Of a stretch of 64,000 bases of DNA, positions 1-64,000 are shown in pieces. The notes beneath the pieces were generated by a model. The model was not told the origin of the DNA. It did no database searches and was given only the letters and a program-made list of their open reading frames with translations. Made by a program: the position numbers and the translations under genes. This stretch comes from an uncultured Pelagibacteraceae bacterium. Lineage in GTDB: Bacteria > Pseudomonadota > Alphaproteobacteria > Pelagibacterales > Pelagibacteraceae. Location: NCBI GenBank assembly GCA_902589155.1, contig CACIRV010000002.1, positions 62,001 through 126,000 of the forward strand, in the 5' to 3' direction. Numbering within the stretch: the first letter of the stretch is position 1; the number at the start of each line of letters is the position of its first letter.

Positions 1-644
1 TCTTCCATAGCTTTTTCAAGATCCTCATAACTCATTCCAAGTTGCTGAACATCGTTTCTTCCATCATCCCACAAACCGTCTGTTGGTGGAGTATTTATTA
101 TATCATCTGATATACCAAGATGTCTTCCGAGTTCCCAAACTTGTGTTTTAGTACAATCAGCTATTGGGGAAATATCAACTCCTCCATCACCGTATTTAGT
201 ATAAAAACCGACGCCAAAATCTTCAACTTTATTTCCTGTCCCTACAACTATTCCATTGTTAGCAGCAGCTACTTGATACAAAGTCGCCATTCTCAATCTT
301 GCTCTAGAATTTGCGTATCCATGTTCATTGTCAAATTTATTTAAAACTTGAGAAAAGGAAGTAAAAATTTTATCCATTTCTATTAAATGGTGTTCAACAT
401 TTTTGTATTTTTCTTTTAACCATTTAGCGTGAGATATGCTTAAGTCATGTTGAGATTTTATTTGCTTGATTGGCATCGTTAACACAATTGTTTTACGTCC
501 AGTATTTGCACATAATGTACTAACTACAGAAGAGTCGATTCCTCCAGAAATTCCAACAATTAAAGTCTTTGGTTTATAAGATTGAGAGTCACAATAATTA
601 TTGATCCAATCTGAGATAATTTTTGCTCTTTTTTTTACATCCAT
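1..644 (-). CDS. nadE: NAD+ synthetase NadE (3' end truncated by window edge)
   Basis: Reverse-strand translation from ATG at 644: MDVKKRAKIISDWINNYCDSQSYKPKTLIVGISGGIDSSV..., with SGGIDSS PP-loop and later GTGNKVEDFGVGFYTKYGDGGVDISPI; runs off the window at position 1. Confidence 0.9.
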   Translation of the reverse strand, partial: MDVKKRAKIISDWINNYCDSQSYKPKTLIVGISGGIDSSVVSTLCANTGRKTIVLTMPIKQIKSQHDLSISHAKWLKEKYKNVEHHLIEMDKIFTSFSQVLNKFDNEHGYANSRARLRMATLYQVAAANNGIVVGTGNKVEDFGVGFYTKYGDGGVDISPIADCTKTQVWELGRHLGISDDIINTPPTDGLWDDGRNDVQQLGMSYEDLEKAME

Positions 645-696
645 AACTAGTATCTACCTCTCTTTTAAGGTCTGCTCTTAATAATTTCAATAATTA

Positions 697-2079
697 TTAA
701 GACGCTGCTTTAATAATATTTTTTGAATATTTAGAATTTTTCTTTATTTCTTCAGAAATTAAGAAAGCTAGCTCTAAAGCTTGTGATGCGTTTAATCTAG
801 GATCACAATGAGTTCTATATCTATTGGATAAATCGCTATCAGATATTTTTTGAGCTCCGCCAGTACATTCTGTGACATCTTGGCCAGTCATTTCAACATG
901 TAAACCTCCTGCATAAGTGCCTTCGGCTTGATGGATGCCAAATACATTTTTTACTTCTTTTAAGACATTATCAAAAGGTCTTGTTTTCAATCCACTAGTT
1001 GCTTTTACGGTGTTGCCGTGCATTGGGTCACATGACCAAATTACATTTAATCCTTCTTTTTTAACTGCTTTAATTAATTTTGGTAAAAACTCTTCAGCTT
1101 TGTTTGCTCCAAATCTAGAAATTAAAGTAATTCTTCCAGCTTCATTATCAGGATTTAAAATATTACAAAGTTTTATTAGTTCCTCAGGCTTAAGAGATGG
1201 TCCACATTTTAACCCTATAGGATTTTTAATACCTCTACAAAATTCAACATGTGCTCCATCTGGTTGTCTTGTTCTATCTCCAATCCAAACAAAATGTGCA
1301 GATGTATCGTGATATTCCCCAGTTGTTGAGTCAACTCTTGTCATAGCCTCTTCAAAAGGAAGTAAAAGGGCTTCGTGTGATGTATAAAAATTAACTGTTC
1401 TTAATCTTCTATTATTTTCAGGAGTAATTCCACAAGCTTCCATAAAAGATAAAGCATCACTAATCTTATCTTCTATTTCTTTATATTTCCCTTTTGTTTT
1501 TTTGTTAATGAAACCTAAGTTCCACAAATGCACCTGTCTTAAATCTGCAAATCCTCCTTGTGAAAATGCTCTAATTAAATTTAGTGTAGATGCTGACTGA
1601 GCATAAGCTCTAAATAATCTTTTTGCATCTGGAATTCTTGCTTTTTCAGAAAATTCCATTCCATTAATATTATCACCTAAATAACTAGGTAGTTCTTTAC
1701 CATCTTTTTTTTCGACCGGAGAGCTTCTTGGTTTTGAAAATTGACCAGCAATTCTTCCGACTTTAATAACTGGCATTGATGCTGAATGAGTCAAAACTAG
1801 AGACATTTGAAGAATAGCTTTAAATGTATCTCTTATATTATCAGGATTAAACTCTTCGAAACTTTCAGCACAATCTCCTCCTTGTAATAAGAAAGCTTTA
1901 CCCTTAACAACTTCTGCTAAAGATTCTTTCAAAGATCTTGTTTCTCCGGCAAAAACTAATGGTGGATATTTTTTTACTTTACTTAATACTAAATCCAATT
2001 CTTTTTTATCCTGATATTCAGGTAAGTGTTTTGCAGGATATTTAGTCCAACTATTTAAATTCCATTTTTTCATATTCAA
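697..2079 (-). CDS. 3-deoxy-7-phosphoheptulonate synthase, class II (plant type)
   Basis: Class II DAHP synthase motifs LLQGGDCAESF, WIGDRTRQPDGAHVEFCRGIKNPIGLKCGPS. Confidence 0.93.
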   Translation of the reverse strand: MNMKKWNLNSWTKYPAKHLPEYQDKKELDLVLSKVKKYPPLVFAGETRSLKESLAEVVKGKAFLLQGGDCAESFEEFNPDNIRDTFKAILQMSLVLTHSASMPVIKVGRIAGQFSKPRSSPVEKKDGKELPSYLGDNINGMEFSEKARIPDAKRLFRAYAQSASTLNLIRAFSQGGFADLRQVHLWNLGFINKKTKGKYKEIEDKISDALSFMEACGITPENNRRLRTVNFYTSHEALLLPFEEAMTRVDSTTGEYHDTSAHFVWIGDRTRQPDGAHVEFCRGIKNPIGLKCGPSLKPEELIKLCNILNPDNEAGRITLISRFGANKAEEFLPKLIKAVKKEGLNVIWSCDPMHGNTVKATSGLKTRPFDNVLKEVKNVFGIHQAEGTYAGGLHVEMTGQDVTECTGGAQKISDSDLSNRYRTHCDPRLNASQALELAFLISEEIKKNSKYSKNIIKAAS

Positions 2080-2134
2080 CCTGAGATATATATAAGTTAT
2101 AAAAAAGACTTTTTAAAGACTTTTAAAAAAAAAA

Positions 2135-3952
2135 TTACTCTACAGTGACAGATTTAGCTAAATTTCTTGGTTTATCTATATCGCAACCTTTTAATAACGC
2201 AACATGATAAGCCAATAACTGAACGGGTATGGTGAGCAGTATGGGAGAAAGTAAGTTGTCTAAAGAAGGAACTCTAACACCAAATCTTATATTTTCATTA
2301 ATTAATTCTTTTTTATGATCTGTAATAAATAAAATCTTTCCTCCTCTTGCAATAACTTCTTGCATATTCGAAAGAGTTTTCTCAAAATATTTATCTTTTG
2401 GTGCTAATACGATTACTGGTAAACCTTCTTCAATTAAAGCTAAAGGCCCATGTTTCATTTCTCCAGCTGGATAACCTTCAGCATGTAAATAAGACAGTTC
2501 TTTCAATTTTAAAGCTCCTTCAAGTGCAATAGGAAAAGATAGCCCTCTTCCTAAAAACATTGAGCCTTTTGCGCCAAGGAATTCTTTAGCCATTGCTTGA
2601 ATGCTATTTTCTACTTTCAAACTTTTCTTGATTGCTTCTGGAAGAGTTTTTAAGTTTTTTATATTAGTTTGATATGATGAGTTGCTTATATCTTTTCTAA
2701 TTTGAGCTAATTTTAAACATAAAATATAAAGAACTAGCATTTGACCTAAAAAAGCTTTTGTTGAAGCCACACCAATCTCTGGACCCGCATGAATAGGAAG
2801 AACCCAGTCAGAACTTCTTGCTATTGTACTTTCTACAGAGTTCACAATTGAGCAAGTTTTTACCTTATTTTTTTTACATATATCTAATGCTGCTGCTGTA
2901 TCAGCAGTTTCACCAGATTGAGAGACAAAAATGTATAAGTTGTTAGAGTTAAATTTTAATTTTCTATATCTAAACTCTGAAGCTATATCAATTTCAACAT
3001 CGATAGTCGTAAGTTCTTCAAACCAGTATCTTGCAACAAGGCATGAATGGTAAGCTGTCCCGCAACCTATTAAAATAATCTTATTAATTTTTTTTGGTTT
3101 AATTGGAAAGTTATAAATGTTGATATCTTTTTTTAAACTGTCAATATATTCATTTATACAATTTTTCGCTGTAATAGGTTGTTCAAATATTTCTTTTGAC
3201 ATAAAGTTTTTATAGTCGCCTTTATGACTAGTATTTTTATCATCAGATAAAACATATACTTTTTTATTAATTTTTTTTTTCTTTACATCATAGAATTCAA
3301 CATTGTCTTTAGATAAAACACACAAATCACCATCGTCTAAATAAGAAATTTTATTAGTCATTGATTTAAGGGCGTAAGAGTCTGAGCCAAGATAATTTTC
3401 GTTATTTGAATAACCTACAGCCAACGGACTTCCTCTTCGCGCTCCTATAATAATATTCTTATAATTCTTAAATATAATGCCTAAAGCAAAACTGCCTTTT
3501 AATTGTTTCAGTGTATTAAAAACTGATTCTAAAGGTTTGTTGTTTTTTAGGGCTTCTGTAATTAATAATGTTATAACCTCTGTATCTGTCTGAGATTTAA
3601 ACTTTAAGCCTTTTGACTCTAATTTTTTTTTTAATTCATCGGAGTTTTCAATAATTCCATTATGAACTACTGATACAATTTCTGACGAATGAGGATGGGC
3701 GTTTAAAATATTTGGTACGCCATGAGTAGCCCATCTCACATGTCCTATACCAAGATGTCCATTAGACGGAGATTTAAATAAAATTTTTTCTAACTCCTCT
3801 ACTCTACCTGAACATTTCTTTTCGCTTATTTCATCCTTATCTAATGTGGCTAGACCAGCAGAGTCATACCCTCTATACTCTAGTTTTTTTAATGAATTTA
3901 TAATATTCATTGAAACCGGTTTATTGCTAGCTATTCCTATAATTCCACACAT
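2135..3952 (-). CDS. glmS: Glutamine-fructose-6-phosphate aminotransferase GlmS
   Basis: N-terminal MCGIIGIAS Ntn glutaminase, two SIS domains, C-terminal DKPRNLAKSVTVE. Confidence 0.95.
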   Translation of the reverse strand: MCGIIGIASNKPVSMNIINSLKKLEYRGYDSAGLATLDKDEISEKKCSGRVEELEKILFKSPSNGHLGIGHVRWATHGVPNILNAHPHSSEIVSVVHNGIIENSDELKKKLESKGLKFKSQTDTEVITLLITEALKNNKPLESVFNTLKQLKGSFALGIIFKNYKNIIIGARRGSPLAVGYSNNENYLGSDSYALKSMTNKISYLDDGDLCVLSKDNVEFYDVKKKKINKKVYVLSDDKNTSHKGDYKNFMSKEIFEQPITAKNCINEYIDSLKKDINIYNFPIKPKKINKIILIGCGTAYHSCLVARYWFEELTTIDVEIDIASEFRYRKLKFNSNNLYIFVSQSGETADTAAALDICKKNKVKTCSIVNSVESTIARSSDWVLPIHAGPEIGVASTKAFLGQMLVLYILCLKLAQIRKDISNSSYQTNIKNLKTLPEAIKKSLKVENSIQAMAKEFLGAKGSMFLGRGLSFPIALEGALKLKELSYLHAEGYPAGEMKHGPLALIEEGLPVIVLAPKDKYFEKTLSNMQEVIARGGKILFITDHKKELINENIRFGVRVPSLDNLLSPILLTIPVQLLAYHVALLKGCDIDKPRNLAKSVTVE

Positions 3953-4599
3953 TACTTTTTCTTTTTTCTTTTATAATTTTTAACTTCAATTTGAGGTGGT
4001 CTTGTGATCGCTAATGAGTTTTTTTTAACATTTCTAGTAATCACTGAACCTGCACCAACTGTAGAATTCTTTTCTATTTTAACAGGAGCTACAAGAGCTG
4101 AATTAGAGCCTATAAAAACATTGTCAGATATCTTAGTTTTAAATTTTTTAACACCATCATAGTTACAGGTTATTGTGCCTGCTCCAATATTAGAATTTTT
4201 TCCTATTGTGGTATCGCCAATATAGGAAAGATGATTAACTTTTGAATTGTTACTGATGCTTGTTTTTTTTGTTTCAACAAAATTTCCAATTTTAGTATTC
4301 GATTTTAGAACAGTGCCTGGTCTCAATCTAGCATAAGGACCAACAACTACATTATTTTCAATTTTAGTTCCTTCGATGTGAGTAAAAGATTTTATATAAG
4401 TATTGTTTCCAATTTTTACTTTTGCTCCAATTACAACATAAGGTTCCACAGTGACATTTTTTCCAAAAGTAGTGTCGCTAGATAAAAAAATAGTTTCTGG
4501 AGCAATTAAATTAACTCCTTTTGAAAGAGCTTTATTTCTTAGCTTTTCTTGTGTAAGTCTATAAGCGTTAGCTTTTTTTAATTTATTATTTGTATTCAT
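3952..4599 (-). CDS. GlmU-like N-acetyltransferase (left-handed beta-helix) domain protein; no uridyltransferase domain
   Basis: [50 protein letters not shown] match the GlmU C-terminal half; only 215 aa. Confidence 0.85.
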
Positions 4600-4669
4600 A
4601 AAAATTTCTCTTTACATTAATAATGCTTTTGAAATAAGTCACAAAATATTTCTTTTTAATACTTTAAAA

Positions 4670-5332
4670 ATGACTCAAATTTACACAATTCTTTTTGATT
4701 TAGATGGTACCTTAGTTGATACCGCGCCTGATTTAATGGATGCTCATAACCATGTGATGAAGAAATTTGGTCATAAAGAGAAAAAATTATCCGACATTAA
4801 ATCTTTAGCAGGTAAAGGTGCTTGGGTAATGATGCAAAGATCATTTAGGCAGGAAATAAAAGATGAAAAGATGAAAAAAGAAATGACGAAAGAATTTGTA
4901 GATTTTTACTCTAAAAATATTGATAAAGGAAGCAAGCCAATAAATGGTGTAATGGAATTTTTAAAATGGGCCAAAGCTAAAAATATTTCTATGGCTGTTT
5001 GTACTAATAAACAAGAACATCTAGCAGTTGATTTATTAAAAAAATTAAATATGTACGAATATTTTGAATATGTTGCAGGATCAGATACTTTTTCTTTTAA
5101 TAAACCAGATCCTAGACATTTAACAGATGTCGTGGAAATTGTTCAAGGTAATATAAAAAAAACAATAATGGTTGGAGATAGTGAGGTTGATGGAATATCG
5201 GCAGAAAATGCAAAAATTCCTTTCGTGTTAGTAAAAGATGGTTACACAGAAAAATCAACTAAAGAAATTAAGCACAACGAGTTAATCGAAGATTTTAAAA
5301 ATTTTGATAAAATTATTGAAAAATATTTATGA
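4670..5332 (+). CDS. gph: Phosphoglycolate phosphatase-like HAD hydrolase
   Basis: FDLDGTLVDTAPDL, VCTNKQ, KPDP, MVGDSEVDGISAENA HAD motifs. Confidence 0.85.
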   Translation: MTQIYTILFDLDGTLVDTAPDLMDAHNHVMKKFGHKEKKLSDIKSLAGKGAWVMMQRSFRQEIKDEKMKKEMTKEFVDFYSKNIDKGSKPINGVMEFLKWAKAKNISMAVCTNKQEHLAVDLLKKLNMYEYFEYVAGSDTFSFNKPDPRHLTDVVEIVQGNIKKTIMVGDSEVDGISAENAKIPFVLVKDGYTEKSTKEIKHNELIEDFKNFDKIIEKYL

Positions 5333-5928
5333 TTAATTTTGCATTATTTTCTGCTTTGGCTGCTTTCTATTTTACGATGTTTGTTACACCTGGGCCGAAT
5401 AACGCTATGTTAACAGCCTCAGGAATGAAATTTGGATTTATAAGAACTCTACCACATTTAATTGGAATTCCTTTAGGTCATATATTTCAAATAGGCTTAG
5501 TATGTTTTGGTTTAGGAAATCTTTTTTTAATTTATCCTCAGATACAATCTTATATGAAAATTCTATGTTTTTTATATTTGTTTTATTTAGGTTGGAAGAT
5601 GATAGGTTCTTTTAGTCTTATAAAAAAAGAATCTGGAAGACCTTTGATGCTATATGAAGCATCGCTTTTTCAATTTATAAATCCTAAAGCATGGTCTATT
5701 GCAATTGCTGTGGCATCAGGATTTTTTCCAACTGAAGAAAATATTTTTATTGGTATAGCTTTCGTAACAATAACAGCTGCAATTATATGTTTTCCTTCTA
5801 TATGTTTATGGGCTCTTTTTGGTAGTGGATTAAGAACATTTGTTAATAATGAAAAAACAAAAAAAATAACAGAATATTTTCTTGCAATCTTGTTAGTTTT
5901 AACAGGATTATTTATCTTAATTAAATAA
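5329..5928 (+). CDS. LysE/RhtB family amino-acid exporter
   Basis: TPGPNNAMLTASG motif and multiple hydrophobic helices. Confidence 0.85.
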   Translation: MINFALFSALAAFYFTMFVTPGPNNAMLTASGMKFGFIRTLPHLIGIPLGHIFQIGLVCFGLGNLFLIYPQIQSYMKILCFLYLFYLGWKMIGSFSLIKKESGRPLMLYEASLFQFINPKAWSIAIAVASGFFPTEENIFIGIAFVTITAAIICFPSICLWALFGSGLRTFVNNEKTKKITEYFLAILLVLTGLFILIK

Positions 5929-5969
5929 TCTTTGATTTTTATAATCCCCTCGAATATAAGTCTGGTGCA

Positions 5970-6866
5970 ATGCATTTCACAAAAAAAAGCGCATTAGAAA
6001 AAAGATCAGATTTTGTAAAAAAATTACAATCTAAAAAATTATTAAGATTTCCTGGAGCATATAATCCCTTATGTGCAAAATTAATCTCTGAGATAGGTTT
6101 TGATGGGGTTTATATTTCAGGTGGTGTGATGTCTAATGATTTGGGTTTACCTGACATTGGGCTTACAACGCTAGATCAAGTAAGTTATAGGGCAAATCAA
6201 ATAACTAGAGTAACTGATTTACCTACAATAGTTGATGCTGATACTGGATTTGGTGATTGTAAAAGAACAATCTCTACATTTGAAAATAAAGGATTAACAG
6301 GCTGTCATATAGAAGATCAAATAGATGAAAAAAGATGCGGCCATCTAGACAATAAAGAATTAATTACAAAAGAAGAAATGATTAAGAAAATTAAAAAATC
6401 TGTTGAGTCAAGAAAAGATAAAAATTTTTTAATTATTGTAAGAACGGATGCAAATACAGTTGAAGGGATCGATAAAACATTAGATAGAATTAAAGCTTAC
6501 GAAGATGCTGGAGCAGACATGATTTTTCCAGAAGCAATGAAAGATGAAAAAGAATTTGAAAAAGTAAGAAAGATTTCAAAAGGATATTTGTTAGCCAATA
6601 TGACTGAATTTGGAAAATCAAAGCTTTTAAACAAAAGTGAGCTAGAAAATTTAGGATACAATTTAGTAATTTACCCAGTAACAACACAAAGACTGGCAAT
6701 GCAAAATGTTGAGGTGGGACTAAAATCAATATTTAAAGATGGAGACCAAAACAATATTATTGATAAAATGCAAACTAGAAAAAGGTTGTACGAATTAGTA
6801 GAATATGAGAAATACAATACCCCAGGGAAAAAAATTACAGATTTTTCAACCGAAGGACATGAGTAA
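5970..6866 (+). CDS. prpB: Methylisocitrate lyase / isocitrate lyase superfamily
   Basis: DADTGFGDCKRTISTFENKGLTGCHIEDQIDEKRCGHLDNKELI. Confidence 0.85.
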   Translation: MHFTKKSALEKRSDFVKKLQSKKLLRFPGAYNPLCAKLISEIGFDGVYISGGVMSNDLGLPDIGLTTLDQVSYRANQITRVTDLPTIVDADTGFGDCKRTISTFENKGLTGCHIEDQIDEKRCGHLDNKELITKEEMIKKIKKSVESRKDKNFLIIVRTDANTVEGIDKTLDRIKAYEDAGADMIFPEAMKDEKEFEKVRKISKGYLLANMTEFGKSKLLNKSELENLGYNLVIYPVTTQRLAMQNVEVGLKSIFKDGDQNNIIDKMQTRKRLYELVEYEKYNTPGKKITDFSTEGHE

Positions 6867-7990
6867 TGAATGAGGAAATTAAAAAAGGTTTATTAGGTAT
6901 CGTTGTTGATGAAACAACAGTCTCGCATGTTGTTCCTGAACTAAGTACTCTTACTTACCGAGGATACACAGTGCAAGAATTATGTGACAAATGTGATTTT
7001 GAAGAAGTTGCCTACCTTGTCTTAAATGGAGATCTTCCAAATAAAAAACAATTAAAAAAATTTATTAAGGACGAAAGATCTGAAAGAAAACTTTCAAAAC
7101 AAATTTTAACAAATATTCAAAAAATGCCGAAAAATGCTCATCCTATGGATGTAATCAGAACTTGTGTAAGTTTAATGGCTTTAGAAGACAAAGATACCAG
7201 AGATAATTCTCCAAAGGCAAATATGAGAAAAGCAATGAAAATCTTTTCCAAGACTCCTACAGCTGTAGCTGCTTATTTTAGATATAGAAAAGGTAAAAAA
7301 ATAATTTCTCCTAGTAAAAATTTATCTTTTTCAGAAAACTTTTTCAAAATGATGTTTAATAAGGTGCCAGATAAAGAAATAGTAAGAGCTTTTGATATTT
7401 CCTTAATCCTATATGCTGAGCATAGTTTTAATGTTTCAACTTTTACAGCTAGAACAATTACAAGTAGTTTATCTGATTTACATGGAGCTATTACGGGAGC
7501 AATTGCTTCTTTAAAAGGACCTTTGCACGGCGGAGCTAATGAAGCTGTTATGCACATGATGAAAGAAATTGGAAAACCAGAAAAAGCTAAAGCTTGGATT
7601 GAAAATGCACTGACAAATAAAAAAGTTGTAATGGGTTTTGGTCACAGAGTTTATAGAACTGGTGACTCTAGAGTTCCAACAATGAAACATTACATGTTTA
7701 AAGTTGCAAAACTTTTAAAAAAAGAAAAGTACACTAAAATGTATGAAATTTTAGAGAGAGTAATGTTAGAAAAAAAAAATATACACCCTAACGTAGATTT
7801 TCCTTGCGGACCCACATATTATATGATGGGAATTGATATAGATTTTTATACTCCGATATTTGTGATGTCTCGAATTACTGGCTGGTCAGCTCATATTATG
7901 GAACAGCACACTTCAAATAAATTAATTAGACCTTTGTCTAAATATAAAGGTGAAGAAGTTAGAAAAGTAATGTTGTTGAATCAAAGATAA
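6866..7990 (+). CDS. prpC: 2-methylcitrate synthase / citrate synthase family
   Basis: LYAEHSFNVSTFTAR, GPLHGGANEAVM, GFGHRVYRTGDSR, overlapping prpB stop. Confidence 0.87.
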   Translation: MNEEIKKGLLGIVVDETTVSHVVPELSTLTYRGYTVQELCDKCDFEEVAYLVLNGDLPNKKQLKKFIKDERSERKLSKQILTNIQKMPKNAHPMDVIRTCVSLMALEDKDTRDNSPKANMRKAMKIFSKTPTAVAAYFRYRKGKKIISPSKNLSFSENFFKMMFNKVPDKEIVRAFDISLILYAEHSFNVSTFTARTITSSLSDLHGAITGAIASLKGPLHGGANEAVMHMMKEIGKPEKAKAWIENALTNKKVVMGFGHRVYRTGDSRVPTMKHYMFKVAKLLKKEKYTKMYEILERVMLEKKNIHPNVDFPCGPTYYMMGIDIDFYTPIFVMSRITGWSAHIMEQHTSNKLIRPLSKYKGEEVRKVMLLNQR

Positions 7991-9166
7991 ATGATCGATC
8001 AAATATTTCCGGAAACTTTAAAAATTTTATCTGATTTAATAAAATTTAAAACTGTATCAGGTACTTCAAATCTTGAATTAATTAAGTATTGTGAAAAAAA
8101 ATTAGATGAAGTTGGCGCTACATCTTCTAAAACTTTTAATGAGTCAAACTCACAAGCCAATTTATTTTCAACAATCAACGGAAAAGATAATTTAAATGGT
8201 AAAGGAATAATTCTATCAGGTCATACTGATGTGGTTCCTGCTGTTAGTGATGAATGGACTTCTGATCCTTATATAGCAAGAGAAAAAGACAATAAAGTTT
8301 ACGGTCGTGGAGCATGTGATATGAAAGGATTTATTGCCTGTACTTTAGCAGTTGCACCTTTATTTGCCTCTAAAAAATTAAAAGCACCAATACATTTTTC
8401 TTACACTTTTGATGAAGAGACTGGTTGTTTGGGAGCACCATTCGTTTTAGCTGACTTAAAAAAGAGAAATATTAATTTTTCTGCTTGTATAATTGGTGAG
8501 CCAACAAGTATGAAAGCTATAACTGCTCACAAGGGATACAATGAATACATAACTCATTTTATTGGATTGTCTGGACATGCTTCAAATCCTGGAAATGGGG
8601 TTAGTGCTATTGAATATGCTATTCGATACAGTAACAAACTTATGGAATTGAGGGATGAATTAAAAAAAAGAAACTCAAAACAAACATCATTTTCTCCTTC
8701 TTATTCAACTCTACAAATAGGAAAAATTTCTGGAGGAATAGGAGCAAATATAATTCCAGATCAATGTTCTCTTGAATGGGAAGTGAGACCTATCAATAAA
8801 AATGACGGGGATTTTGTTAGTAAGAATATTGATACTTTTGCCAAAGATATTTTATTACCAGAAATGAAAAAAAATAATCCAAAAGGAAATATCAAAAAGG
8901 AGATAATTGGTGAGGTAGTTGGTTTTAATAAAGAAGAAATATCAGAAGCTGCAAATCTTGTTTGCAATCTTACTGGGGATAATGCAAAAGAAACAATGTC
9001 ATTTGGTACTGAAGCAGGTCTATTTCAAAATTCTGGAATAAGCACTGTCATTTGCGGACCAGGATCTATTGAACAAGCTCACACAGTTGACGAATATATC
9101 ACATATGATCAATTAAAAAGATGTCTTAAAATGTTAATCTCGCTTCAAGAAAAAATGATTAATTAG
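7991..9166 (+). CDS. argE: Acetylornithine deacetylase (M20 family)
   Basis: SGHTDVVP, YGRGACDMKGFIA, DEETGCLGAP, GTEAGLFQNSGI. Confidence 0.85.
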   Translation: MIDQIFPETLKILSDLIKFKTVSGTSNLELIKYCEKKLDEVGATSSKTFNESNSQANLFSTINGKDNLNGKGIILSGHTDVVPAVSDEWTSDPYIAREKDNKVYGRGACDMKGFIACTLAVAPLFASKKLKAPIHFSYTFDEETGCLGAPFVLADLKKRNINFSACIIGEPTSMKAITAHKGYNEYITHFIGLSGHASNPGNGVSAIEYAIRYSNKLMELRDELKKRNSKQTSFSPSYSTLQIGKISGGIGANIIPDQCSLEWEVRPINKNDGDFVSKNIDTFAKDILLPEMKKNNPKGNIKKEIIGEVVGFNKEEISEAANLVCNLTGDNAKETMSFGTEAGLFQNSGISTVICGPGSIEQAHTVDEYITYDQLKRCLKMLISLQEKMIN

Positions 9167-9189
9167 GTTTAACGTTTTAAAGTATTGAT

Positions 9190-9930
9190 ATGAGATTATT
9201 CCTTATTACATTTTTATTTTTTAAATTCTTTTCGCCTGTCTACGCTAATACAATCTATTATCTGACTAAAATACCAAATCTAAAAGTATACGATCTTACA
9301 GCTATTAATGGTATTAAGTATCTTGCAGCTGAAAAATCTTTTAAAGTTGGAATAGTTAAAAATAATGTCCAGTGTAATAAACCTAATGAAAATGATATTG
9401 AAAATAAATTTAAGGTAATAAAAGATAATTTGGATAGATATGAAAAAGATTTTTTAGAAAAGATAAATCTTAGATACGTTGTTCTTTGTGAAAACCTTAA
9501 AGTATCAGATATTAAAACTGCAGGTGTGCCAAATCATAAAGTTAAAACACTTATTATTGATATCAAATCTGATCCAAGATATTTTGAAAGATCAATTCAT
9601 CACGAGCTCTTTCATATGGTTGATGGTAGTTATGATAATTTATTTTCATATGATAAATGGAAAAAATTTAATATTGCAGACTTTCAATACGCTGAATGTT
9701 CAACTTGTTCAAATAGATCAGATTTATCTTTAATTCAAGACTCTAATGGATTTATCACTGAATACTCAATGTCAACAGCCTCTGAAGATATGGCAGAAGT
9801 ATTCTCATTTATGATGACCGATATTGATAATCTATCAATAATTTCTCAAGAAGATTCTATATTAAATAAAAAAATTAATTTTATGATAAGTGAAATTCGA
9901 AAAATAGATAATAGCTTTAAATTTAGATAA
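9190..9930 (+). CDS. Secreted putative zincin-type metallopeptidase, uncharacterised
   Basis: N-terminal signal sequence (MRLFLITFLFFKFFSPVYA) and HExxH motif in SIHHELFHMVDGSYDN. Confidence 0.6.
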   Translation: MRLFLITFLFFKFFSPVYANTIYYLTKIPNLKVYDLTAINGIKYLAAEKSFKVGIVKNNVQCNKPNENDIENKFKVIKDNLDRYEKDFLEKINLRYVVLCENLKVSDIKTAGVPNHKVKTLIIDIKSDPRYFERSIHHELFHMVDGSYDNLFSYDKWKKFNIADFQYAECSTCSNRSDLSLIQDSNGFITEYSMSTASEDMAEVFSFMMTDIDNLSIISQEDSILNKKINFMISEIRKIDNSFKFR

Positions 9931-10578
9931 ATGATTGAAAAAGTAAAACAGACTACTTCAGAAAAATTATTATTAGTTTTATTTATAATTTTAGGAATTT
10001 TAGCTATTTATATATTTATAATACTGCCACAAAAATGTTTGTTTATTAAAGACTATGACCCTAATAAGATTTCTTTTAAAAATCATGAAAATATCGTTGT
10101 TTTAAATGTAGATTGTGGAAATATAATAATTAAACTTTATCCAGAAATTTCACCAAAGTCAGTTGAAAGATTTAAAATGTTAATAGAGTTGAGAAAATAT
10201 GATGATGTTGCTTTTCATCGTGTTATAAAAAATGTTTTAGTCCAATCTGGTGACTTAGAATTTGGAAAAAAAGATAGCTTTAACTATCTTTATATAGGAT
10301 CAGGAAAATCAGGATTTGGAACTATCAAATCTGAGTTAAATAATCAGGTTGAATTTAAAATAGGAACTGTTGGCATGGCCAGAACAAATAGATTAAATTC
10401 GGAAGATAGTCAGTTTTTTATTTTACTTGAGGATGCCCCGTTATTTAAAGGAGAGTATACACCTATAGGGGAAGTTATTTATGGTTTAGAAATTTTGAAC
10501 ACTATATCTGGTGACCATAGAAGAGAGTATGTCCTGAGACCTGATTTTATAAATTCTTTTAAACTACTTCAAAATTAA
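9931..10578 (+). CDS. Cyclophilin-type peptidyl-prolyl cis-trans isomerase with N-terminal membrane anchor
   Basis: FHRVIKNVLVQSGD, GTVGMARTNRLNSEDSQFFILLEDAPLF; TM helix at residues ~12-35. Confidence 0.85.
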   Translation: MIEKVKQTTSEKLLLVLFIILGILAIYIFIILPQKCLFIKDYDPNKISFKNHENIVVLNVDCGNIIIKLYPEISPKSVERFKMLIELRKYDDVAFHRVIKNVLVQSGDLEFGKKDSFNYLYIGSGKSGFGTIKSELNNQVEFKIGTVGMARTNRLNSEDSQFFILLEDAPLFKGEYTPIGEVIYGLEILNTISGDHRREYVLRPDFINSFKLLQN

Positions 10579-10580
10579 AT

Positions 10581-11435
10581 TTATCTGTTTATTCCCCTTA
10601 TTCTTTCAGATCTTCTTCTTAAAAGTTCTGCAGCAACTAAAACCAAAGTTGATAAAAGAATTAAACAAGTAGCAACAGATAATATTGTTGGGCTTAATTG
10701 CTCTCTTAATCCTGTCCACATTTGAATTGGAATTGTTGTATTATCTAAACCGGCTAAGAATAATACAATTACAACTTCGTCAAAAGATGTAACAAATGCA
10801 AATAAAGCCCCTGAAATAACACCAGGTAAAATAAGAGGCAAAGTGATTTTCATAAAAGTATTTACAGGATGACTTCCAAGGCTTGCTGCAGCCCTTGTAA
10901 CGCTATGATCAAATCCTGACAAGGTAGCTGTAACTGTAATTACTACAAATGGAGTTCCTAAAATAATATGTGCAATAATTATTCCTGTGTGTGTTGCTGC
11001 AAGGCCGGCTTTTGCCATAAAAAAGAAAATTGCAACTCCTGAAATTATTAATGGAACAATCATAGGAGATATTAGAGTTGCCATGATAATACCTTTGTAA
11101 GGCATATATCTGCTGCTCAATCCTAACGCTGCTACGGTTCCAAGTATAACTGCGCCTATAGTTGCAAATGTTGCTATAAAAAAACTATTTTTTGCAGCAA
11201 GTCCCCAAGGATTTTTTGTTCCATAAACCATGTCTTTATACCATCTTAAAGAAAAAGCATCTGGATCTAATCTTTTCATGCCATCTGTTATTACTAAAAA
11301 TTCTTCAGCATTAAAGGATAAAGGAAAAATTACAAATAAAGGTGCAATTAAAAAGAAAAAAACACATCCACAAATAAAAAGATAAACGTAGTGCCATATT
11401 CTATAATGCGGTTCAGTATATTTTGGTAAAGCCAT
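10581..11435 (-). CDS. ABC transporter permease, PotC-like
   Basis: Binding-protein-dependent permease EAA-type motif AAASLGSHPVNTFMKITLPLILPGVISGALFAFVTSFDEVV. Confidence 0.88.
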   Translation of the reverse strand: MALPKYTEPHYRIWHYVYLFICGCVFFFLIAPLFVIFPLSFNAEEFLVITDGMKRLDPDAFSLRWYKDMVYGTKNPWGLAAKNSFFIATFATIGAVILGTVAALGLSSRYMPYKGIIMATLISPMIVPLIISGVAIFFFMAKAGLAATHTGIIIAHIILGTPFVVITVTATLSGFDHSVTRAAASLGSHPVNTFMKITLPLILPGVISGALFAFVTSFDEVVIVLFLAGLDNTTIPIQMWTGLREQLSPTILSVATCLILLSTLVLVAAELLRRRSERIRGINR

Positions 11436-11437
11436 AA

Positions 11438-12691
11438 TTATCCTAATTTAATATTATCTATTCCAACTAATTTGTTATAAACCCAATAGACAGCTAAAAC
11501 CCCTGCCAATAACATTAATCCCATCGCTGAAGCAAAACTCCAGTCTAAAGTATATTTCATATGATATGCAATCTGATTACTAATTAGTGTTCCTGATGCT
11601 CCACCAACTAATTCTGGAGTAATGTAATAACCAATAGCAAGAATAAAAACCAATAAAGATCCTGCTCCTATACCTGGTATGGTTAACGGAAAATATATCT
11701 TCCAAAATGTTATAAATGGAGTTCCTCCTAAAGATTTACCTGCTCGGACTAAACTTGGCGAAATAGTTTTCATTACGCTGTAAAGAGGTAAAACCATAAA
11801 TGGTAACAAAATTTGTGTCATCGCAATATAAGTGCCTGTTTCATTGTACATCATTACTAATCTCTTATCGTCTGCAACGAGACCAATCCAAACTAAAAAA
11901 TCATTAACAACTCCTTGCTGTTGAAGCAGAATCATCCAACTGGCAGTTCTGACAAGCAGTGAAGTCCAGAAAGGTAAAAGAACGCAAATCATTAATAAAT
12001 TACTGTATTTCATTGGAAGAGTGGCGAGTAGATGCGCAATAGGATAAGCCATTAAAAAACAGAAAAGAGTTACGTAAAAGGCTATTTTAAGAGTTCTAAC
12101 CCATAATTTCTTATAAATTCTACGATCTTCTTCTACTTGAACGAATTTTCCATCTTCATTCTGATACATGTCTACGCCTTTTAAATATTTAGAATAAGAA
12201 TATGAAGGAGCTCTTCGTTTAATTGCTCTCCAATATTCAACATCTGCCCATCTTTCATGAACAGCCATAATTTGTTCTTTATAATTTCCTTCTTCAAAAG
12301 ATTTTGATTTTCGTCTTAATTTTTTAATGATACTTTTAAAACCATTTTTTGTATAATTAAGTTGAGTTGATAATTTTCCTTCTTTCTCTTCTTCAATTAA
12401 TTTTTGAAAATCAATATAAAAAGCTTCGAACACTTCCTCCGATGGAAGTTCTTTTCCATCCCAACGTTCCATTGCTACGAATGTTTTAGGTAAAGCTTTT
12501 GTTACCATACGATCATCTACACTATTAAAAAGCATTCCTACAATTGGAGAAATGTAAACAATTAATAAAAAAAATAATAAAGGAGAGACTAATAAAAAAG
12601 CTTTAAATTTATTTCTTCTCTCAACTTTCTTAAGGCTTACCTCTAAAGGAATGCCGTCTGTAGTTAAAATTTTTTGTGTTTCACTGCTCAT
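11438..12691 (-). CDS. ABC transporter permease, PotB-like, with large insertion after TM1
   Basis: AGKSLGGTPFITFWKIYFPLTIPGIGAGSLLVFILAIGYYITPELVGG; ~130-aa hydrophilic segment between TM1 and core helices. Confidence 0.87.
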   Translation of the reverse strand: MSSETQKILTTDGIPLEVSLKKVERRNKFKAFLLVSPLLFFLLIVYISPIVGMLFNSVDDRMVTKALPKTFVAMERWDGKELPSEEVFEAFYIDFQKLIEEEKEGKLSTQLNYTKNGFKSIIKKLRRKSKSFEEGNYKEQIMAVHERWADVEYWRAIKRRAPSYSYSKYLKGVDMYQNEDGKFVQVEEDRRIYKKLWVRTLKIAFYVTLFCFLMAYPIAHLLATLPMKYSNLLMICVLLPFWTSLLVRTASWMILLQQQGVVNDFLVWIGLVADDKRLVMMYNETGTYIAMTQILLPFMVLPLYSVMKTISPSLVRAGKSLGGTPFITFWKIYFPLTIPGIGAGSLLVFILAIGYYITPELVGGASGTLISNQIAYHMKYTLDWSFASAMGLMLLAGVLAVYWVYNKLVGIDNIKLG

Positions 12692-12700
12692 AAATAAAAA

Positions 12701-12723
12701 GGGCGGTTAGTTAATAACCGCCC
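12701..12723 (-). terminator. Intrinsic-terminator/attenuator-like hairpin between SBP gene and permease gene
   Basis: gggcggtta-gttaa-taaccgccc, perfect 9-bp stem, followed on the - strand by TTTTTATTT and then the permease ATG. Confidence 0.75.
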
Positions 12724-12759
12724 CTAATATAATATATCATCTAAATCTTTAAAACTTAA

Positions 12760-13878
12760 TTAAAGACCAGATTTCATAGCTTCCCATTTTTCACCGATTT
12801 CTGTACCGTTGTCAGCCCAGAAAACTGCATCAATTAGGATATAGCTTTTTGTATTGTTTGGATGAGTTGGCATTTGCCCCATCATGGCTGTTTTACCATC
12901 TTTGTACCATGGTTCACCCGCTTCAATAACTTTAAGAGAAGATTTTCTCCAAGGTGCATAAGCAATGTACTTCGCTGAACCAGCTAAACCTTCTGTGCTA
13001 GTCATTTGCGCAATTGCTTTCATAGCATCAGCCTCGTTTGGTCCTCCTTTAACAACTACCATGTATTGGTAATCTAAACCTTGAGCATCCCAAACTTGTT
13101 TTAATGGTGCGCCTTCTCCAATTTCTGCATTGAAGAATCTACCATTCCAACCTGTTGCCATTACAACTTCACCCTGCATAAGTAGTTCAGGTGGCTTAGC
13201 ACCAGCTGACCAAAATACACATCCGCCGTTAGGGTCTTTGCAAAGAGCTTCCATCTTATCCATTGCTTTTTTAAGACCTTTTTCCTTTGAAAGTTGTTTG
13301 TAAATTTTCTTTCCACCTTTACCTGGCTTAGTTCCAGAAGCTGCTAATGCCATTTCTAGATTGTGCATAGCACTTTTGTAAACGCCTCTTTTACCTGGCC
13401 ATGTTTTAGTGTCAAAGAAATCTTTTATAGTTTTTGGTTTTTTGCTACCAATTTTTGCATCATGGTAAGCATATGTCCAAGAATATAAAATATTTCCTAC
13501 AGCACAATCACTAGGCATTGACGTAAAGAAGTCTTTACTCGCTTTAGTTCCATCTGGAGCTGGTGGAAAGTCTTTGTCAAAATCAAATTTAACAAATAAA
13601 CCTTCGTCACATCCGTTGATAGTGTCCATAGCGAAAACGTCCATTATGTCCCAAGTAATTTTACCTGCTGCTTTTTGAGCTTTAACTTCAGATAATCCAC
13701 CTGAATAGTCTACCCAATTGATAGGTATCCCTAATTTTTTTGCAGTTGGATCTCCATACCCTAATTTTTGACTTTCAGTGTAAGCTCCACCCCAAGATGC
13801 AACAGTTACTGCATATGAAGTTGAAGAAATTGAAAGAGCAAAAACTAAAGTAAGTAATAGTTTACTTAATTTTCTCAT
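12760..13878 (-). CDS. PotD-like extracellular solute-binding protein
   Basis: Signal peptide LLLTLVFALSISSTSYA, SWGGAYTESQK, polyamine/spermidine-type SBP organisation beside PotABC genes. Confidence 0.88.
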   Translation of the reverse strand: MRKLSKLLLTLVFALSISSTSYAVTVASWGGAYTESQKLGYGDPTAKKLGIPINWVDYSGGLSEVKAQKAAGKITWDIMDVFAMDTINGCDEGLFVKFDFDKDFPPAPDGTKASKDFFTSMPSDCAVGNILYSWTYAYHDAKIGSKKPKTIKDFFDTKTWPGKRGVYKSAMHNLEMALAASGTKPGKGGKKIYKQLSKEKGLKKAMDKMEALCKDPNGGCVFWSAGAKPPELLMQGEVVMATGWNGRFFNAEIGEGAPLKQVWDAQGLDYQYMVVVKGGPNEADAMKAIAQMTSTEGLAGSAKYIAYAPWRKSSLKVIEAGEPWYKDGKTAMMGQMPTHPNNTKSYILIDAVFWADNGTEIGEKWEAMKSGL

Positions 13879-13997
13879 TTATTCCCCTCCGTTTAAACGT
13901 TTATTATTTTTTTATTACAACAATTAACAAAAATTAAGTCAACCTCTGATTTAAGTTAATTATTGTTTAAAATTAGGATTTTTTGATTGAATCAATC

Positions 13998-15092
13998 TCA
14001 GATTGATTTTGGATCTAGAGCTCTAGCGTCATGACTATTCCAGCCAACATTAATATCATTTCCAGGTTTTATATCCATTCTTGCAGAGCTGTTAGGGACT
14101 TTTAAAATGAATTCTTTATTGCCTAATAAATTTAATCTAACTCTGGCATGATCTCCGTGATAAATAACTTCCTCAATTTTTCCTTTGTGCTTATTATCCA
14201 TTTTTTCTTCAGGGTCTATAATCGCTCTCTCTGGTCTTAAAGAAACTTTAGTTTTTTCACCTTTTGTTTTTACCCTTATTGGATTAGAAATTATTTCAGC
14301 TCCCGTATCTAATTTAACTTTACATTTGCCTCCCGAGATATCTGTGACTTGTCCAGAAAAGGTATTATTCTCTCCTATAAATTCTGCAACAAACGAATTT
14401 ACAGGCTCTTCGTATAATTTATCTGGGCTAGATAGTTGTTGTACTTTTCCATCATTAAAAACTGCAATTCTACTAGACATAGTAAGAGCTTCGCTTTGAT
14501 CATGAGTAACGTAAACTACAGTTACACCAATATTTTCATGAATGTGTTTAATTTCATACTGCATACTTTCTCTTAAATTTTTATCTAAAGCTCCTAATGG
14601 TTCATCCATTAAAACTAATTGAGGGTCAAATACTAAAGATCTCGCAACCGCAACTCTTTGTTGTTGTCCTCCTGATAATTGATTAGGCATTCTTTTTTCA
14701 AATCCAGATAAAGAAACCATAGACAAAGCCTTGTCGACTTTTTTATCAATATCATCTTTTGCAAGTTTTCTTACTTTTAATGGAAAAGCTAAATTTTCAT
14801 AAACAGTTAAGTGTGGAAATAATGCATAATTTTGAAAAACCATTCCTATGCCTCTTTTGTGTGGAGGAATTCTTGAAATGGGTTTTGAATCTAAATAAAT
14901 TTCACCATTTGTTGGTGTTTCAAAACCTGCTAACATCATCAAGCATGTTGTTTTTCCTGAACCAGATGGTCCCAACATTGTAATAAATTCACCTTCGTTG
15001 ATATCAAGATTTAAGTCTTTAACGACCAAAACTTTACCGTCATAACTTTTGTCTACTTTATCAAATTTTACAAAGCTTTTTGAAGACGTCAT
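13998..15092 (-). CDS. PotA-like ABC transporter ATP-binding protein with TOBE domain
   Basis: Walker A GPSGSGKTT, LSGGQQQRVAVARSL, Walker B LVLMDEPLGALD, C-terminal TOBE-like region. Confidence 0.93.
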   Translation of the reverse strand: MTSSKSFVKFDKVDKSYDGKVLVVKDLNLDINEGEFITMLGPSGSGKTTCLMMLAGFETPTNGEIYLDSKPISRIPPHKRGIGMVFQNYALFPHLTVYENLAFPLKVRKLAKDDIDKKVDKALSMVSLSGFEKRMPNQLSGGQQQRVAVARSLVFDPQLVLMDEPLGALDKNLRESMQYEIKHIHENIGVTVVYVTHDQSEALTMSSRIAVFNDGKVQQLSSPDKLYEEPVNSFVAEFIGENNTFSGQVTDISGGKCKVKLDTGAEIISNPIRVKTKGEKTKVSLRPERAIIDPEEKMDNKHKGKIEEVIYHGDHARVRLNLLGNKEFILKVPNSSARMDIKPGNDINVGWNSHDARALDPKSI

Positions 15093-15139
15093 ATAAGGAT
15101 TATTTAAAGCATTTAAGAAAATTTATTTCAAGGTTTTTA

Positions 15140-16306
15140 TTATTTAATATGTAATTCTCTAGATAAATTGCAGAATAATTCAGAGCCACTTTGAGTAACT
15201 CTAACTGCTTCGCTTGCTTCTACGCCCCAATCACCGAATTGCATCACTGCAATCATATGGAAAGTAACGTTAGGTTGTAAAATAGTTTTATCACCTTTTA
15301 GTATATTAAATGTTTGTTCCCCCCAATCTGGAGGGTAACCAATACCAATTGAGTATCCTGTTCTGGACTCTTTTTTAATCTTGTATTTATCTAATACGCC
15401 CCAAAATTTTTGAGCAATATCATCAACTGTGTTTCCAGGTTTAGTTACCGCAATACCGGCATCTAATGCTTCATTAGTTGCTTTCATTGTATCAATCTTT
15501 TTTTGATCTCTTTCGCCTAACAAAACTGTACGTGCCATAGGACAGTGATATCTTCTATAAGCGCCAGCAATTTCAATAATTGTTGCTTCTCCTGAAACAA
15601 ATTTATCTTCTGTTGCAGTTAAATGGGATGCTGAAGTTCCTTTACCCGTTGGCAACAAAGTTGCAATGCTTGGATAATCTCCTCCAAACTCTTTTGTTCC
15701 ATTAAATAAAGCTTTCTGAATATCGGCCACAGCATCACATTGTCTTATACCGGGATTAATACTTTTAAAAGCTGTTTTCATTCCACTCTCAACTATACGA
15801 GCGGCCGACTGGATTAATTTAATTTCTGTATTCGACTTAATAACTCTTACCCAATTGACCAATCGTTCAGCATCTTTTAATTTTGCATTCGGTAAACCTT
15901 TTTTGATGGTCTCATAACAAAATGCTGTGAAGTAATGACTGTCCATTTCTAATCCAATATTTAGATTGTCCCATTTTCTTTTTTTAATAATCTCAACCAA
16001 ATATTGATAAGGATGTAGAGGCCAAGTATGAATATATTTTTCATCGTACTCAATAATATTTTTATCTTGTAAATATGTTTTGATATATGCTCCTCCTCCA
16101 TCTTGAGCTCTCACAAAACAAATGGGCTCGTCTTCATTAACATGAACTAAAACACATTGAGCGTAATAAAAAGACCAAGCATCATAACCAGTTAAATAAT
16201 TCATGTTTGCTGGGTCGTGAGACACTAATAGATCAATACCTTTTTTTTGCATACTGATCTTAACTTTTGTTAAGCGGTCTTTGTATTCTTGTTTTTCAAA
16301 AAGCAT
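15140..16306 (-). CDS. doeA: M24 family hydrolase, ectoine hydrolase DoeA/EutD-like
   Basis: NMNYLTGYDAWSFYYAQCVLV, FGGDYPSIATLLPTGKGTSASHLT, EIAGAYRRYHCPMARTVLLG, GYPPDWGEQTF resemble ectoine hydrolases as recalled. Confidence 0.75.
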   Translation of the reverse strand: MLFEKQEYKDRLTKVKISMQKKGIDLLVSHDPANMNYLTGYDAWSFYYAQCVLVHVNEDEPICFVRAQDGGGAYIKTYLQDKNIIEYDEKYIHTWPLHPYQYLVEIIKKRKWDNLNIGLEMDSHYFTAFCYETIKKGLPNAKLKDAERLVNWVRVIKSNTEIKLIQSAARIVESGMKTAFKSINPGIRQCDAVADIQKALFNGTKEFGGDYPSIATLLPTGKGTSASHLTATEDKFVSGEATIIEIAGAYRRYHCPMARTVLLGERDQKKIDTMKATNEALDAGIAVTKPGNTVDDIAQKFWGVLDKYKIKKESRTGYSIGIGYPPDWGEQTFNILKGDKTILQPNVTFHMIAVMQFGDWGVEASEAVRVTQSGSELFCNLSRELHIK

Positions 16307-17056
16307 TTAGTTTTCTAAAAGTTTTCCAAATCCTTTTATTGGAGATTTATATCCAACTGATCTTATTGTATCCCAAATTAAGGTTTGATTGCTAGATAAC
16401 ACTGGTTTTTTTATTATTTGTTCTAATTTTTTAAGAATGTTCAAAACTGGTAATGCTGTGCAAGATATAAATAATGCATCTGCATTTTTTGTTTCTAATT
16501 TTGATAATATTTCTAAAATATAATTGGGATCAACATTAGCAAACTCTGAGTCTAAGTTTAGATTTAAACTAGCGAATGATAAAACTTCAATATCTTTTTT
16601 ATTAAAATAATCTAAGATAGTGTTATTTATTTCATCAGGATATGGAGTAAATAAAGCAATTTTTTTTATATTCATTTTTTTAAAAGCTTTAATTGCAGAG
16701 GTTACTGGCGTTGTAACGTAACAACTCGGTTTACCTAGCAATATATTTTCTTTTACTTTTTCTTCTCCAATAGCGATTGTTCCTGATGTGCAGCCGTAAG
16801 CAATAGCGCTGATCTTTTCGTCGGGTAATATTTTATGTGCTACAGACTCAAGATCATCTTGCATTTTTAATAGGTTTTCTTTGGTTAATGGATTTTGATT
16901 ATGAATACGATTTATGAACATGTCTAAAGGCAAATTCTTAAAAATATTATTAAAATCGCCCTCTATAGTTTGATCTGTTGATAAAGCAATTAAGCCAACT
17001 TTTGGATTTAATTTATTTTTAAACTTAGCGTTAAAATGCTTAATAACTGTAGTCAT
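16307..17056 (-). CDS. eutA: Asp/Glu racemase superfamily, maleate isomerase/EutA-like
   Basis: Two Cys motifs AYGCTSGT and FISCTALP typical of the arylmalonate decarboxylase/maleate isomerase group; directly abuts the DoeA-like gene. Confidence 0.7.
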   Translation of the reverse strand: MTTVIKHFNAKFKNKLNPKVGLIALSTDQTIEGDFNNIFKNLPLDMFINRIHNQNPLTKENLLKMQDDLESVAHKILPDEKISAIAYGCTSGTIAIGEEKVKENILLGKPSCYVTTPVTSAIKAFKKMNIKKIALFTPYPDEINNTILDYFNKKDIEVLSFASLNLNLDSEFANVDPNYILEILSKLETKNADALFISCTALPVLNILKKLEQIIKKPVLSSNQTLIWDTIRSVGYKSPIKGFGKLLEN

Positions 17057-17115
17057 TAAGACTTATGATACTTTATTTAATTGGGAAAAGTAAAACTATA
17101 TTTTAGATGGTTTAC

Positions 17116-18123
17116 TTAAGCGAAAACTTCTCCCCAAGTTCCTCTTGTAGAGGCTTTAGAATATTCTGTTGCACGTCCTTCAAAGAAATTCATGTGCTCA
17201 ACTCCATTTAACATCGTGTCTAACCATGTTAAAGGATTTTTCTTAACATCATAAATTGGGTCAAGACCTAATTGTTCAAGTCTTCTGTTTCCAATGAATC
17301 TAATGTACTGCTTAATTTCATTTGCTGTTAAACCTTCCAAAGGACCCATTTGAAAAGCTAAATCAATAAATGCATCTTCATGTGTTACAATAGTTTTGCA
17401 CGCGTCAACTATTTCTTTTTTAAGTTTATCATTCCAGATTTGTGGTTCTTCTTTAATAAAATCTCTAAATAATCTAATCATAGAATTACAATGCAAAGTC
17501 TCATCTCTTACAGACCAAGTTACTATTTGACCCATTCCTTTCATCTTGTTAAATCTTGGAAAATTTAGGAGTATTGCAAAACTTGCAAAAAGCTGAAGCC
17601 CTTCTGTAAAAGCAGAAAATACAGCCATTGTCATTGCAATATTGTGTTTTGATTTAACATCGAAGCCTTGCATATAATCATATTTATCTTTCATCTCTTT
17701 ATATTGTAAGAAAGCTGAATACTCTGTTTCTGGCATTCCAATAGTATCTAATAAATGAGAATACGCAGCAATGTGTACTGTTTCCATTGCGGCAAAGGCT
17801 GTCATCATCATTAAAACTTCAGTTGGTTTAAAAACAGTTGTGTAGTGTCTTAAATAACAATTGTTAACTTCTACATCGGCTTGAGTAAAAAATCTAAATA
17901 TATGAGTTAAAAGATTTTTTTCTTCTGGTGTTAAGTTTTTTTGCCAATCTTTAACATCATCTCCAAGTGGAACTTCCTCTGGCAACCAGTGAATTCTTTG
18001 TTGTGTTAGCCATGCATCGTAGCACCATGGATATCTAAATGGTTTATAGACTGGATTTTCTACTAATAAACCCATTTTTTTTGGTTGAATTATTCCTGGT
18101 TTAATTTTTTTTGCTACTGACAT
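17116..18123 (-). CDS. nrdB: Ribonucleotide reductase class I beta subunit NrdB
   Basis: METVHIAAYSHLL (E-x2-H-x3-Y metal/radical motif), RDETLHCNSMIR; start placed at MSVAKK (18123), 8 nt after GAGGAG, rather than the ORF-track start at 18132. Confidence 0.93.
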   Translation of the reverse strand: MSVAKKIKPGIIQPKKMGLLVENPVYKPFRYPWCYDAWLTQQRIHWLPEEVPLGDDVKDWQKNLTPEEKNLLTHIFRFFTQADVEVNNCYLRHYTTVFKPTEVLMMMTAFAAMETVHIAAYSHLLDTIGMPETEYSAFLQYKEMKDKYDYMQGFDVKSKHNIAMTMAVFSAFTEGLQLFASFAILLNFPRFNKMKGMGQIVTWSVRDETLHCNSMIRLFRDFIKEEPQIWNDKLKKEIVDACKTIVTHEDAFIDLAFQMGPLEGLTANEIKQYIRFIGNRRLEQLGLDPIYDVKKNPLTWLDTMLNGVEHMNFFEGRATEYSKASTRGTWGEVFA

Positions 18124-20066
18124 GATAAGCACTCCTCATAGTTATTGTCTTTATTATTTGATTCTTGTTCTTTAGAATAAACATTTTTCGTCACATCTGT
18201 TGATGATCCTGCCTGTACATTTTCTGCTCTTTGAATAGATTTCGATCTACAATAATAAAGGCTTTTAAGACCTTTTTTCCAAGCTTGAAAATGAATGTTG
18301 TGAAGTTCTTTTTTGTGTATATCAGCAGGTACAAAAACGTTGATAGATTGAGCTTGTGAAATATGAGGGGTTCTATCTGCGCCTAACTCAACAATCCATC
18401 TTTGGTCTATCTCAAAAGCAGTTTTAAAAGTATCTTTTTCTTCTGCTGTTAAAAAATTCAAATGGGAAACTGAACCTTGATTTGTTGTGATGCTGGACCA
18501 CACTTCATCTGTATCTTTTTTGTATTTTTGAAGAATCTTTTTTAAATATTTGTTTCTTACGTTAAAAGAACCCGATAAAGTTTTATGTGTAAAGCTATTA
18601 GCTGCAATTGGTTCAATTCCTGGGGAAGATCCTCCACAAATAATTGAGATTGATGCTGTTGGTGCTATAGCTGTTTTGTTAGAAAATCTCTCTTTAATTC
18701 CGTATTCTTCTGCATCTGGACATGCTCCTCTCTCTTCAGCGAGTGAAACTGAAGCGGCGTCTACTTTTTCTTGAATGTTTTTAAATATCTTTTTATTCCA
18801 GACTTTACTCATAACAGAGCCAAAAGGGATATTTTTTTGTTGGAAAAAAGAATGTAGGCCCATAACTCCAAGACCAACACTTCTTTCTCTCATTGCTGAA
18901 TATTTTGCATGAGCAAATTCATCAGGAGCTCTATTAATGAAATCAGTCATGACATTATCTAAAAATCTCATTACATCTTCTACAAATTGAGGGTCATCTT
19001 TCCACTGATCGTAAGTGTCGATATTCAAAGATGATAAACAGCAGACTGCCGTTCTTTGTTTACCGTCATTGTCCATTCCTGTTGGAAGAGTAATCTCGCT
19101 ACAAAGATTTGATGTTTTAACTTTTAAACCAGCTAGCTTATGATGTTGAGGTATTTGTCTATTAACAGTATCAATATATACAATATATGGTTCTCCAGTT
19201 TCAATTCTCGCTGTTAGGAGTCTTATCCATAAATTTCTTGCTGGAAGAGTTGACTGAACAGTTCCATCATAAGGGCTTCGAAGCGCCCATTGGCCATCAG
19301 TTTCAACGGCTCTCATAAAATCATCTGTTACTAGGACACCGTGATGTAGATTTAAAGATCTTCTATTAACGTCTCCTCCAGTTGGTCTTCTCATTTCAAT
19401 AAACTCTTCTATTTCGGGATGATCTATTTGTAAATAACAAGCTGCTGATCCTCTTCTTAAAGAACCTTGGCTTATTGCTAATGTTAAGGAGTCCATAACT
19501 TTAATAAAAGGAATTATGCCTGATGTTTTACCAACCTTACCTATTTTTTCTCCTATTGACCTTAAGTTACCCCAATAACTTCCAATTCCTCCTCCTCTTG
19601 CAGCTAACCAAACATTTTCTTCCCATAAATCGGTGATACCTTCTAAACTGTCATTTGCCTCATTTAAAAAACAAGATATTGGCAAACCTCTTTCGGTTCC
19701 ACCATTTGATAAAACAGGAGTTGCGGGCATAAACCAAAGATTGCTTATATAATTATAGATTCTTTGAGCGTGTAGATTGTCATCTGCGTAAACACTTGCC
19801 ACTCTAGCAAATAGATCTTGAAAACTTTCGTTTTGTCCTAAATATCTATCTTTAAGTGTTGCTTTGCCAAAATCAGTTAGATTAGAGTCTCTAGATCGAT
19901 CAATTTTAATTGTTATGCCTCTTTCGTTTTGAAAAAGTTCTGTTTCACCAGATAAAGAAAACAAGTCTGGTTTTTTAGGACCGTTATTGTTTTTTAGTTC
20001 ATTATGGTTTTTTTCGCTTATGCTGCCGACAGCTTTCTCTATTGCCAATGATACGTTTTTATTCAT
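18114..20066 (-). CDS. nrdA: Ribonucleotide reductase class I alpha subunit NrdA
   Basis: FMPATPVLSNGG, SNLCSEI, TAIAPTASISIICGGSSPGIEP, C-terminal CLSCQ redox pair; overlaps nrdB. Confidence 0.95.
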   Translation of the reverse strand: MNKNVSLAIEKAVGSISEKNHNELKNNNGPKKPDLFSLSGETELFQNERGITIKIDRSRDSNLTDFGKATLKDRYLGQNESFQDLFARVASVYADDNLHAQRIYNYISNLWFMPATPVLSNGGTERGLPISCFLNEANDSLEGITDLWEENVWLAARGGGIGSYWGNLRSIGEKIGKVGKTSGIIPFIKVMDSLTLAISQGSLRRGSAACYLQIDHPEIEEFIEMRRPTGGDVNRRSLNLHHGVLVTDDFMRAVETDGQWALRSPYDGTVQSTLPARNLWIRLLTARIETGEPYIVYIDTVNRQIPQHHKLAGLKVKTSNLCSEITLPTGMDNDGKQRTAVCCLSSLNIDTYDQWKDDPQFVEDVMRFLDNVMTDFINRAPDEFAHAKYSAMRERSVGLGVMGLHSFFQQKNIPFGSVMSKVWNKKIFKNIQEKVDAASVSLAEERGACPDAEEYGIKERFSNKTAIAPTASISIICGGSSPGIEPIAANSFTHKTLSGSFNVRNKYLKKILQKYKKDTDEVWSSITTNQGSVSHLNFLTAEEKDTFKTAFEIDQRWIVELGADRTPHISQAQSINVFVPADIHKKELHNIHFQAWKKGLKSLYYCRSKSIQRAENVQAGSSTDVTKNVYSKEQESNNKDNNYEECLSCQ

Positions 20067-20100
20067 ATTTTCCTTATTTTGATCGATTTATTAACAAAAA

Positions 20101-20115
20101 TACTATATATAGTGT
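20101..20115. promoter_or_regulatory. Candidate NrdR-box-like site upstream of nrdA
   Basis: tactatatatagtgt; reverse complement ACACTATATATAGTA resembles the NrdR box consensus; no convincing second box at standard spacing. Confidence 0.5.
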
Positions 20116-20251
20116 TATATTACAGGTTGTATACTAAATAACATTATAATCAATAGAACATTATATGAACATCAATTTAATTTTGCAAGTGGAAAGTTTT
20201 GTTAATAAACATTTAATAACAAAAATCCATATTTTTTAGTATTTATAATTA

Positions 20252-21694
20252 ATGAAAATCAATCCAAGCGGTTTTAGAGAGTATGACGCCAGATGGGTCT
20301 TTGAAAAAGACATAGATTTAGAGGGAATCATACATTTAGGAAAGGGTTTAGGAACCCAAGTAATTAAACATACTAAAAATACAAACCCAAGAATAATAGT
20401 GGGTCACGATTATCGTTCATATAGTGAAAAAATCAAAAAGGCACTTATCGATGGTTTAATCTCAACAGGCTGTAATGTTGAAGACATAGGTTTGTCATTA
20501 TCTCCAACAGTTTATTACGCGCAGTTTAATTTAAATTCAGATGCAATAGCCATGGTTACAGCTAGTCATAATGAAAATGGTTGGACAGGTGTAAAAATGG
20601 GTATCAAAAAAGGGTTGACACATGCGCCTGAAGAGATGAATGAGTTAAAAGATATAACACTTAATAAAAAGTTTGTTGAAGGTAAAGGCTCTGTCAAAAA
20701 TATAGAAAATTTCAAAAAAATTTATTCTGAAGATTTAATCAAAAAAAATAAGATCAATAAAAAAATTAAGGCAGTTGTTGCCTGTGGAAATGGTACAGCA
20801 GGAGTTTTCGCTCCTGAAATTTTAAGAAGTATAGGATGTGAAGTTATTGAATTAGATTGTGATTTGGATTGGTCGTTTCCAAAATATAATCCTAATCCTG
20901 AAGATCTTAAAATGCTTAAAGCAATAGCAAAAGCAGTAAAAGATAATAATGCAGATGTCGGTTTTGGTTTTGATGGTGATGGTGACAGATGTGGGGTGAT
21001 AGATGATAAAGGTGATGAAATATATTCAGATAAAATAGGATTATTGATAGCACGAAACTTAGCATCAAAACATCAAAATTCAAAATTCGTTGTTGATGTA
21101 AAATCAACTGGTCTTTACACTAAAGATAAAGTTCTTGTAGAAAATAAGTGTAAAACTATTTACTGGAAGACTGGACACTCACACATTAAAAGAAAAGTTA
21201 ATTTAGAAAAAGCTTTAGCAGGGTTTGAAAAAAGTGGTCATTTCTTTTTCAATCAACCTTTAGGTTATGGATATGATGATGGAATAAATTCAGCAATACA
21301 AGTTTGTCATTTATTAAATAATCTAAATAAGAAAATGAGTGAAATCATAAATGAATTACCTAAAACATATCAATCTCCTACTATGGCACCGTTTTGTAAA
21401 GATGAGGAGAAGTATAAAGTAGTTGAAGAAATGGTTAAAAAAATTGAAGATTTAAAAAAAAAGAATATCAAAATTGATAATCAATCAATCACGGAAGTTT
21501 TAACTGTTAATGGTGTAAGATTTTCTTTAATAGATGGATCCTGGGGCTTAATTAGAGCTTCTTCAAATAAACCATCTTTAGTGGTGGTTACTGAAAGTCC
21601 AACCTCAAATGATAGAAAAAAAAATATTTTTGATTTTATTGATAATTTGTTGCAAAAAACTGGAAAGATTGGAGAATACGATCAAAAAATTTAA
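20252..21694 (+). CDS. manB: Phosphomannomutase/phosphoglucomutase
   Basis: TASHNENGWTGVKMG active-site serine motif, GFGFDGDGDRCGVID metal motif. Confidence 0.9.
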   Translation: MKINPSGFREYDARWVFEKDIDLEGIIHLGKGLGTQVIKHTKNTNPRIIVGHDYRSYSEKIKKALIDGLISTGCNVEDIGLSLSPTVYYAQFNLNSDAIAMVTASHNENGWTGVKMGIKKGLTHAPEEMNELKDITLNKKFVEGKGSVKNIENFKKIYSEDLIKKNKINKKIKAVVACGNGTAGVFAPEILRSIGCEVIELDCDLDWSFPKYNPNPEDLKMLKAIAKAVKDNNADVGFGFDGDGDRCGVIDDKGDEIYSDKIGLLIARNLASKHQNSKFVVDVKSTGLYTKDKVLVENKCKTIYWKTGHSHIKRKVNLEKALAGFEKSGHFFFNQPLGYGYDDGINSAIQVCHLLNNLNKKMSEIINELPKTYQSPTMAPFCKDEEKYKVVEEMVKKIEDLKKKNIKIDNQSITEVLTVNGVRFSLIDGSWGLIRASSNKPSLVVVTESPTSNDRKKNIFDFIDNLLQKTGKIGEYDQKI

Positions 21695-22521
21695 AGTTTA
21701 AAATATTCGTATAAAAATTTAGTTCCTATAATAATTAGAAATAATCCAAAATATTTAGTCATTTTTTTTTTATTGATTCTATGACTAGCTTTAGCTCCTA
21801 GCCTTGCCATAAATGCAGTTATTGGAAAAAATATCAAAAAAGCTGGTATGTTCAAAAATCCAATACTCAAAGGTAAATTTACATTTAAATAGTTACCTGA
21901 AAAAAGAAAACCTATTGTCCCAAATAAAGCTATAATAAAACCTATCGCTGCTGCACTTCCAATAGCCTTATTTATTGGGTAACCAAAAAATTTTAAAATT
22001 GGAACATTCATAACCGCACCACCTATACCCATTGGGGCTGATACAAACCCGGTAATTATTCCAGAAATAATTTTAGCGGGTAAACCCATTTTTATTGAGA
22101 TATCCGACTCTTTTTCTTTCAAAAATAATAAATAGAAAGCAAGAATAAAAACAACAATTGTAAAAAATAATATTAAAGGTTTCGTTTTCAACCCTGCTGC
22201 TAAAATAGTCCCCAGTATAACTCCTATAACAACAAATGCTCCGTAACCTTTAACTACACTGAAATCTACTGCTTTATGTTGGTGGTGAGTTAAAACAGAA
22301 ACGATCGATGTTGGAATAATTATTCCAAATGAAGTTCCTACAGCTAAGTGCATTAAGTATGCAGGTTCTATTCCTGCTAATCCAAAAATATAAAATAAAA
22401 TTGGAACCGTGATTAATCCTCCGCCGATACCAAATAAACCTGCAGCAAAACCCGCAGGAATTGCTGTGATAACCATTATTAAAATTAGATAAAGTGTTTC
22501 AGGTTGAAAAATAATATCCAA
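21691..22521 (-). CDS. TauE/SafE family sulfite/organosulfonate exporter-like membrane protein
   Basis: GFAAGLFGIGGGLITVP and GFVSAPMGIGGAVMNVP duplicated motif, eight hydrophobic segments. Confidence 0.87.
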   Translation of the reverse strand: MDIIFQPETLYLILIMVITAIPAGFAAGLFGIGGGLITVPILFYIFGLAGIEPAYLMHLAVGTSFGIIIPTSIVSVLTHHQHKAVDFSVVKGYGAFVVIGVILGTILAAGLKTKPLILFFTIVVFILAFYLLFLKEKESDISIKMGLPAKIISGIITGFVSAPMGIGGAVMNVPILKFFGYPINKAIGSAAAIGFIIALFGTIGFLFSGNYLNVNLPLSIGFLNIPAFLIFFPITAFMARLGAKASHRINKKKMTKYFGLFLIIIGTKFLYEYFKL

Positions 22522-22523
22522 AA

Positions 22524-23507
22524 TTATCTTTCTAATGATACAGGATTTGTTTTTCTGACCTGGTCCATTATATGATTAACCTTTTGAAGATCTGCATCCC
22601 TAATACACATATTTTTTGAAAGATATTGCTTCCATGTCCTTGATCCGTTTTGTCCATGAAATAAACCTACAGTGTGTCTCATAATATGATTTAATTGTAT
22701 ACCTTTAGCTGTTTCTTCATGTATGTAAGGAATCAATTTTTCCATAACTTCACTTCTTGTAGGAATATTATTATTATTAAAAATATCTCTTTCAATATCA
22801 GCTAAGAAATAAGGTGAATGATAAACAGCCCTGCCGATCATTACACCATCTACTTTCGTCAAGTGAGTTTTGATATCTTCTGTTGATTTAATTCCACCAT
22901 TAATAATAATTTCATCGTTTTTAAAATGTTCTTTAAGTTTATAAACAAACTCATATTTAAGTGGAGGTATATTTAAATTTTCTTTAGGACTTAACTTTTT
23001 TAATAAAGCTTTTCTTGCGTGAATAATAAATTTTTTTGATCCAGCGTCTTTGGTTGTTTGAATAAAAGATTTTAAGAACTCAAAATTTTCAACTTCGTTG
23101 TAACCAATTCTTGTTTTAATTGTTACTGGTAGCTTTGTTGATTTTGCCATGGCTTCAATGCACTTTGCTACAAGATCAGGCTCTTGCATTAAACAAGCGC
23201 CAAATTTATTTTTTTGAACTTTCTTACTTGGGCAACCTAAATTAAAATTAATTTCTTTATATCCATAATCTTCAGCAATATTGCAAGCTTCGACTAATTC
23301 TGAAGGATTAGATCCGCCTATTTGCAAAGTCACAGGATTAGATATTTTTTTAAATGATAAAAGTTTATTTCTATCTCCTTTAATGATTGCATTAGCAACA
23401 ATCATCTCTGAGAAAAGATGAACATTTTTACTAATTAAACTTAAGAAATATATTTCATGCTTATCAGTGCAATCCATCATTGGTGCCACTGAGACAGTCT
23501 TAATCAT
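22524..23507 (-). CDS. dusA: tRNA-dihydrouridine synthase A
   Basis: VAPMMDCTDKHEIYFL, NFNLGCPSKKVQKNKFGACLM, GVMIGRAVYHSPYFLADIE. Confidence 0.92.
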   Translation of the reverse strand: MIKTVSVAPMMDCTDKHEIYFLSLISKNVHLFSEMIVANAIIKGDRNKLLSFKKISNPVTLQIGGSNPSELVEACNIAEDYGYKEINFNLGCPSKKVQKNKFGACLMQEPDLVAKCIEAMAKSTKLPVTIKTRIGYNEVENFEFLKSFIQTTKDAGSKKFIIHARKALLKKLSPKENLNIPPLKYEFVYKLKEHFKNDEIIINGGIKSTEDIKTHLTKVDGVMIGRAVYHSPYFLADIERDIFNNNNIPTRSEVMEKLIPYIHEETAKGIQLNHIMRHTVGLFHGQNGSRTWKQYLSKNMCIRDADLQKVNHIMDQVRKTNPVSLER

Positions 23508-23510
23508 AAT

Positions 23511-24011
23511 TTATTCTGACTTATTGTCTTCTTCTACTGGAGCTTCTTCATTTAATTCAAGAGGAGCTTCTTCTGTCTCTAAGTTTTCTTCTTTAATTTC
23601 TGGCTGTTCTGCTTTTAACTCAGATAAAGCTTCATCTGCTAAACTAGGCTTCTTTACTTCTGGAATTCTTCTGGTTCTTTTTGAAGGCAAAATAGCAACA
23701 CCACTTTTGGAAATTTGACCTTTATAAAGATTTTCAAAATCATCGTTAGTTTCTTCCTCTATCTCTTCTTGTTGCTCAATTTCATCTGGTTCTTTTCTTA
23801 ATCGTTTAATTGCGCTCTCTTCCAGGTCTTTTACTGAAACTTTTCCATCTCCTATCTCTCTTAAAGATATAATCGTTCTTTTGTCATTGTCTTCATCAAC
23901 TAGCATTGGAGCTCCAGCATTCAATTGAGCTGTTCTTTCTTTAGCTAATAAAACTAGATCATATTGATTATCAATTTTTTCTAAACAATCTTCTACGGTA
24001 ATTCTTGCCAT
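23511..24011 (-). CDS. rpoZ: RNA polymerase omega subunit with long acidic C-terminal tail
   Basis: MARITVEDCLEKIDNQYDLVLLAKERTAQLNAGAPMLVDEDNDKRTIISLREI; remaining ~90 aa Glu-rich. Confidence 0.9.
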   Translation of the reverse strand: MARITVEDCLEKIDNQYDLVLLAKERTAQLNAGAPMLVDEDNDKRTIISLREIGDGKVSVKDLEESAIKRLRKEPDEIEQQEEIEEETNDDFENLYKGQISKSGVAILPSKRTRRIPEVKKPSLADEALSELKAEQPEIKEENLETEEAPLELNEEAPVEEDNKSE

Positions 24012-24049
24012 GGTGATGAGTGTATATTCAAATAATCTAAATAAATCAA

Positions 24050-25264
24050 TTATTTTTTGAGCTTAATTGGTTCTAAAGTTTTTCTTATCATTATTAAAAG
24101 AATTAGTGAAATAACGATGTATGTACCTGCAACAAAAGCAATATTTTCAATGGTATAGCCACTATCAATTAATAATCCAAAAATTGCTGTTCCGAATGCC
24201 GTTGAAAAAACCATAAAAGCAGTTGTTAAAGCCTTAATAGAGCCAATAAATTTTACACCATAAATCTCAGCCCAAGTAGAAGAGCCAAGAACGTTTGCTA
24301 GTCCGTTAGAGATACCAATTAAACCTAAAAAAATAAAGGCTGAGATTTCACGTTGGTAATACAACAAGACAAACATGGCCAAAAGCAAAGGAATATTCAT
24401 TAAAGGAATTAACTTTCTGCTCGTAAATTTATCAACTAAAAAACCAGAAAAAAATAAAGTTATTATAGAAGCTATGGAATAAACCATAAAAGCTTTAGGT
24501 ATAGTGTAGATACTCCACATTTTTGACTCAGAAATATAGGATTGATATACGAATACACCTGTAGCTATCCAAGGCATAGCTAACATATTTAATGAAACAA
24601 TATAAAATCTATAATCTTTGATTACTTCTCTTCTACTCCAACTTTTAATTTTGACTTTTTTAACAAAACTTTGATCTTTTTCTCTAGAGTCGAGTTTAAT
24701 ATGTCTAATTGTATTTAAAACTACGAGAGGTAAAAATAAAATTATTAATATTGCAATCCCTTGCCAAACAGTCCTCCAAGAATAAATTACAAATAAATAA
24801 GTTATTAATACTGGTAAAATAAATTCTGCAGATGATAAACCAAACCAGATTGTGCTGAGTGCTTTTCCTCTTGATCTTTCAAAAAATCTTGAGATTGTAG
24901 TTGTAGAGGCATGACTCATTAAACCTTGACCAGAAAACCTCATTAAAAATATTCCAGCTGCTAATAAATAGATGCTGTTTATAAGAGAAAAAAATATAGA
25001 TGATAAAAATAATAACAAAATAACAAAAAAAGAATAATAAATTATTTGATAATCATCAATTTTTTTACCAACCCAAATTAATAAAAGACTAGAAAAAATT
25101 GTTGCTGTTGCATAAATATTTCCAAATTGGCCGTGGGTGATACCTAATTCATTTCTAATTGGTGCGTTAAACAATCCCAGAAAAAAGCTCTGTCCAAAAC
25201 TAGAAAAAAATGTAAATATAAATCCAAATATAATTACTTTTTTATTTAATGAGAGGTTAATCAT
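24050..25264 (-). CDS. Major facilitator superfamily transporter
   Basis: ~12 hydrophobic helices, MFS-type WVGKKIDDY loop after TM2. Confidence 0.85.
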   Translation of the reverse strand: MINLSLNKKVIIFGFIFTFFSSFGQSFFLGLFNAPIRNELGITHGQFGNIYATATIFSSLLLIWVGKKIDDYQIIYYSFFVILLLFLSSIFFSLINSIYLLAAGIFLMRFSGQGLMSHASTTTISRFFERSRGKALSTIWFGLSSAEFILPVLITYLFVIYSWRTVWQGIAILIILFLPLVVLNTIRHIKLDSREKDQSFVKKVKIKSWSRREVIKDYRFYIVSLNMLAMPWIATGVFVYQSYISESKMWSIYTIPKAFMVYSIASIITLFFSGFLVDKFTSRKLIPLMNIPLLLAMFVLLYYQREISAFIFLGLIGISNGLANVLGSSTWAEIYGVKFIGSIKALTTAFMVFSTAFGTAIFGLLIDSGYTIENIAFVAGTYIVISLILLIMIRKTLEPIKLKK

Positions 25265-25266
25265 TT

Positions 25267-26136
25267 ATGACTTGTAAAGTTGCTTTCATAGGTTTGGGTG
25301 TTATGGGTTACCCTATGGCAGGTTATATATCAAAAGCAGGTCATGATGTAACTGTTTATAATCGTACGAAAGCTAAAGCAGAAAAATGGACTAAAGAATA
25401 TAAAGGTAAAATAGCTGATACACCCGCAGATGCTGCAAAAGATTGTGATTTTATATTTACATGTGTTGGGAATGATAACGATCTAAGAGAAGTGACACTT
25501 GGTAATAAAGGGCTATTCAATACAGCTAAAAAAGATTCGATCTATATAGATAATACAACAGCATCAGCAAATATAGCTAGAGAACTTTATAAAGAGGCAA
25601 AATCAAAAAGTTTTGATTTCTTAGACGCCCCAATTTCAGGCGGGCAAGCTGGCGCTGAAGGTGGAACTTTAACAGTTATGGTTGGTGGAGACGAAGCTCC
25701 ATTTAAGAAAGCCGAGCCAGTAATAGACAGTTATAGTAAAAAAATTAAATTACTTGGGCCTTCTGGAAGTGGGCAGTTAACTAAAATGGTCAATCAGATT
25801 TGTATTGCTGGTTTAGTTCAAGGTTTGTCTGAAGCAATAAATTTTGGAATGAATGCTGGATTAAATATGCATGATGTTATCGAAGTAATATCAAAAGGAG
25901 CTGCTCAATCTTGGCAAATGGATAATAGACACAAGACAATGATTGAAGATAAGTTTGATTATGGTTTTGCAGTTGATTGGATGAGAAAAGATTTAAAGAT
26001 AGCAATGGACGAAGCGAAAAAGAATAACTCTCCTCTTCCAATTACAAAATTAATAGATGAATATTATGCTGAAGTACAAAAGATGGGTGGTCAAAGATGG
26101 GATACTTCTAGCTTAATCAAAAGATTTAGAAAATAG
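25267..26136 (+). CDS. 3-hydroxyisobutyrate dehydrogenase family oxidoreductase
   Basis: AFIGLGVMGYPMAGYISKAGHDVTVYNRT, DAPISGGQAGAEGGTLTVMVGG, GSGQLTKMVNQI. Confidence 0.9.
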   Translation: MTCKVAFIGLGVMGYPMAGYISKAGHDVTVYNRTKAKAEKWTKEYKGKIADTPADAAKDCDFIFTCVGNDNDLREVTLGNKGLFNTAKKDSIYIDNTTASANIARELYKEAKSKSFDFLDAPISGGQAGAEGGTLTVMVGGDEAPFKKAEPVIDSYSKKIKLLGPSGSGQLTKMVNQICIAGLVQGLSEAINFGMNAGLNMHDVIEVISKGAAQSWQMDNRHKTMIEDKFDYGFAVDWMRKDLKIAMDEAKKNNSPLPITKLIDEYYAEVQKMGGQRWDTSSLIKRFRK

Positions 26137-26139
26137 AGT

Positions 26140-26739
26140 ATGCAACCAGCGTACTACGAAAATTTTGAGGAAATTCAAAAAAAGTTGTGGTCCATGTTGG
26201 ATGACGCTGTGATAAATAGAAGTTCACCTTTTAGGATACCAGTTTTCATTTGTGCTGATCAAAATAATATCGATGGGAGAATAGTAGTTTTAAGAAAGTC
26301 AGATAAAGAAAATAATGTATTACAATTTCATACTGATCTTAGATCTCCGAAAGTAGATATTCTTAAGAAAAATAATAATGCCTCTTTAGTTTTTTACGAC
26401 AAAGAGGAAAAGATTCAATTAAGAGTAAAAGTCACTTGCGAAATTAATAATAAAAATTCAATAACTGAGGAAGCCTGGAAAAAAACTCAACATATCAGCA
26501 GACGATGTTATCTTACAGATAGTGCTCCTAGCTCTTTATCAGATAATCCTACATCTGGTATGATTTCAAAATTAGAGGATTTTGATTATACGATGGAGCA
26601 AAGTGAAAAAGGTTATGAAAATTTTACGGTTATTAAATGTAATATTAAATCTATTGAATGGCTATACTTAGCTGCTAAAGGTCATCGAAGAGCTATTTTT
26701 AATTTTGAAAATAAAAAGAATAATTGGTTAGTTCCTTAA
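26140..26739 (+). CDS. Pyridoxamine 5'-phosphate oxidase-like FMN-binding protein
   Basis: RIVVLRKSDKENNVLQFHTDLRSPKVDIL and C-terminal IEWLYLAAKGHRRAIF pattern. Confidence 0.75.
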   Translation: MQPAYYENFEEIQKKLWSMLDDAVINRSSPFRIPVFICADQNNIDGRIVVLRKSDKENNVLQFHTDLRSPKVDILKKNNNASLVFYDKEEKIQLRVKVTCEINNKNSITEEAWKKTQHISRRCYLTDSAPSSLSDNPTSGMISKLEDFDYTMEQSEKGYENFTVIKCNIKSIEWLYLAAKGHRRAIFNFENKKNNWLVP

Positions 26740-26741
26740 AC

Positions 26742-27605
26742 TTATTCTTTCCATTTTTTAAACCACTCTAGTTTAGCATTAGGATACACACCAAATGTAC
26801 ACCATTCATTTTTTCTACCTTTAAGTAATTTTTTGTGAGTATACCTTGCTGGTATTTCAAAATTTCCAGGAGGATAACCTCTTACTTTCTGTGATAAAGC
26901 ACAGGCTATTGGTAATGGATCAAATGGATTATCTGATGTCGGAGTTAAATAAACTGAGTCTTTCAAATCAGGACAAGTCGGATCCCCATGATTGTAAATT
27001 GCTTTTCCTAACTTTTTTTGAAGATCTGGTCCAAGTATACCGCTTCCCAAATGTGCTCCTCTTTGTTGTCCTTTGCTGCACGGCATAGCAAATCCTAAAC
27101 CATGTAATAGTTCATGAACTGAAATTTTATCTATCTGGCCTGATGCTTTGCCTATAAATATATAACCATGATGTGGACCCATTTGTCCTCCATCACCACT
27201 AGACGCATCTGTAAATGATAAATATAATTTTTTTGGATTATTAAAACCAATCTTTTGGAGATAGTAATCTGGATAGTTCACGTTCCATCCACCCCTCCTA
27301 GCTTTTCGGTCCATTCTTGCAAATGATATGTCTAGTTTTCCATCTTTTCTTCTGTCTAATTTAAATCTCTGTTTGTTTCCTGTTAATTCAAAAAATAAAT
27401 CATCAGTTTTTTTTACTTGTTTTTCAATCCAACCGTTTATATCTCTTTCTTTGTCCTTGGTATTTTTGGCTAAAAAATAAATAAAATGAATCTGATAATC
27501 ATCGTTTACATCTGGTTGATCTTTAAAAAATCTTCCAGGTTTTTCATCTGCTAATAATGAAAAGCTAAAAAAGGTTAAGAGTAATGTTAATAATATTTTT
27601 TTCAT
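26742..27605 (-). CDS. Secreted protein with HExxH motif, uncharacterised putative metallopeptidase
   Basis: Signal peptide MKKILLTLLLTFFSFSLLA; KISVHELLHGLGFAMPCSKGQQ. Confidence 0.6.
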   Translation of the reverse strand: MKKILLTLLLTFFSFSLLADEKPGRFFKDQPDVNDDYQIHFIYFLAKNTKDKERDINGWIEKQVKKTDDLFFELTGNKQRFKLDRRKDGKLDISFARMDRKARRGGWNVNYPDYYLQKIGFNNPKKLYLSFTDASSGDGGQMGPHHGYIFIGKASGQIDKISVHELLHGLGFAMPCSKGQQRGAHLGSGILGPDLQKKLGKAIYNHGDPTCPDLKDSVYLTPTSDNPFDPLPIACALSQKVRGYPPGNFEIPARYTHKKLLKGRKNEWCTFGVYPNAKLEWFKKWKE

Positions 27606-27609
27606 AAAA

Positions 27610-28113
27610 TTATTTCTTATACTTCTTGTAATTTGCTACATAATGTTCTGCGTTTTCTTTAATGCTTTTTATCTCTTCATCTGTAACTTGTCTTACAATC
27701 TTTCCAGGACTACCGAGAACTAAAGATCTTTCTGGGATTACTTTATTTTCTGTTACAAGAGCATTTGCGCCTATAATAGAATTTTTTCCTATCTTAGCTT
27801 TATTTAAAATAGTGCTTCCTATGCCTATTAAACAATCGTCTTCAATTATACATCCATGAAGCATTACTAAATGACCAATTGTAACATTCTTACCGATAAT
27901 AGCAGGACAACCAGGATCGGTATGTATTACACTGCCATCTTGAACATTTGAACCTTCCCCAATGGTAATAGGTTCTACATCCCCTCTTAATGTTACATTA
28001 AACCAAATATTCGAATCCTTTTTTAATTCAACCTTGCCAATAAGCACAGCATTAGATGCAGCCCAACTATTTGGATCCATTTTTGGTGTTTGGCCTTCAA
28101 AATCGTAAATCAT
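27610..28113 (-). CDS. Gamma-carbonic anhydrase-like hexapeptide repeat protein
   Basis: NVTLRGDVEPITIGEGSNVQDGSVIHTDPGCPAIIGKNVTIGHLVMLHGCII. Confidence 0.88.
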   Translation of the reverse strand: MIYDFEGQTPKMDPNSWAASNAVLIGKVELKKDSNIWFNVTLRGDVEPITIGEGSNVQDGSVIHTDPGCPAIIGKNVTIGHLVMLHGCIIEDDCLIGIGSTILNKAKIGKNSIIGANALVTENKVIPERSLVLGSPGKIVRQVTDEEIKSIKENAEHYVANYKKYKK

Positions 28114-28154
28114 AAATTTGCTGTATAATTAATATATAACTCTTATAATATATT

Positions 28155-28712
28155 ATGGCTTTAACAAAAACACCAATTTGTGACTTCGGTAAAAAAGCTC
28201 AAAACTTTAAGCTCCAGTCTATAAATGGTAAATCAGTCTCTTTGGAGGATATAAGAGGAAAAAACGGAACCTTAATAATGTTTATTTGCAATCATTGTCC
28301 TTACGTTAAAGCTATCATTAAAGATTTAGTTGAAGATTGTAAAAAATTGAAATTGGAGGGAATTAATTCTGTAGCTATTATGTCAAATGATACAAAGAAC
28401 TACCCCGAGGACTCTTTTGACAAAATGATAGAATTTGCAAAAGATAATAAATTTGGTGACTTAAATTATCTAATTGATGAAACTCAAGAAGTGGCAAAAA
28501 AATATGGAGCAGTATGTACTCCAGACTTTTTTGGATACAATAAGAATTTAGAGCTTCAATACAGGGGTAGAATTAGAGAGCTAAAAGATTTAAAACCAGT
28601 AAGAAGTGGAGATAGCGATTTGAAATTAGCTATGAGGATGATTGGAAAGACTCAAAATGGTCCTGTGGAACAAATTCCAAGTATGGGATGTAATATTAAG
28701 TGGTTTAATTAA
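28155..28712 (+). CDS. Thioredoxin-like (AhpC/TSA/Redoxin) protein
   Basis: FNLQSINGKSVSLEDIRGKNG-type start, FICNHCPYVKAI, VCTPDFFGYN. Confidence 0.82.
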   Translation: MALTKTPICDFGKKAQNFKLQSINGKSVSLEDIRGKNGTLIMFICNHCPYVKAIIKDLVEDCKKLKLEGINSVAIMSNDTKNYPEDSFDKMIEFAKDNKFGDLNYLIDETQEVAKKYGAVCTPDFFGYNKNLELQYRGRIRELKDLKPVRSGDSDLKLAMRMIGKTQNGPVEQIPSMGCNIKWFN

Positions 28713-29803
28713 TGTTTTTAATTTCGACTAGAAACTTTCCTCCTGATGTTGGTGGAATTCAAAACTTAATGGAAGGCTTATCTAATGCCCTCCTTAATCA
28801 TGGTCCTGTAAAAGTTTTTGCTGATAATTTTGAAAATTCAGAAAGTTACGATCAAACTTCTAAATTAAATATACAAAGAATTTCAGGTTTTAAAATTTTT
28901 AAGAAATATAGAAAAGCTAATCTAGTTAAAGAATTTATAAAAAATAATGATTTAAGAGCAGCTTTTTTCGATCACTGGAAAAGTATTGAAAATTTAGATT
29001 CAGTTGTTTTAAAAAAAACAAAAACTTTTTGCTTAATACATTCTAAAGAAATTAACCACCCACTAGGTTCTTCTTTAAATAAAAGAATGCTAAGTTCCTT
29101 AAATAAAGCAAATTTTGTAATTGCAAATTCAAATTTTACAAAACAATTAGTTATAAAATTAGGTTTCGAAAATAAAAATATAAAAGTTATCAATCCTGGT
29201 TGTAATTATCCAATTAAAGTAAGTAAAGAAGGTAAAAAATTTGCAGAAACAATTTATGGTAATACTTTTCCAAAATTAATAACAATATCTAGATTAGACG
29301 CAAGAAAAAGCCACCAAAATATTTTAATGACTATTAAAAATCTTTTACCTAAATTTCCAAATTTAAAATATGTTTCTGTTGGTACTGGTGATGAAAGAGA
29401 TAATCTAGAAAAACTAAAAAAAGAATTGGGATTAAACGATGAAGTAACTTTTATTTACAAATCTAGTGAACAAGAAAAAATAGGTTTGCTAGAAAAATCA
29501 GATATTCTTGTAATGCCTTCTGTAATTTATAAAAAATCAGTAGAGGGCTTTGGAATTACTTTTATCGAAGCTGCCTCTTACGGCAAACCATCCATCGGTG
29601 GAATATTTGGTGGAGAAGCTGATGCAATACTGGAAGGGGAAACTGGTTATCTTTGTGATGGGAATGACTTAAATGCTTTATATGAAACATTATTAAAGAC
29701 CCTAAATAATGATCAATACAAGAAATTAGGGGTTAATGCTTTAGAGTTTTCGAAAAATTTTAATTGGGATAAAATTGTTAAAAAATATATAGAATTAATT
29801 TAA
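28712..29803 (+). CDS. Glycosyltransferase family 4-like
   Basis: PPDVGGIQNLMEGLSNAL, SRLDARKSHQNIL, EGFGITFIEAASYGKPSIGG. Confidence 0.87.
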   Translation: MFLISTRNFPPDVGGIQNLMEGLSNALLNHGPVKVFADNFENSESYDQTSKLNIQRISGFKIFKKYRKANLVKEFIKNNDLRAAFFDHWKSIENLDSVVLKKTKTFCLIHSKEINHPLGSSLNKRMLSSLNKANFVIANSNFTKQLVIKLGFENKNIKVINPGCNYPIKVSKEGKKFAETIYGNTFPKLITISRLDARKSHQNILMTIKNLLPKFPNLKYVSVGTGDERDNLEKLKKELGLNDEVTFIYKSSEQEKIGLLEKSDILVMPSVIYKKSVEGFGITFIEAASYGKPSIGGIFGGEADAILEGETGYLCDGNDLNALYETLLKTLNNDQYKKLGVNALEFSKNFNWDKIVKKYIELI

Positions 29804-30727
29804 ATGCATTTTTATTTCTCCCATGACTGTATCGACATTTAATTCAGCTAAATTTTTTACAGTGATTGCTTTAAAATTAGAATTTTCAATACTAACTTTT
29901 GCTGCTGAAGTATGACTTCCAAAAAGGACTAAACCTTTTTTTTTTAAATGAGACGCGATGTGCGCTGGGCCCGTATCGTTGGCAATAATAAATTTTGCAT
30001 CATTTATCAATGAAATTAACATTTTAATACTGATAGATTCTCCGTTATGCATCACAACTTTTGCATTTAATTGATTAGCTTCTTCAAACTCACCTGGGCC
30101 AGGAGCAATTAAAACTGAATAGTTATTTTTATATTCTCTTCTTATTTTTGAAATCAAGTCTTTAAAAAAGGGCCACTTTTTATTTTGATGTTTTTTTGAG
30201 CAAAAAGGAAAAATTAAAATATAGTCTCTGTTCGTATACTGATCTGTTAATTTTGATAAATCTTCATTTGCCCAATTTAAATCAACGTTTTTAACGTATT
30301 TAGTAGGTATATTGTTTTTAGTTAATTGTAACTCCATTCGATCCAGCACTGGATAATTATCAAAATCTTTCTTGGTTTGTCCTGGTTCTAAAGTATTTGC
30401 AGATGAAGACCATTCTGCTTTATCTAAGATAAAATTTTTATAAAATTTTGTTCTTCTCGAATTTTGTAAATCAAAAACTTTACCAAAATTATATTTAGAT
30501 AATAATTTTTTTAATCTATATAAGAAAAATAAATTCCAACGTGGTAATCTTTTATCAGTAATTACTCCATCTATATAAGGACATTCTGACATAAATAATG
30601 AGTAAGGTGCTGAGGTCAGCAAGAAAACTTTTCTATTGGGGTAAAATTCTTTAATATCTTTAATAGCCCCGTTAGCTTGTATCAGATCTCCCAGAGAACC
30701 ATGTTTAATTATTAATATATTTGACAT
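29795..30727 (-). CDS. Glycosyltransferase family 9 (heptosyltransferase-like)
   Basis: NILIIKHGSLGDLIQANGAI, FIIANDTGPAHIASHLKKKGLVLFG. Confidence 0.87.
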   Translation of the reverse strand: MSNILIIKHGSLGDLIQANGAIKDIKEFYPNRKVFLLTSAPYSLFMSECPYIDGVITDKRLPRWNLFFLYRLKKLLSKYNFGKVFDLQNSRRTKFYKNFILDKAEWSSSANTLEPGQTKKDFDNYPVLDRMELQLTKNNIPTKYVKNVDLNWANEDLSKLTDQYTNRDYILIFPFCSKKHQNKKWPFFKDLISKIRREYKNNYSVLIAPGPGEFEEANQLNAKVVMHNGESISIKMLISLINDAKFIIANDTGPAHIASHLKKKGLVLFGSHTSAAKVSIENSNFKAITVKNLAELNVDTVMGEIKMHLN

Positions 30728-30777
30728 TATTTAATCTGCGTATATTTATTGTTCTATTATAGTCAAAAAACATTAAT

Positions 30778-31173
30778 ATGAATACTAAATTAGACAAAAT
30801 ATTGGCAGAAATTTCAGCAGGTGAATTAATAGATAAAATAACTATTTTAGAAATAAAAAAAGAAAAGATTGTCAATAAAGAAAAATTAATAGAAGTTGAA
30901 AAAGAATTGCTTTCTTTAAATGAAACAATGAAAAAATTTATCCCTGATCAATCTGAAGTTTCAAAATTTAAAGATAATCTTAAAGAAATTAATTTAAAAC
31001 TTTGGGATATCGAAGATGGCAAAAGATCTTTTGAAAAAAATAATGAATTTGGAAAAGAATTTATTGAACTAGCTAGAAACGTTTATAAATTTAACGATGA
31101 AAGAGCAAAGATTAAATTAGCTATCAATACAGTTCTTGGTTCTAATATTAAAGAAGTTAAATCTTACAAATAA
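30778..31173 (+). CDS. Small helical protein, possibly DUF6165-like
   Basis: GELIDKITILEIKKEKI...LWDIEDGKRSFE; family name from memory. Confidence 0.55.
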   Translation: MNTKLDKILAEISAGELIDKITILEIKKEKIVNKEKLIEVEKELLSLNETMKKFIPDQSEVSKFKDNLKEINLKLWDIEDGKRSFEKNNEFGKEFIELARNVYKFNDERAKIKLAINTVLGSNIKEVKSYK

Positions 31174-31971
31174 TTAATCGTTTTTTAAACTTGGAATAAT
31201 TGTTCTTAATTTCTTAGGTAAACTTGGGTCAATTGATGTTGTAATAACTCCTTCTTTTTTATTTAATGATTTTAAAATTTTCCCATCAGGAGAAACAATT
31301 AATGAATTTCCAAATGTTTTTCTTCCATTATAATGTTTTCCTGCCTGAGCAGGTGCAAAGATATAACAAAAATTTTCAATTGCTCTAGCTTTAAGCAAAC
31401 TGTGCCAATGCCTTTTGCCAGTTGTTTCTGTAAAGGCAGAAGGAACTGCCAAAAATATTGATCCTTGTTTTGATAATTTTCGGTATAAATTTGGAAATCT
31501 TAAATCATAACAAATAGTTAAACCTAGTTTACCCCAAGGTAGTTTAAAAGATTTAATTTTTGTTCCAGCTGTGTAAGTTTTGGACTCACAATATTTTTCA
31601 TTTTTATTTAAGGTAACATCATACATATGAATTTTATCATAGTAACATCTTATTTTTCCATTTTTATCAATCAAAACAGATCTGTTTACTAGTTTATTTT
31701 TAGAAACTTTTATCGTCAGAGAACCAACTAATATCCATTTTTTGTATTTTTTTGCTAATTCTTTTATTCCTTTCAAATAAATATCTTTACTCATTGAAGT
31801 ACAAATTTTTAATAATTGTTTTTTATTTAATAAAAATAAAGAAGAAATTTCAGGAGTTAAAATAAAATCTGTTTTTTGTTTTACAGCTTTCAAAATCAAT
31901 CGCTTAGTACATTTTAAATTATATTCAATATTATTATTTGAACGTAGCTGGATACAAGAAACTTTAAACAT
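31174..31971 (-). CDS. Carbon-nitrogen hydrolase (nitrilase/omega-amidase-like)
   Basis: Glu-Lys-Cys triad in LTPEISS, YDKIHMYD, LTICYDLRFPNLYR. Confidence 0.88.
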   Translation of the reverse strand: MFKVSCIQLRSNNNIEYNLKCTKRLILKAVKQKTDFILTPEISSLFLLNKKQLLKICTSMSKDIYLKGIKELAKKYKKWILVGSLTIKVSKNKLVNRSVLIDKNGKIRCYYDKIHMYDVTLNKNEKYCESKTYTAGTKIKSFKLPWGKLGLTICYDLRFPNLYRKLSKQGSIFLAVPSAFTETTGKRHWHSLLKARAIENFCYIFAPAQAGKHYNGRKTFGNSLIVSPDGKILKSLNKKEGVITTSIDPSLPKKLRTIIPSLKND

Positions 31972-32035
31972 ATTAATATAATTTAACTATTTGTTGTAAT
32001 ATGCAAGATTTAATTGTATTCAATTATTATCCATT

Positions 32036-32911
32036 ATGAACAACAATAAATCTCTAACCTTAGTCTTCGGTGCATATTTTAGTCATAAGCATATATATAG
32101 AATCTGTAAAAGTATAAATAAAAAATTTAAAATTATTGTTGTAGAAAATTCTTTAGATAAAAAATTTAAAAAGGATATAGAAAAAAAATTTAAAAATACA
32201 AAAGTAATCATTCCTAAAGAAAATGTTGGACTTGCAAAAAGTTTTAATATTGGAATTAAAAATTCAAAAACAAAGTATGTTTATCTCAATTGTCCAGATA
32301 TGGCTATTTCAAACAAATCTATCAATGATTTGATTGATTGTGCAGAAAAACTAAAAAGTTTTTGTATTTTGGCACCAAATTATAAAGATACATCTAACTT
32401 CAATAATTATGTGGGAAATGAATATGTTTTGCAAAAAACCCCATCGAAAATTTTAAAATACCGTCTAAAGAAAGTTGATTTCATAGATAATAGCTTTTTA
32501 ATGCTAACAAAAAAAGCAAAAAAATACTTATTTGATGAAAAATACTTTTTATATTCTGAAACAATGGATTTTTGTTTTCAATTAAAAAAATTTAATGAAA
32601 AAAGTTATGTTTCTGATAAAATAAGATTTAAACACTATGTGTCGGACTCAGTTGATAAAAAATACTCTTTATTATCAAAGTTAACTAGAGCTTGGCATTA
32701 TAATTGGTCAAAATTTTATTATTATAAAAAAAATTATAATTATTTATTTGCTTTAAAAAAAATTATTCCAAATATTATCAAATCAATAAAGAAGATTATC
32801 TTTAGTTTGATTACGTTTAATAAGGAAAACTTAATCTTTGGATTAATCGAGTTTTATGGGATTATTTGTTCTATTTTAAATTTAAAATCTTTTTATAGAC
32901 CAAGAATGTGA
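32036..32911 (+). CDS. Glycosyltransferase family 2-like
   Basis: IIVVENSLDKKFKKDI, NVGLAKSFNIGIKNSKTKYVYLNCPD; C-terminal TRAWHYNWSKFYYYKK...SFYRPRM. Confidence 0.8.
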   Translation: MNNNKSLTLVFGAYFSHKHIYRICKSINKKFKIIVVENSLDKKFKKDIEKKFKNTKVIIPKENVGLAKSFNIGIKNSKTKYVYLNCPDMAISNKSINDLIDCAEKLKSFCILAPNYKDTSNFNNYVGNEYVLQKTPSKILKYRLKKVDFIDNSFLMLTKKAKKYLFDEKYFLYSETMDFCFQLKKFNEKSYVSDKIRFKHYVSDSVDKKYSLLSKLTRAWHYNWSKFYYYKKNYNYLFALKKIIPNIIKSIKKIIFSLITFNKENLIFGLIEFYGIICSILNLKSFYRPRM

Positions 32912-32924
32912 AAAGTTTAAAGCA

Positions 32925-33602
32925 TTAATTTGTACGCATTTTTTTTTCACTAAATTTAATTAAGTTGTGTACTAAAAAGGTCAAAAGCAAATAAATTCCT
33001 CCAGCTACAATAAAGACTTCTACAGGCTTAAAGGTAGTGGAAATTATATATTTTGCTACTCCTGTTAAGTCCATTAAAGTAACTGTACTTGCTAATGAAG
33101 TGCCTTTAAGCATTAAAATTATCTCGTTTCCATAAGCTGGTAAGGACTGCTTAATGGCAATTGGTATTTGAATTTTATAAAATATAATTTTACTTGAGAT
33201 ACCAAGACTTTTACCAGCTTCAATCATTCCAGGTTTAATGGTCTGAAAAGCTGATCTTAAAATTTCAGAAGTGTAAGCTCCTGTGTTAAGTGAAAAAGCT
33301 ATTATGGCACACCAGTAAGGTTCTTTTAATATAGTCCATAAAAAAGTTGATCTTAAATATTCAATTTGTCCTAATCCAAAATAAATAATAAATATCTGAA
33401 CCAGAAGCGGTGTTCCTCTAAAGATATAAGAAAATCCATAAGAAAAATTATTTATGAACTTTTTCTTGCTCAATCTCATTAATGCAAAAATCAATCCAAT
33501 TATTAAACCAAAAATTAGAGATAATGATAAAAGTTTTAAAGTTGTTAAAGTAGCATTTAGTAACTTTGGTAAACTTTCAATCATTAAATTTAAGTCCATC
33601 AA
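32925..33602 (-). CDS. Polar amino-acid ABC transporter permease (HisM-like)
   Basis: FRGTPLLVQIFIIYFGL, AGKSLGISSKIIFYKIQIPIAIKQSLPAYGNEIILMLKGTSL. Confidence 0.88.
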   Translation of the reverse strand: MMDLNLMIESLPKLLNATLTTLKLLSLSLIFGLIIGLIFALMRLSKKKFINNFSYGFSYIFRGTPLLVQIFIIYFGLGQIEYLRSTFLWTILKEPYWCAIIAFSLNTGAYTSEILRSAFQTIKPGMIEAGKSLGISSKIIFYKIQIPIAIKQSLPAYGNEIILMLKGTSLASTVTLMDLTGVAKYIISTTFKPVEVFIVAGGIYLLLTFLVHNLIKFSEKKMRTN

Positions 33603-34291
33603 AAACCCCTACTATAATTTTTTTCTAATTTGTTAAGTATCTTCATGCTTAGAAAAGTTAAGATTAAGTATAAAAGTGCAGCAAATGAATAAAAAAACAG
33701 AGGATCTCTCGTCGAACCAGCGGCAATATAAGATTGTCTCATTATCTCGACTAGACCAGTTACAGAAATAAGAGAAGTATCTTTAAGTGTGATTTGCCAA
33801 ACATTACTTAGGTTTGGTAATGCTAATCTCAACATTTGAGGAATTATTACTTTGAAAAAATATATATACTTTTTAAATCCTAAAGCTTTACAGGCTTCGA
33901 ACTGCCCTCTATCTATTGATTGAATAGCTCCTCTAAAAACTTCTGTAGAATAAGCTCCAGAAATTATGCCGATTGCAAATGAACCAGTAATAAAAGCATT
34001 GATCTCTATATATTCATGGTATCCAAATATGCTTGCCACAAACATAACGGCACCAGTGCCTCCAAAAAAAAATAAATAAATTACTAATAATTCAGGAACA
34101 CCTCTAATAACAGTAGTGTAAAAATTTGCGATAAAATTAAATATTTTATTCTTAGATAGTTTTAAGGGAGTAAAAATTATTGAGAATAAAATTCCTATCA
34201 ACATAGCTGTTATTGAAACAGCTATCGTCATTAAAAATGCTGCGAATAGTTCGTCACCCCAACCTTTTGAACCAAAATAAAGAAGTTCCAT
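33599..34291 (-). CDS. Polar amino-acid ABC transporter permease (HisQ-like)
   Basis: IRGVPELLVIYLFFFGG, ACKALGFKKYIYFFKVIIPQMLRLALPNLSNVWQITLKDTSL; start placed at MELLYFGSKG (34291) because the ORF-track start (34321) would run through a hairpin. Confidence 0.85.
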   Translation of the reverse strand: MELLYFGSKGWGDELFAAFLMTIAVSITAMLIGILFSIIFTPLKLSKNKIFNFIANFYTTVIRGVPELLVIYLFFFGGTGAVMFVASIFGYHEYIEINAFITGSFAIGIISGAYSTEVFRGAIQSIDRGQFEACKALGFKKYIYFFKVIIPQMLRLALPNLSNVWQITLKDTSLISVTGLVEIMRQSYIAAGSTRDPLFFYSFAALLYLILTFLSMKILNKLEKNYSRGF

Positions 34292-34299
34292 AAAGAAAA

Positions 34300-34319
34300 G
34301 GCGGTTATAAATAACCGCC
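34300..34319 (-). terminator. Attenuator/terminator-like hairpin between SBP gene and permease gene
   Basis: ggcggtta-taaa-taaccgcc, perfect 8-bp stem, then TTTTCTTT and the permease ATG on the - strand. Confidence 0.7.
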
Positions 34320-34334
34320 ATTTCAAGTATTTAA

Positions 34335-35189
34335 TTACATAGAGGCGTCAAAGCCAAAATGTTTAATAGCAAGTTTGCTAATTATTCCTTTTTTTCTAGC
34401 AGTATCGATAGCTCTATTAAAATCTTTTAATAGTTTTGCATCTCTTTTGCCAACGGTACTAGAATTGTCACCTTTTCTTATTCCGATTCCAACTCCATTA
34501 CCAAAAGCACCGCCGGAGAAAGTAGGTCCAACTAAAACCACAGGTTTTTTAGATTTAGCTGCATAATCTGTAAAAGCAACTGCTGCAGCTAAAGCTGCAT
34601 CAATTCTTCCTGCTGCTAAGTCTAAATTAACTTCATCCTGAGTTTTGTATTTTCTAACAGTCACATTTCCAACATCACCTGACTCTAAAAAGTTTTGGTG
34701 AATTGTTCCTGTTTGAACCCCGATAGTTTTACCAGCTAAAGCCTTAGTTAGTTGATCTAAAGTTTTTTTAGCTGCATTCTTATTAGATAAACTTAAAGAT
34801 TCTACTGTTTGTAAATTTTCAAGACTTGAGCCTTTCATTACCGCTAGCGATGCTACTTCATCAGCATAACCTTGAGAAAAATTAATTGTTTTTAATCTTT
34901 CATCAGTAATAGACATTCCCGCCATAATTAAATCGAATTTTCTCATCAACAAAGCCGGTATCATTCCATCCCAATCTTGTTCCACTATAGTACACTCGTG
35001 CTTTAAAATTGAACAAAGCTCTTTAGCAAGATCTACTTCAAATCCAATTAAGTTTCCTGAAGAGTCTTTTGCGTTCCATGGTGGGTAAGCTCCCTCTGTA
35101 CCAATCCTAACCTTATCAGAATATGCATTTCCAATTAATAGAAAAGATATAGTAACAAAAGAGATAAATAGTTTTTGTAATTTACTCAT
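34335..35189 (-). CDS. Polar amino-acid ABC transporter substrate-binding protein (Arg/Orn/octopine type)
   Basis: VRIGTEGAYPPWNAKDSSGNLIGFEVDLAKELC, DGMIPALLMRKFDLIMAGMSITDERLKTINFS. Confidence 0.88.
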   Translation of the reverse strand: MSKLQKLFISFVTISFLLIGNAYSDKVRIGTEGAYPPWNAKDSSGNLIGFEVDLAKELCSILKHECTIVEQDWDGMIPALLMRKFDLIMAGMSITDERLKTINFSQGYADEVASLAVMKGSSLENLQTVESLSLSNKNAAKKTLDQLTKALAGKTIGVQTGTIHQNFLESGDVGNVTVRKYKTQDEVNLDLAAGRIDAALAAAVAFTDYAAKSKKPVVLVGPTFSGGAFGNGVGIGIRKGDNSSTVGKRDAKLLKDFNRAIDTARKKGIISKLAIKHFGFDASM

Positions 35190-35267
35190 ATGTCCCCCTT
35201 TTTTTTTGTCTATTGTAAATAAAAAGAAAAGATTTACTAGAGATTAATTTATCAATTAGGACTAAGG

Positions 35268-36308
35268 TTATTTCATGATCGAAGACGCAAAATTCCACTT
35301 ACAGTCAAAACTTGGTATATAAGCACCCGAAACTTTTACATTACCAAAACTTTTGTCTAGCACTTTACACCAATTTTCTACCTGCTTTGGCTTCTTGTCC
35401 TTGCTACCTACTTGCGCAGTAATAATTCCACCTTTTTTAAGAATTCTTTTAAGACCTTTCATATTTTTTCTAGCTAGATCAATACAATATTGATCATCAT
35501 TTAAATCTACAAAAATTTTATCATATTTAGAGTCCTCTATTGATTTAATGCTCTCAAAAGCATCTCCCCAGAAAGTTTTAACCTTATTACTTTTCTTAAC
35601 TTTAGAGCAAACTTTTGGAAGGTGTTTAAAACAAGTGTCAACGATTTCAGGATCCAGTTCGTACCAATCTATATAATTGGCGTTATTTTCTAAACACTCT
35701 CTAGCAACTCCACCATCACCACCTCCAATAATAGCAACATTTGAATTCTTTTTACTTAAATCATAGCTAGATTTAAAAAAGCTAGAGCTATAAATTTTTT
35801 CATCTTTCTCAGCTACTTGTATTTCATGGTCAATAAATAAGGCATTGCCGAACTCTTCAAGTTTCATTATTTCAACAAATTGGCCTACTTTTGATGTAAA
35901 AGTTTCAAGTACGTCGTTAACTACATAATATTTTTTTTGACCTGGAGTGCTATAAATATCATCATAAAGACCTACGCTACTTCTATCAAAGCTATTTGTT
36001 ACTACTCTTTCGTGTTGAATTTCTTTTTTTAAAATCTTTAAGGCAATCTTAGGATGAACTTTTCCACACGTGAAGAAATCAAAACTAATTACGCCTCTTT
36101 CAGGAAATGTATGAAAACTAAAATGGCTTTCAGCAAGTAATGCAACTAATGTAAAACCTTGAGGTTCAAATTTATGAGAACTAACGTTAAGTATTTCTAC
36201 TTTAGCGGCTTTAGCAATTTTATATATTATTTTTTCGTAGAATAAAGGAGTATAATCTTTCTTAACTCCAAGAAAATCTATTGTAATATGCTCACCTACT
36301 TTTATCAT
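35268..36308 (-). CDS. Fused S-adenosylmethionine decarboxylase (class 1b) - spermidine synthase-like protein
   Basis: N-terminal ESHFSFHTFPERGVISFDFFTCG (pyruvoyl Ser, His +5, Cys +20) and C-terminal aminopropyltransferase fold IIGGGDGGVARECLENN. Confidence 0.88.
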   Translation of the reverse strand: MIKVGEHITIDFLGVKKDYTPLFYEKIIYKIAKAAKVEILNVSSHKFEPQGFTLVALLAESHFSFHTFPERGVISFDFFTCGKVHPKIALKILKKEIQHERVVTNSFDRSSVGLYDDIYSTPGQKKYYVVNDVLETFTSKVGQFVEIMKLEEFGNALFIDHEIQVAEKDEKIYSSSFFKSSYDLSKKNSNVAIIGGGDGGVARECLENNANYIDWYELDPEIVDTCFKHLPKVCSKVKKSNKVKTFWGDAFESIKSIEDSKYDKIFVDLNDDQYCIDLARKNMKGLKRILKKGGIITAQVGSKDKKPKQVENWCKVLDKSFGNVKVSGAYIPSFDCKWNFASSIMK

Positions 36309-36314
36309 TAAAAA

Positions 36315-36959
36315 TTACCCTTTTTTATAATTTTTAAACTTTCCTAAAACTATTTTCATTTCTTTTTTTGAAAGAATCTTAGGTATTCCAATTCTTAGGG
36401 CATTTATATATTGATGGCAAATATTTTCGATCTCCTGAGCAAGTTCAAAAGTCTTTTCTAAATTTTTTCCAAAAGCAACCTGGCCGTGATTAGCAATTAA
36501 ACATGCGGTTCTATTTTTAAGAGCTTTAATAATATTTCTTGAAAGATTTTTTGTTCCAAAAGTTGAGTATTTACTACATTTAATGTCTTCTCCTCCGGCT
36601 ACTGCAACCATATAGTGAAAAGCAGGTATATTTTTTTGATGCGTTGACACTGCTGTAGCGCAAGTTGAGTGGGCATGGACGATCGCCATAGCATCTTTTT
36701 TATTCACATATATATCTTGATGAAACCTCCATTCTGAGGATGGTTTGTTCTTTTTTTTGTCAAAGACTCCTTTTAAAGAAACAAAAACAATATCTTTAGT
36801 TTTTAATGTTGAATATTTCATGCCAGATGGAGTTATGTAAAATCCATCAACTCCTTTTTCTTTTGCTCTTACAGAGATATTTCCTGATCTTAAGGCGGAT
36901 AAATTAGTTATATTTAATTTTTTGGAATATTTTATTACTTCATTTTTTAACTTGCTCAC
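36315..36959 (-). CDS. Class II aldolase, FucA/Ald2-like
   Basis: SGNISVRAKEKGVDGFYITPSGMKY, VHAHSTCATAVSTHQKNIPAFHYMVAVAGG, YSTFGTKNLSRNIIKALKNRTACLIANHGQVAFGKNLEK. Confidence 0.85.
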   Translation of the reverse strand: MSKLKNEVIKYSKKLNITNLSALRSGNISVRAKEKGVDGFYITPSGMKYSTLKTKDIVFVSLKGVFDKKKNKPSSEWRFHQDIYVNKKDAMAIVHAHSTCATAVSTHQKNIPAFHYMVAVAGGEDIKCSKYSTFGTKNLSRNIIKALKNRTACLIANHGQVAFGKNLEKTFELAQEIENICHQYINALRIGIPKILSKKEMKIVLGKFKNYKKG

Positions 36960-38161
36960 TATAATATATGTTCTTTCATAAAGAGTGAGAAAGTTTTTTT
37001 AATATAATTTAAATCTTTGTTATTTAGTCCATGATGACAACCTATTAAAACACCATTACGCATTATGTTATTGCTATTTAACTCTGCATCTTTAACTTTT
37101 TTGTAGAATCTTTTTTTCATTATAGGTTGTCTTAAGATATTTCCAGTAAATATTGTTCTTGTCTGAATTCCTTTTTTTTCTAAAAAAATTTGTAATTTTT
37201 GTCTGTTTAATTTCACTCCATTTTTTATGATAATTGGATACGCTAACCATGCGGTAATAAGACCTTTTTGTTGAGAAGGTAAATCAAAATAATTAGGAAA
37301 ATTTGAAAAAAAATTTTTTAAATTAACAAAATTACTATTTCTCTTTTTTATACTTTTTGGAAGTTTTTTTAATTGTTCTAATGCAAAAGCTGCGGATATT
37401 TCCGATGGTAAAAAATTATACCCCATATCTGAGAATATATATTTTCCATCATAAGGTATACCGTCGACTTTTATGTTGAATCTCTTTTTTATACCTTCAG
37501 ATTCATTAAATATTGCCGATGATCTACCCCATCCTCTTAGAAGTTTTGCTCTTTCATAAGTTTTTTTATCATTAAAGCATACCATGCCACCAAATCCAGC
37601 TCCTGTTATTATATGGGATGCATACATGCTATTAGTAGTGATGTCTGAATATTTACCAAGGTTTTTTTTTTGAACCCTATATCCAATGGTATCAGCTGAG
37701 TCTTCAATAATTTTTATGTTTTTCTTTTTAGCTATTTGAAAAATATTTTTCCAATTAGGCACATTTCCTAATAAATTTGGAACCATTATTGCTTTTGTCT
37801 TTTTATTAATTGCTTTTTTAATTTGATCTATTTTTGCAACAAATGAATTACTTTCAACATCAATAAAATGAGGTGTTAAACCTAGTTGATAAATTGGAGC
37901 AACAGTTGTTGAAAAAGTTAAAGTCGGAGTTATAACCTCATCTCCTTTTTTAAGATTTAACGATGCAAGAGCTAACAAATTAGCCGAGGATCCTGAGTTA
38001 ACCATTAAGCCATATTTTTTTCCAAACAATTTGGAAATTTTTTTCTCTAGTTCCTTTACTAAAGGGCCATCTATAAGTGTTAAAGATTTGCTTTTTAACA
38101 CTGATAATGATGCATTAATTTCTTTTTTATTGTATATAGCTTTACCGTAATATATTTTCAT
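36959..38161 (-). CDS. DegT/DnrJ/EryC1/StrS-family PLP/PMP enzyme with His in place of the catalytic Lys
   Basis: MVNSGSSANLLALASLNLKKGDEVITPTLTFSTTVAPI fold; SMYASHIITGAGFGGMV has His where aminotransferases carry the Schiff-base Lys. Confidence 0.82.
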   Translation of the reverse strand: MKIYYGKAIYNKKEINASLSVLKSKSLTLIDGPLVKELEKKISKLFGKKYGLMVNSGSSANLLALASLNLKKGDEVITPTLTFSTTVAPIYQLGLTPHFIDVESNSFVAKIDQIKKAINKKTKAIMVPNLLGNVPNWKNIFQIAKKKNIKIIEDSADTIGYRVQKKNLGKYSDITTNSMYASHIITGAGFGGMVCFNDKKTYERAKLLRGWGRSSAIFNESEGIKKRFNIKVDGIPYDGKYIFSDMGYNFLPSEISAAFALEQLKKLPKSIKKRNSNFVNLKNFFSNFPNYFDLPSQQKGLITAWLAYPIIIKNGVKLNRQKLQIFLEKKGIQTRTIFTGNILRQPIMKKRFYKKVKDAELNSNNIMRNGVLIGCHHGLNNKDLNYIKKTFSLFMKEHIL

Positions 38162-39228
38162 TTAAATATTTTTTTTAAACTTTTTTCAGATGCTTCGCAA
38201 ATTCCTTTTTCTGTGATTAAACCAGTTACATATTTTGCTGGGGTGATGTCAAACGCTAAATTCAAAGCTTTGCTTTTTTCTGGATAGATTCTTACTGTTG
38301 CGACATTATTATTTTCGTCAACTCCTTCTACATGCGATAGTTCCTTGGAACTCCTTTCTTCTATCGGAATTTTTTTAAAGTCTTTAACACTCCAGTCTAT
38401 AGTCGAACTTGGGAGAGCTACGTAAAAAGGAACATTGTTATCTTTCGCAGCTAAGGCTTTTAAATATGTTCCAATTTTATTTGCTACATCTCCTGTCGAT
38501 AAAGTTCTGTCAGTTCCTACAATACACATGTCGACCTCACCTCTTTGCATTAGAATTCCTCCAGCATTGTCGGTAATAATTGTATTTTGTATCCCTTCTT
38601 CATTTAACTCATAAGAAGTTAGATTAGCACCTTGATTTCTTGGTCTTGTTTCATCCACCCAGACATGGACTTTAATTCCTTTTTGATGTGCATGATAAAT
38701 TGGTGAAGTAGCTGTGCCCCAATCAATTGTTGCAAGCCAACCAGCGTTGCAATGGGTTAAAATATTTACAGTATCTTTTTTTTTATTGGCTATTTCTTGA
38801 ATTATTCTTAGGCCATTTTCACCTATGTTTTTACAAAATATAACGTCTTCCTCTACGATCGCATTAGCTTCTTCTAAAGCCACCTTTAAAATGTTGCTGC
38901 TATTTATGCCTGATAGTTTTTTTATCATTCTATCTACTGCCCATTTTAAATTAATTGCTGTAGGTCTAGATGCTATTAAATCTTCACTGGATTTTTTTAA
39001 AAAAGATTGGTCATTATTTTCAAGAATAGATAAAACTATTCCATAAGCAGCCGTAGCTCCAATTAATGGGGCTCCTCTTACTTCCATTGTTTTGATCGCA
39101 TTAATAGAATCTTTAACTGTTTTTAAATCTTTAATAATAAATTGATGAGGCAATTTTGTTTGATCTATTATCTTTACTGTATTATGTTCAAACCAAATTG
39201 TTCTATAATTTTTACCGTTAATTTGCAT
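38158..39228 (-). CDS. mtnA: S-methyl-5-thioribose-1-phosphate isomerase
   Basis: MEVRGAPLIGATAAYG, LTHCNAGWLATIDWGTATSPIYHAH, VDETRPRNQGANLTSYEL, VGTDR. Confidence 0.95.
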   Translation of the reverse strand: MQINGKNYRTIWFEHNTVKIIDQTKLPHQFIIKDLKTVKDSINAIKTMEVRGAPLIGATAAYGIVLSILENNDQSFLKKSSEDLIASRPTAINLKWAVDRMIKKLSGINSSNILKVALEEANAIVEEDVIFCKNIGENGLRIIQEIANKKKDTVNILTHCNAGWLATIDWGTATSPIYHAHQKGIKVHVWVDETRPRNQGANLTSYELNEEGIQNTIITDNAGGILMQRGEVDMCIVGTDRTLSTGDVANKIGTYLKALAAKDNNVPFYVALPSSTIDWSVKDFKKIPIEERSSKELSHVEGVDENNNVATVRIYPEKSKALNLAFDITPAKYVTGLITEKGICEASEKSLKKIFK

Positions 39229-40106
39229 TATTTTTTAATAAGTGCTCTTCCTGCAATATGTTTTAATTTCTTTATAGTTTTCTTTGATCTTTTTTTTGAA
39301 TCTGTAATGATAGCAGTATCTAAACAATTATTTGCAGGATCTTTATCTATTGAAAAATCTTTAAAAGTTTTTATAATTTCTTTAATCATGTTTTGTGCAT
39401 TTGAAGCATTTTTTCGCAATGTTTGAACTACCATTGCCACATCAACTTCACTATGATCTGGGTGCCAACAATCATAATCAGTTACCATAGCAACTGTGCA
39501 ATATCTAATTTCTGCTTCTCTGGCTAATTTTGCTTCAGGCATATTTGTCATTCCAATCACGTCTGAATTCCATGATCTATATAAATTAGACTCCGCTAAA
39601 GTAGAAAATTGAGGACCTTCCATTACAACATAAGTTCCCCCAATTTGATGACTAATATTTAATTTTTTCAATGCTGCCTCGCAACATTCTGATAGACCAG
39701 GACTAGTTGGTTTAGCCATTGAAACATGAGCTACAATTTCTTCATCAAAAAAAGTTTTTACTCTTGAAAAAGTTCTGTCAATGAATTGATCAACAATTAC
39801 AAATTTTCCCGGATTAAGATCTTCCTTTAAAGAGCCTACTGCTGAGACAGAAATAATATCAGTTACTCCTAATTGTTTCATAGCATCTATATTTGCTCTA
39901 AAATTTATTTTGGTAGGATTGATTTTATGTCCTCTTGAATGTCGAGGAATAAAACAAATTTCTTCTTGTCCTAATTTTGCTATTAGAATTTCATCGGATG
40001 GTTTTCCCCAAGGAGTATTAATTTTTTTCCATTTAGTCTTTTCAAAGCCTTCCATTTTATAAAGACCACTGCCACCAATTATCCCAAGTTTTCTTTTTTT
40101 CATCAT
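39228..40106 (-). CDS. mtnP: S-methyl-5'-thioadenosine phosphorylase
   Basis: LGIIGGSGLY, PRHSRGH, YVVMEGPQFSTLAES, VIGMTNMPEAKLAREAEI, TDYDCWH. Confidence 0.95.
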   Translation of the reverse strand: MMKKRKLGIIGGSGLYKMEGFEKTKWKKINTPWGKPSDEILIAKLGQEEICFIPRHSRGHKINPTKINFRANIDAMKQLGVTDIISVSAVGSLKEDLNPGKFVIVDQFIDRTFSRVKTFFDEEIVAHVSMAKPTSPGLSECCEAALKKLNISHQIGGTYVVMEGPQFSTLAESNLYRSWNSDVIGMTNMPEAKLAREAEIRYCTVAMVTDYDCWHPDHSEVDVAMVVQTLRKNASNAQNMIKEIIKTFKDFSIDKDPANNCLDTAIITDSKKRSKKTIKKLKHIAGRALIKK

Positions 40107-40134
40107 TTAATTATTAATGCTTTTTTGTTAGAAC

Positions 40135-40674
40135 TTGAAGCTAAATATGGATTTAAAAAAAAATATCAGATCTATTCCAGACTACCCTAAAAAAGGCATT
40201 TTATTCAGAGATATTACTACTCTAATTAAAAATCCTGAGGCGTTTAAATATACAAATGATAAAATAATAGAATTATCAAAAAAATTAGAATTTGATAAAG
40301 TTTCAGCTATAGAGTCTAGAGGTTTTATTTTTGCATCTACAGTTTCCTACATTTTAAACAAACCTTTTATTTTACTAAGAAAAAAAAACAAACTTCCATC
40401 AGAAACTCATTCGGTTGATTTTAAACTTGAGTACGGTGAGGCAACTATTGAGGTACATAAAGACTCCATTTCTAAAGGGGAAAAAATCCTTGTAATAGAT
40501 GACTTGATCGCAACTGGTGGAACGGCAGAAGCTGCTGGAAAATTGATAGAAATATCTGGAGGAGTAGTTGCTGGATTTATTTTTGTAATCAACCTATTTG
40601 ATTTAGGGGGCAATAATCTCTTAAAAAAAAAGGGATACAAAGCTGAAAGTTTAATAGAATTTCCTGGTCATTAA
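40135..40674 (+). CDS. apt: Adenine phosphoribosyltransferase
   Basis: IPDYPKKGILFRDITTLIKNPEAF, VLVIDDLIATGGTA-type PRPP motif (ILVIDDLIATGGTAEAAGKL). Confidence 0.94.
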   Translation: MKLNMDLKKNIRSIPDYPKKGILFRDITTLIKNPEAFKYTNDKIIELSKKLEFDKVSAIESRGFIFASTVSYILNKPFILLRKKNKLPSETHSVDFKLEYGEATIEVHKDSISKGEKILVIDDLIATGGTAEAAGKLIEISGGVVAGFIFVINLFDLGGNNLLKKKGYKAESLIEFPGH

Positions 40675-41561
40675 GAATTCTTTTTTAAGAACTCTATAAT
40701 ATAACTTTTTAAACTAATTTTACCGTAATGTTTATAAATTTTATTAGATAAATTTTTTTTTACCAATGCAGAAGTGTATCTTTCTCCTTCTCTGGGAGGT
40801 AAATATTTAATTTTTGTTTTAAACATTTTAGCTACTTCTAGAATAGAATATGATTTTATGTTAGCAATAATATAGTGTCTGTTTAATTTTTTTTTCCAAG
40901 CTTGGTAAACTATATTAATAGTATCCTCTATATGAGTAAATCTTCTCGTTTGTGTTCCAGGTCTAACAACAGGTAAAGGTTTTTTTCTTAAATAATGATC
41001 TTCAAAAATACCTATTACTGTTGACATCGATCCTCTAGAAATTTGATTAGGCCCATACACATTATAAAAATATATAATCTCATATTTTAATTTAAAGAGT
41101 CTTTTAAAATTCTCTAATTGTTCAAGATTTTTTGCTTTGCTAAAAGCATAAGGAGATAAATTTTTATCTTTCCCTTTATTCCCTAATGAAGCTGATGTAG
41201 CTGAATAAATAAGTTTAATATTGTTTTTTAAACAAAAATTAAATACTGCATTTGAGCCAATAAAGTTAGAGTCAATACACTCATTCATTTTAAGAAAGCT
41301 TTGGTAAATTCTTGCAAATTCACCAAAATGAAAAATTGAATGAATATTCTTAGGATTTTTGATTAAATTAACAATATCTTTTGTATAACCCTTTATATAT
41401 TTAACTCTATTGTTTTTTATGTGATTTTTTTTTGTTCCTGAAGAGTAATTATCTAGACTAATAATACTAAATTTTGTTTTTTTAAGTAAAAAATTGATTA
41501 GATTTGATCCTACAAATCCTGCTCCACCCGTGACTAAAATTTTTTTTTTACTATTTAACAT
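40671..41561 (-). CDS. NAD-dependent sugar epimerase/dehydratase (SDR, GalE-like)
   Basis: KILVTGGAGFVGSNLINFLL; IYSATSASLGNK, YFYNVYGPNQ; apparent catalytic YAFSK. Confidence 0.85.
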   Translation of the reverse strand: MLNSKKKILVTGGAGFVGSNLINFLLKKTKFSIISLDNYSSGTKKNHIKNNRVKYIKGYTKDIVNLIKNPKNIHSIFHFGEFARIYQSFLKMNECIDSNFIGSNAVFNFCLKNNIKLIYSATSASLGNKGKDKNLSPYAFSKAKNLEQLENFKRLFKLKYEIIYFYNVYGPNQISRGSMSTVIGIFEDHYLRKKPLPVVRPGTQTRRFTHIEDTINIVYQAWKKKLNRHYIIANIKSYSILEVAKMFKTKIKYLPPREGERYTSALVKKNLSNKIYKHYGKISLKSYIIEFLKKNS

Positions 41562-41592
41562 TAGAACTAAATATATCTTTGAAATAATTAAA

Positions 41593-42456
41593 TCAATCTA
41601 ATCTTGGTCTAAACCACGAGCTTTTATTTAATGCTGCATTCATAAATCCTGATGCTCTACAATAATAAATTTTACTTTTAAATTTATTATTAATAATTAA
41701 AAAAAATAGACTTTTTAAAATTGATTTAAAAAATATGAAGAAACCAGAAACAAAAGCTTTAGTAAAACCAAAATGTTTTTTTCTAAAATAAAACTTTGAC
41801 CAATTCCAATGCCAGTTTCTTGAAAATTCTAACTCATTTAAATATTTTTTATCAACTGCTTTAGCTCCGAGATGTGAAATTAAAGAATGGCTGTAAATAT
41901 AAATTTTTTTATTATCTTTTTTAGTTCTCAAGCAAAGATCATCATTTTCTAAATACATAAATATTTTTTCATCAAAAAAATTATCATTAAATTGGTGTTT
42001 ATCTAAAATCATTGCATAGCCATCAATTTGATCAACTTCAAATAAACCTTTTTTTTTATTTGTTAATTCTTTTTGTATTTTGTAGTTTGGATAATCTTTG
42101 TTGTCACTTAGTGGACTTAAAATGGCAAATTCTAGATTTTTAGATATTTCAAAAATTTGATTTAAAGTATTTGCTTTTAAGATTGTATCTGGATTTAAAA
42201 TCATTACATATCTAGTTTTTGATTTTTCTATTCCAAAATTATTTCCAGATCCCATACCTAAATTTTTACCTGTAAGATAGCACTCAATATTTTTGTATTT
42301 TTCTTTCAAATAATTTGTAAACTCATGATTAGAAGAGTTTTCTACTATGATCTTCTTGATATCTGGATCAATTGATCTTAAACATCCATCAATAATTTTT
42401 TGACTTTTGATTGTTACTATAATTATTGTTAAATTTTCTTTAGTTATTTGCATCAA
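41593..42456 (-). CDS. Glycosyltransferase family 2 (rhamnosyltransferase-like)
   Basis: IIVENSSNHEFTNYL, NLGMGSGNNFGIEKSKTRYVMILNPDT; C-terminal SRNWHWNWSKFYFRKK...SSWFRPRLD. Confidence 0.85.
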   Translation of the reverse strand: MMQITKENLTIIIVTIKSQKIIDGCLRSIDPDIKKIIVENSSNHEFTNYLKEKYKNIECYLTGKNLGMGSGNNFGIEKSKTRYVMILNPDTILKANTLNQIFEISKNLEFAILSPLSDNKDYPNYKIQKELTNKKKGLFEVDQIDGYAMILDKHQFNDNFFDEKIFMYLENDDLCLRTKKDNKKIYIYSHSLISHLGAKAVDKKYLNELEFSRNWHWNWSKFYFRKKHFGFTKAFVSGFFIFFKSILKSLFFLIINNKFKSKIYYCRASGFMNAALNKSSWFRPRLD

Positions 42457-42518
42457 AAAAATGCCTTCATTATGATAGAAAGTATACTTCCAAACATAAA
42501 TAATATAAATAGTAGCAA

Positions 42519-43523
42519 ATGAAAAGGTTTATCGTAACAGGGGGGTATGGTTTTATTGGTAGTAACTTAATAAAACTATTGTTAAAAAAAAAATTTAAAG
42601 TCCTTAACATTGATAAACTATCATACTCGGCTCAAAAATATAATTTAAAGGATATTAAAAGTAAAAACTACTTTTTCAAAAAGACTGATATTAATAACAA
42701 AAAAGAAATTCTAAAAATTCTAAAAAGATACAAACCTCACGGAATTTTTAATTTAGCAGCAGATACTCATGTGGATAGATCAATAGACGATTCCTCTAAC
42801 TTTATTAAAAATAATATTCTAGGCGTTTATAATTTACTAGAAGCTATTATAAATTATAAAAAAAAAGTTAGGCTAGTTCATATTTCTACTGATGAAGTTT
42901 ATGGAGATATTTCAGGTTCAAAAAGATCTGATGAGAGCTTTCCATATATTCCGAGCTCACCTTATTCGGCTTCAAAAGCTTCTTCTGATCATTTGGTTAA
43001 TGCTTATATTAGAACACATAAAATTGATGCTGTGATATCAAATTGTTCAAACAATTATGGTCCAAGACAATTTCCAGAAAAATTAATTCCCAAAATGATT
43101 TACAATATTTTAAACAACAAACCTCTTCCAATATATGCAAAAGGTAAAAATTCTAGAGAGTGGATTTATGTAGATGATCATTGCGAAGCTCTTATAAAAT
43201 TATTTTTTAAAGGTAAATCAGGAGAAAAATATAATATAGGTTCTGACATTAATTGTAACAATATTTTTCTTGTAAAAAAAATTTTAAAATCTTTTGCTGA
43301 CAGAAAAATAAAAATAGGGAAAAAAGTAAAAATTATATTTGTAAAAGATAGACCTGGTCATGATTTTAGATATGCTCTCAATAGTAGAAAAATAAAAAAA
43401 ACTTTAAAATGGAAACCCAAAATAAACCTTAATCAAGGTATAACTAAGACAGTAGATTGGTATATTAAAAATCAAAAATATTTTGAAAAAATAAATGAAA
43501 AAAATTTTAGTCACAGGTGGTGA
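42519..43523 (+). CDS. rfbB: dTDP-glucose 4,6-dehydratase-like
   Basis: FIVTGGYGFIGSNLIKLLL, NLAADTHVDRSIDD, ISTDEVYGD, SPYSASKASSDHLV, NCSNNYGPRQFPEKLIP. Confidence 0.92.
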   Translation: MKRFIVTGGYGFIGSNLIKLLLKKKFKVLNIDKLSYSAQKYNLKDIKSKNYFFKKTDINNKKEILKILKRYKPHGIFNLAADTHVDRSIDDSSNFIKNNILGVYNLLEAIINYKKKVRLVHISTDEVYGDISGSKRSDESFPYIPSSPYSASKASSDHLVNAYIRTHKIDAVISNCSNNYGPRQFPEKLIPKMIYNILNNKPLPIYAKGKNSREWIYVDDHCEALIKLFFKGKSGEKYNIGSDINCNNIFLVKKILKSFADRKIKIGKKVKIIFVKDRPGHDFRYALNSRKIKKTLKWKPKINLNQGITKTVDWYIKNQKYFEKINEKNFSHRW

Positions 43524-44190
43524 AGGAAGATTTGCAAAAGTTTTAAAAAATAAAAAAAGTAAATTTAATTTTATTTTTAGAAACAAAAAACAACTTAATG
43601 TTTTAAGTGAAACTTCAATAATAAATAATATAAAAAAATTTAAACCACACTACCTTATGCATTTAGCTGGTTTGTCGAGACCAATGAAAATTCACGACAA
43701 AAATATTAAAAAAAGTATCAAACTCAATATAATTGGTACGGCAAATATTGTCAGAGCATGTATTGAAAAAAATTTAAAACTTATTTATTTCTCAACTAGT
43801 TATGTTTATGAAGGCAAGAAAGGAAGATATAAAGAAACCGATCCAGTGCTGCCTTGGAATAATTATGGATGGTCAAAACTTGGAGGTGAATGCGCAGTGC
43901 AGATGTATAAAAATTCTTTAATTTTAAGAACTTGTATGACGGAAAGACCCTTTGTCCACAAATCTGCTTTTGCAAATGTTAGGACTAATTTTATTTACCA
44001 TGACGATTTTATAAAAATTTTTTTAAAAATTCTAAATAAGAAAGGTATATTCAATATTGGAGGAAAACCACAGACATTGTATCAATTTGCTAAAAATGAA
44101 AATAAAGCAGTAAAAAAAGTATTGTCTAAAGGTGAATTGCCATTGAAAATGGATATGGATTTAAAAAAAATTTCTAAATACATAAAATGA
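43495..44190 (+). CDS. dTDP-4-dehydrorhamnose reductase-like SDR
   Basis: KILVTGGEGRFAKVLKN, HLAGLSRPM, YFSTSYVYEGKKGRYKETDPVLPWNNYGWSKLGGE; overlaps rfbB by 29 bp. Confidence 0.8.
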   Translation: MKKILVTGGEGRFAKVLKNKKSKFNFIFRNKKQLNVLSETSIINNIKKFKPHYLMHLAGLSRPMKIHDKNIKKSIKLNIIGTANIVRACIEKNLKLIYFSTSYVYEGKKGRYKETDPVLPWNNYGWSKLGGECAVQMYKNSLILRTCMTERPFVHKSAFANVRTNFIYHDDFIKIFLKILNKKGIFNIGGKPQTLYQFAKNENKAVKKVLSKGELPLKMDMDLKKISKYIK

Positions 44191-44720
44191 AAATTTATAA
44201 AACAAAAATAAAAGATTTATTAGTTATTAAGCAAAAAAATAATATCGATAGTAGAGGATCTTTGAGAGAAACCTATAATAAAAAATTATTAAATAAAAAA
44301 TTTATTTTTGAATACTGCACAACGTCAAAAAAAAATATTTTGAGAGGTTTCCATTTTCAAAGTAAGTTTCAACAAGCTAAATATGTGAATGTTTTAAAAG
44401 GTAAAATATTAGACGTTGTAATAGACTTAAGAAAAAGATCTAAAACATTCGGAAAGTCTTTTAAAATTATTTTATCTAAAGAAAATGCCGTCAGCCTTTT
44501 TATTCCCAGGGGTTTTGCCCATGCTTACTATAGTTTTGAAGATGAAAATATAATTTATTATAAGTTAGATAACTTTTATAAACCTAAATATGAGCATGGG
44601 ATTATTCATAATGATAAAAAAATTAAAATTAAATGGCCTAAACGTAAAATGATCGTCTCTAAAAAAGACAAAAAATTAAAATCTTTTCAAAATTTTTGTG
44701 AGACATTTGGGAGTCTCTAG
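44187..44720 (+). CDS. rfbC: dTDP-4-dehydrorhamnose 3,5-epimerase-like
   Basis: DSRGSLRETYNK, NILRGFHFQ, VVIDLRKRSKTFGKSFKIILS, IPRGFAHAYYSFED. Confidence 0.88.
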   Translation: MKIYKTKIKDLLVIKQKNNIDSRGSLRETYNKKLLNKKFIFEYCTTSKKNILRGFHFQSKFQQAKYVNVLKGKILDVVIDLRKRSKTFGKSFKIILSKENAVSLFIPRGFAHAYYSFEDENIIYYKLDNFYKPKYEHGIIHNDKKIKIKWPKRKMIVSKKDKKLKSFQNFCETFGSL

Positions 44721-45538
44721 TTTTTATAAAAATCTGATACATCTTTAAAGATTATTGGCATCAATTTAAATTTTGTATATTTTTTAAACCAGTAAGACAT
44801 ATACCTTTCGGCTAGAAATCCATAAATTCTTTTCAAACCAAAGCCTTTTAATTCAAATCCAAACTCTTTTTCACATCTTTCAAGCCAAGGGAAAATAGAG
44901 TCGTAATAAAGTTGAAGATGTTCTTTAGATTTGCAGATAAACATATTGTGTGGATTAAATGATACGGAGTCTTCCATAAAATTTGAAAAATCTTTTTTTT
45001 CAGAATTGTCCAACAAATTTATAGCTTTTGATAAATTTCCTGAGCCATGCATCATTTCAAAATGAAATCTTAAATTTCTCTTTTTTTTATCTAAAAACAA
45101 AATTGGATTTTTAATCATTGTTTTAAAATTATGCTTAAGAAATTTAGAAAGTTTAAATTGATTTACAAATAATGGTTCACCTAAAATGCTCTCATAATTT
45201 TCATAATTGTCTGGAATTTTTTTAAGTAGAGAGTTTGAAAACTCATCAAAGTCAATTAAATTTACTTCTTTACTATTAATAGCCCAAAATTTTCTGTATT
45301 GACAAAATCCAATCCATCTATTTTCTAAATTTTTCATATTATTTTTCCAAATCCAGTAGTGAAACGTATATTCCCCATAATAAGGATTTTTTTCACTTAT
45401 ATTAAGACTAGTATTGTCTCTAATAAATTCTTTGGATTTGATGTTGTTGCCAAGGCCGACAGGCAAATATCCAATCTTTTTAATTGGTTCTAAATGATCT
45501 TCATTAATTGTTAAGCAGTACATATTTAAATTTTGCAT
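44717..45538 (-). CDS. DUF4422-type putative glycosyltransferase
   Basis: PYYGEYTFHYWIWKN...WIGFCQYRKFW...SFNPHNMFICK...GFLAERYMSYWF. Confidence 0.75.
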   Translation of the reverse strand: MQNLNMYCLTINEDHLEPIKKIGYLPVGLGNNIKSKEFIRDNTSLNISEKNPYYGEYTFHYWIWKNNMKNLENRWIGFCQYRKFWAINSKEVNLIDFDEFSNSLLKKIPDNYENYESILGEPLFVNQFKLSKFLKHNFKTMIKNPILFLDKKKRNLRFHFEMMHGSGNLSKAINLLDNSEKKDFSNFMEDSVSFNPHNMFICKSKEHLQLYYDSIFPWLERCEKEFGFELKGFGLKRIYGFLAERYMSYWFKKYTKFKLMPIIFKDVSDFYKN

Positions 45539-45539
45539 A

Positions 45540-46220
45540 TTAATTTTGTATAATTGTTTTTAGTTGCTCATAAGTAACAGGATTCATAAAATCCTTATGT
45601 TGTTTGTAATAGTCTGAAAATTTTAAAGTTTTAAAATCTTTATTTTTTATGTCTAGTTTTTTCTTATTTTTTCTTTTTAAAATTACTCCTAAACCATGAT
45701 CGGCTATGCAGGTAAATGTTTCTATATTGTCATACGTTCTTGCTTCAACAATAGCTTTCCAAACATCACCATTCCAATGACCGTATAATCTTGGAACTAT
45801 TTGATTCCATATTTTTTTAGGTAAGCAATCGTGTATCACTATAATTCCACTGTCTTGAATGGTTTGAATTGCATTATTTATATCTTTTATAGTTTGCTCA
45901 TAAGTATGCAATCCATCAAGAAAAATTAGATCAAATTTATCTTTGTTTTTTTTAAAAAAAATATCACTTGTCATTCTATGTGTTCCTCCACTTTTAGGAT
46001 CAACGCCTATCTTATTTTTAATATTTACTTGAGAAAAATTTTCATCTTGATCACAACCTATTTCTAGATAATTGTTGAATTTTTTTAAATTGATAATTTC
46101 TTGAATAATATGAATGCGAGATGGATATTTGCTCCAATCATATGGCAGTCTTTTAAAAAACTTTTCTCCATAAAAATAATATAAAATTCTTTTAAACAAA
46201 AACTGGTATTTTAATTTCAT
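45540..46220 (-). CDS. Class I SAM-dependent methyltransferase (Methyltransf_24-like)
   Basis: NYLEIGCDQDENFSQV, FDLIFLDGLHTYEQTIKDI, GIIVIHDCLPK. Confidence 0.8.
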   Translation of the reverse strand: MKLKYQFLFKRILYYFYGEKFFKRLPYDWSKYPSRIHIIQEIINLKKFNNYLEIGCDQDENFSQVNIKNKIGVDPKSGGTHRMTSDIFFKKNKDKFDLIFLDGLHTYEQTIKDINNAIQTIQDSGIIVIHDCLPKKIWNQIVPRLYGHWNGDVWKAIVEARTYDNIETFTCIADHGLGVILKRKNKKKLDIKNKDFKTLKFSDYYKQHKDFMNPVTYEQLKTIIQN

Positions 46221-46238
46221 GAGCTTTTTACATTTTTT

Positions 46239-46315
46239 TGGTAGCGAGGGGCGGATTCGAACCGCCGACCCCAGGCTTATGAGTCCTGTGCTCTAACCAA
46301 CTGAGCTACCTCGCC
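46239..46315 (-). tRNA. tRNA-Met(CAT), elongator-like (tRNA-Ile2 not excluded)
   Basis: GGCGAGGTAGCTCAGTTGGTTAGAGCACAGGACTCATAAGCCTGGGGTCGGCGGTTCGAATCCGCCCCTCGCTACCA folds as cloverleaf, anticodon CAT, encoded CCA. Confidence 0.95.
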
Positions 46316-46348
46316 TTTATCCCTTTGTATTTGTTTTTTTTTTAATAT

Positions 46349-47494
46349 TCAATCTTTATAGTAAATAAATTTTGACTCAAAAAGATTATGGTAATTAATA
46401 TAAATTTTGTGTCTTAGATATTGATAATGCATTCTCATAAAACTCAAAAAATTTACAATATAATCGAAAGCTGATAATTTTATATCAGAGTTGTCTTTTA
46501 AGAAAACTTTGTTAAATAACTTCATTACTTTTGTAGGTGAGCAGTTTAAATATTTGTTATCTTTATTAAAGTTTATCGAGTTTTTTTTGTTAAAGTTATG
46601 AAATACTTTTAATAAGTCTTTTCTAGAGGCATACTCTATAAAATTTCTTTCTGATAAATTATATGAATGACAATTATGTCTATTAAATTTATAAGAAATA
46701 ATTTTTTTTCCTTGAATAGAAAACTCACCACAGGCTAGACCAAAAGACTCACCCAAACTTCTTCCATATATCATTGCATCACAAGTATTGATAAACTTCT
46801 TTTTATAAACTTCATCAAAACTACCTTTTAAAAAAATAATTCTAGGATGACTACAAAATTTTTTTATATTTAAAAATAGAAAATATATATCTTTTCTTTT
46901 TTTTACAGTTTCTATGAGAGCTTGATGCACAAATTTTAGATCAAAACTACTTTCTCCGCCATGACAGCCAAAAACAATTTGATTTTTTTTAATCTTTAAT
47001 TTTTTTTTTAAATTTTCTTTTGTTTTGTGAAGATCAACAATGTAAGGAACAAATGGTATTTTGTTATTTGTAAATTTTTTACTGAGCCACTCAGACACGC
47101 AGATATATTTATATCCATGTAACTCTTTTAAATTTTGTGGATACAATGAATGAATTAAAGTTTTAATTTTATTGGATACATTATGATCTTTTTGTCCGCC
47201 TTTTTGAACATATATATAATCTAAATTTAATTTTTTACCATAATGATCCATTTCTTTAAAACCATTCACTCCAATTACTTTAAATTTTTTTTTGAATTTA
47301 GATATAACTTCCTTCTTATGAAATTTTTCCTCTTTATTATAAAAAATTAAAGACTTATTTTTCAATAATAGTTGATTATAATATGCGTATTGATATGAAG
47401 AGTTTGCTACACCTCTAAAATTCATCTCACCTATAAAAAACCCAATATTCATTTTCTGATGAATTAAAATACTTAAATAAATCAATATGCACAA
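46349..47494 (-). CDS. GT-B-type glycosyltransferase-like protein
   Basis: YICVSEWLSKKF, GCHGGESSFDLKFVHQALIETVK, DAMIYGRSLGESFGLACGEFSIQGKKIISY; real start possibly MNIGFFIGEMN (about 47452). Confidence 0.7.
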   Translation of the reverse strand: MCILIYLSILIHQKMNIGFFIGEMNFRGVANSSYQYAYYNQLLLKNKSLIFYNKEEKFHKKEVISKFKKKFKVIGVNGFKEMDHYGKKLNLDYIYVQKGGQKDHNVSNKIKTLIHSLYPQNLKELHGYKYICVSEWLSKKFTNNKIPFVPYIVDLHKTKENLKKKLKIKKNQIVFGCHGGESSFDLKFVHQALIETVKKRKDIYFLFLNIKKFCSHPRIIFLKGSFDEVYKKKFINTCDAMIYGRSLGESFGLACGEFSIQGKKIISYKFNRHNCHSYNLSERNFIEYASRKDLLKVFHNFNKKNSINFNKDNKYLNCSPTKVMKLFNKVFLKDNSDIKLSAFDYIVNFLSFMRMHYQYLRHKIYINYHNLFESKFIYYKD

Positions 47495-47559
47495 CCATCA
47501 ATAGATAAGTAATAGTGCCAAATTAAAATATAATTATACTATAAATGAAAACTATAATT

Positions 47560-47748
47560 TTATAAGCTGAGTATGATTCCAAACACAGTTGCTGCTGAGA
47601 CTGCTGCAACCGAAAGAGCTATATTGCTATTTCTTTCTTTTTTTTTTTCTTGATTTAACCTATTAACTAAATTTGTAACGTTGACTTTACCCTTTTGAGG
47701 GTTTTCTTCAGGCATCATATGTTCTTTAAATTTAACCTCTGAACTCAT
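47560..47748 (-). CDS. Small hypothetical protein with C-terminal TM segment
   Basis: 62 aa; IALSVAAVSAATVFGIILSL hydrophobic tail, no recognised family. Confidence 0.5.
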   Translation of the reverse strand: MSSEVKFKEHMMPEENPQKGKVNVTNLVNRLNQEKKKERNSNIALSVAAVSAATVFGIILSL

Positions 47749-47848
47749 ATTGGGATTATTTGATCATACATGAAATTAATTTAATATACTTCAAGGGTAC
47801 ATAATGGGTCTTAGTTCAAAAAAAACCCCAAAATGACGTGCTTTTTAA

Positions 47849-48967
47849 TTATTCAGAAAGAGCTTTCGCGGCCGGAGTGTAATCAAATTTAAATGCTTCT
47901 GCTACACCTTTGAAAGTAATTTTACCCTTATAAACGTTTAATCCAGCTAAATAATTCTTATTTTCTTTTAAAGTTTTTTTGTAACCTTGGTCTGCTAATT
48001 TAATTAATAGTGGCAAAGTGGCTTTATTCAAAGCCATTGTGGAAGTTCTAGGTACGCCACCAGGCATATTAGCTACACAATAGTGTACTACTTCATCAAC
48101 TAAATAAGTTGGATTTGCATGGGTTGTTGGTTTGCTAGTTTCAATACATCCTCCTTGATCAATCGCTACATCAACAACTACTGATCCTCTTTTCATATTT
48201 TTAATCATTTCTTTTGTGACTAATTTGGGGGCTTCAGCACCAGGTATTAAAACACCTCCTATTAAAAGATCACACTCGGAAACTAATTTTTTAATATTAG
48301 CATTGTCGCTTTCTGTTGGTATAATTTTATCTCCAAACATTTCATGTAATTGTTTCAATCTTTCTTTTGATTTATCTACTACGTAAACTTTTCCTCTCAT
48401 GCCAGTTGCTATAATTGCTGCATTTTCTCCTACAACCCCTCCGCCTAAAATTACTACATTAGCTGGTTCAACTCCTGGTGCCCCACCTAATAATAAACCT
48501 CTACCTTTTTGATTTTTTTCGAGTGAATGAGCTCCTGCTTGTATTGACATTCTTCCAGCTACAGCGCTCATCGGTGCTAATAAAGGTAAACGACCATTAT
48601 CATCTGTAACTGTTTCGTAAGCTATACATATAGACTTTGTTTTAATTAAGCCTTCTGTAAGTTCTTTTGCAGCAGCTAAATGAAGATAAGTATAAATAAT
48701 CTGATTTTCTCTTATCATTTTCACTTCATTAGCTTGGGGTTCTTTTACCTTTACAATTATTTCAGCTTTTTTAAATATTTCCTCAGCTGTATCAATTATT
48801 TTCGCTCCAGCACCTTTATAATTATCATTGGTAAAACCTGCTTCGAAACCACCGTCAGTTTCGACTAAAACTTCATGACCTTTTTCAGTGAGAACCTTAA
48901 CGCTATCTGGGGTTAAACCAATCCTATGCTCTTGAAGCTTGATCTCTTTTGGAACTCCAATAATCAT
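47849..48967 (-). CDS. ald: Alanine dehydrogenase
   Basis: MIIGVPKEIKLQEHRIGLTP, TYLHLAAAKELTE, VEPANVVILGGGVVGENAA, AIDQGGC. Confidence 0.95.
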   Translation of the reverse strand: MIIGVPKEIKLQEHRIGLTPDSVKVLTEKGHEVLVETDGGFEAGFTNDNYKGAGAKIIDTAEEIFKKAEIIVKVKEPQANEVKMIRENQIIYTYLHLAAAKELTEGLIKTKSICIAYETVTDDNGRLPLLAPMSAVAGRMSIQAGAHSLEKNQKGRGLLLGGAPGVEPANVVILGGGVVGENAAIIATGMRGKVYVVDKSKERLKQLHEMFGDKIIPTESDNANIKKLVSECDLLIGGVLIPGAEAPKLVTKEMIKNMKRGSVVVDVAIDQGGCIETSKPTTHANPTYLVDEVVHYCVANMPGGVPRTSTMALNKATLPLLIKLADQGYKKTLKENKNYLAGLNVYKGKITFKGVAEAFKFDYTPAAKALSE

Positions 48968-50311
48968 TTATGACTTTGAGTAGTTTGAAATACCTGTTCT
49001 TAGCTTTTCAATTATTTCATCGATATGTTTTTTTTCACATATAAATTGTGGAGCTATAATTAAATTATCTCCAGTATTTTTAAAATTTACACCTGCATCA
49101 TAACAGTGTTTAAAAACTTGATACCCTGCTTTACCTGGTTTTTCTTTCATATTTATTTCTATTCCTCCCATCATTCCATAACCTCTGATACTTACTACAT
49201 CCTTAAGGTCTTTCAATGAATGAAGTCCATCTTGAAAATATGGGGACATTTCTTTTGCTCTATTAATCAAATCTTCTTTGTCAAAAATATCTTGAACTGC
49301 TAGTGCTGCCGCAACAGCAACTGGTATTCCTGAGTAAGTGTATCCATGAAATAATTCTGGAGTTCCTTCTGGTGCAGAAGAAGCGTCTAAAACTGAATCA
49401 TAAATTTCTTCTTTAACCGCAACTACTCCCATTGGAACAACACCGTTTGTTGTTGCTTTGGCCATTGTCATAATGTCGGGGGTGACGTTCCACTCTTGAG
49501 CTGCAAATGCAGATCCGGTTCTACCCCATCCTGTAATCACTTCATCAAAAATTAATAATATTCCATGCTTATCACAAATATCTCTTATTCTTTTTAAATA
49601 CCCTTTTGGAGGTACTAAAGTACCAGTTGATCCGGCAATTGGTTCAATTATACAAGCAGCAATATTTTCTCCCCCAAAATTCATTGCAATTCTTTCTAGA
49701 TCTTCAGCCATTTCAACTCCTGTATCTGGCTCCCCTTTTACAAATTTATGCTCAGGTAAATGTGTGTGACGCATGTGCTGAACACCTGGCATTAATACAC
49801 TGGCAAAAGTTTTTACATTATTAATCATTCCGCCAACTGTTGTAGCTCCAATATTCATGCCGTGGTACCCTCTCTCGCGTCCAACAAATCTAAATCTTTT
49901 TGAGTCCCCTTTTGCTCTGTGGTAAGCAATTGCAATTTTTATAGCAGTCTCAACAGCCGTCGAACCACAAATTGTATAAAATATTCTATTAATACCCTCA
50001 GGGGTTTTTTTAGCTATTCTGGTAGCTAGTTCAAACGAACCTCCATATCCCTGGTTAAATGGTTGACAATAATCCAGTTTTTCAAGCTGTTTAGAAACAG
50101 CGTCCGTAATTTCTTTCCTGCCATGACCTAATGGATTACAAAATAATCCTGAGCTGGCATCAATCATTTTTTTACCTTCATGATTGGTTAAATAAACTCC
50201 TTTTGCATCAGTTATAAGTCTAGGATTTTTTTTAAAACTTTTATTATCTGTAAATGGCATCCAATGCTCATTTAGAGAATTAGGGATATTTGTTCTATTT
50301 GATGAACTCAT
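48968..50311 (-). CDS. Class III omega-amino acid:pyruvate aminotransferase (beta-alanine/taurine/hypotaurine type)
   Basis: LNEHWMPFTDNKSFKKNPRLI, LIFDEVITGWGRTGSAFAAQ, MAKATTNGVVPMG PLP lysine. Confidence 0.87.
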   Translation of the reverse strand: MSSSNRTNIPNSLNEHWMPFTDNKSFKKNPRLITDAKGVYLTNHEGKKMIDASSGLFCNPLGHGRKEITDAVSKQLEKLDYCQPFNQGYGGSFELATRIAKKTPEGINRIFYTICGSTAVETAIKIAIAYHRAKGDSKRFRFVGRERGYHGMNIGATTVGGMINNVKTFASVLMPGVQHMRHTHLPEHKFVKGEPDTGVEMAEDLERIAMNFGGENIAACIIEPIAGSTGTLVPPKGYLKRIRDICDKHGILLIFDEVITGWGRTGSAFAAQEWNVTPDIMTMAKATTNGVVPMGVVAVKEEIYDSVLDASSAPEGTPELFHGYTYSGIPVAVAAALAVQDIFDKEDLINRAKEMSPYFQDGLHSLKDLKDVVSIRGYGMMGGIEINMKEKPGKAGYQVFKHCYDAGVNFKNTGDNLIIAPQFICEKKHIDEIIEKLRTGISNYSKS

Positions 50312-50353
50312 TTGTTGAATTAGTAGACATTTGTTAAATTAAATCAAGAAATA

Positions 50354-50380
50354 TTGTATACAATTTAGAGTTGTATTCAA
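50354..50380. promoter_or_regulatory. Candidate operator: tandem TTGTAT(A/T)CAA in the divergent aminotransferase/tauA intergenic region
   Basis: ttgtatacaa (50354-50363) and ttgtattcaa (50371-50380), 17 bp apart. Confidence 0.45.
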
Positions 50381-50466
50381 AATAAGACCCATTCTAAATT
50401 TTCTAAGTGTTTACTTATGTTAAAAATTCATTTTAAATCTTAAGTATTAACAAACACGGGAGAACT

Positions 50467-51405
50467 ATGAAAAAAATAATAAGTACAGTTCTTGGGATTT
50501 TATTTGCGTTTTCTTTAAATGCTTCAGTAGCTAATGCAGCTGCTAAAGAAGTTAGAGTAGCGTACTTTTTGGAGTGGCCGTCTCCAAATCTTGAGGACAT
50601 GAATAAAAAAGCTTACGCTAAGGCGCTAGGTGTGCCGGTAAAGTGGACTAATTTTACAAACGGTGTTGCTATGACAGATGCAATGTTAGCAGGAGATATT
50701 GATATCTCTTACTCGCAAGGTTTAATGCCATACATTAACGCTGTTAAAGCTAAAGCACCTATAAGTTTAGTAGACGTAGCTATGGAATACGGTATGGGAG
50801 GAACAACTTGTGTTACTTCTAAAAAATCAGGAATAACAAAAGCTAATGCTTCAGAACTTGAGGGTAAAAAAGTTGCAGTTCCACTTGGAACTATGGCTGA
50901 GTATGTTTTTACTGAGAGTATGAAAATAGTTGGAGCTGATAGAAAAAAAATGAACATTATTGCAATGGACCCTGAAGAAGGTGCAGCAGCATTAGTAAGC
51001 GGCGATGTTGTAATGGCATGTTTATTTGGAGGTAACTCTATTAAATCTGCAACTTCTGTTGGAACTAGACTTCTATCAGTAGATGAAGCAAGAGCTGGCG
51101 GTATTATGGGAATTGATATCGTGTCTGTTACAAATAAATTTATGAAAGAAAATCCTGGAATGCTTAAGTCTTTCGTAGAATTAACTCACGAAGCAAACGC
51201 GAGATACAGAGCTGGTAAAAGTGATTTAAAAGCTATGTCTAAAGAGTCAGAAATGAAAGTTGCTGATATGAATGACACCCTAGGTGGCTTTAAATTCTTA
51301 ACGCCAAAAGAAACTAAAAAATCTATGAAGAGTGGAAATCTTTCAAAATTTTTGAAAGGGTTTGATACTCCAAGAGGTACAGTAACTACTAAGTTTTTAC
51401 CGTAG
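50467..51405 (+). CDS. tauA: Taurine-type ABC transporter substrate-binding protein
   Basis: Signal peptide; EVRVAYFLEWPSPN, GDIDISYSQGLMPYINAV, located before tauBC-like genes. Confidence 0.83.
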   Translation: MKKIISTVLGILFAFSLNASVANAAAKEVRVAYFLEWPSPNLEDMNKKAYAKALGVPVKWTNFTNGVAMTDAMLAGDIDISYSQGLMPYINAVKAKAPISLVDVAMEYGMGGTTCVTSKKSGITKANASELEGKKVAVPLGTMAEYVFTESMKIVGADRKKMNIIAMDPEEGAAALVSGDVVMACLFGGNSIKSATSVGTRLLSVDEARAGGIMGIDIVSVTNKFMKENPGMLKSFVELTHEANARYRAGKSDLKAMSKESEMKVADMNDTLGGFKFLTPKETKKSMKSGNLSKFLKGFDTPRGTVTTKFLP

Positions 51406-51422
51406 TTCTTGATAATAAAATT

Positions 51423-51459
51423 ATAGGCGCCAATTATATTAATTGGTGCCTATTTTTTT
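51423..51459 (+). terminator. Rho-independent-terminator-like hairpin between tauA and tauB
   Basis: ataggcgccaatta-tat-taattggtgcctat, 14-bp stem (one G-U), followed by a T tract. Confidence 0.85.
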
Positions 51460-51486
51460 AATAAAGGATAAAATATAGTTGTTTTT

Positions 51487-52284
51487 ATGAGTGATTTAAT
51501 TTCAAAAAATCTAAATATGATTTTTAAAACTCCAAAAGGAGAAACAGTACACGCTTTAAAAGATCTAAATTTTATAATTAAAAAAGGACAGTTGCTTACT
51601 GTTTTAGGTCCTTCAGGTTGTGGAAAAACAACTTTATTAAATATTGCAGCTGGTTTTATTCGACCAACTTCAGGAACAATTATTCTTGGAGATAAGGAGA
51701 TTAATGGTCCAGGAGTTGATAGAGGAATGGTATTTCAACAAGGAGCTTTGTTTGAATGGTTAACTGTAGCTGAAAATGTAAATTTTGGATTAAGAATGAA
51801 ATTTAAAGATCCAATTGAAACTCAAAAAAAAGTAGATGAATGGTTAGATATAGTTGGATTACAAGGTTTCGGAAATACTCCTACTTATCAATTATCTGGC
51901 GGTATGCAACAAAGGGTGGCTTTAGCAAGGTGTTTAATAAATGATCCAGATTTAATTTTGATGGATGAGCCTTTGGGTGCTCTTGATGCATTAACAAGGG
52001 AAAAGATGCAATCTTTAGTTCTTAAAATTTGGAAAGAAACTGGAAAAACAATAATTCTTATTACACATTCTGTTGAAGAAGCATTGCTTTTAGGAGAAAA
52101 AGTCTATGTGATGGCGCCTAGACCAGGAAGAATTCATAAAGAGTACAAATTGCCTTTCGCTTCCATGGGACTTAAAGAGGATTTAAGAAAGATAAAAAAT
52201 AATAAAGAATTCGTATCCAAAAGAGAAGAAATACTTTCAATGATTTGGAATATGGAAGAAGAAATCATGGGAAAAGAAATTTAA
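51487..52284 (+). CDS. tauB: Taurine-type ABC transporter ATP-binding protein
   Basis: GPSGCGKTTLLNIAAGF, LSGGMQQRVALARCLINDPDLILMDEPLGALDALTREKMQ. Confidence 0.9.
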   Translation: MSDLISKNLNMIFKTPKGETVHALKDLNFIIKKGQLLTVLGPSGCGKTTLLNIAAGFIRPTSGTIILGDKEINGPGVDRGMVFQQGALFEWLTVAENVNFGLRMKFKDPIETQKKVDEWLDIVGLQGFGNTPTYQLSGGMQQRVALARCLINDPDLILMDEPLGALDALTREKMQSLVLKIWKETGKTIILITHSVEEALLLGEKVYVMAPRPGRIHKEYKLPFASMGLKEDLRKIKNNKEFVSKREEILSMIWNMEEEIMGKEI

Positions 52285-54195
52285 ATGATCACAGCCTTTC
52301 TAACATTTTTATTCTTCTTTGCTATAATTGGATGTATTTTGTATGGAAGAAAATTAATCAAAAAAGAAAAAGTAGACGCTGTTTTCGGAAATCCCGAAAG
52401 AGCAAAAGGTGGAGTTCATTGGGTAATTGTTGGCACTAGTTTTTTGCTATTAGTTTGGCTCTATTACTCATGGGATATAGCTAAATCTTTTTTTCCTAAG
52501 TCAGCCAACGAACTTTGTCAGGTTGGAAAAGTTAATGAATCTCTTCTTTCATTAAAATATCTTTTCCCTATCCATGAACGTCAACTTAAAAGTACATCCG
52601 TAATTGAGACTGAGACAGAAAATTTAAATAATATAATCTTAGAAATAAAAAGGTCAAATAAAGTAAATGATTTGGACAAAAATAAACTAATCAATTTAGT
52701 AAAAAAAACAAAAAATACAATTCCTTTGCTTACTAATGAAAAACTTTTAAGCAATGAAACTAGAGAAAAAATCAAAATTATAGTTGAAAAGATTAATAAT
52801 TTATCAAAGGATTTTACAAGAACTGATTATCCAAATGAAAGTGCTGAAGATGAAATTAAAAGGATAGAGGCATCTAAGGAAGAAGGTACCTGGAGCGCTT
52901 CTAGTACCTCGATAGAAAATACTGTTGAAATTCCTTCAATACCAAAAACAAAAAGAGGTTTAAAATTTCAAGCAGCGGCAGTAGAACTAAACTTAATTAG
53001 CGATGAATTCTTTGAACTTAGAAATCACAACAAACAATATACTTTAGCGTTAGAAGATATAAAAAAAGAAATTGAAGATTACAGATCGAAGTTAGGTGCT
53101 TCTGAAGAAATTTCTTCATCTTTAGCAAAAGATATTCTTAAAATTGCTAGAAGAATTGAATACGCAAGCATATTTCCACCTAATACTTTAAAAGATATGC
53201 AATTATCTATAGAAAACTTTGATAAAGCTCAGTTAAAAGAACAAGGCGGTTTAAGATGGGTTGATGTTCTGCTATTCCCATCAGGAACAATTATCTCCAG
53301 TGGACCTAGCTGTTCCGAACAAGGGTCAGGTAGATGGCTACCAAAACCTTCGGATACAGTTAATAAATTTGCTATAATGCTGAATCCCAATGTAGGCTTT
53401 AAACAAATTCCATTAATTTGGTACGAAATGATGGATGTAAGTAAAATAGTTGGCTTTATTCTACCAGATTGGATAGCGGATATTTTGCCAGGAAATTATC
53501 CAGTTCATAATGAAAAAGGTGAAATCAAACCAAATTTCAAAAGTAATGTTTTGAGTTTTGTAACTGGAGACTTTGAATTATTTAAAATACCAATTCCAAC
53601 AGGACATATTTGGGATTCTTTTTTAAGAGTTTTTCTTGGATTAGTTGCGGGAATAATAATCGGTGTACCTTTAGGATTATTTATGGGTCTTAATAGATTT
53701 GCTAAAGGATTTTTTGATCCACTAATTGAATTATACAGACCAGTACCCCCTCTAGCTTGGGCTCCTCTAGTAATATCTGTTTTAGGTATAGATAATCTTG
53801 GTAAAGTTTTTCTATTATTTATGGTGTCATTATCAATCATGATAATTTCAGCTAGGGCTGGAGCTTCGGGAACTCAGCTATCAAAAATTCATGCAGCCCA
53901 CTCTCTTGGGGCGTCTAAATGGCAAATATTAAGACACGTAATATTTCCAAATTCCCTTCCAGAGATTCTAACAGGTATTAGAGTGGCTACTGGAATGTGT
54001 TGGGGAACATTAGTAGCAGCAGAGTTTTTAGCAGGTACTACTGGTGTAGGCTTTGTCGAAAATGTCGCAAAAAAATATTTTCAATATGAAGTAATCTGGA
54101 TAACAATATTTATTATGGGTATGCTTGGATTGATTTTTGATATCACTATAAGAAAGATAATTGACAAAACTATTCCTTGGCGAGGAAAAGGATAA
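52285..54195 (+). CDS. tauC: Taurine-type ABC transporter permease with very long N-terminal extension
   Basis: C-terminal ~200 aa: SLGASKWQILRHVIFPNSLPEILTGIRVATGMCWGTLVAAEFL; N-terminal ~430 aa not typical of the family. Confidence 0.85.
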   Translation: MITAFLTFLFFFAIIGCILYGRKLIKKEKVDAVFGNPERAKGGVHWVIVGTSFLLLVWLYYSWDIAKSFFPKSANELCQVGKVNESLLSLKYLFPIHERQLKSTSVIETETENLNNIILEIKRSNKVNDLDKNKLINLVKKTKNTIPLLTNEKLLSNETREKIKIIVEKINNLSKDFTRTDYPNESAEDEIKRIEASKEEGTWSASSTSIENTVEIPSIPKTKRGLKFQAAAVELNLISDEFFELRNHNKQYTLALEDIKKEIEDYRSKLGASEEISSSLAKDILKIARRIEYASIFPPNTLKDMQLSIENFDKAQLKEQGGLRWVDVLLFPSGTIISSGPSCSEQGSGRWLPKPSDTVNKFAIMLNPNVGFKQIPLIWYEMMDVSKIVGFILPDWIADILPGNYPVHNEKGEIKPNFKSNVLSFVTGDFELFKIPIPTGHIWDSFLRVFLGLVAGIIIGVPLGLFMGLNRFAKGFFDPLIELYRPVPPLAWAPLVISVLGIDNLGKVFLLFMVSLSIMIISARAGASGTQLSKIHAAHSLGASKWQILRHVIFPNSLPEILTGIRVATGMCWGTLVAAEFLAGTTGVGFVENVAKKYFQYEVIWITIFIMGMLGLIFDITIRKIIDKTIPWRGKG

Positions 54196-54212
54196 ATTAA
54201 TTCATTAATATT

Positions 54213-54905
54213 ATGATTGGAATACTTGGTGGTATGGGCACACAGGCTGGGTTAGATTTTTGTAGCAAACTAGCTAAATTAAATAGAGGTAAGTCTGATC
54301 AAAATTACCCTATTTTTTTACTTTATAATAAATCTAATATTCCAGATAGAAAACAAAATTTAAAAAAATATTCTAAAGTTCTAAAATCATTAGTTGCCGG
54401 TTGTAAGTTTTTACAAAAGAATAAATGTAAATTTATTTCTATTCCATGTAACACTGCGCATTACTGGTATGAAGACTTAAAAGAGATAATTAAAATTCCA
54501 ATATTAAACATGCCTAAAATTGTCTACGCAAGTGCTTCAAAAAATTGCAGGAAAGGTTCTAAAATTGGTTTATTGGCAACTGATACAACAATAAAAACTG
54601 GAATTTATAAAAAATACTTTAATAGGAAATATGATTTAATTACACCTCAACAAAAACTACAGATAAAAAGTGTAAATAAGTCAATCAAACTAGTGAAAAT
54701 GGGAAAAACAAAAGAGGCTGAAAAAGCTATAAAGCCAGCAGTAAACTATTTGATGAAAAAAAATTGTAAAAAAATCATTTTGGGCTGTACTGAGTTGCCA
54801 ATTGCTATATTTGCATATAAATCATTTAGGAGAGCAAAATTATCAAAGATATTTATGGACCCTAATTTAATTTTAGCAGAGGCTTCATTAAGAAAATATA
54901 GATGA
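54213..54905 (+). CDS. Aspartate/glutamate racemase family
   Basis: GILGGMGTQAGLDF, SIPCNTAHYWYEDL, ILGCTELPIAIF. Confidence 0.85.
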   Translation: MIGILGGMGTQAGLDFCSKLAKLNRGKSDQNYPIFLLYNKSNIPDRKQNLKKYSKVLKSLVAGCKFLQKNKCKFISIPCNTAHYWYEDLKEIIKIPILNMPKIVYASASKNCRKGSKIGLLATDTTIKTGIYKKYFNRKYDLITPQQKLQIKSVNKSIKLVKMGKTKEAEKAIKPAVNYLMKKNCKKIILGCTELPIAIFAYKSFRRAKLSKIFMDPNLILAEASLRKYR

Positions 54906-55336
54906 AAAAATTTATAATTTTATTTTTTTTACTTTTTCCTTTTGTATTAATAGCAGAAGAAAATCCTAAGGATAAAAGAATAGCTAAATATGTAATGGAA
55001 AATATTCAAAAAGATTACGTTAATTGCTATAGCTTTTATAAAATAGCCGCTGAAAGTTTCAAAAAAGCGGGAAAAGAAAAATCATTAATCGAAAACCTGG
55101 AAAAAAGTGCAGATGTTGCTTTAAAATATAATTATGATTTGGGGGAAATAATGGGCCTCAATCCAGAAGTTATGGCTCAAATGACAAAAGATAAAGTTAA
55201 TGATTTTGTGGTACTTGCAAATAAAGATTTCTCCTCTTTAGCAAAAAAATATGGTCTAGTTTGTAAAAATTTAGTGGAAAATCCTGAGGAAAGAACTAAC
55301 TATTGGGAAAATAAAGGGAAAAAAGTAATTAAGTGA
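54902..55336 (+). CDS. Secreted hypothetical protein
   Basis: Signal peptide MKKFIILFFLLFPFVLIAEE; no recognised domain. Confidence 0.55.
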   Translation: MKKFIILFFLLFPFVLIAEENPKDKRIAKYVMENIQKDYVNCYSFYKIAAESFKKAGKEKSLIENLEKSADVALKYNYDLGEIMGLNPEVMAQMTKDKVNDFVVLANKDFSSLAKKYGLVCKNLVENPEERTNYWENKGKKVIK

Positions 55337-56340
55337 AAAAAAGTATTTTGCGATCAAGAATAATACAGATTTTCGAAAAGCATAAATTATCTAAAAAACA
55401 TTCTAAAGTTTGTGCAGATTATTTAATAAAAGCAGAACTAGTTGAAGCTAGATCTCATGGCTTAACAAGACTAAAAATGTATTGTGAACGAATACAAAAA
55501 AAATTGATAAATCCTAAACCAAAAATTAAGATAAAAAGAATTAGTTCCTCCATATCCTACATTGATGCAGATAATAGTATAGGTTTTATTTCTGCTGACA
55601 TCGGAATTTATCAGGCTATAAAAAATGCGAAAAATACCGGGCTTGGTCTTGTTGCGGTTAAAAAAAGTGGTCACTTTGGTTTATCGAGTTTTTATGCAGA
55701 ACAAGCAGTAAAAAAAAATTTAATAGTATTTTGTTTCACTAATGCTCCCCCTGCTCTTGCGCCTTATGGAGCAAGGAAATCTTTATTTGGAACAAATCCT
55801 ATTTGTTTTGGAGCCCCAGTTGGTAAAGTGCCATTTATTCTTGATACATCAACTTCAATGATAAATAGAGGTAAAATAAGACATGCTAATAAATTTGGAA
55901 AGAAAATTCCATACGGGGTTGCGTTAAATAAATTTGGAAAAATTACAACTAATGCTAAAGAAGCGCTTAAAGGAACTCAGTTACCTATTGCAGGCTTTAA
56001 AGGTTCTGGTTTAGCATGGATGGTAGATATTTTAAGTGGAGTTTTAACAGGTAGTAGTCATGGAGGTAAAACTAAAGACCCATTTGATGATTTTAGTGGC
56101 CCACAAAATGTAGGTCATTTATTTATTACAATAGATCCAAAAATATTTATTGGAAAAAGATACATTCAGGAAATGAAAAAGAATATAAGATTAATTAAAA
56201 GACTTCCAAAAGCAAAAGGTTTCAGTTCTATACTTTATCCAGGAGAAAGAAAAAATAAATTGTATAAAAAAAATTTAAATAGAGATATATCTATACCAAA
56301 AAAAATTTTACAAGAAATGGATGAGCTAAATGCTATCTAA
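55333..56340 (+). CDS. Malate/L-lactate dehydrogenase family (Ldh2/ComC type)
   Basis: GTG start overlapping upstream TGA; GLVAVKKSGHFGLSSFYAE, FGTNPICFGAP, GFKGSGLAWMVDILSGVLTG. Confidence 0.87.
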   Translation: MKKSILRSRIIQIFEKHKLSKKHSKVCADYLIKAELVEARSHGLTRLKMYCERIQKKLINPKPKIKIKRISSSISYIDADNSIGFISADIGIYQAIKNAKNTGLGLVAVKKSGHFGLSSFYAEQAVKKNLIVFCFTNAPPALAPYGARKSLFGTNPICFGAPVGKVPFILDTSTSMINRGKIRHANKFGKKIPYGVALNKFGKITTNAKEALKGTQLPIAGFKGSGLAWMVDILSGVLTGSSHGGKTKDPFDDFSGPQNVGHLFITIDPKIFIGKRYIQEMKKNIRLIKRLPKAKGFSSILYPGERKNKLYKKNLNRDISIPKKILQEMDELNAI

Positions 56341-57238
56341 TAAAGAAATTATTTGCCCTAATAATTTATTAAAAATTGCAAAAAACAAAGGTCCTGTAAA
56401 AGCAGTAATAGTAAATGCTGGTAAAAAAGTTGCCATAGAGTCGGCTAAACAAGCCGTCGAGGCTAATTTAATTGTCCCTGTCTTTGTAGGCGATAAGTCT
56501 TTGATACTAGAAATTTCGAAAGATATTAATTGGGATATTTCTAAATATGAAATTATTCATGAGCCTATTGAAAATAATACAGCACCAATAGCAGCTAAAT
56601 TAGCAAGTGAGGAAAAAATTAAGATTATTGTAAAAGGTCATATTCACACTGACGTTTTGATGAAAGCTGTATTAAAAAGAGATCTAAATCTTATTGGAAA
56701 AAAAAGATTAAGTCACATCTGGCACATGACATTGGAGGAGAACGATAAACCTTTCATAATAACTGACGGAGCTTTAAATGTTTTGCCAAAATTAGAAACA
56801 AAAATGCATATACTTAAAAATTCAGTAGATTTTGCTAAACGTATTGGAATATCTAAACCAAAAGTTTCTGTGCTATCGGCTACTGAAGAAGTTTTAAATA
56901 GTATGCCAAGTTCTCTAGAAGCTAAAGAGTTGGCTAAAAGAGCAAAAAATGAAGGCATTGATGCAGAAGTATTTGGGCCAATGGCTTTTGACATTTCAGT
57001 TTCAGAGAAAGCAGCTCAAATAAAAGGAATTAAAAATACAGTTGCAGGTAAAGCAAATATTCTATTGGTTCCTAATGTTGAAGCAGGAAATGCTCTGGTT
57101 AAGATAATGATTTATTTTATGGGAGCTTGTGCGGCAGGTGTAGTTGTCGGAGGCAAAGTCCCCGTTGTGATCACAAGTAGAGCAGATGACACTCAAGCAC
57201 GCTTAGCTTCTATTGCGGCAGCAGTAGTAGCGCTTTAA
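56330..57238 (+). CDS. Phosphate acetyl/butyryltransferase
   Basis: IIVKGHIHTDVLMKAVLK, VFGPMAFDISVSEKAA, ILLVPNVEAGNALVKIMIYFM. Confidence 0.87.
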   Translation: MLSNKEIICPNNLLKIAKNKGPVKAVIVNAGKKVAIESAKQAVEANLIVPVFVGDKSLILEISKDINWDISKYEIIHEPIENNTAPIAAKLASEEKIKIIVKGHIHTDVLMKAVLKRDLNLIGKKRLSHIWHMTLEENDKPFIITDGALNVLPKLETKMHILKNSVDFAKRIGISKPKVSVLSATEEVLNSMPSSLEAKELAKRAKNEGIDAEVFGPMAFDISVSEKAAQIKGIKNTVAGKANILLVPNVEAGNALVKIMIYFMGACAAGVVVGGKVPVVITSRADDTQARLASIAAAVVAL

Positions 57239-57948
57239 TGAAAAAATTAAAAAATTGGGATAATAAAACTTGGCTTGCTTCTGATAAATACATTTCATCT
57301 TTTCATAAATTTCTTAAATCAAAAATTGAAATTAATAATAATACACAAATCTTAGATATAGGTTGTGGAAGAGCAAATATAATAAGTTTTCTGCATAAAA
57401 AATATGGATTTGCAAAAATACCAATAGGCGTTGATCTCATTAAAAATAACAATACTAAAAAAAATATTATATTTAAAAAAATTGATGCGATTAAATATTT
57501 AAAAGAAAGTAATAAGTATTTTGATATAATTTTAATAAAACAAACTATTCATTTTTTTTCTAAAAAAGAAATTATTATTCTATTAAATCTTTGTAAGAAA
57601 AGATTAAATAAAAAAGGGGTTTTTTTAATTCTCTCGCTGAAAACAAAAAATAATCAAATACCATCCTTTAAGTTAATGAAAAAAAAACTAGATGCAAGTC
57701 TTAGAAAAGATGAGCAAATACTAGTTCTGGTAAAAAGAAATCTTAAAACATTTGAAAAAAAAAATTTTACTTACAAAGCAGTAGTCAAAAAAAATGATTA
57801 TATGAAAATGATTAAAAATCGATTTATTTCTTGTCTAATTGCTTTATCAAAAAAAGAAATTTTAGAAGGTATCAAGGAAATAAAAGTAAAATTTAAAGCT
57901 TTAATCAAATTCGAAGATACATTGGAATGTATAATCTATAGAAGATAG
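57238..57948 (+). CDS. SAM-dependent methyltransferase
   Basis: TQILDIGCGRANIISFL, FDIILIKQTIHFF. Confidence 0.8.
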   Translation: MKKLKNWDNKTWLASDKYISSFHKFLKSKIEINNNTQILDIGCGRANIISFLHKKYGFAKIPIGVDLIKNNNTKKNIIFKKIDAIKYLKESNKYFDIILIKQTIHFFSKKEIIILLNLCKKRLNKKGVFLILSLKTKNNQIPSFKLMKKKLDASLRKDEQILVLVKRNLKTFEKKNFTYKAVVKKNDYMKMIKNRFISCLIALSKKEILEGIKEIKVKFKALIKFEDTLECIIYRR

Positions 57949-57949
57949 A

Positions 57950-58738
57950 CTATGCCTCTTTGATTTTGTATTCCGAATCTTTTTTTAATCTTAATCTTTT
58001 TAGTTTTAAAACATTAGTAGTTATAAATCTTAAAAATTTATAAAAAAAGTTGTTATTTATTTTAGCTAATGCTTGGTCATAAGTAATAATTTGATTTGAA
58101 TTTTTTTTAATAAAATTTTCAAAATTTATGTAATCGATTTCTTTCCATGTATGAGTATGAAGCTTAGTGGATTGTATGCCAAAAGGTAATAAAATTACCT
58201 TCTCAAATAATTGGGGAATAAATTTAATATTTTTTTCAGTGTATGGCATCAAACCATAACCATCGATTATTTCAGTAATACCATTATTCTTTAAAGCAAT
58301 AAATGTATTTTCATCATAAGTTTGATTAGGGGCAAAAAAGGCTCTAATTTTTATTTCTTCTTTTTTAAATTTTTCTAATCCTTTTTTAATTCTTGCCTCT
58401 TGTATATCTAGTGGATGTCCAAAAAACTCAGATCCTCCACCATAATTAAAATAATCAGATTTTTTTCTACAAAGTTTATCGTAGATATGAGTATATCCAT
58501 GTTGGACTATCTCCCATCCCTTGTCTTGCCATTTTCTTACTTGATCCCAAAAATTATCATTTCTGGAAAAAGATAAAAATCCTTCATCTTTATTGTTTGG
58601 TATAACCCCTAAAACTGGTTTAATTGAATATTTATCAAATAGAACCTCCAATTTTTTCATAAGGTCCCAGTCCATATTCTCACAAACGTCGTCAATACGA
58701 ATGAGTATTCCTGTGTTATTTTTTATATAATTATTCAT
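57950..58738 (-). CDS. Polysaccharide deacetylase-like (DUF2334-like)
   Basis: IRIDDVCENMDW, VLGVIPNNKDEGF, WEIVQHGYTHIY, FFAPNQTYDENT. Confidence 0.7.
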   Translation of the reverse strand: MNNYIKNNTGILIRIDDVCENMDWDLMKKLEVLFDKYSIKPVLGVIPNNKDEGFLSFSRNDNFWDQVRKWQDKGWEIVQHGYTHIYDKLCRKKSDYFNYGGGSEFFGHPLDIQEARIKKGLEKFKKEEIKIRAFFAPNQTYDENTFIALKNNGITEIIDGYGLMPYTEKNIKFIPQLFEKVILLPFGIQSTKLHTHTWKEIDYINFENFIKKNSNQIITYDQALAKINNNFFYKFLRFITTNVLKLKRLRLKKDSEYKIKEA

Positions 58739-58782
58739 GTTAAAACATTATATATTAAATGATCTTTTAGTTGTATTAAAAA

Positions 58783-60399
58783 ATGAACATTAAAAATTAC
58801 AAAAATCTTAAAAAAAATAAAGCAAATTTTGACCCTCTTACCCCAATTGATTTTTTAAAAAGAACGGCAAAAATTTTTCCAAATTATATTTCAATTATAT
58901 CAGAAAATAAAAAGTTTACTTGGGGACAAACTTTTAAAAGATGCAATCTATTAGCAAAAGCTTTAGCTAAATATAAAATCAAACCTGGAGATGTTGTCTC
59001 GATTATGGCCCCAAATACATCTGCAATGTATGAAGCCCACTTTGGTATTCCTATGATAGGTGCAATCTTAAATGCAATTAACATAAGACTGGATGCAAAA
59101 ACTATCAGTTACATAATAGGCCATTCAAAAACTAAAATAATATTTGTAGATACGGAATTTTTACCAATCATTAGAGAGGCGCTTAAAATAAAAAATCTTA
59201 AAATACCAATCATCGCCATTAAAGACGATAATAAATTTTCACGTAACATTAAGAAAGAAAAATTATATGAGGATTTTTTAAAAAAAGGTTCCAGAAAAAA
59301 TACTATGATTTCTAAAATTAGAGATGAATGGTCTCCAATTAGTTTAGGATATACCTCAGGAACCACTAACAAACCTAAAGGTGTAGTCACTCATCATAGA
59401 GGTGCATATTTAAATGCTGTTAGTAATCAACTTGCTTGGAATATGAAAAAAAATCCTACATATTTATGGACTCTACCTATGTTTCATTGCAATGGCTGGT
59501 GTTTTCCTTGGACTATTGCTGCTTTAGCTGGGAAAAATATTTGTATTAGAAAGGTGAATTCTAAATCGATTTTTAAACTTATTAAAAAATATGAAGTTTC
59601 CCACTTATGTGGAACTACGGTAATAATTAATTTGCTTATCAAAGAGGGTATAAAACTAAAAAATAGAATTGAATTTATGACTGGGGCAGCACCTCCTCCA
59701 TCTACTGTTCTCAAAAAAATTGATGATTTAGGATTTAATATAACTCACACTTATGGTTTAACTGAAGTATATGGGCCTGCAGTAATATGTGAATGGCAAA
59801 ACAGTTGGGGTCAACTAAACAAAAATAAAATTGCAGAACTTAAATCTTATCAAGGAGTAAGATATCCTGGAATTTCTGAAATCAATGTTTTCAATAAAAA
59901 AACAAAAAAAGAAGTCAAACATGATGGGAAAGAACTTGGAGAAGTATTAATGAGAGGTAACACAGTGATGATGGGTTATCATAAAGATATATTAGCTACG
60001 AATAAAGCTTTCATTAAAGGCTGGTTTCATACTGGTGATATAGCTGTTATTCATAAAAATGGTTACATTCAACTTAAAGATAGATCTAAGGATATAATAA
60101 TTTCAGGTGGAGAAAACATATCTTCAATAGAAATTGAAAACGTTCTGTTTAAACATAAAGATATTATTGACGCGGCTGTAGTAGCAAAGAAGGATGAAAA
60201 ATGGGGAGAAGTTCCTTGTGCTTTTGTAACTTTAAAAAAAAATTCAACCCTTAAAGCAAAGGAAATAACTCAATTTTGTAGGAATAATATGGCTAGTTAT
60301 AAAATTCCAAAAAACATAATTTTTGGAAAAATTGATAAAACCCCAACAGGAAAAACCCAAAAATACTTGTTGCGAAGGAAGGTTAATCTGATTGATTGA
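58783..60399 (+). CDS. Acyl-CoA synthetase (AMP-forming, medium/long chain or DmdB-like)
   Basis: GYTSGTTNKPKGVVTHHRGAYLN, FHTGDIAVIHKNGYIQLKDRSKDIIISGGENISSIEIE, KTPTGKTQKYLLR. Confidence 0.9.
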   Translation: MNIKNYKNLKKNKANFDPLTPIDFLKRTAKIFPNYISIISENKKFTWGQTFKRCNLLAKALAKYKIKPGDVVSIMAPNTSAMYEAHFGIPMIGAILNAINIRLDAKTISYIIGHSKTKIIFVDTEFLPIIREALKIKNLKIPIIAIKDDNKFSRNIKKEKLYEDFLKKGSRKNTMISKIRDEWSPISLGYTSGTTNKPKGVVTHHRGAYLNAVSNQLAWNMKKNPTYLWTLPMFHCNGWCFPWTIAALAGKNICIRKVNSKSIFKLIKKYEVSHLCGTTVIINLLIKEGIKLKNRIEFMTGAAPPPSTVLKKIDDLGFNITHTYGLTEVYGPAVICEWQNSWGQLNKNKIAELKSYQGVRYPGISEINVFNKKTKKEVKHDGKELGEVLMRGNTVMMGYHKDILATNKAFIKGWFHTGDIAVIHKNGYIQLKDRSKDIIISGGENISSIEIENVLFKHKDIIDAAVVAKKDEKWGEVPCAFVTLKKNSTLKAKEITQFCRNNMASYKIPKNIIFGKIDKTPTGKTQKYLLRRKVNLID

Positions 60400-60433
60400 A
60401 AATGCTTTAAAATAGTATAAAAGAAACAATTGA

Positions 60434-61633
60434 ATGAGCGTTAGACTAGTAGATAACAAGGATACAGTTAAAAAAGTTAATGATTGGAGAGATCCTTTAT
60501 ATCTAAACAATCTTTTAACAGATAAAGAAAAATTAATTCACAAAAAAGCAAAAGACTTTTGCAAAACTCGTTTGCTTCCAACAGTTATAGATGACAACAA
60601 TAAGAGTTTTTTTGATAAAAAAATTTATTCTGATTTAGGTAAAAACGGTTTTTTAGGAAATACTATTAAAGGCTACGGATCTGCAAATGTCTCTAGTGTA
60701 GCTTATGGATTGGTTGCTAGGGAGCTAGAATCAGTCGATAGTAGCTATAGATCAGCTATATCAGTTCAATCATCTCTAGTTATTCATCCTATTTACAATT
60801 TTGGATCTAATGAACAAAAAGAAAAATATATACCTGAATTAATTAAAGGAAACTTAATTGGATGTTTTGGATTAACTGAAAGTGTTTCAGGTTCAGATCC
60901 TTCATCTATGCAAACTACATTTGAAGAAGTTACAGATGGTTTTATTATTAATGGATCAAAAGATTGGATAACGAATGCGCCTATAGCTGACGTCTTTTTG
61001 ATTTGGGCATTTGATAAAGAAAAAAAAGTTCACGGATTTTTAATTGATAAAGAAACAAAAGGTTTAACCGCTGAAAAAATAAATAAATCTAGCATCAAAA
61101 TTGCTCAAGCAGGAAAAATATTTCTAAAAGATGTTAAAGTTCCAAAATCAAGCATTTTACCTAATACTACTGGTTGGAAGTCTGTTTATTCTTGTATCAA
61201 TAAAGCTAGATACGGAATAGCTTGGGGCGCAATGGGAGCCGCTGAAACTTGCTGGTTTATTGCAAAAGATTATTCAGAAAAAAGAATAGTTAATAAAAAA
61301 CCTTTAGCTTCTAAACAATTAGTGCAAAAAAAACTTGCGGACATGATGACAGAAATTTCTTTAGGTTTTGCAGGATGTATTTTAGCTGGAAGATCTATGG
61401 ATGAAGATAAAGATCTTAAAATTGCAATAAGTTTGTTGAAGAGAAATAACTGTAAGAAAGCGTTAAATATAGTTCGTGATGCTAGAGATATTTTAGCTGG
61501 TAACGGAATACTAGATGAGTATCACGTAATTAGACATTTAGTGAATCTAGAAACGGTAAACACTTATGATGGAACCGAAGATACTCACGCTTTAATACTA
61601 GGTAAACTTCAAACTGGTTTGGATGCATTCTAG
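60434..61633 (+). CDS. gcdH: Glutaryl-CoA dehydrogenase-like acyl-CoA dehydrogenase
   Basis: SSYRSAISVQSSLVIHPIYNFGSNEQKEKYIPEL, GCFGLTESVSGSDPSSMQT, VNTYDGTEDTHALILGKLQTGLDAF. Confidence 0.88.
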   Translation: MSVRLVDNKDTVKKVNDWRDPLYLNNLLTDKEKLIHKKAKDFCKTRLLPTVIDDNNKSFFDKKIYSDLGKNGFLGNTIKGYGSANVSSVAYGLVARELESVDSSYRSAISVQSSLVIHPIYNFGSNEQKEKYIPELIKGNLIGCFGLTESVSGSDPSSMQTTFEEVTDGFIINGSKDWITNAPIADVFLIWAFDKEKKVHGFLIDKETKGLTAEKINKSSIKIAQAGKIFLKDVKVPKSSILPNTTGWKSVYSCINKARYGIAWGAMGAAETCWFIAKDYSEKRIVNKKPLASKQLVQKKLADMMTEISLGFAGCILAGRSMDEDKDLKIAISLLKRNNCKKALNIVRDARDILAGNGILDEYHVIRHLVNLETVNTYDGTEDTHALILGKLQTGLDAF

Positions 61634-62660
61634 AGATAGTATTTCATCTAAATGTAAAATACATAAAATTTCAGAAGTTAGTAAAGAAAAGCTATCCGCT
61701 TTCTATAAAAAACTTTATCCCGAAAGATATAAAAGTTTAACTGAAAATTGGAATTGGTGGTATAGAGTTAATAAAGATTTTGCAGAACCAATTATACTTT
61801 CTTTGGACGATAAAGTAATTGGTCAGGCAGCTTTTCTAGTTAACAATTTGATTGTTTCTAATAAAAAAATTCCTGCTATTTGGTTTCAAGATTATGCTGT
61901 GCTTCCAGAGTTTATGGGTGCTGGCTTAGGTAAACTATTAACTAAAGAATGGATGAAGGTTTGTCCCAATCAAATGGCTATGTGTAGCCCTTATTCTTTA
62001 AGAGTACTAAAAAAATTTGGTTGGATTGATAACTTTGAAACAAAAAGATTAGTTAGACCAATCAATTACTTTAAATTTGTCCCTTTTGCAAATAAGTTAA
62101 ACTTAAATCTTTTTAATTCTGCTCTTAGATTTTTTCTTAAGAAAAGATATGCGGAAAATGATAATATAAAGCCTTATAATCTCTCAGAAAATTTTAAAGT
62201 AATATCTGAATCTTTTAATCTAAAAAAAATGCCAGAAAATAATAACGATTACGCAATCATTAATAGAGATGAAAGTTGGTTAAATTGGAGATTAATGGAG
62301 TGCCCTTATAAAAAAGACATTTATTTTTTTGAATACCAAAATAGTTTTTCAATAGTTCATATTTACTCAGTAAAAAATATTAAAAGATTGAATATCTTAT
62401 ATACTTATAGCACTGATAATTTTGAGGAGACAAAAATTTATAAATTGATAACAAATTGGGCAATTAATAATGATATTGATTTTGTGTGGGCAATAAGCAA
62501 AAGAAAAGATTTAAAAAATATTTTTCCTAGAGTTTATTACAGACCTCTTAGGTTTGCTTCATGGAGTTCTGATAGTTCAATATTCAACGTTTTAAAAAAA
62601 GGGTTTTTAGATCTTCAAGGAATAGACTCGGATATAGAGTCCGGTTTCTACGTAGAATAA
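61623..62660 (+). CDS. GNAT-like acetyltransferase/hypothetical protein
   Basis: IPAIWFQDYAVLPEFMGAGLGKLLTKEWM (acetyl-CoA-binding-loop-like). Confidence 0.6.
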   Translation: MHSRDSISSKCKIHKISEVSKEKLSAFYKKLYPERYKSLTENWNWWYRVNKDFAEPIILSLDDKVIGQAAFLVNNLIVSNKKIPAIWFQDYAVLPEFMGAGLGKLLTKEWMKVCPNQMAMCSPYSLRVLKKFGWIDNFETKRLVRPINYFKFVPFANKLNLNLFNSALRFFLKKRYAENDNIKPYNLSENFKVISESFNLKKMPENNNDYAIINRDESWLNWRLMECPYKKDIYFFEYQNSFSIVHIYSVKNIKRLNILYTYSTDNFEETKIYKLITNWAINNDIDFVWAISKRKDLKNIFPRVYYRPLRFASWSSDSSIFNVLKKGFLDLQGIDSDIESGFYVE

Positions 62661-62674
62661 ATCTTTTAACTTTA

Positions 62675-62710
62675 CTAACAAGTATAGAAAATAGTCTCTA
62701 TACTTGTTAG
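62675..62710. terminator. Stem-loop between convergent genes, candidate bidirectional terminator
   Basis: ctaacaagtataga-aaatagtc-tctatacttgttag, perfect 14-bp stem, 8-nt loop; weak U tracts. Confidence 0.55.
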
Positions 62711-62719
62711 AAATTCAAA

Positions 62720-63043
62720 TTATTTTCCCGGTTCTTTATATGTTGAAGCCATTTTCTTAGCAGTTTCTGCAATCTGATTAAGATTTATGTCTTCTAGAAT
62801 CGTAAAATCTGAAACAGCTCCGCTTGAAACAGCAACCATAGATGCTGCTGCGGCTTGTTCAAAAGTTCCTTCAATCTCTGCCATAAAATCGTACTTACCT
62901 CTTAAGCCGGCATAACGAGTCACCTTTGCACCAACTGATGCTGCAAGAGCTGATGTTGCTGCTTTTCTGTCTGTACCTGGATTGTTAACAAATCCACCAA
63001 GACCTTTAGCAGTATATCTTCCAAGAGTTATAAATTTTGCCAT
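62720..63043 (-). CDS. GYD-domain protein
   Basis: MAKFITLGRYTAKGLGGFVNNPGTDRKAATSALAASVGAKVTRYAGLRGKYDFMAEIEG; start at 63043 preceded by GGGGGAG. Confidence 0.75.
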   Translation of the reverse strand: MAKFITLGRYTAKGLGGFVNNPGTDRKAATSALAASVGAKVTRYAGLRGKYDFMAEIEGTFEQAAAASMVAVSSGAVSDFTILEDINLNQIAETAKKMASTYKEPGK

Positions 63044-63056
63044 TACTCCCCCTTTC

Positions 63057-63350
63057 TTATTTTTCAACTATAACTGTTCCAGAGTGAGGATCAGTAACTC
63101 CTAACTCTGAGGACAATTCTTCTAAAGTGTGTCTAGCTTTGTCCAAAAATTCAATCATTTTTGGTCTTGCTTTAGCTATATCATCTTCAGAATTCCATTC
63201 GCCAATCATAAAAAATTCGTTTGGTTTTGTTTCAACATACTTTGCTGAAATTTGTCCATCGAACTTAGGCATCTCATCAATTATTTTTAAGTAATCATCT
63301 CTACTAGAGGATTTAACTTTACACCTAACTATATTCATAAATTTTGCCAT
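63057..63350 (-). CDS. Small antibiotic-biosynthesis-monooxygenase-like protein
   Basis: MAKFMNIVRCKVKSSSRDDYLKII...FFMIGEWNSEDDIAKARPKM. Confidence 0.55.
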   Translation of the reverse strand: MAKFMNIVRCKVKSSSRDDYLKIIDEMPKFDGQISAKYVETKPNEFFMIGEWNSEDDIAKARPKMIEFLDKARHTLEELSSELGVTDPHSGTVIVEK

Positions 63351-63367
63351 TATTCCTCTTTTTTTAT

Positions 63368-63784
63368 TTAAACGTAAATCTTATCAGCTAAACCGTAACA
63401 AAGAACTGCACTAATAATTACAAGAACAAGTGGCGCGTATATCCCATCGTTTCTTGTTTTTTTAGTTAAACCTGTCTTATCAATTTTTAACGTATAAAAA
63501 TTTACAGCTAATATTGAAACATTAATTATAAAAACTAAGTTAAAGAACGCCCAAGTAGCATCTAAACCACCCGGTCTTACAAAGGCTACATAGATCGCCA
63601 TTAAAACTATTGCAACCATAAATGAACCAGCGAATCTAGTGATTAAAGTAGCTGTCTTATCTACTCCTCTACCTTTAAGAAATTTTTTAGTATCAAATAC
63701 TAGTTGGTATGCGTAACTTCCAACTATAATAAAATGAACTAAGTAAATTATTAAATAAAATGCGTTTCCAAATTTATCTATCAT
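63368..63784 (-). CDS. Four-helix integral membrane protein, uncharacterised
   Basis: 138 aa with ~4 hydrophobic helices. Confidence 0.6.
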   Translation of the reverse strand: MIDKFGNAFYLIIYLVHFIIVGSYAYQLVFDTKKFLKGRGVDKTATLITRFAGSFMVAIVLMAIYVAFVRPGGLDATWAFFNLVFIINVSILAVNFYTLKIDKTGLTKKTRNDGIYAPLVLVIISAVLCYGLADKIYV

Positions 63785-63798
63785 ATTTATCCTTTTAG

Positions 63799-63999
63799 TT
63801 ATCCTTTATATTGTTCTAACAGATCTTCACCCATTAGAGTTGTAACGGATTTCTCTAAGACTACTCCAGCTGCTGCTCTTTCTTTATGAAGTTCCTCATC
63901 AGCCTTAAAAGCTTTAAGACCATCCATTGTATCAAATCTAATAATGGTAGTGATTTTTGAGTCATTATCTTTTTCTGTTCCAGCATAAAGAAATGTCAT
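63799..63999 (-). CDS. Small ABM/GYD-like protein, possibly incomplete at window edge
   Basis: MTFLYAGTEKDNDSKITTIIRFDTMDGLKAFKADEELHKERAAAG; start lies at the window edge so the N-terminus may extend beyond. Confidence 0.45.
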   Translation of the reverse strand: MTFLYAGTEKDNDSKITTIIRFDTMDGLKAFKADEELHKERAAAGVVLEKSVTTLMGEDLLEQYKG

Positions 64000-64000
64000 A

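Follow-up and report, generated by a model that had tools for sequence, protein, structure and literature searches.

SAR11 bacteria are among the ocean's most numerous cells and require reduced sulfur, and a gene cluster in one of them raises the question of how the MTA freed by spermidine synthesis is recycled and what becomes of its methylthio fragment. The cluster lies in the window, by which we mean the whole 64,000-nucleotide stretch analyzed here, from a SAR11 (Pelagibacteraceae) genome whose nearest records are Pelagibacteraceae single-cell genomes. Six open reading frames span 35268 to 40674: mtnP, mtnA, a DegT-fold gene, a FucA-like aldolase, and a speD-speE fusion, all on the minus strand and joined by overlaps of 1 to 4 bp or by a gap of 6 bp, and apt on the plus strand. 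MtnP (39228..40106, minus) scores 441 bits against NF006492 (cut-off, 437) and 317 against TIGR01694 (cut-off, 275) and is predicted by family to take the first step, MTA to adenine and MTR-1-P; MtnA (38158..39228, minus) exceeds the cut-offs of both PRK05720 (454 bits; cut-off, 271) and TIGR00512 (421 bits) and is the predicted isomerase of MTR-1-P to MTRu-1-P. The two entry enzymes of a DHAP shunt are thus present above curated cut-offs. The next step of that shunt would fall to the FucA-like gene (36315..36959, minus), whose class II aldolase domain was confirmed by HMM. SpeD-SpeE (35268..36308, minus) carries PF02675 at 7 to 109 and PF01564 at 171 to 339 in one protein, the SpeD half confirmed by TIGR03330 (94 bits; cut-off, 76) and the SpeE half by Pfam (Spermine_synth domain, PF01564/PF17284). 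Apt, the adenine phosphoribosyltransferase (40147..40674, plus; tool-called start, TTG 40135), scores 218 bits against PRK02304 (cut-off, 170) and 199 against TIGR01090 (cut-off, 186). Its conserved start is ATG 40147, and the divergent gap to mtnP is therefore about 40 bp instead of the 28 bp given in the preliminary description, which had correctly placed all six reading frames, five of them in one tight minus-strand unit and apt divergent. Rfam returned no riboswitch in the window, a tRNA being the sole match. After speDE, positions 31174 to 35189 hold a Lys/Arg/Orn-type ABC transporter (sbp plus two permeases) that also comes after speDE in most SAR11 genomes of genus g6, with a nitrilase nearby in some; its possible role is the uptake of polyamine precursors.

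We compared this arrangement across 118 Pelagibacterales genomes, comprising the window's own assembly (778 kb, 70% complete) and others at least 85% complete; gene absence was judged from this whole set. MtnA is encoded in 84 of the 118 and the FucA-like aldolase in 70, while no mtnA was seen in the remaining 34; one genome (G078) is aldolase positive without a visible mtnA because its aldolase sits at a contig end. Among the 67 loci that hold both mtnA and the aldolase (window excluded), the aldolase adjoins speDE in 67 and follows mtnA in the same orientation in 67, with a gap below 400 bp in 63. Across 83 mtnA loci, mtnP adjoins mtnA in 80 and apt is divergent from mtnP in 76. These counts define the conserved unit as apt / mtnP-mtnA-aldolase-speDE, and because other SAR11 genomes repeat the core order at 67 loci, the arrangement is not due to chance. 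The operon is also an insertion hot spot (loci L016, L095, L100, L103, L110, L111, L112, and L116): hydrolases and tautomerase-like, PhyH-like, sulfatase-like, and asparaginase-like genes, along with a second His-type DegT, lie between mtnP, mtnA, and the aldolase (names assigned by eye, DegT excepted).

The survey lends no support in this lineage to canonical methionine salvage, for which mtnB and mtnD were searched, to the MtnW branch, or to the MTA-isoprenoid shunt. None of the 118 SAR11 genomes carries mtnB or mtnD (ARD, acireductone dioxygenase) above cut-off, and none has a RuBisCO-like gene (PF00016). The preliminary description had called the aldolase FucA/Ald2-like rather than MtnB-like, a view that would have fallen had the enzyme grouped with MtnB and had mtnC or mtnD been present elsewhere. 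Run for mtnB and mtnD, the search found neither above cut-off, and the window aldolase scores 204 bits against the FucA family and 66 against MtnB, so the call stands.

The active site agrees with this family assignment. Aligned with Escherichia coli FucA, the aldolases of the window and of 15 other SAR11 genomes keep H92, H94, and H155, which we take to be the zinc ligands, the presumed phosphate residues N29, S71, and S72, and the presumed catalytic residues E73, Y113, and Y209. The gene thus encodes a FucA-type aldolase with intact catalytic and zinc residues in linkage with mtnA, as expected of a DHAP shunt. Arginine replaces FucA Thr26 in all 16 SAR11 aldolases compared, and a change in specificity is possible. 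We then placed the enzyme in a tree of 49 sequences in which characterized Ald2 was represented by E. coli S88 ald2 (L235, 40370 to 41011). The window aldolase groups with 23 others, all mtnA linked (94/83), apart from FucA and from the sugar-operon copies; the branch that joins its clade to other mtnA-adjacent alphaproteobacterial aldolases is unstarred (94/83). E. coli Ald2 joins E. coli FucA (100/99), which suggests that MTA-linked aldolases have separate origins. In this phylogeny, which the preliminary description had called for, the window enzyme separates from FucA copies and no single Ald2 clade emerges, so that its function is better judged from genomic context than from the tree. From that context we predict an aldolase of MTRu-1-P (and of 5-deoxyribulose-1-P) that would form DHAP and methylthioacetaldehyde.

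A different enzyme occupies this position in other SAR11 genomes. In genomes that encode mtnA without the FucA-like aldolase, a 677-residue gene separates mtnA from speDE and is oriented convergently to mtnA. Its product fuses a class II aldolase to a short-chain dehydrogenase, scores 906 bits against NF006192 (cut-off, 639) and 442 bits against the RhaD-ADH model TIGR02632, below that model's cut-off of 568; its motifs are HTH and NHG for metal, TGGFGAIG for nucleotide, and the YxxxK pair. We found it in 14 of the 118 SAR11 genomes. All 14 belong to the 15 that encode mtnA and lack the FucA-like aldolase, and none of the SAR11 genomes positive for the FucA-like enzyme has it. The fused gene is mostly in the aldolase's slot; in G103 and G124 it lies 85 bp from speDE, though away from mtnA, and in G041, which belongs to another family, it comes after mtnA in the same orientation. 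On an MtnA tree built by a quick method and with many open forks, aldolase type changes nine times, with at least six of these changes forced by starred branches.

The same exclusivity holds across the class. In a survey of 337 Alphaproteobacteria genomes from 242 genera, mtnA is present in 165. The fused enzyme occurs in 64 genomes, 62 of which also carry mtnA (P = 5e-20), and the FucA-like aldolase occurs in 102, of which 94 carry mtnA (P = 5e-28). The mtnA carriers divide into 61 with only the fused enzyme, 93 with only the FucA-like aldolase, 1 with both, and 10 with neither (P = 2.5e-33). These P values ignore shared ancestry, and the repeated swaps therefore weigh more than the exponent; seven families (f26, f58, f62, f67, f68, f69, and f97) contain different genomes of each type. 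Of the genes that could be located, 28 of 56 fused ones follow mtnA within 3 kb and in the same orientation, and 60 of 86 FucA-like ones adjoin mtnA. Individual loci, selected manually among 267 plasmid records, illustrate the linkage. The fused gene is beside mtnA in Ruegeria sp. AD91A, falls within mtnK-mtnA clusters on plasmids of Agrobacterium sp. MA01 (L234) and Mariluticola halotolerans (L233), and accompanies mtnK in Ensifer; the copy in Rhizobium leguminosarum lies with other sugar genes. The L233 and L234 clusters also hold a sugar ABC transporter, RuBisCO-like genes, and split transketolase-like genes, an apparent methylthioribose utilization locus.

Three other readings of the FucA-like aldolase have to be weighed against a role in MTA recycling. 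It shares a superfamily with MtnB and gives a weak match to the MtnB HMM, well under the cut-off of 137 bits, but a dehydratase of canonical salvage is scarcely credible in a lineage with no mtnB or mtnD above cut-off and in an enzyme that keeps the FucA catalytic and zinc residues. Identity as an aldolase for fuculose-1-phosphate or another sugar, located here by chance, would fit the enzyme's top family, FucA, and its homologues in sugar operons (43 to 45% identity), which include the plasmid copies that we used for comparison only; linkage to mtnA throughout SAR11 and in most locatable alphaproteobacterial cases, the rarity of carriers without mtnA, and the separation from FucA and sugar-operon copies in the tree make this highly improbable. 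The remaining reading concerns the substrate. The MtnP-MtnA-aldolase trio might mainly clear the 5'-deoxyadenosine of radical SAM enzymes, yielding DHAP and acetaldehyde as in Drd-type salvage, with MTA secondary. The window aldolase matches PDB chain 6btd (134 bits), which is annotated as fuculose phosphate aldolase and is presumably DrdA. The same families do serve 5'-deoxyadenosine salvage in Bacillus thuringiensis, where DrdA uses the deoxy substrate (PMC6079011), and the DHAP shunt handles both MTA and 5'-deoxyadenosine (PMC10986504). The constant association with speD-speE, whose product generates MTA, and with apt, together with a first enzyme that scores as an MTA phosphorylase equivalog, nevertheless makes a mainly 5'-deoxyadenosine role rather unlikely; 5'-deoxyadenosine may be a co-substrate, since sequence distinguishes neither its use from that of MTA nor 5-deoxyribulose-1-P from MTRu-1-P.

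The DegT-fold gene (36959..38161, minus) lies within the overlapping operon, and the preliminary description had counted it in the pathway under the label of a DegT enzyme. Membership in the pathway is not supported, and the description needs correcting at one active-site residue. Its best NCBIfam match is RfbH (314 bits, under the cut-off of 423) and its nearest PDB relatives are E1 (3bcx) and ColD (2gms); the window's SMYASHIIT aligns with SFYPAHHIT of E1, placing histidine where aminotransferases have the PLP lysine, as in an RfbH/ColD-type 3-dehydratase. The window protein lacks the [2Fe-2S] cysteines of RfbH/E1: opposite the E1 segment GRDCYCAPGCDNTC it reads GRSSAIFNESEGI, and only Cys195 and Cys375 are present. 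The window-type gene occurs in 10 of 61 relatives and, among these, is inside the operon only in L016 and L032 (93 to 96% identical), as it is in the window. A PMP-type elimination of methanethiol from methylthioacetaldehyde by this enzyme would give an oxygen-tolerant release of sulfur, and it is chemically attractive: the leaving group is beside a carbonyl, as in ColD, the protein is a dehydratase of the His type that lacks the iron-sulfur cysteines of E1, and a distinct His-type DegT (38% identical) occupies the same slot in G112 (locus L112). We rejected this candidate on synteny and regard it as very unlikely, since 66 of 67 other SAR11 loci do not have the gene in this slot, its homologues elsewhere adjoin glycosyltransferases and rmlA/rmlB-type genes, and many unrelated passengers enter the operon. 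In L025, the operon lacks DegT, which lies about 4 kb off in a sugar cluster. Given this synteny and the unrelated inserts, we treat DegT as a passenger, probably a surface-sugar 3-dehydratase inserted into the operon of the window and its near relatives.

With DegT set aside, the observed gene content, order, exclusivity, and active-site residues are consistent with a SAR11 operon for polyamine synthesis and MTA recycling on a DHAP-shunt-type route, which we consider likely, its substrates and reactions all being predictions; the DHAP-shunt reading of the core is well supported at this level. SpeD-SpeE would decarboxylate AdoMet and transfer the aminopropyl group to give spermidine, freeing MTA. 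Phosphorolysis by MtnP would release adenine, to be reclaimed by Apt, and MTR-1-P, which MtnA would convert to MTRu-1-P for cleavage by the FucA-like aldolase to DHAP and methylthioacetaldehyde, as Ald2 does. The earlier proposal that MTA production and the recycling of adenine and DHAP form one unit is supported. Capture of methanethiol by MetY, which is encoded in 113 of the 118 SAR11 genomes, is a possible fate of the sulfur fragment. In other SAR11 and Alphaproteobacteria, the fused enzyme would take the aldolase step and, by analogy with RhaEW, yield DHAP and methylthioacetate. The aldolase reaction of the shunt is established in Rhodospirillum/Rhodopseudomonas and in E. coli (PMC5893883, PMC10986504).

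What is new here is the mutually exclusive fused aldolase/short-chain dehydrogenase; the SpeD-SpeE fusion was already known. The repeated swap of aldolases suggests that MTA recycling also runs in a second version that has not been described. On balance, we favor the view that Alphaproteobacteria, including SAR11, have a second MTRu-1-P aldolase, this fused enzyme, which has repeatedly displaced the FucA-like one and would couple the step to NAD, taking MTA to DHAP and methylthioacetate instead of methylthioethanol. We found no open-licence paper that joins Pelagibacter with the DHAP shunt and none that joins RhaEW with methylthio compounds; the literature search covered open-licence papers, and novelty is accordingly provisional. 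If the proposed route is correct, SAR11 cells recover adenine plus a triose phosphate for each spermidine they make, and the C2 methylthio fragment that is shed may be a source of volatile sulfur; in lineages with the fused enzyme, the fate of MTA sulfur would change. The enzymes that release methanethiol at the end of the aerobic shunt have been stated to be unknown (PMC5893883); the fused enzyme is a concrete candidate for oxidizing the methylthio fragment in some lineages, and our findings make part of that question directly testable.

Several known systems bear comparison. The window's SpeD-SpeE is the same two-domain protein as the SAR11 fusion of Green et al. 2011, assayed as a polyamine synthase according to its citation in PMC8437039; here, it stands in fixed linkage with MTA recycling, a linkage that we did not find described in the open-licence papers searched. 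The inserted DegT has the fold of ColD and RfbH (E1), with histidine for the PLP lysine, and differs from E1 in lacking the iron-sulfur cysteines. The DHAP shunt of ExPEC E. coli, Rhodospirillum rubrum, and Rhodopseudomonas palustris (MtnP or MtnK, MtnA, and Ald2) uses the same MtnP-MtnA pair and a FucA-type aldolase and, like SAR11, has no MtnB/MtnD route. In contrast to those systems, the SAR11 genes belong to a streamlined marine lineage and are co-operonic with the SpeD-SpeE fusion, with apt divergent, and the SAR11 aldolase does not form one clade with E. coli Ald2. The 5-deoxyribose salvage of B. thuringiensis (DrdK/DrdI/DrdA) employs the same isomerase and aldolase families and the same chemistry, whereas phosphorylase entry and speDE linkage in SAR11 suggest that the main source is MTA. 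For the fused enzyme, the closest counterpart is RhaEW (YuxG), which has the same architecture and converts rhamnulose-1-phosphate and NAD+ to DHAP and lactate, with no activity with NADH (PMC3870299). From this product and NAD+ dependence, the fused enzyme is predicted to couple aldol cleavage to NAD-dependent oxidation and would yield methylthioacetate; it differs from RhaEW in its best model, NF006192 rather than TIGR02632, and in its linkage to mtnA.
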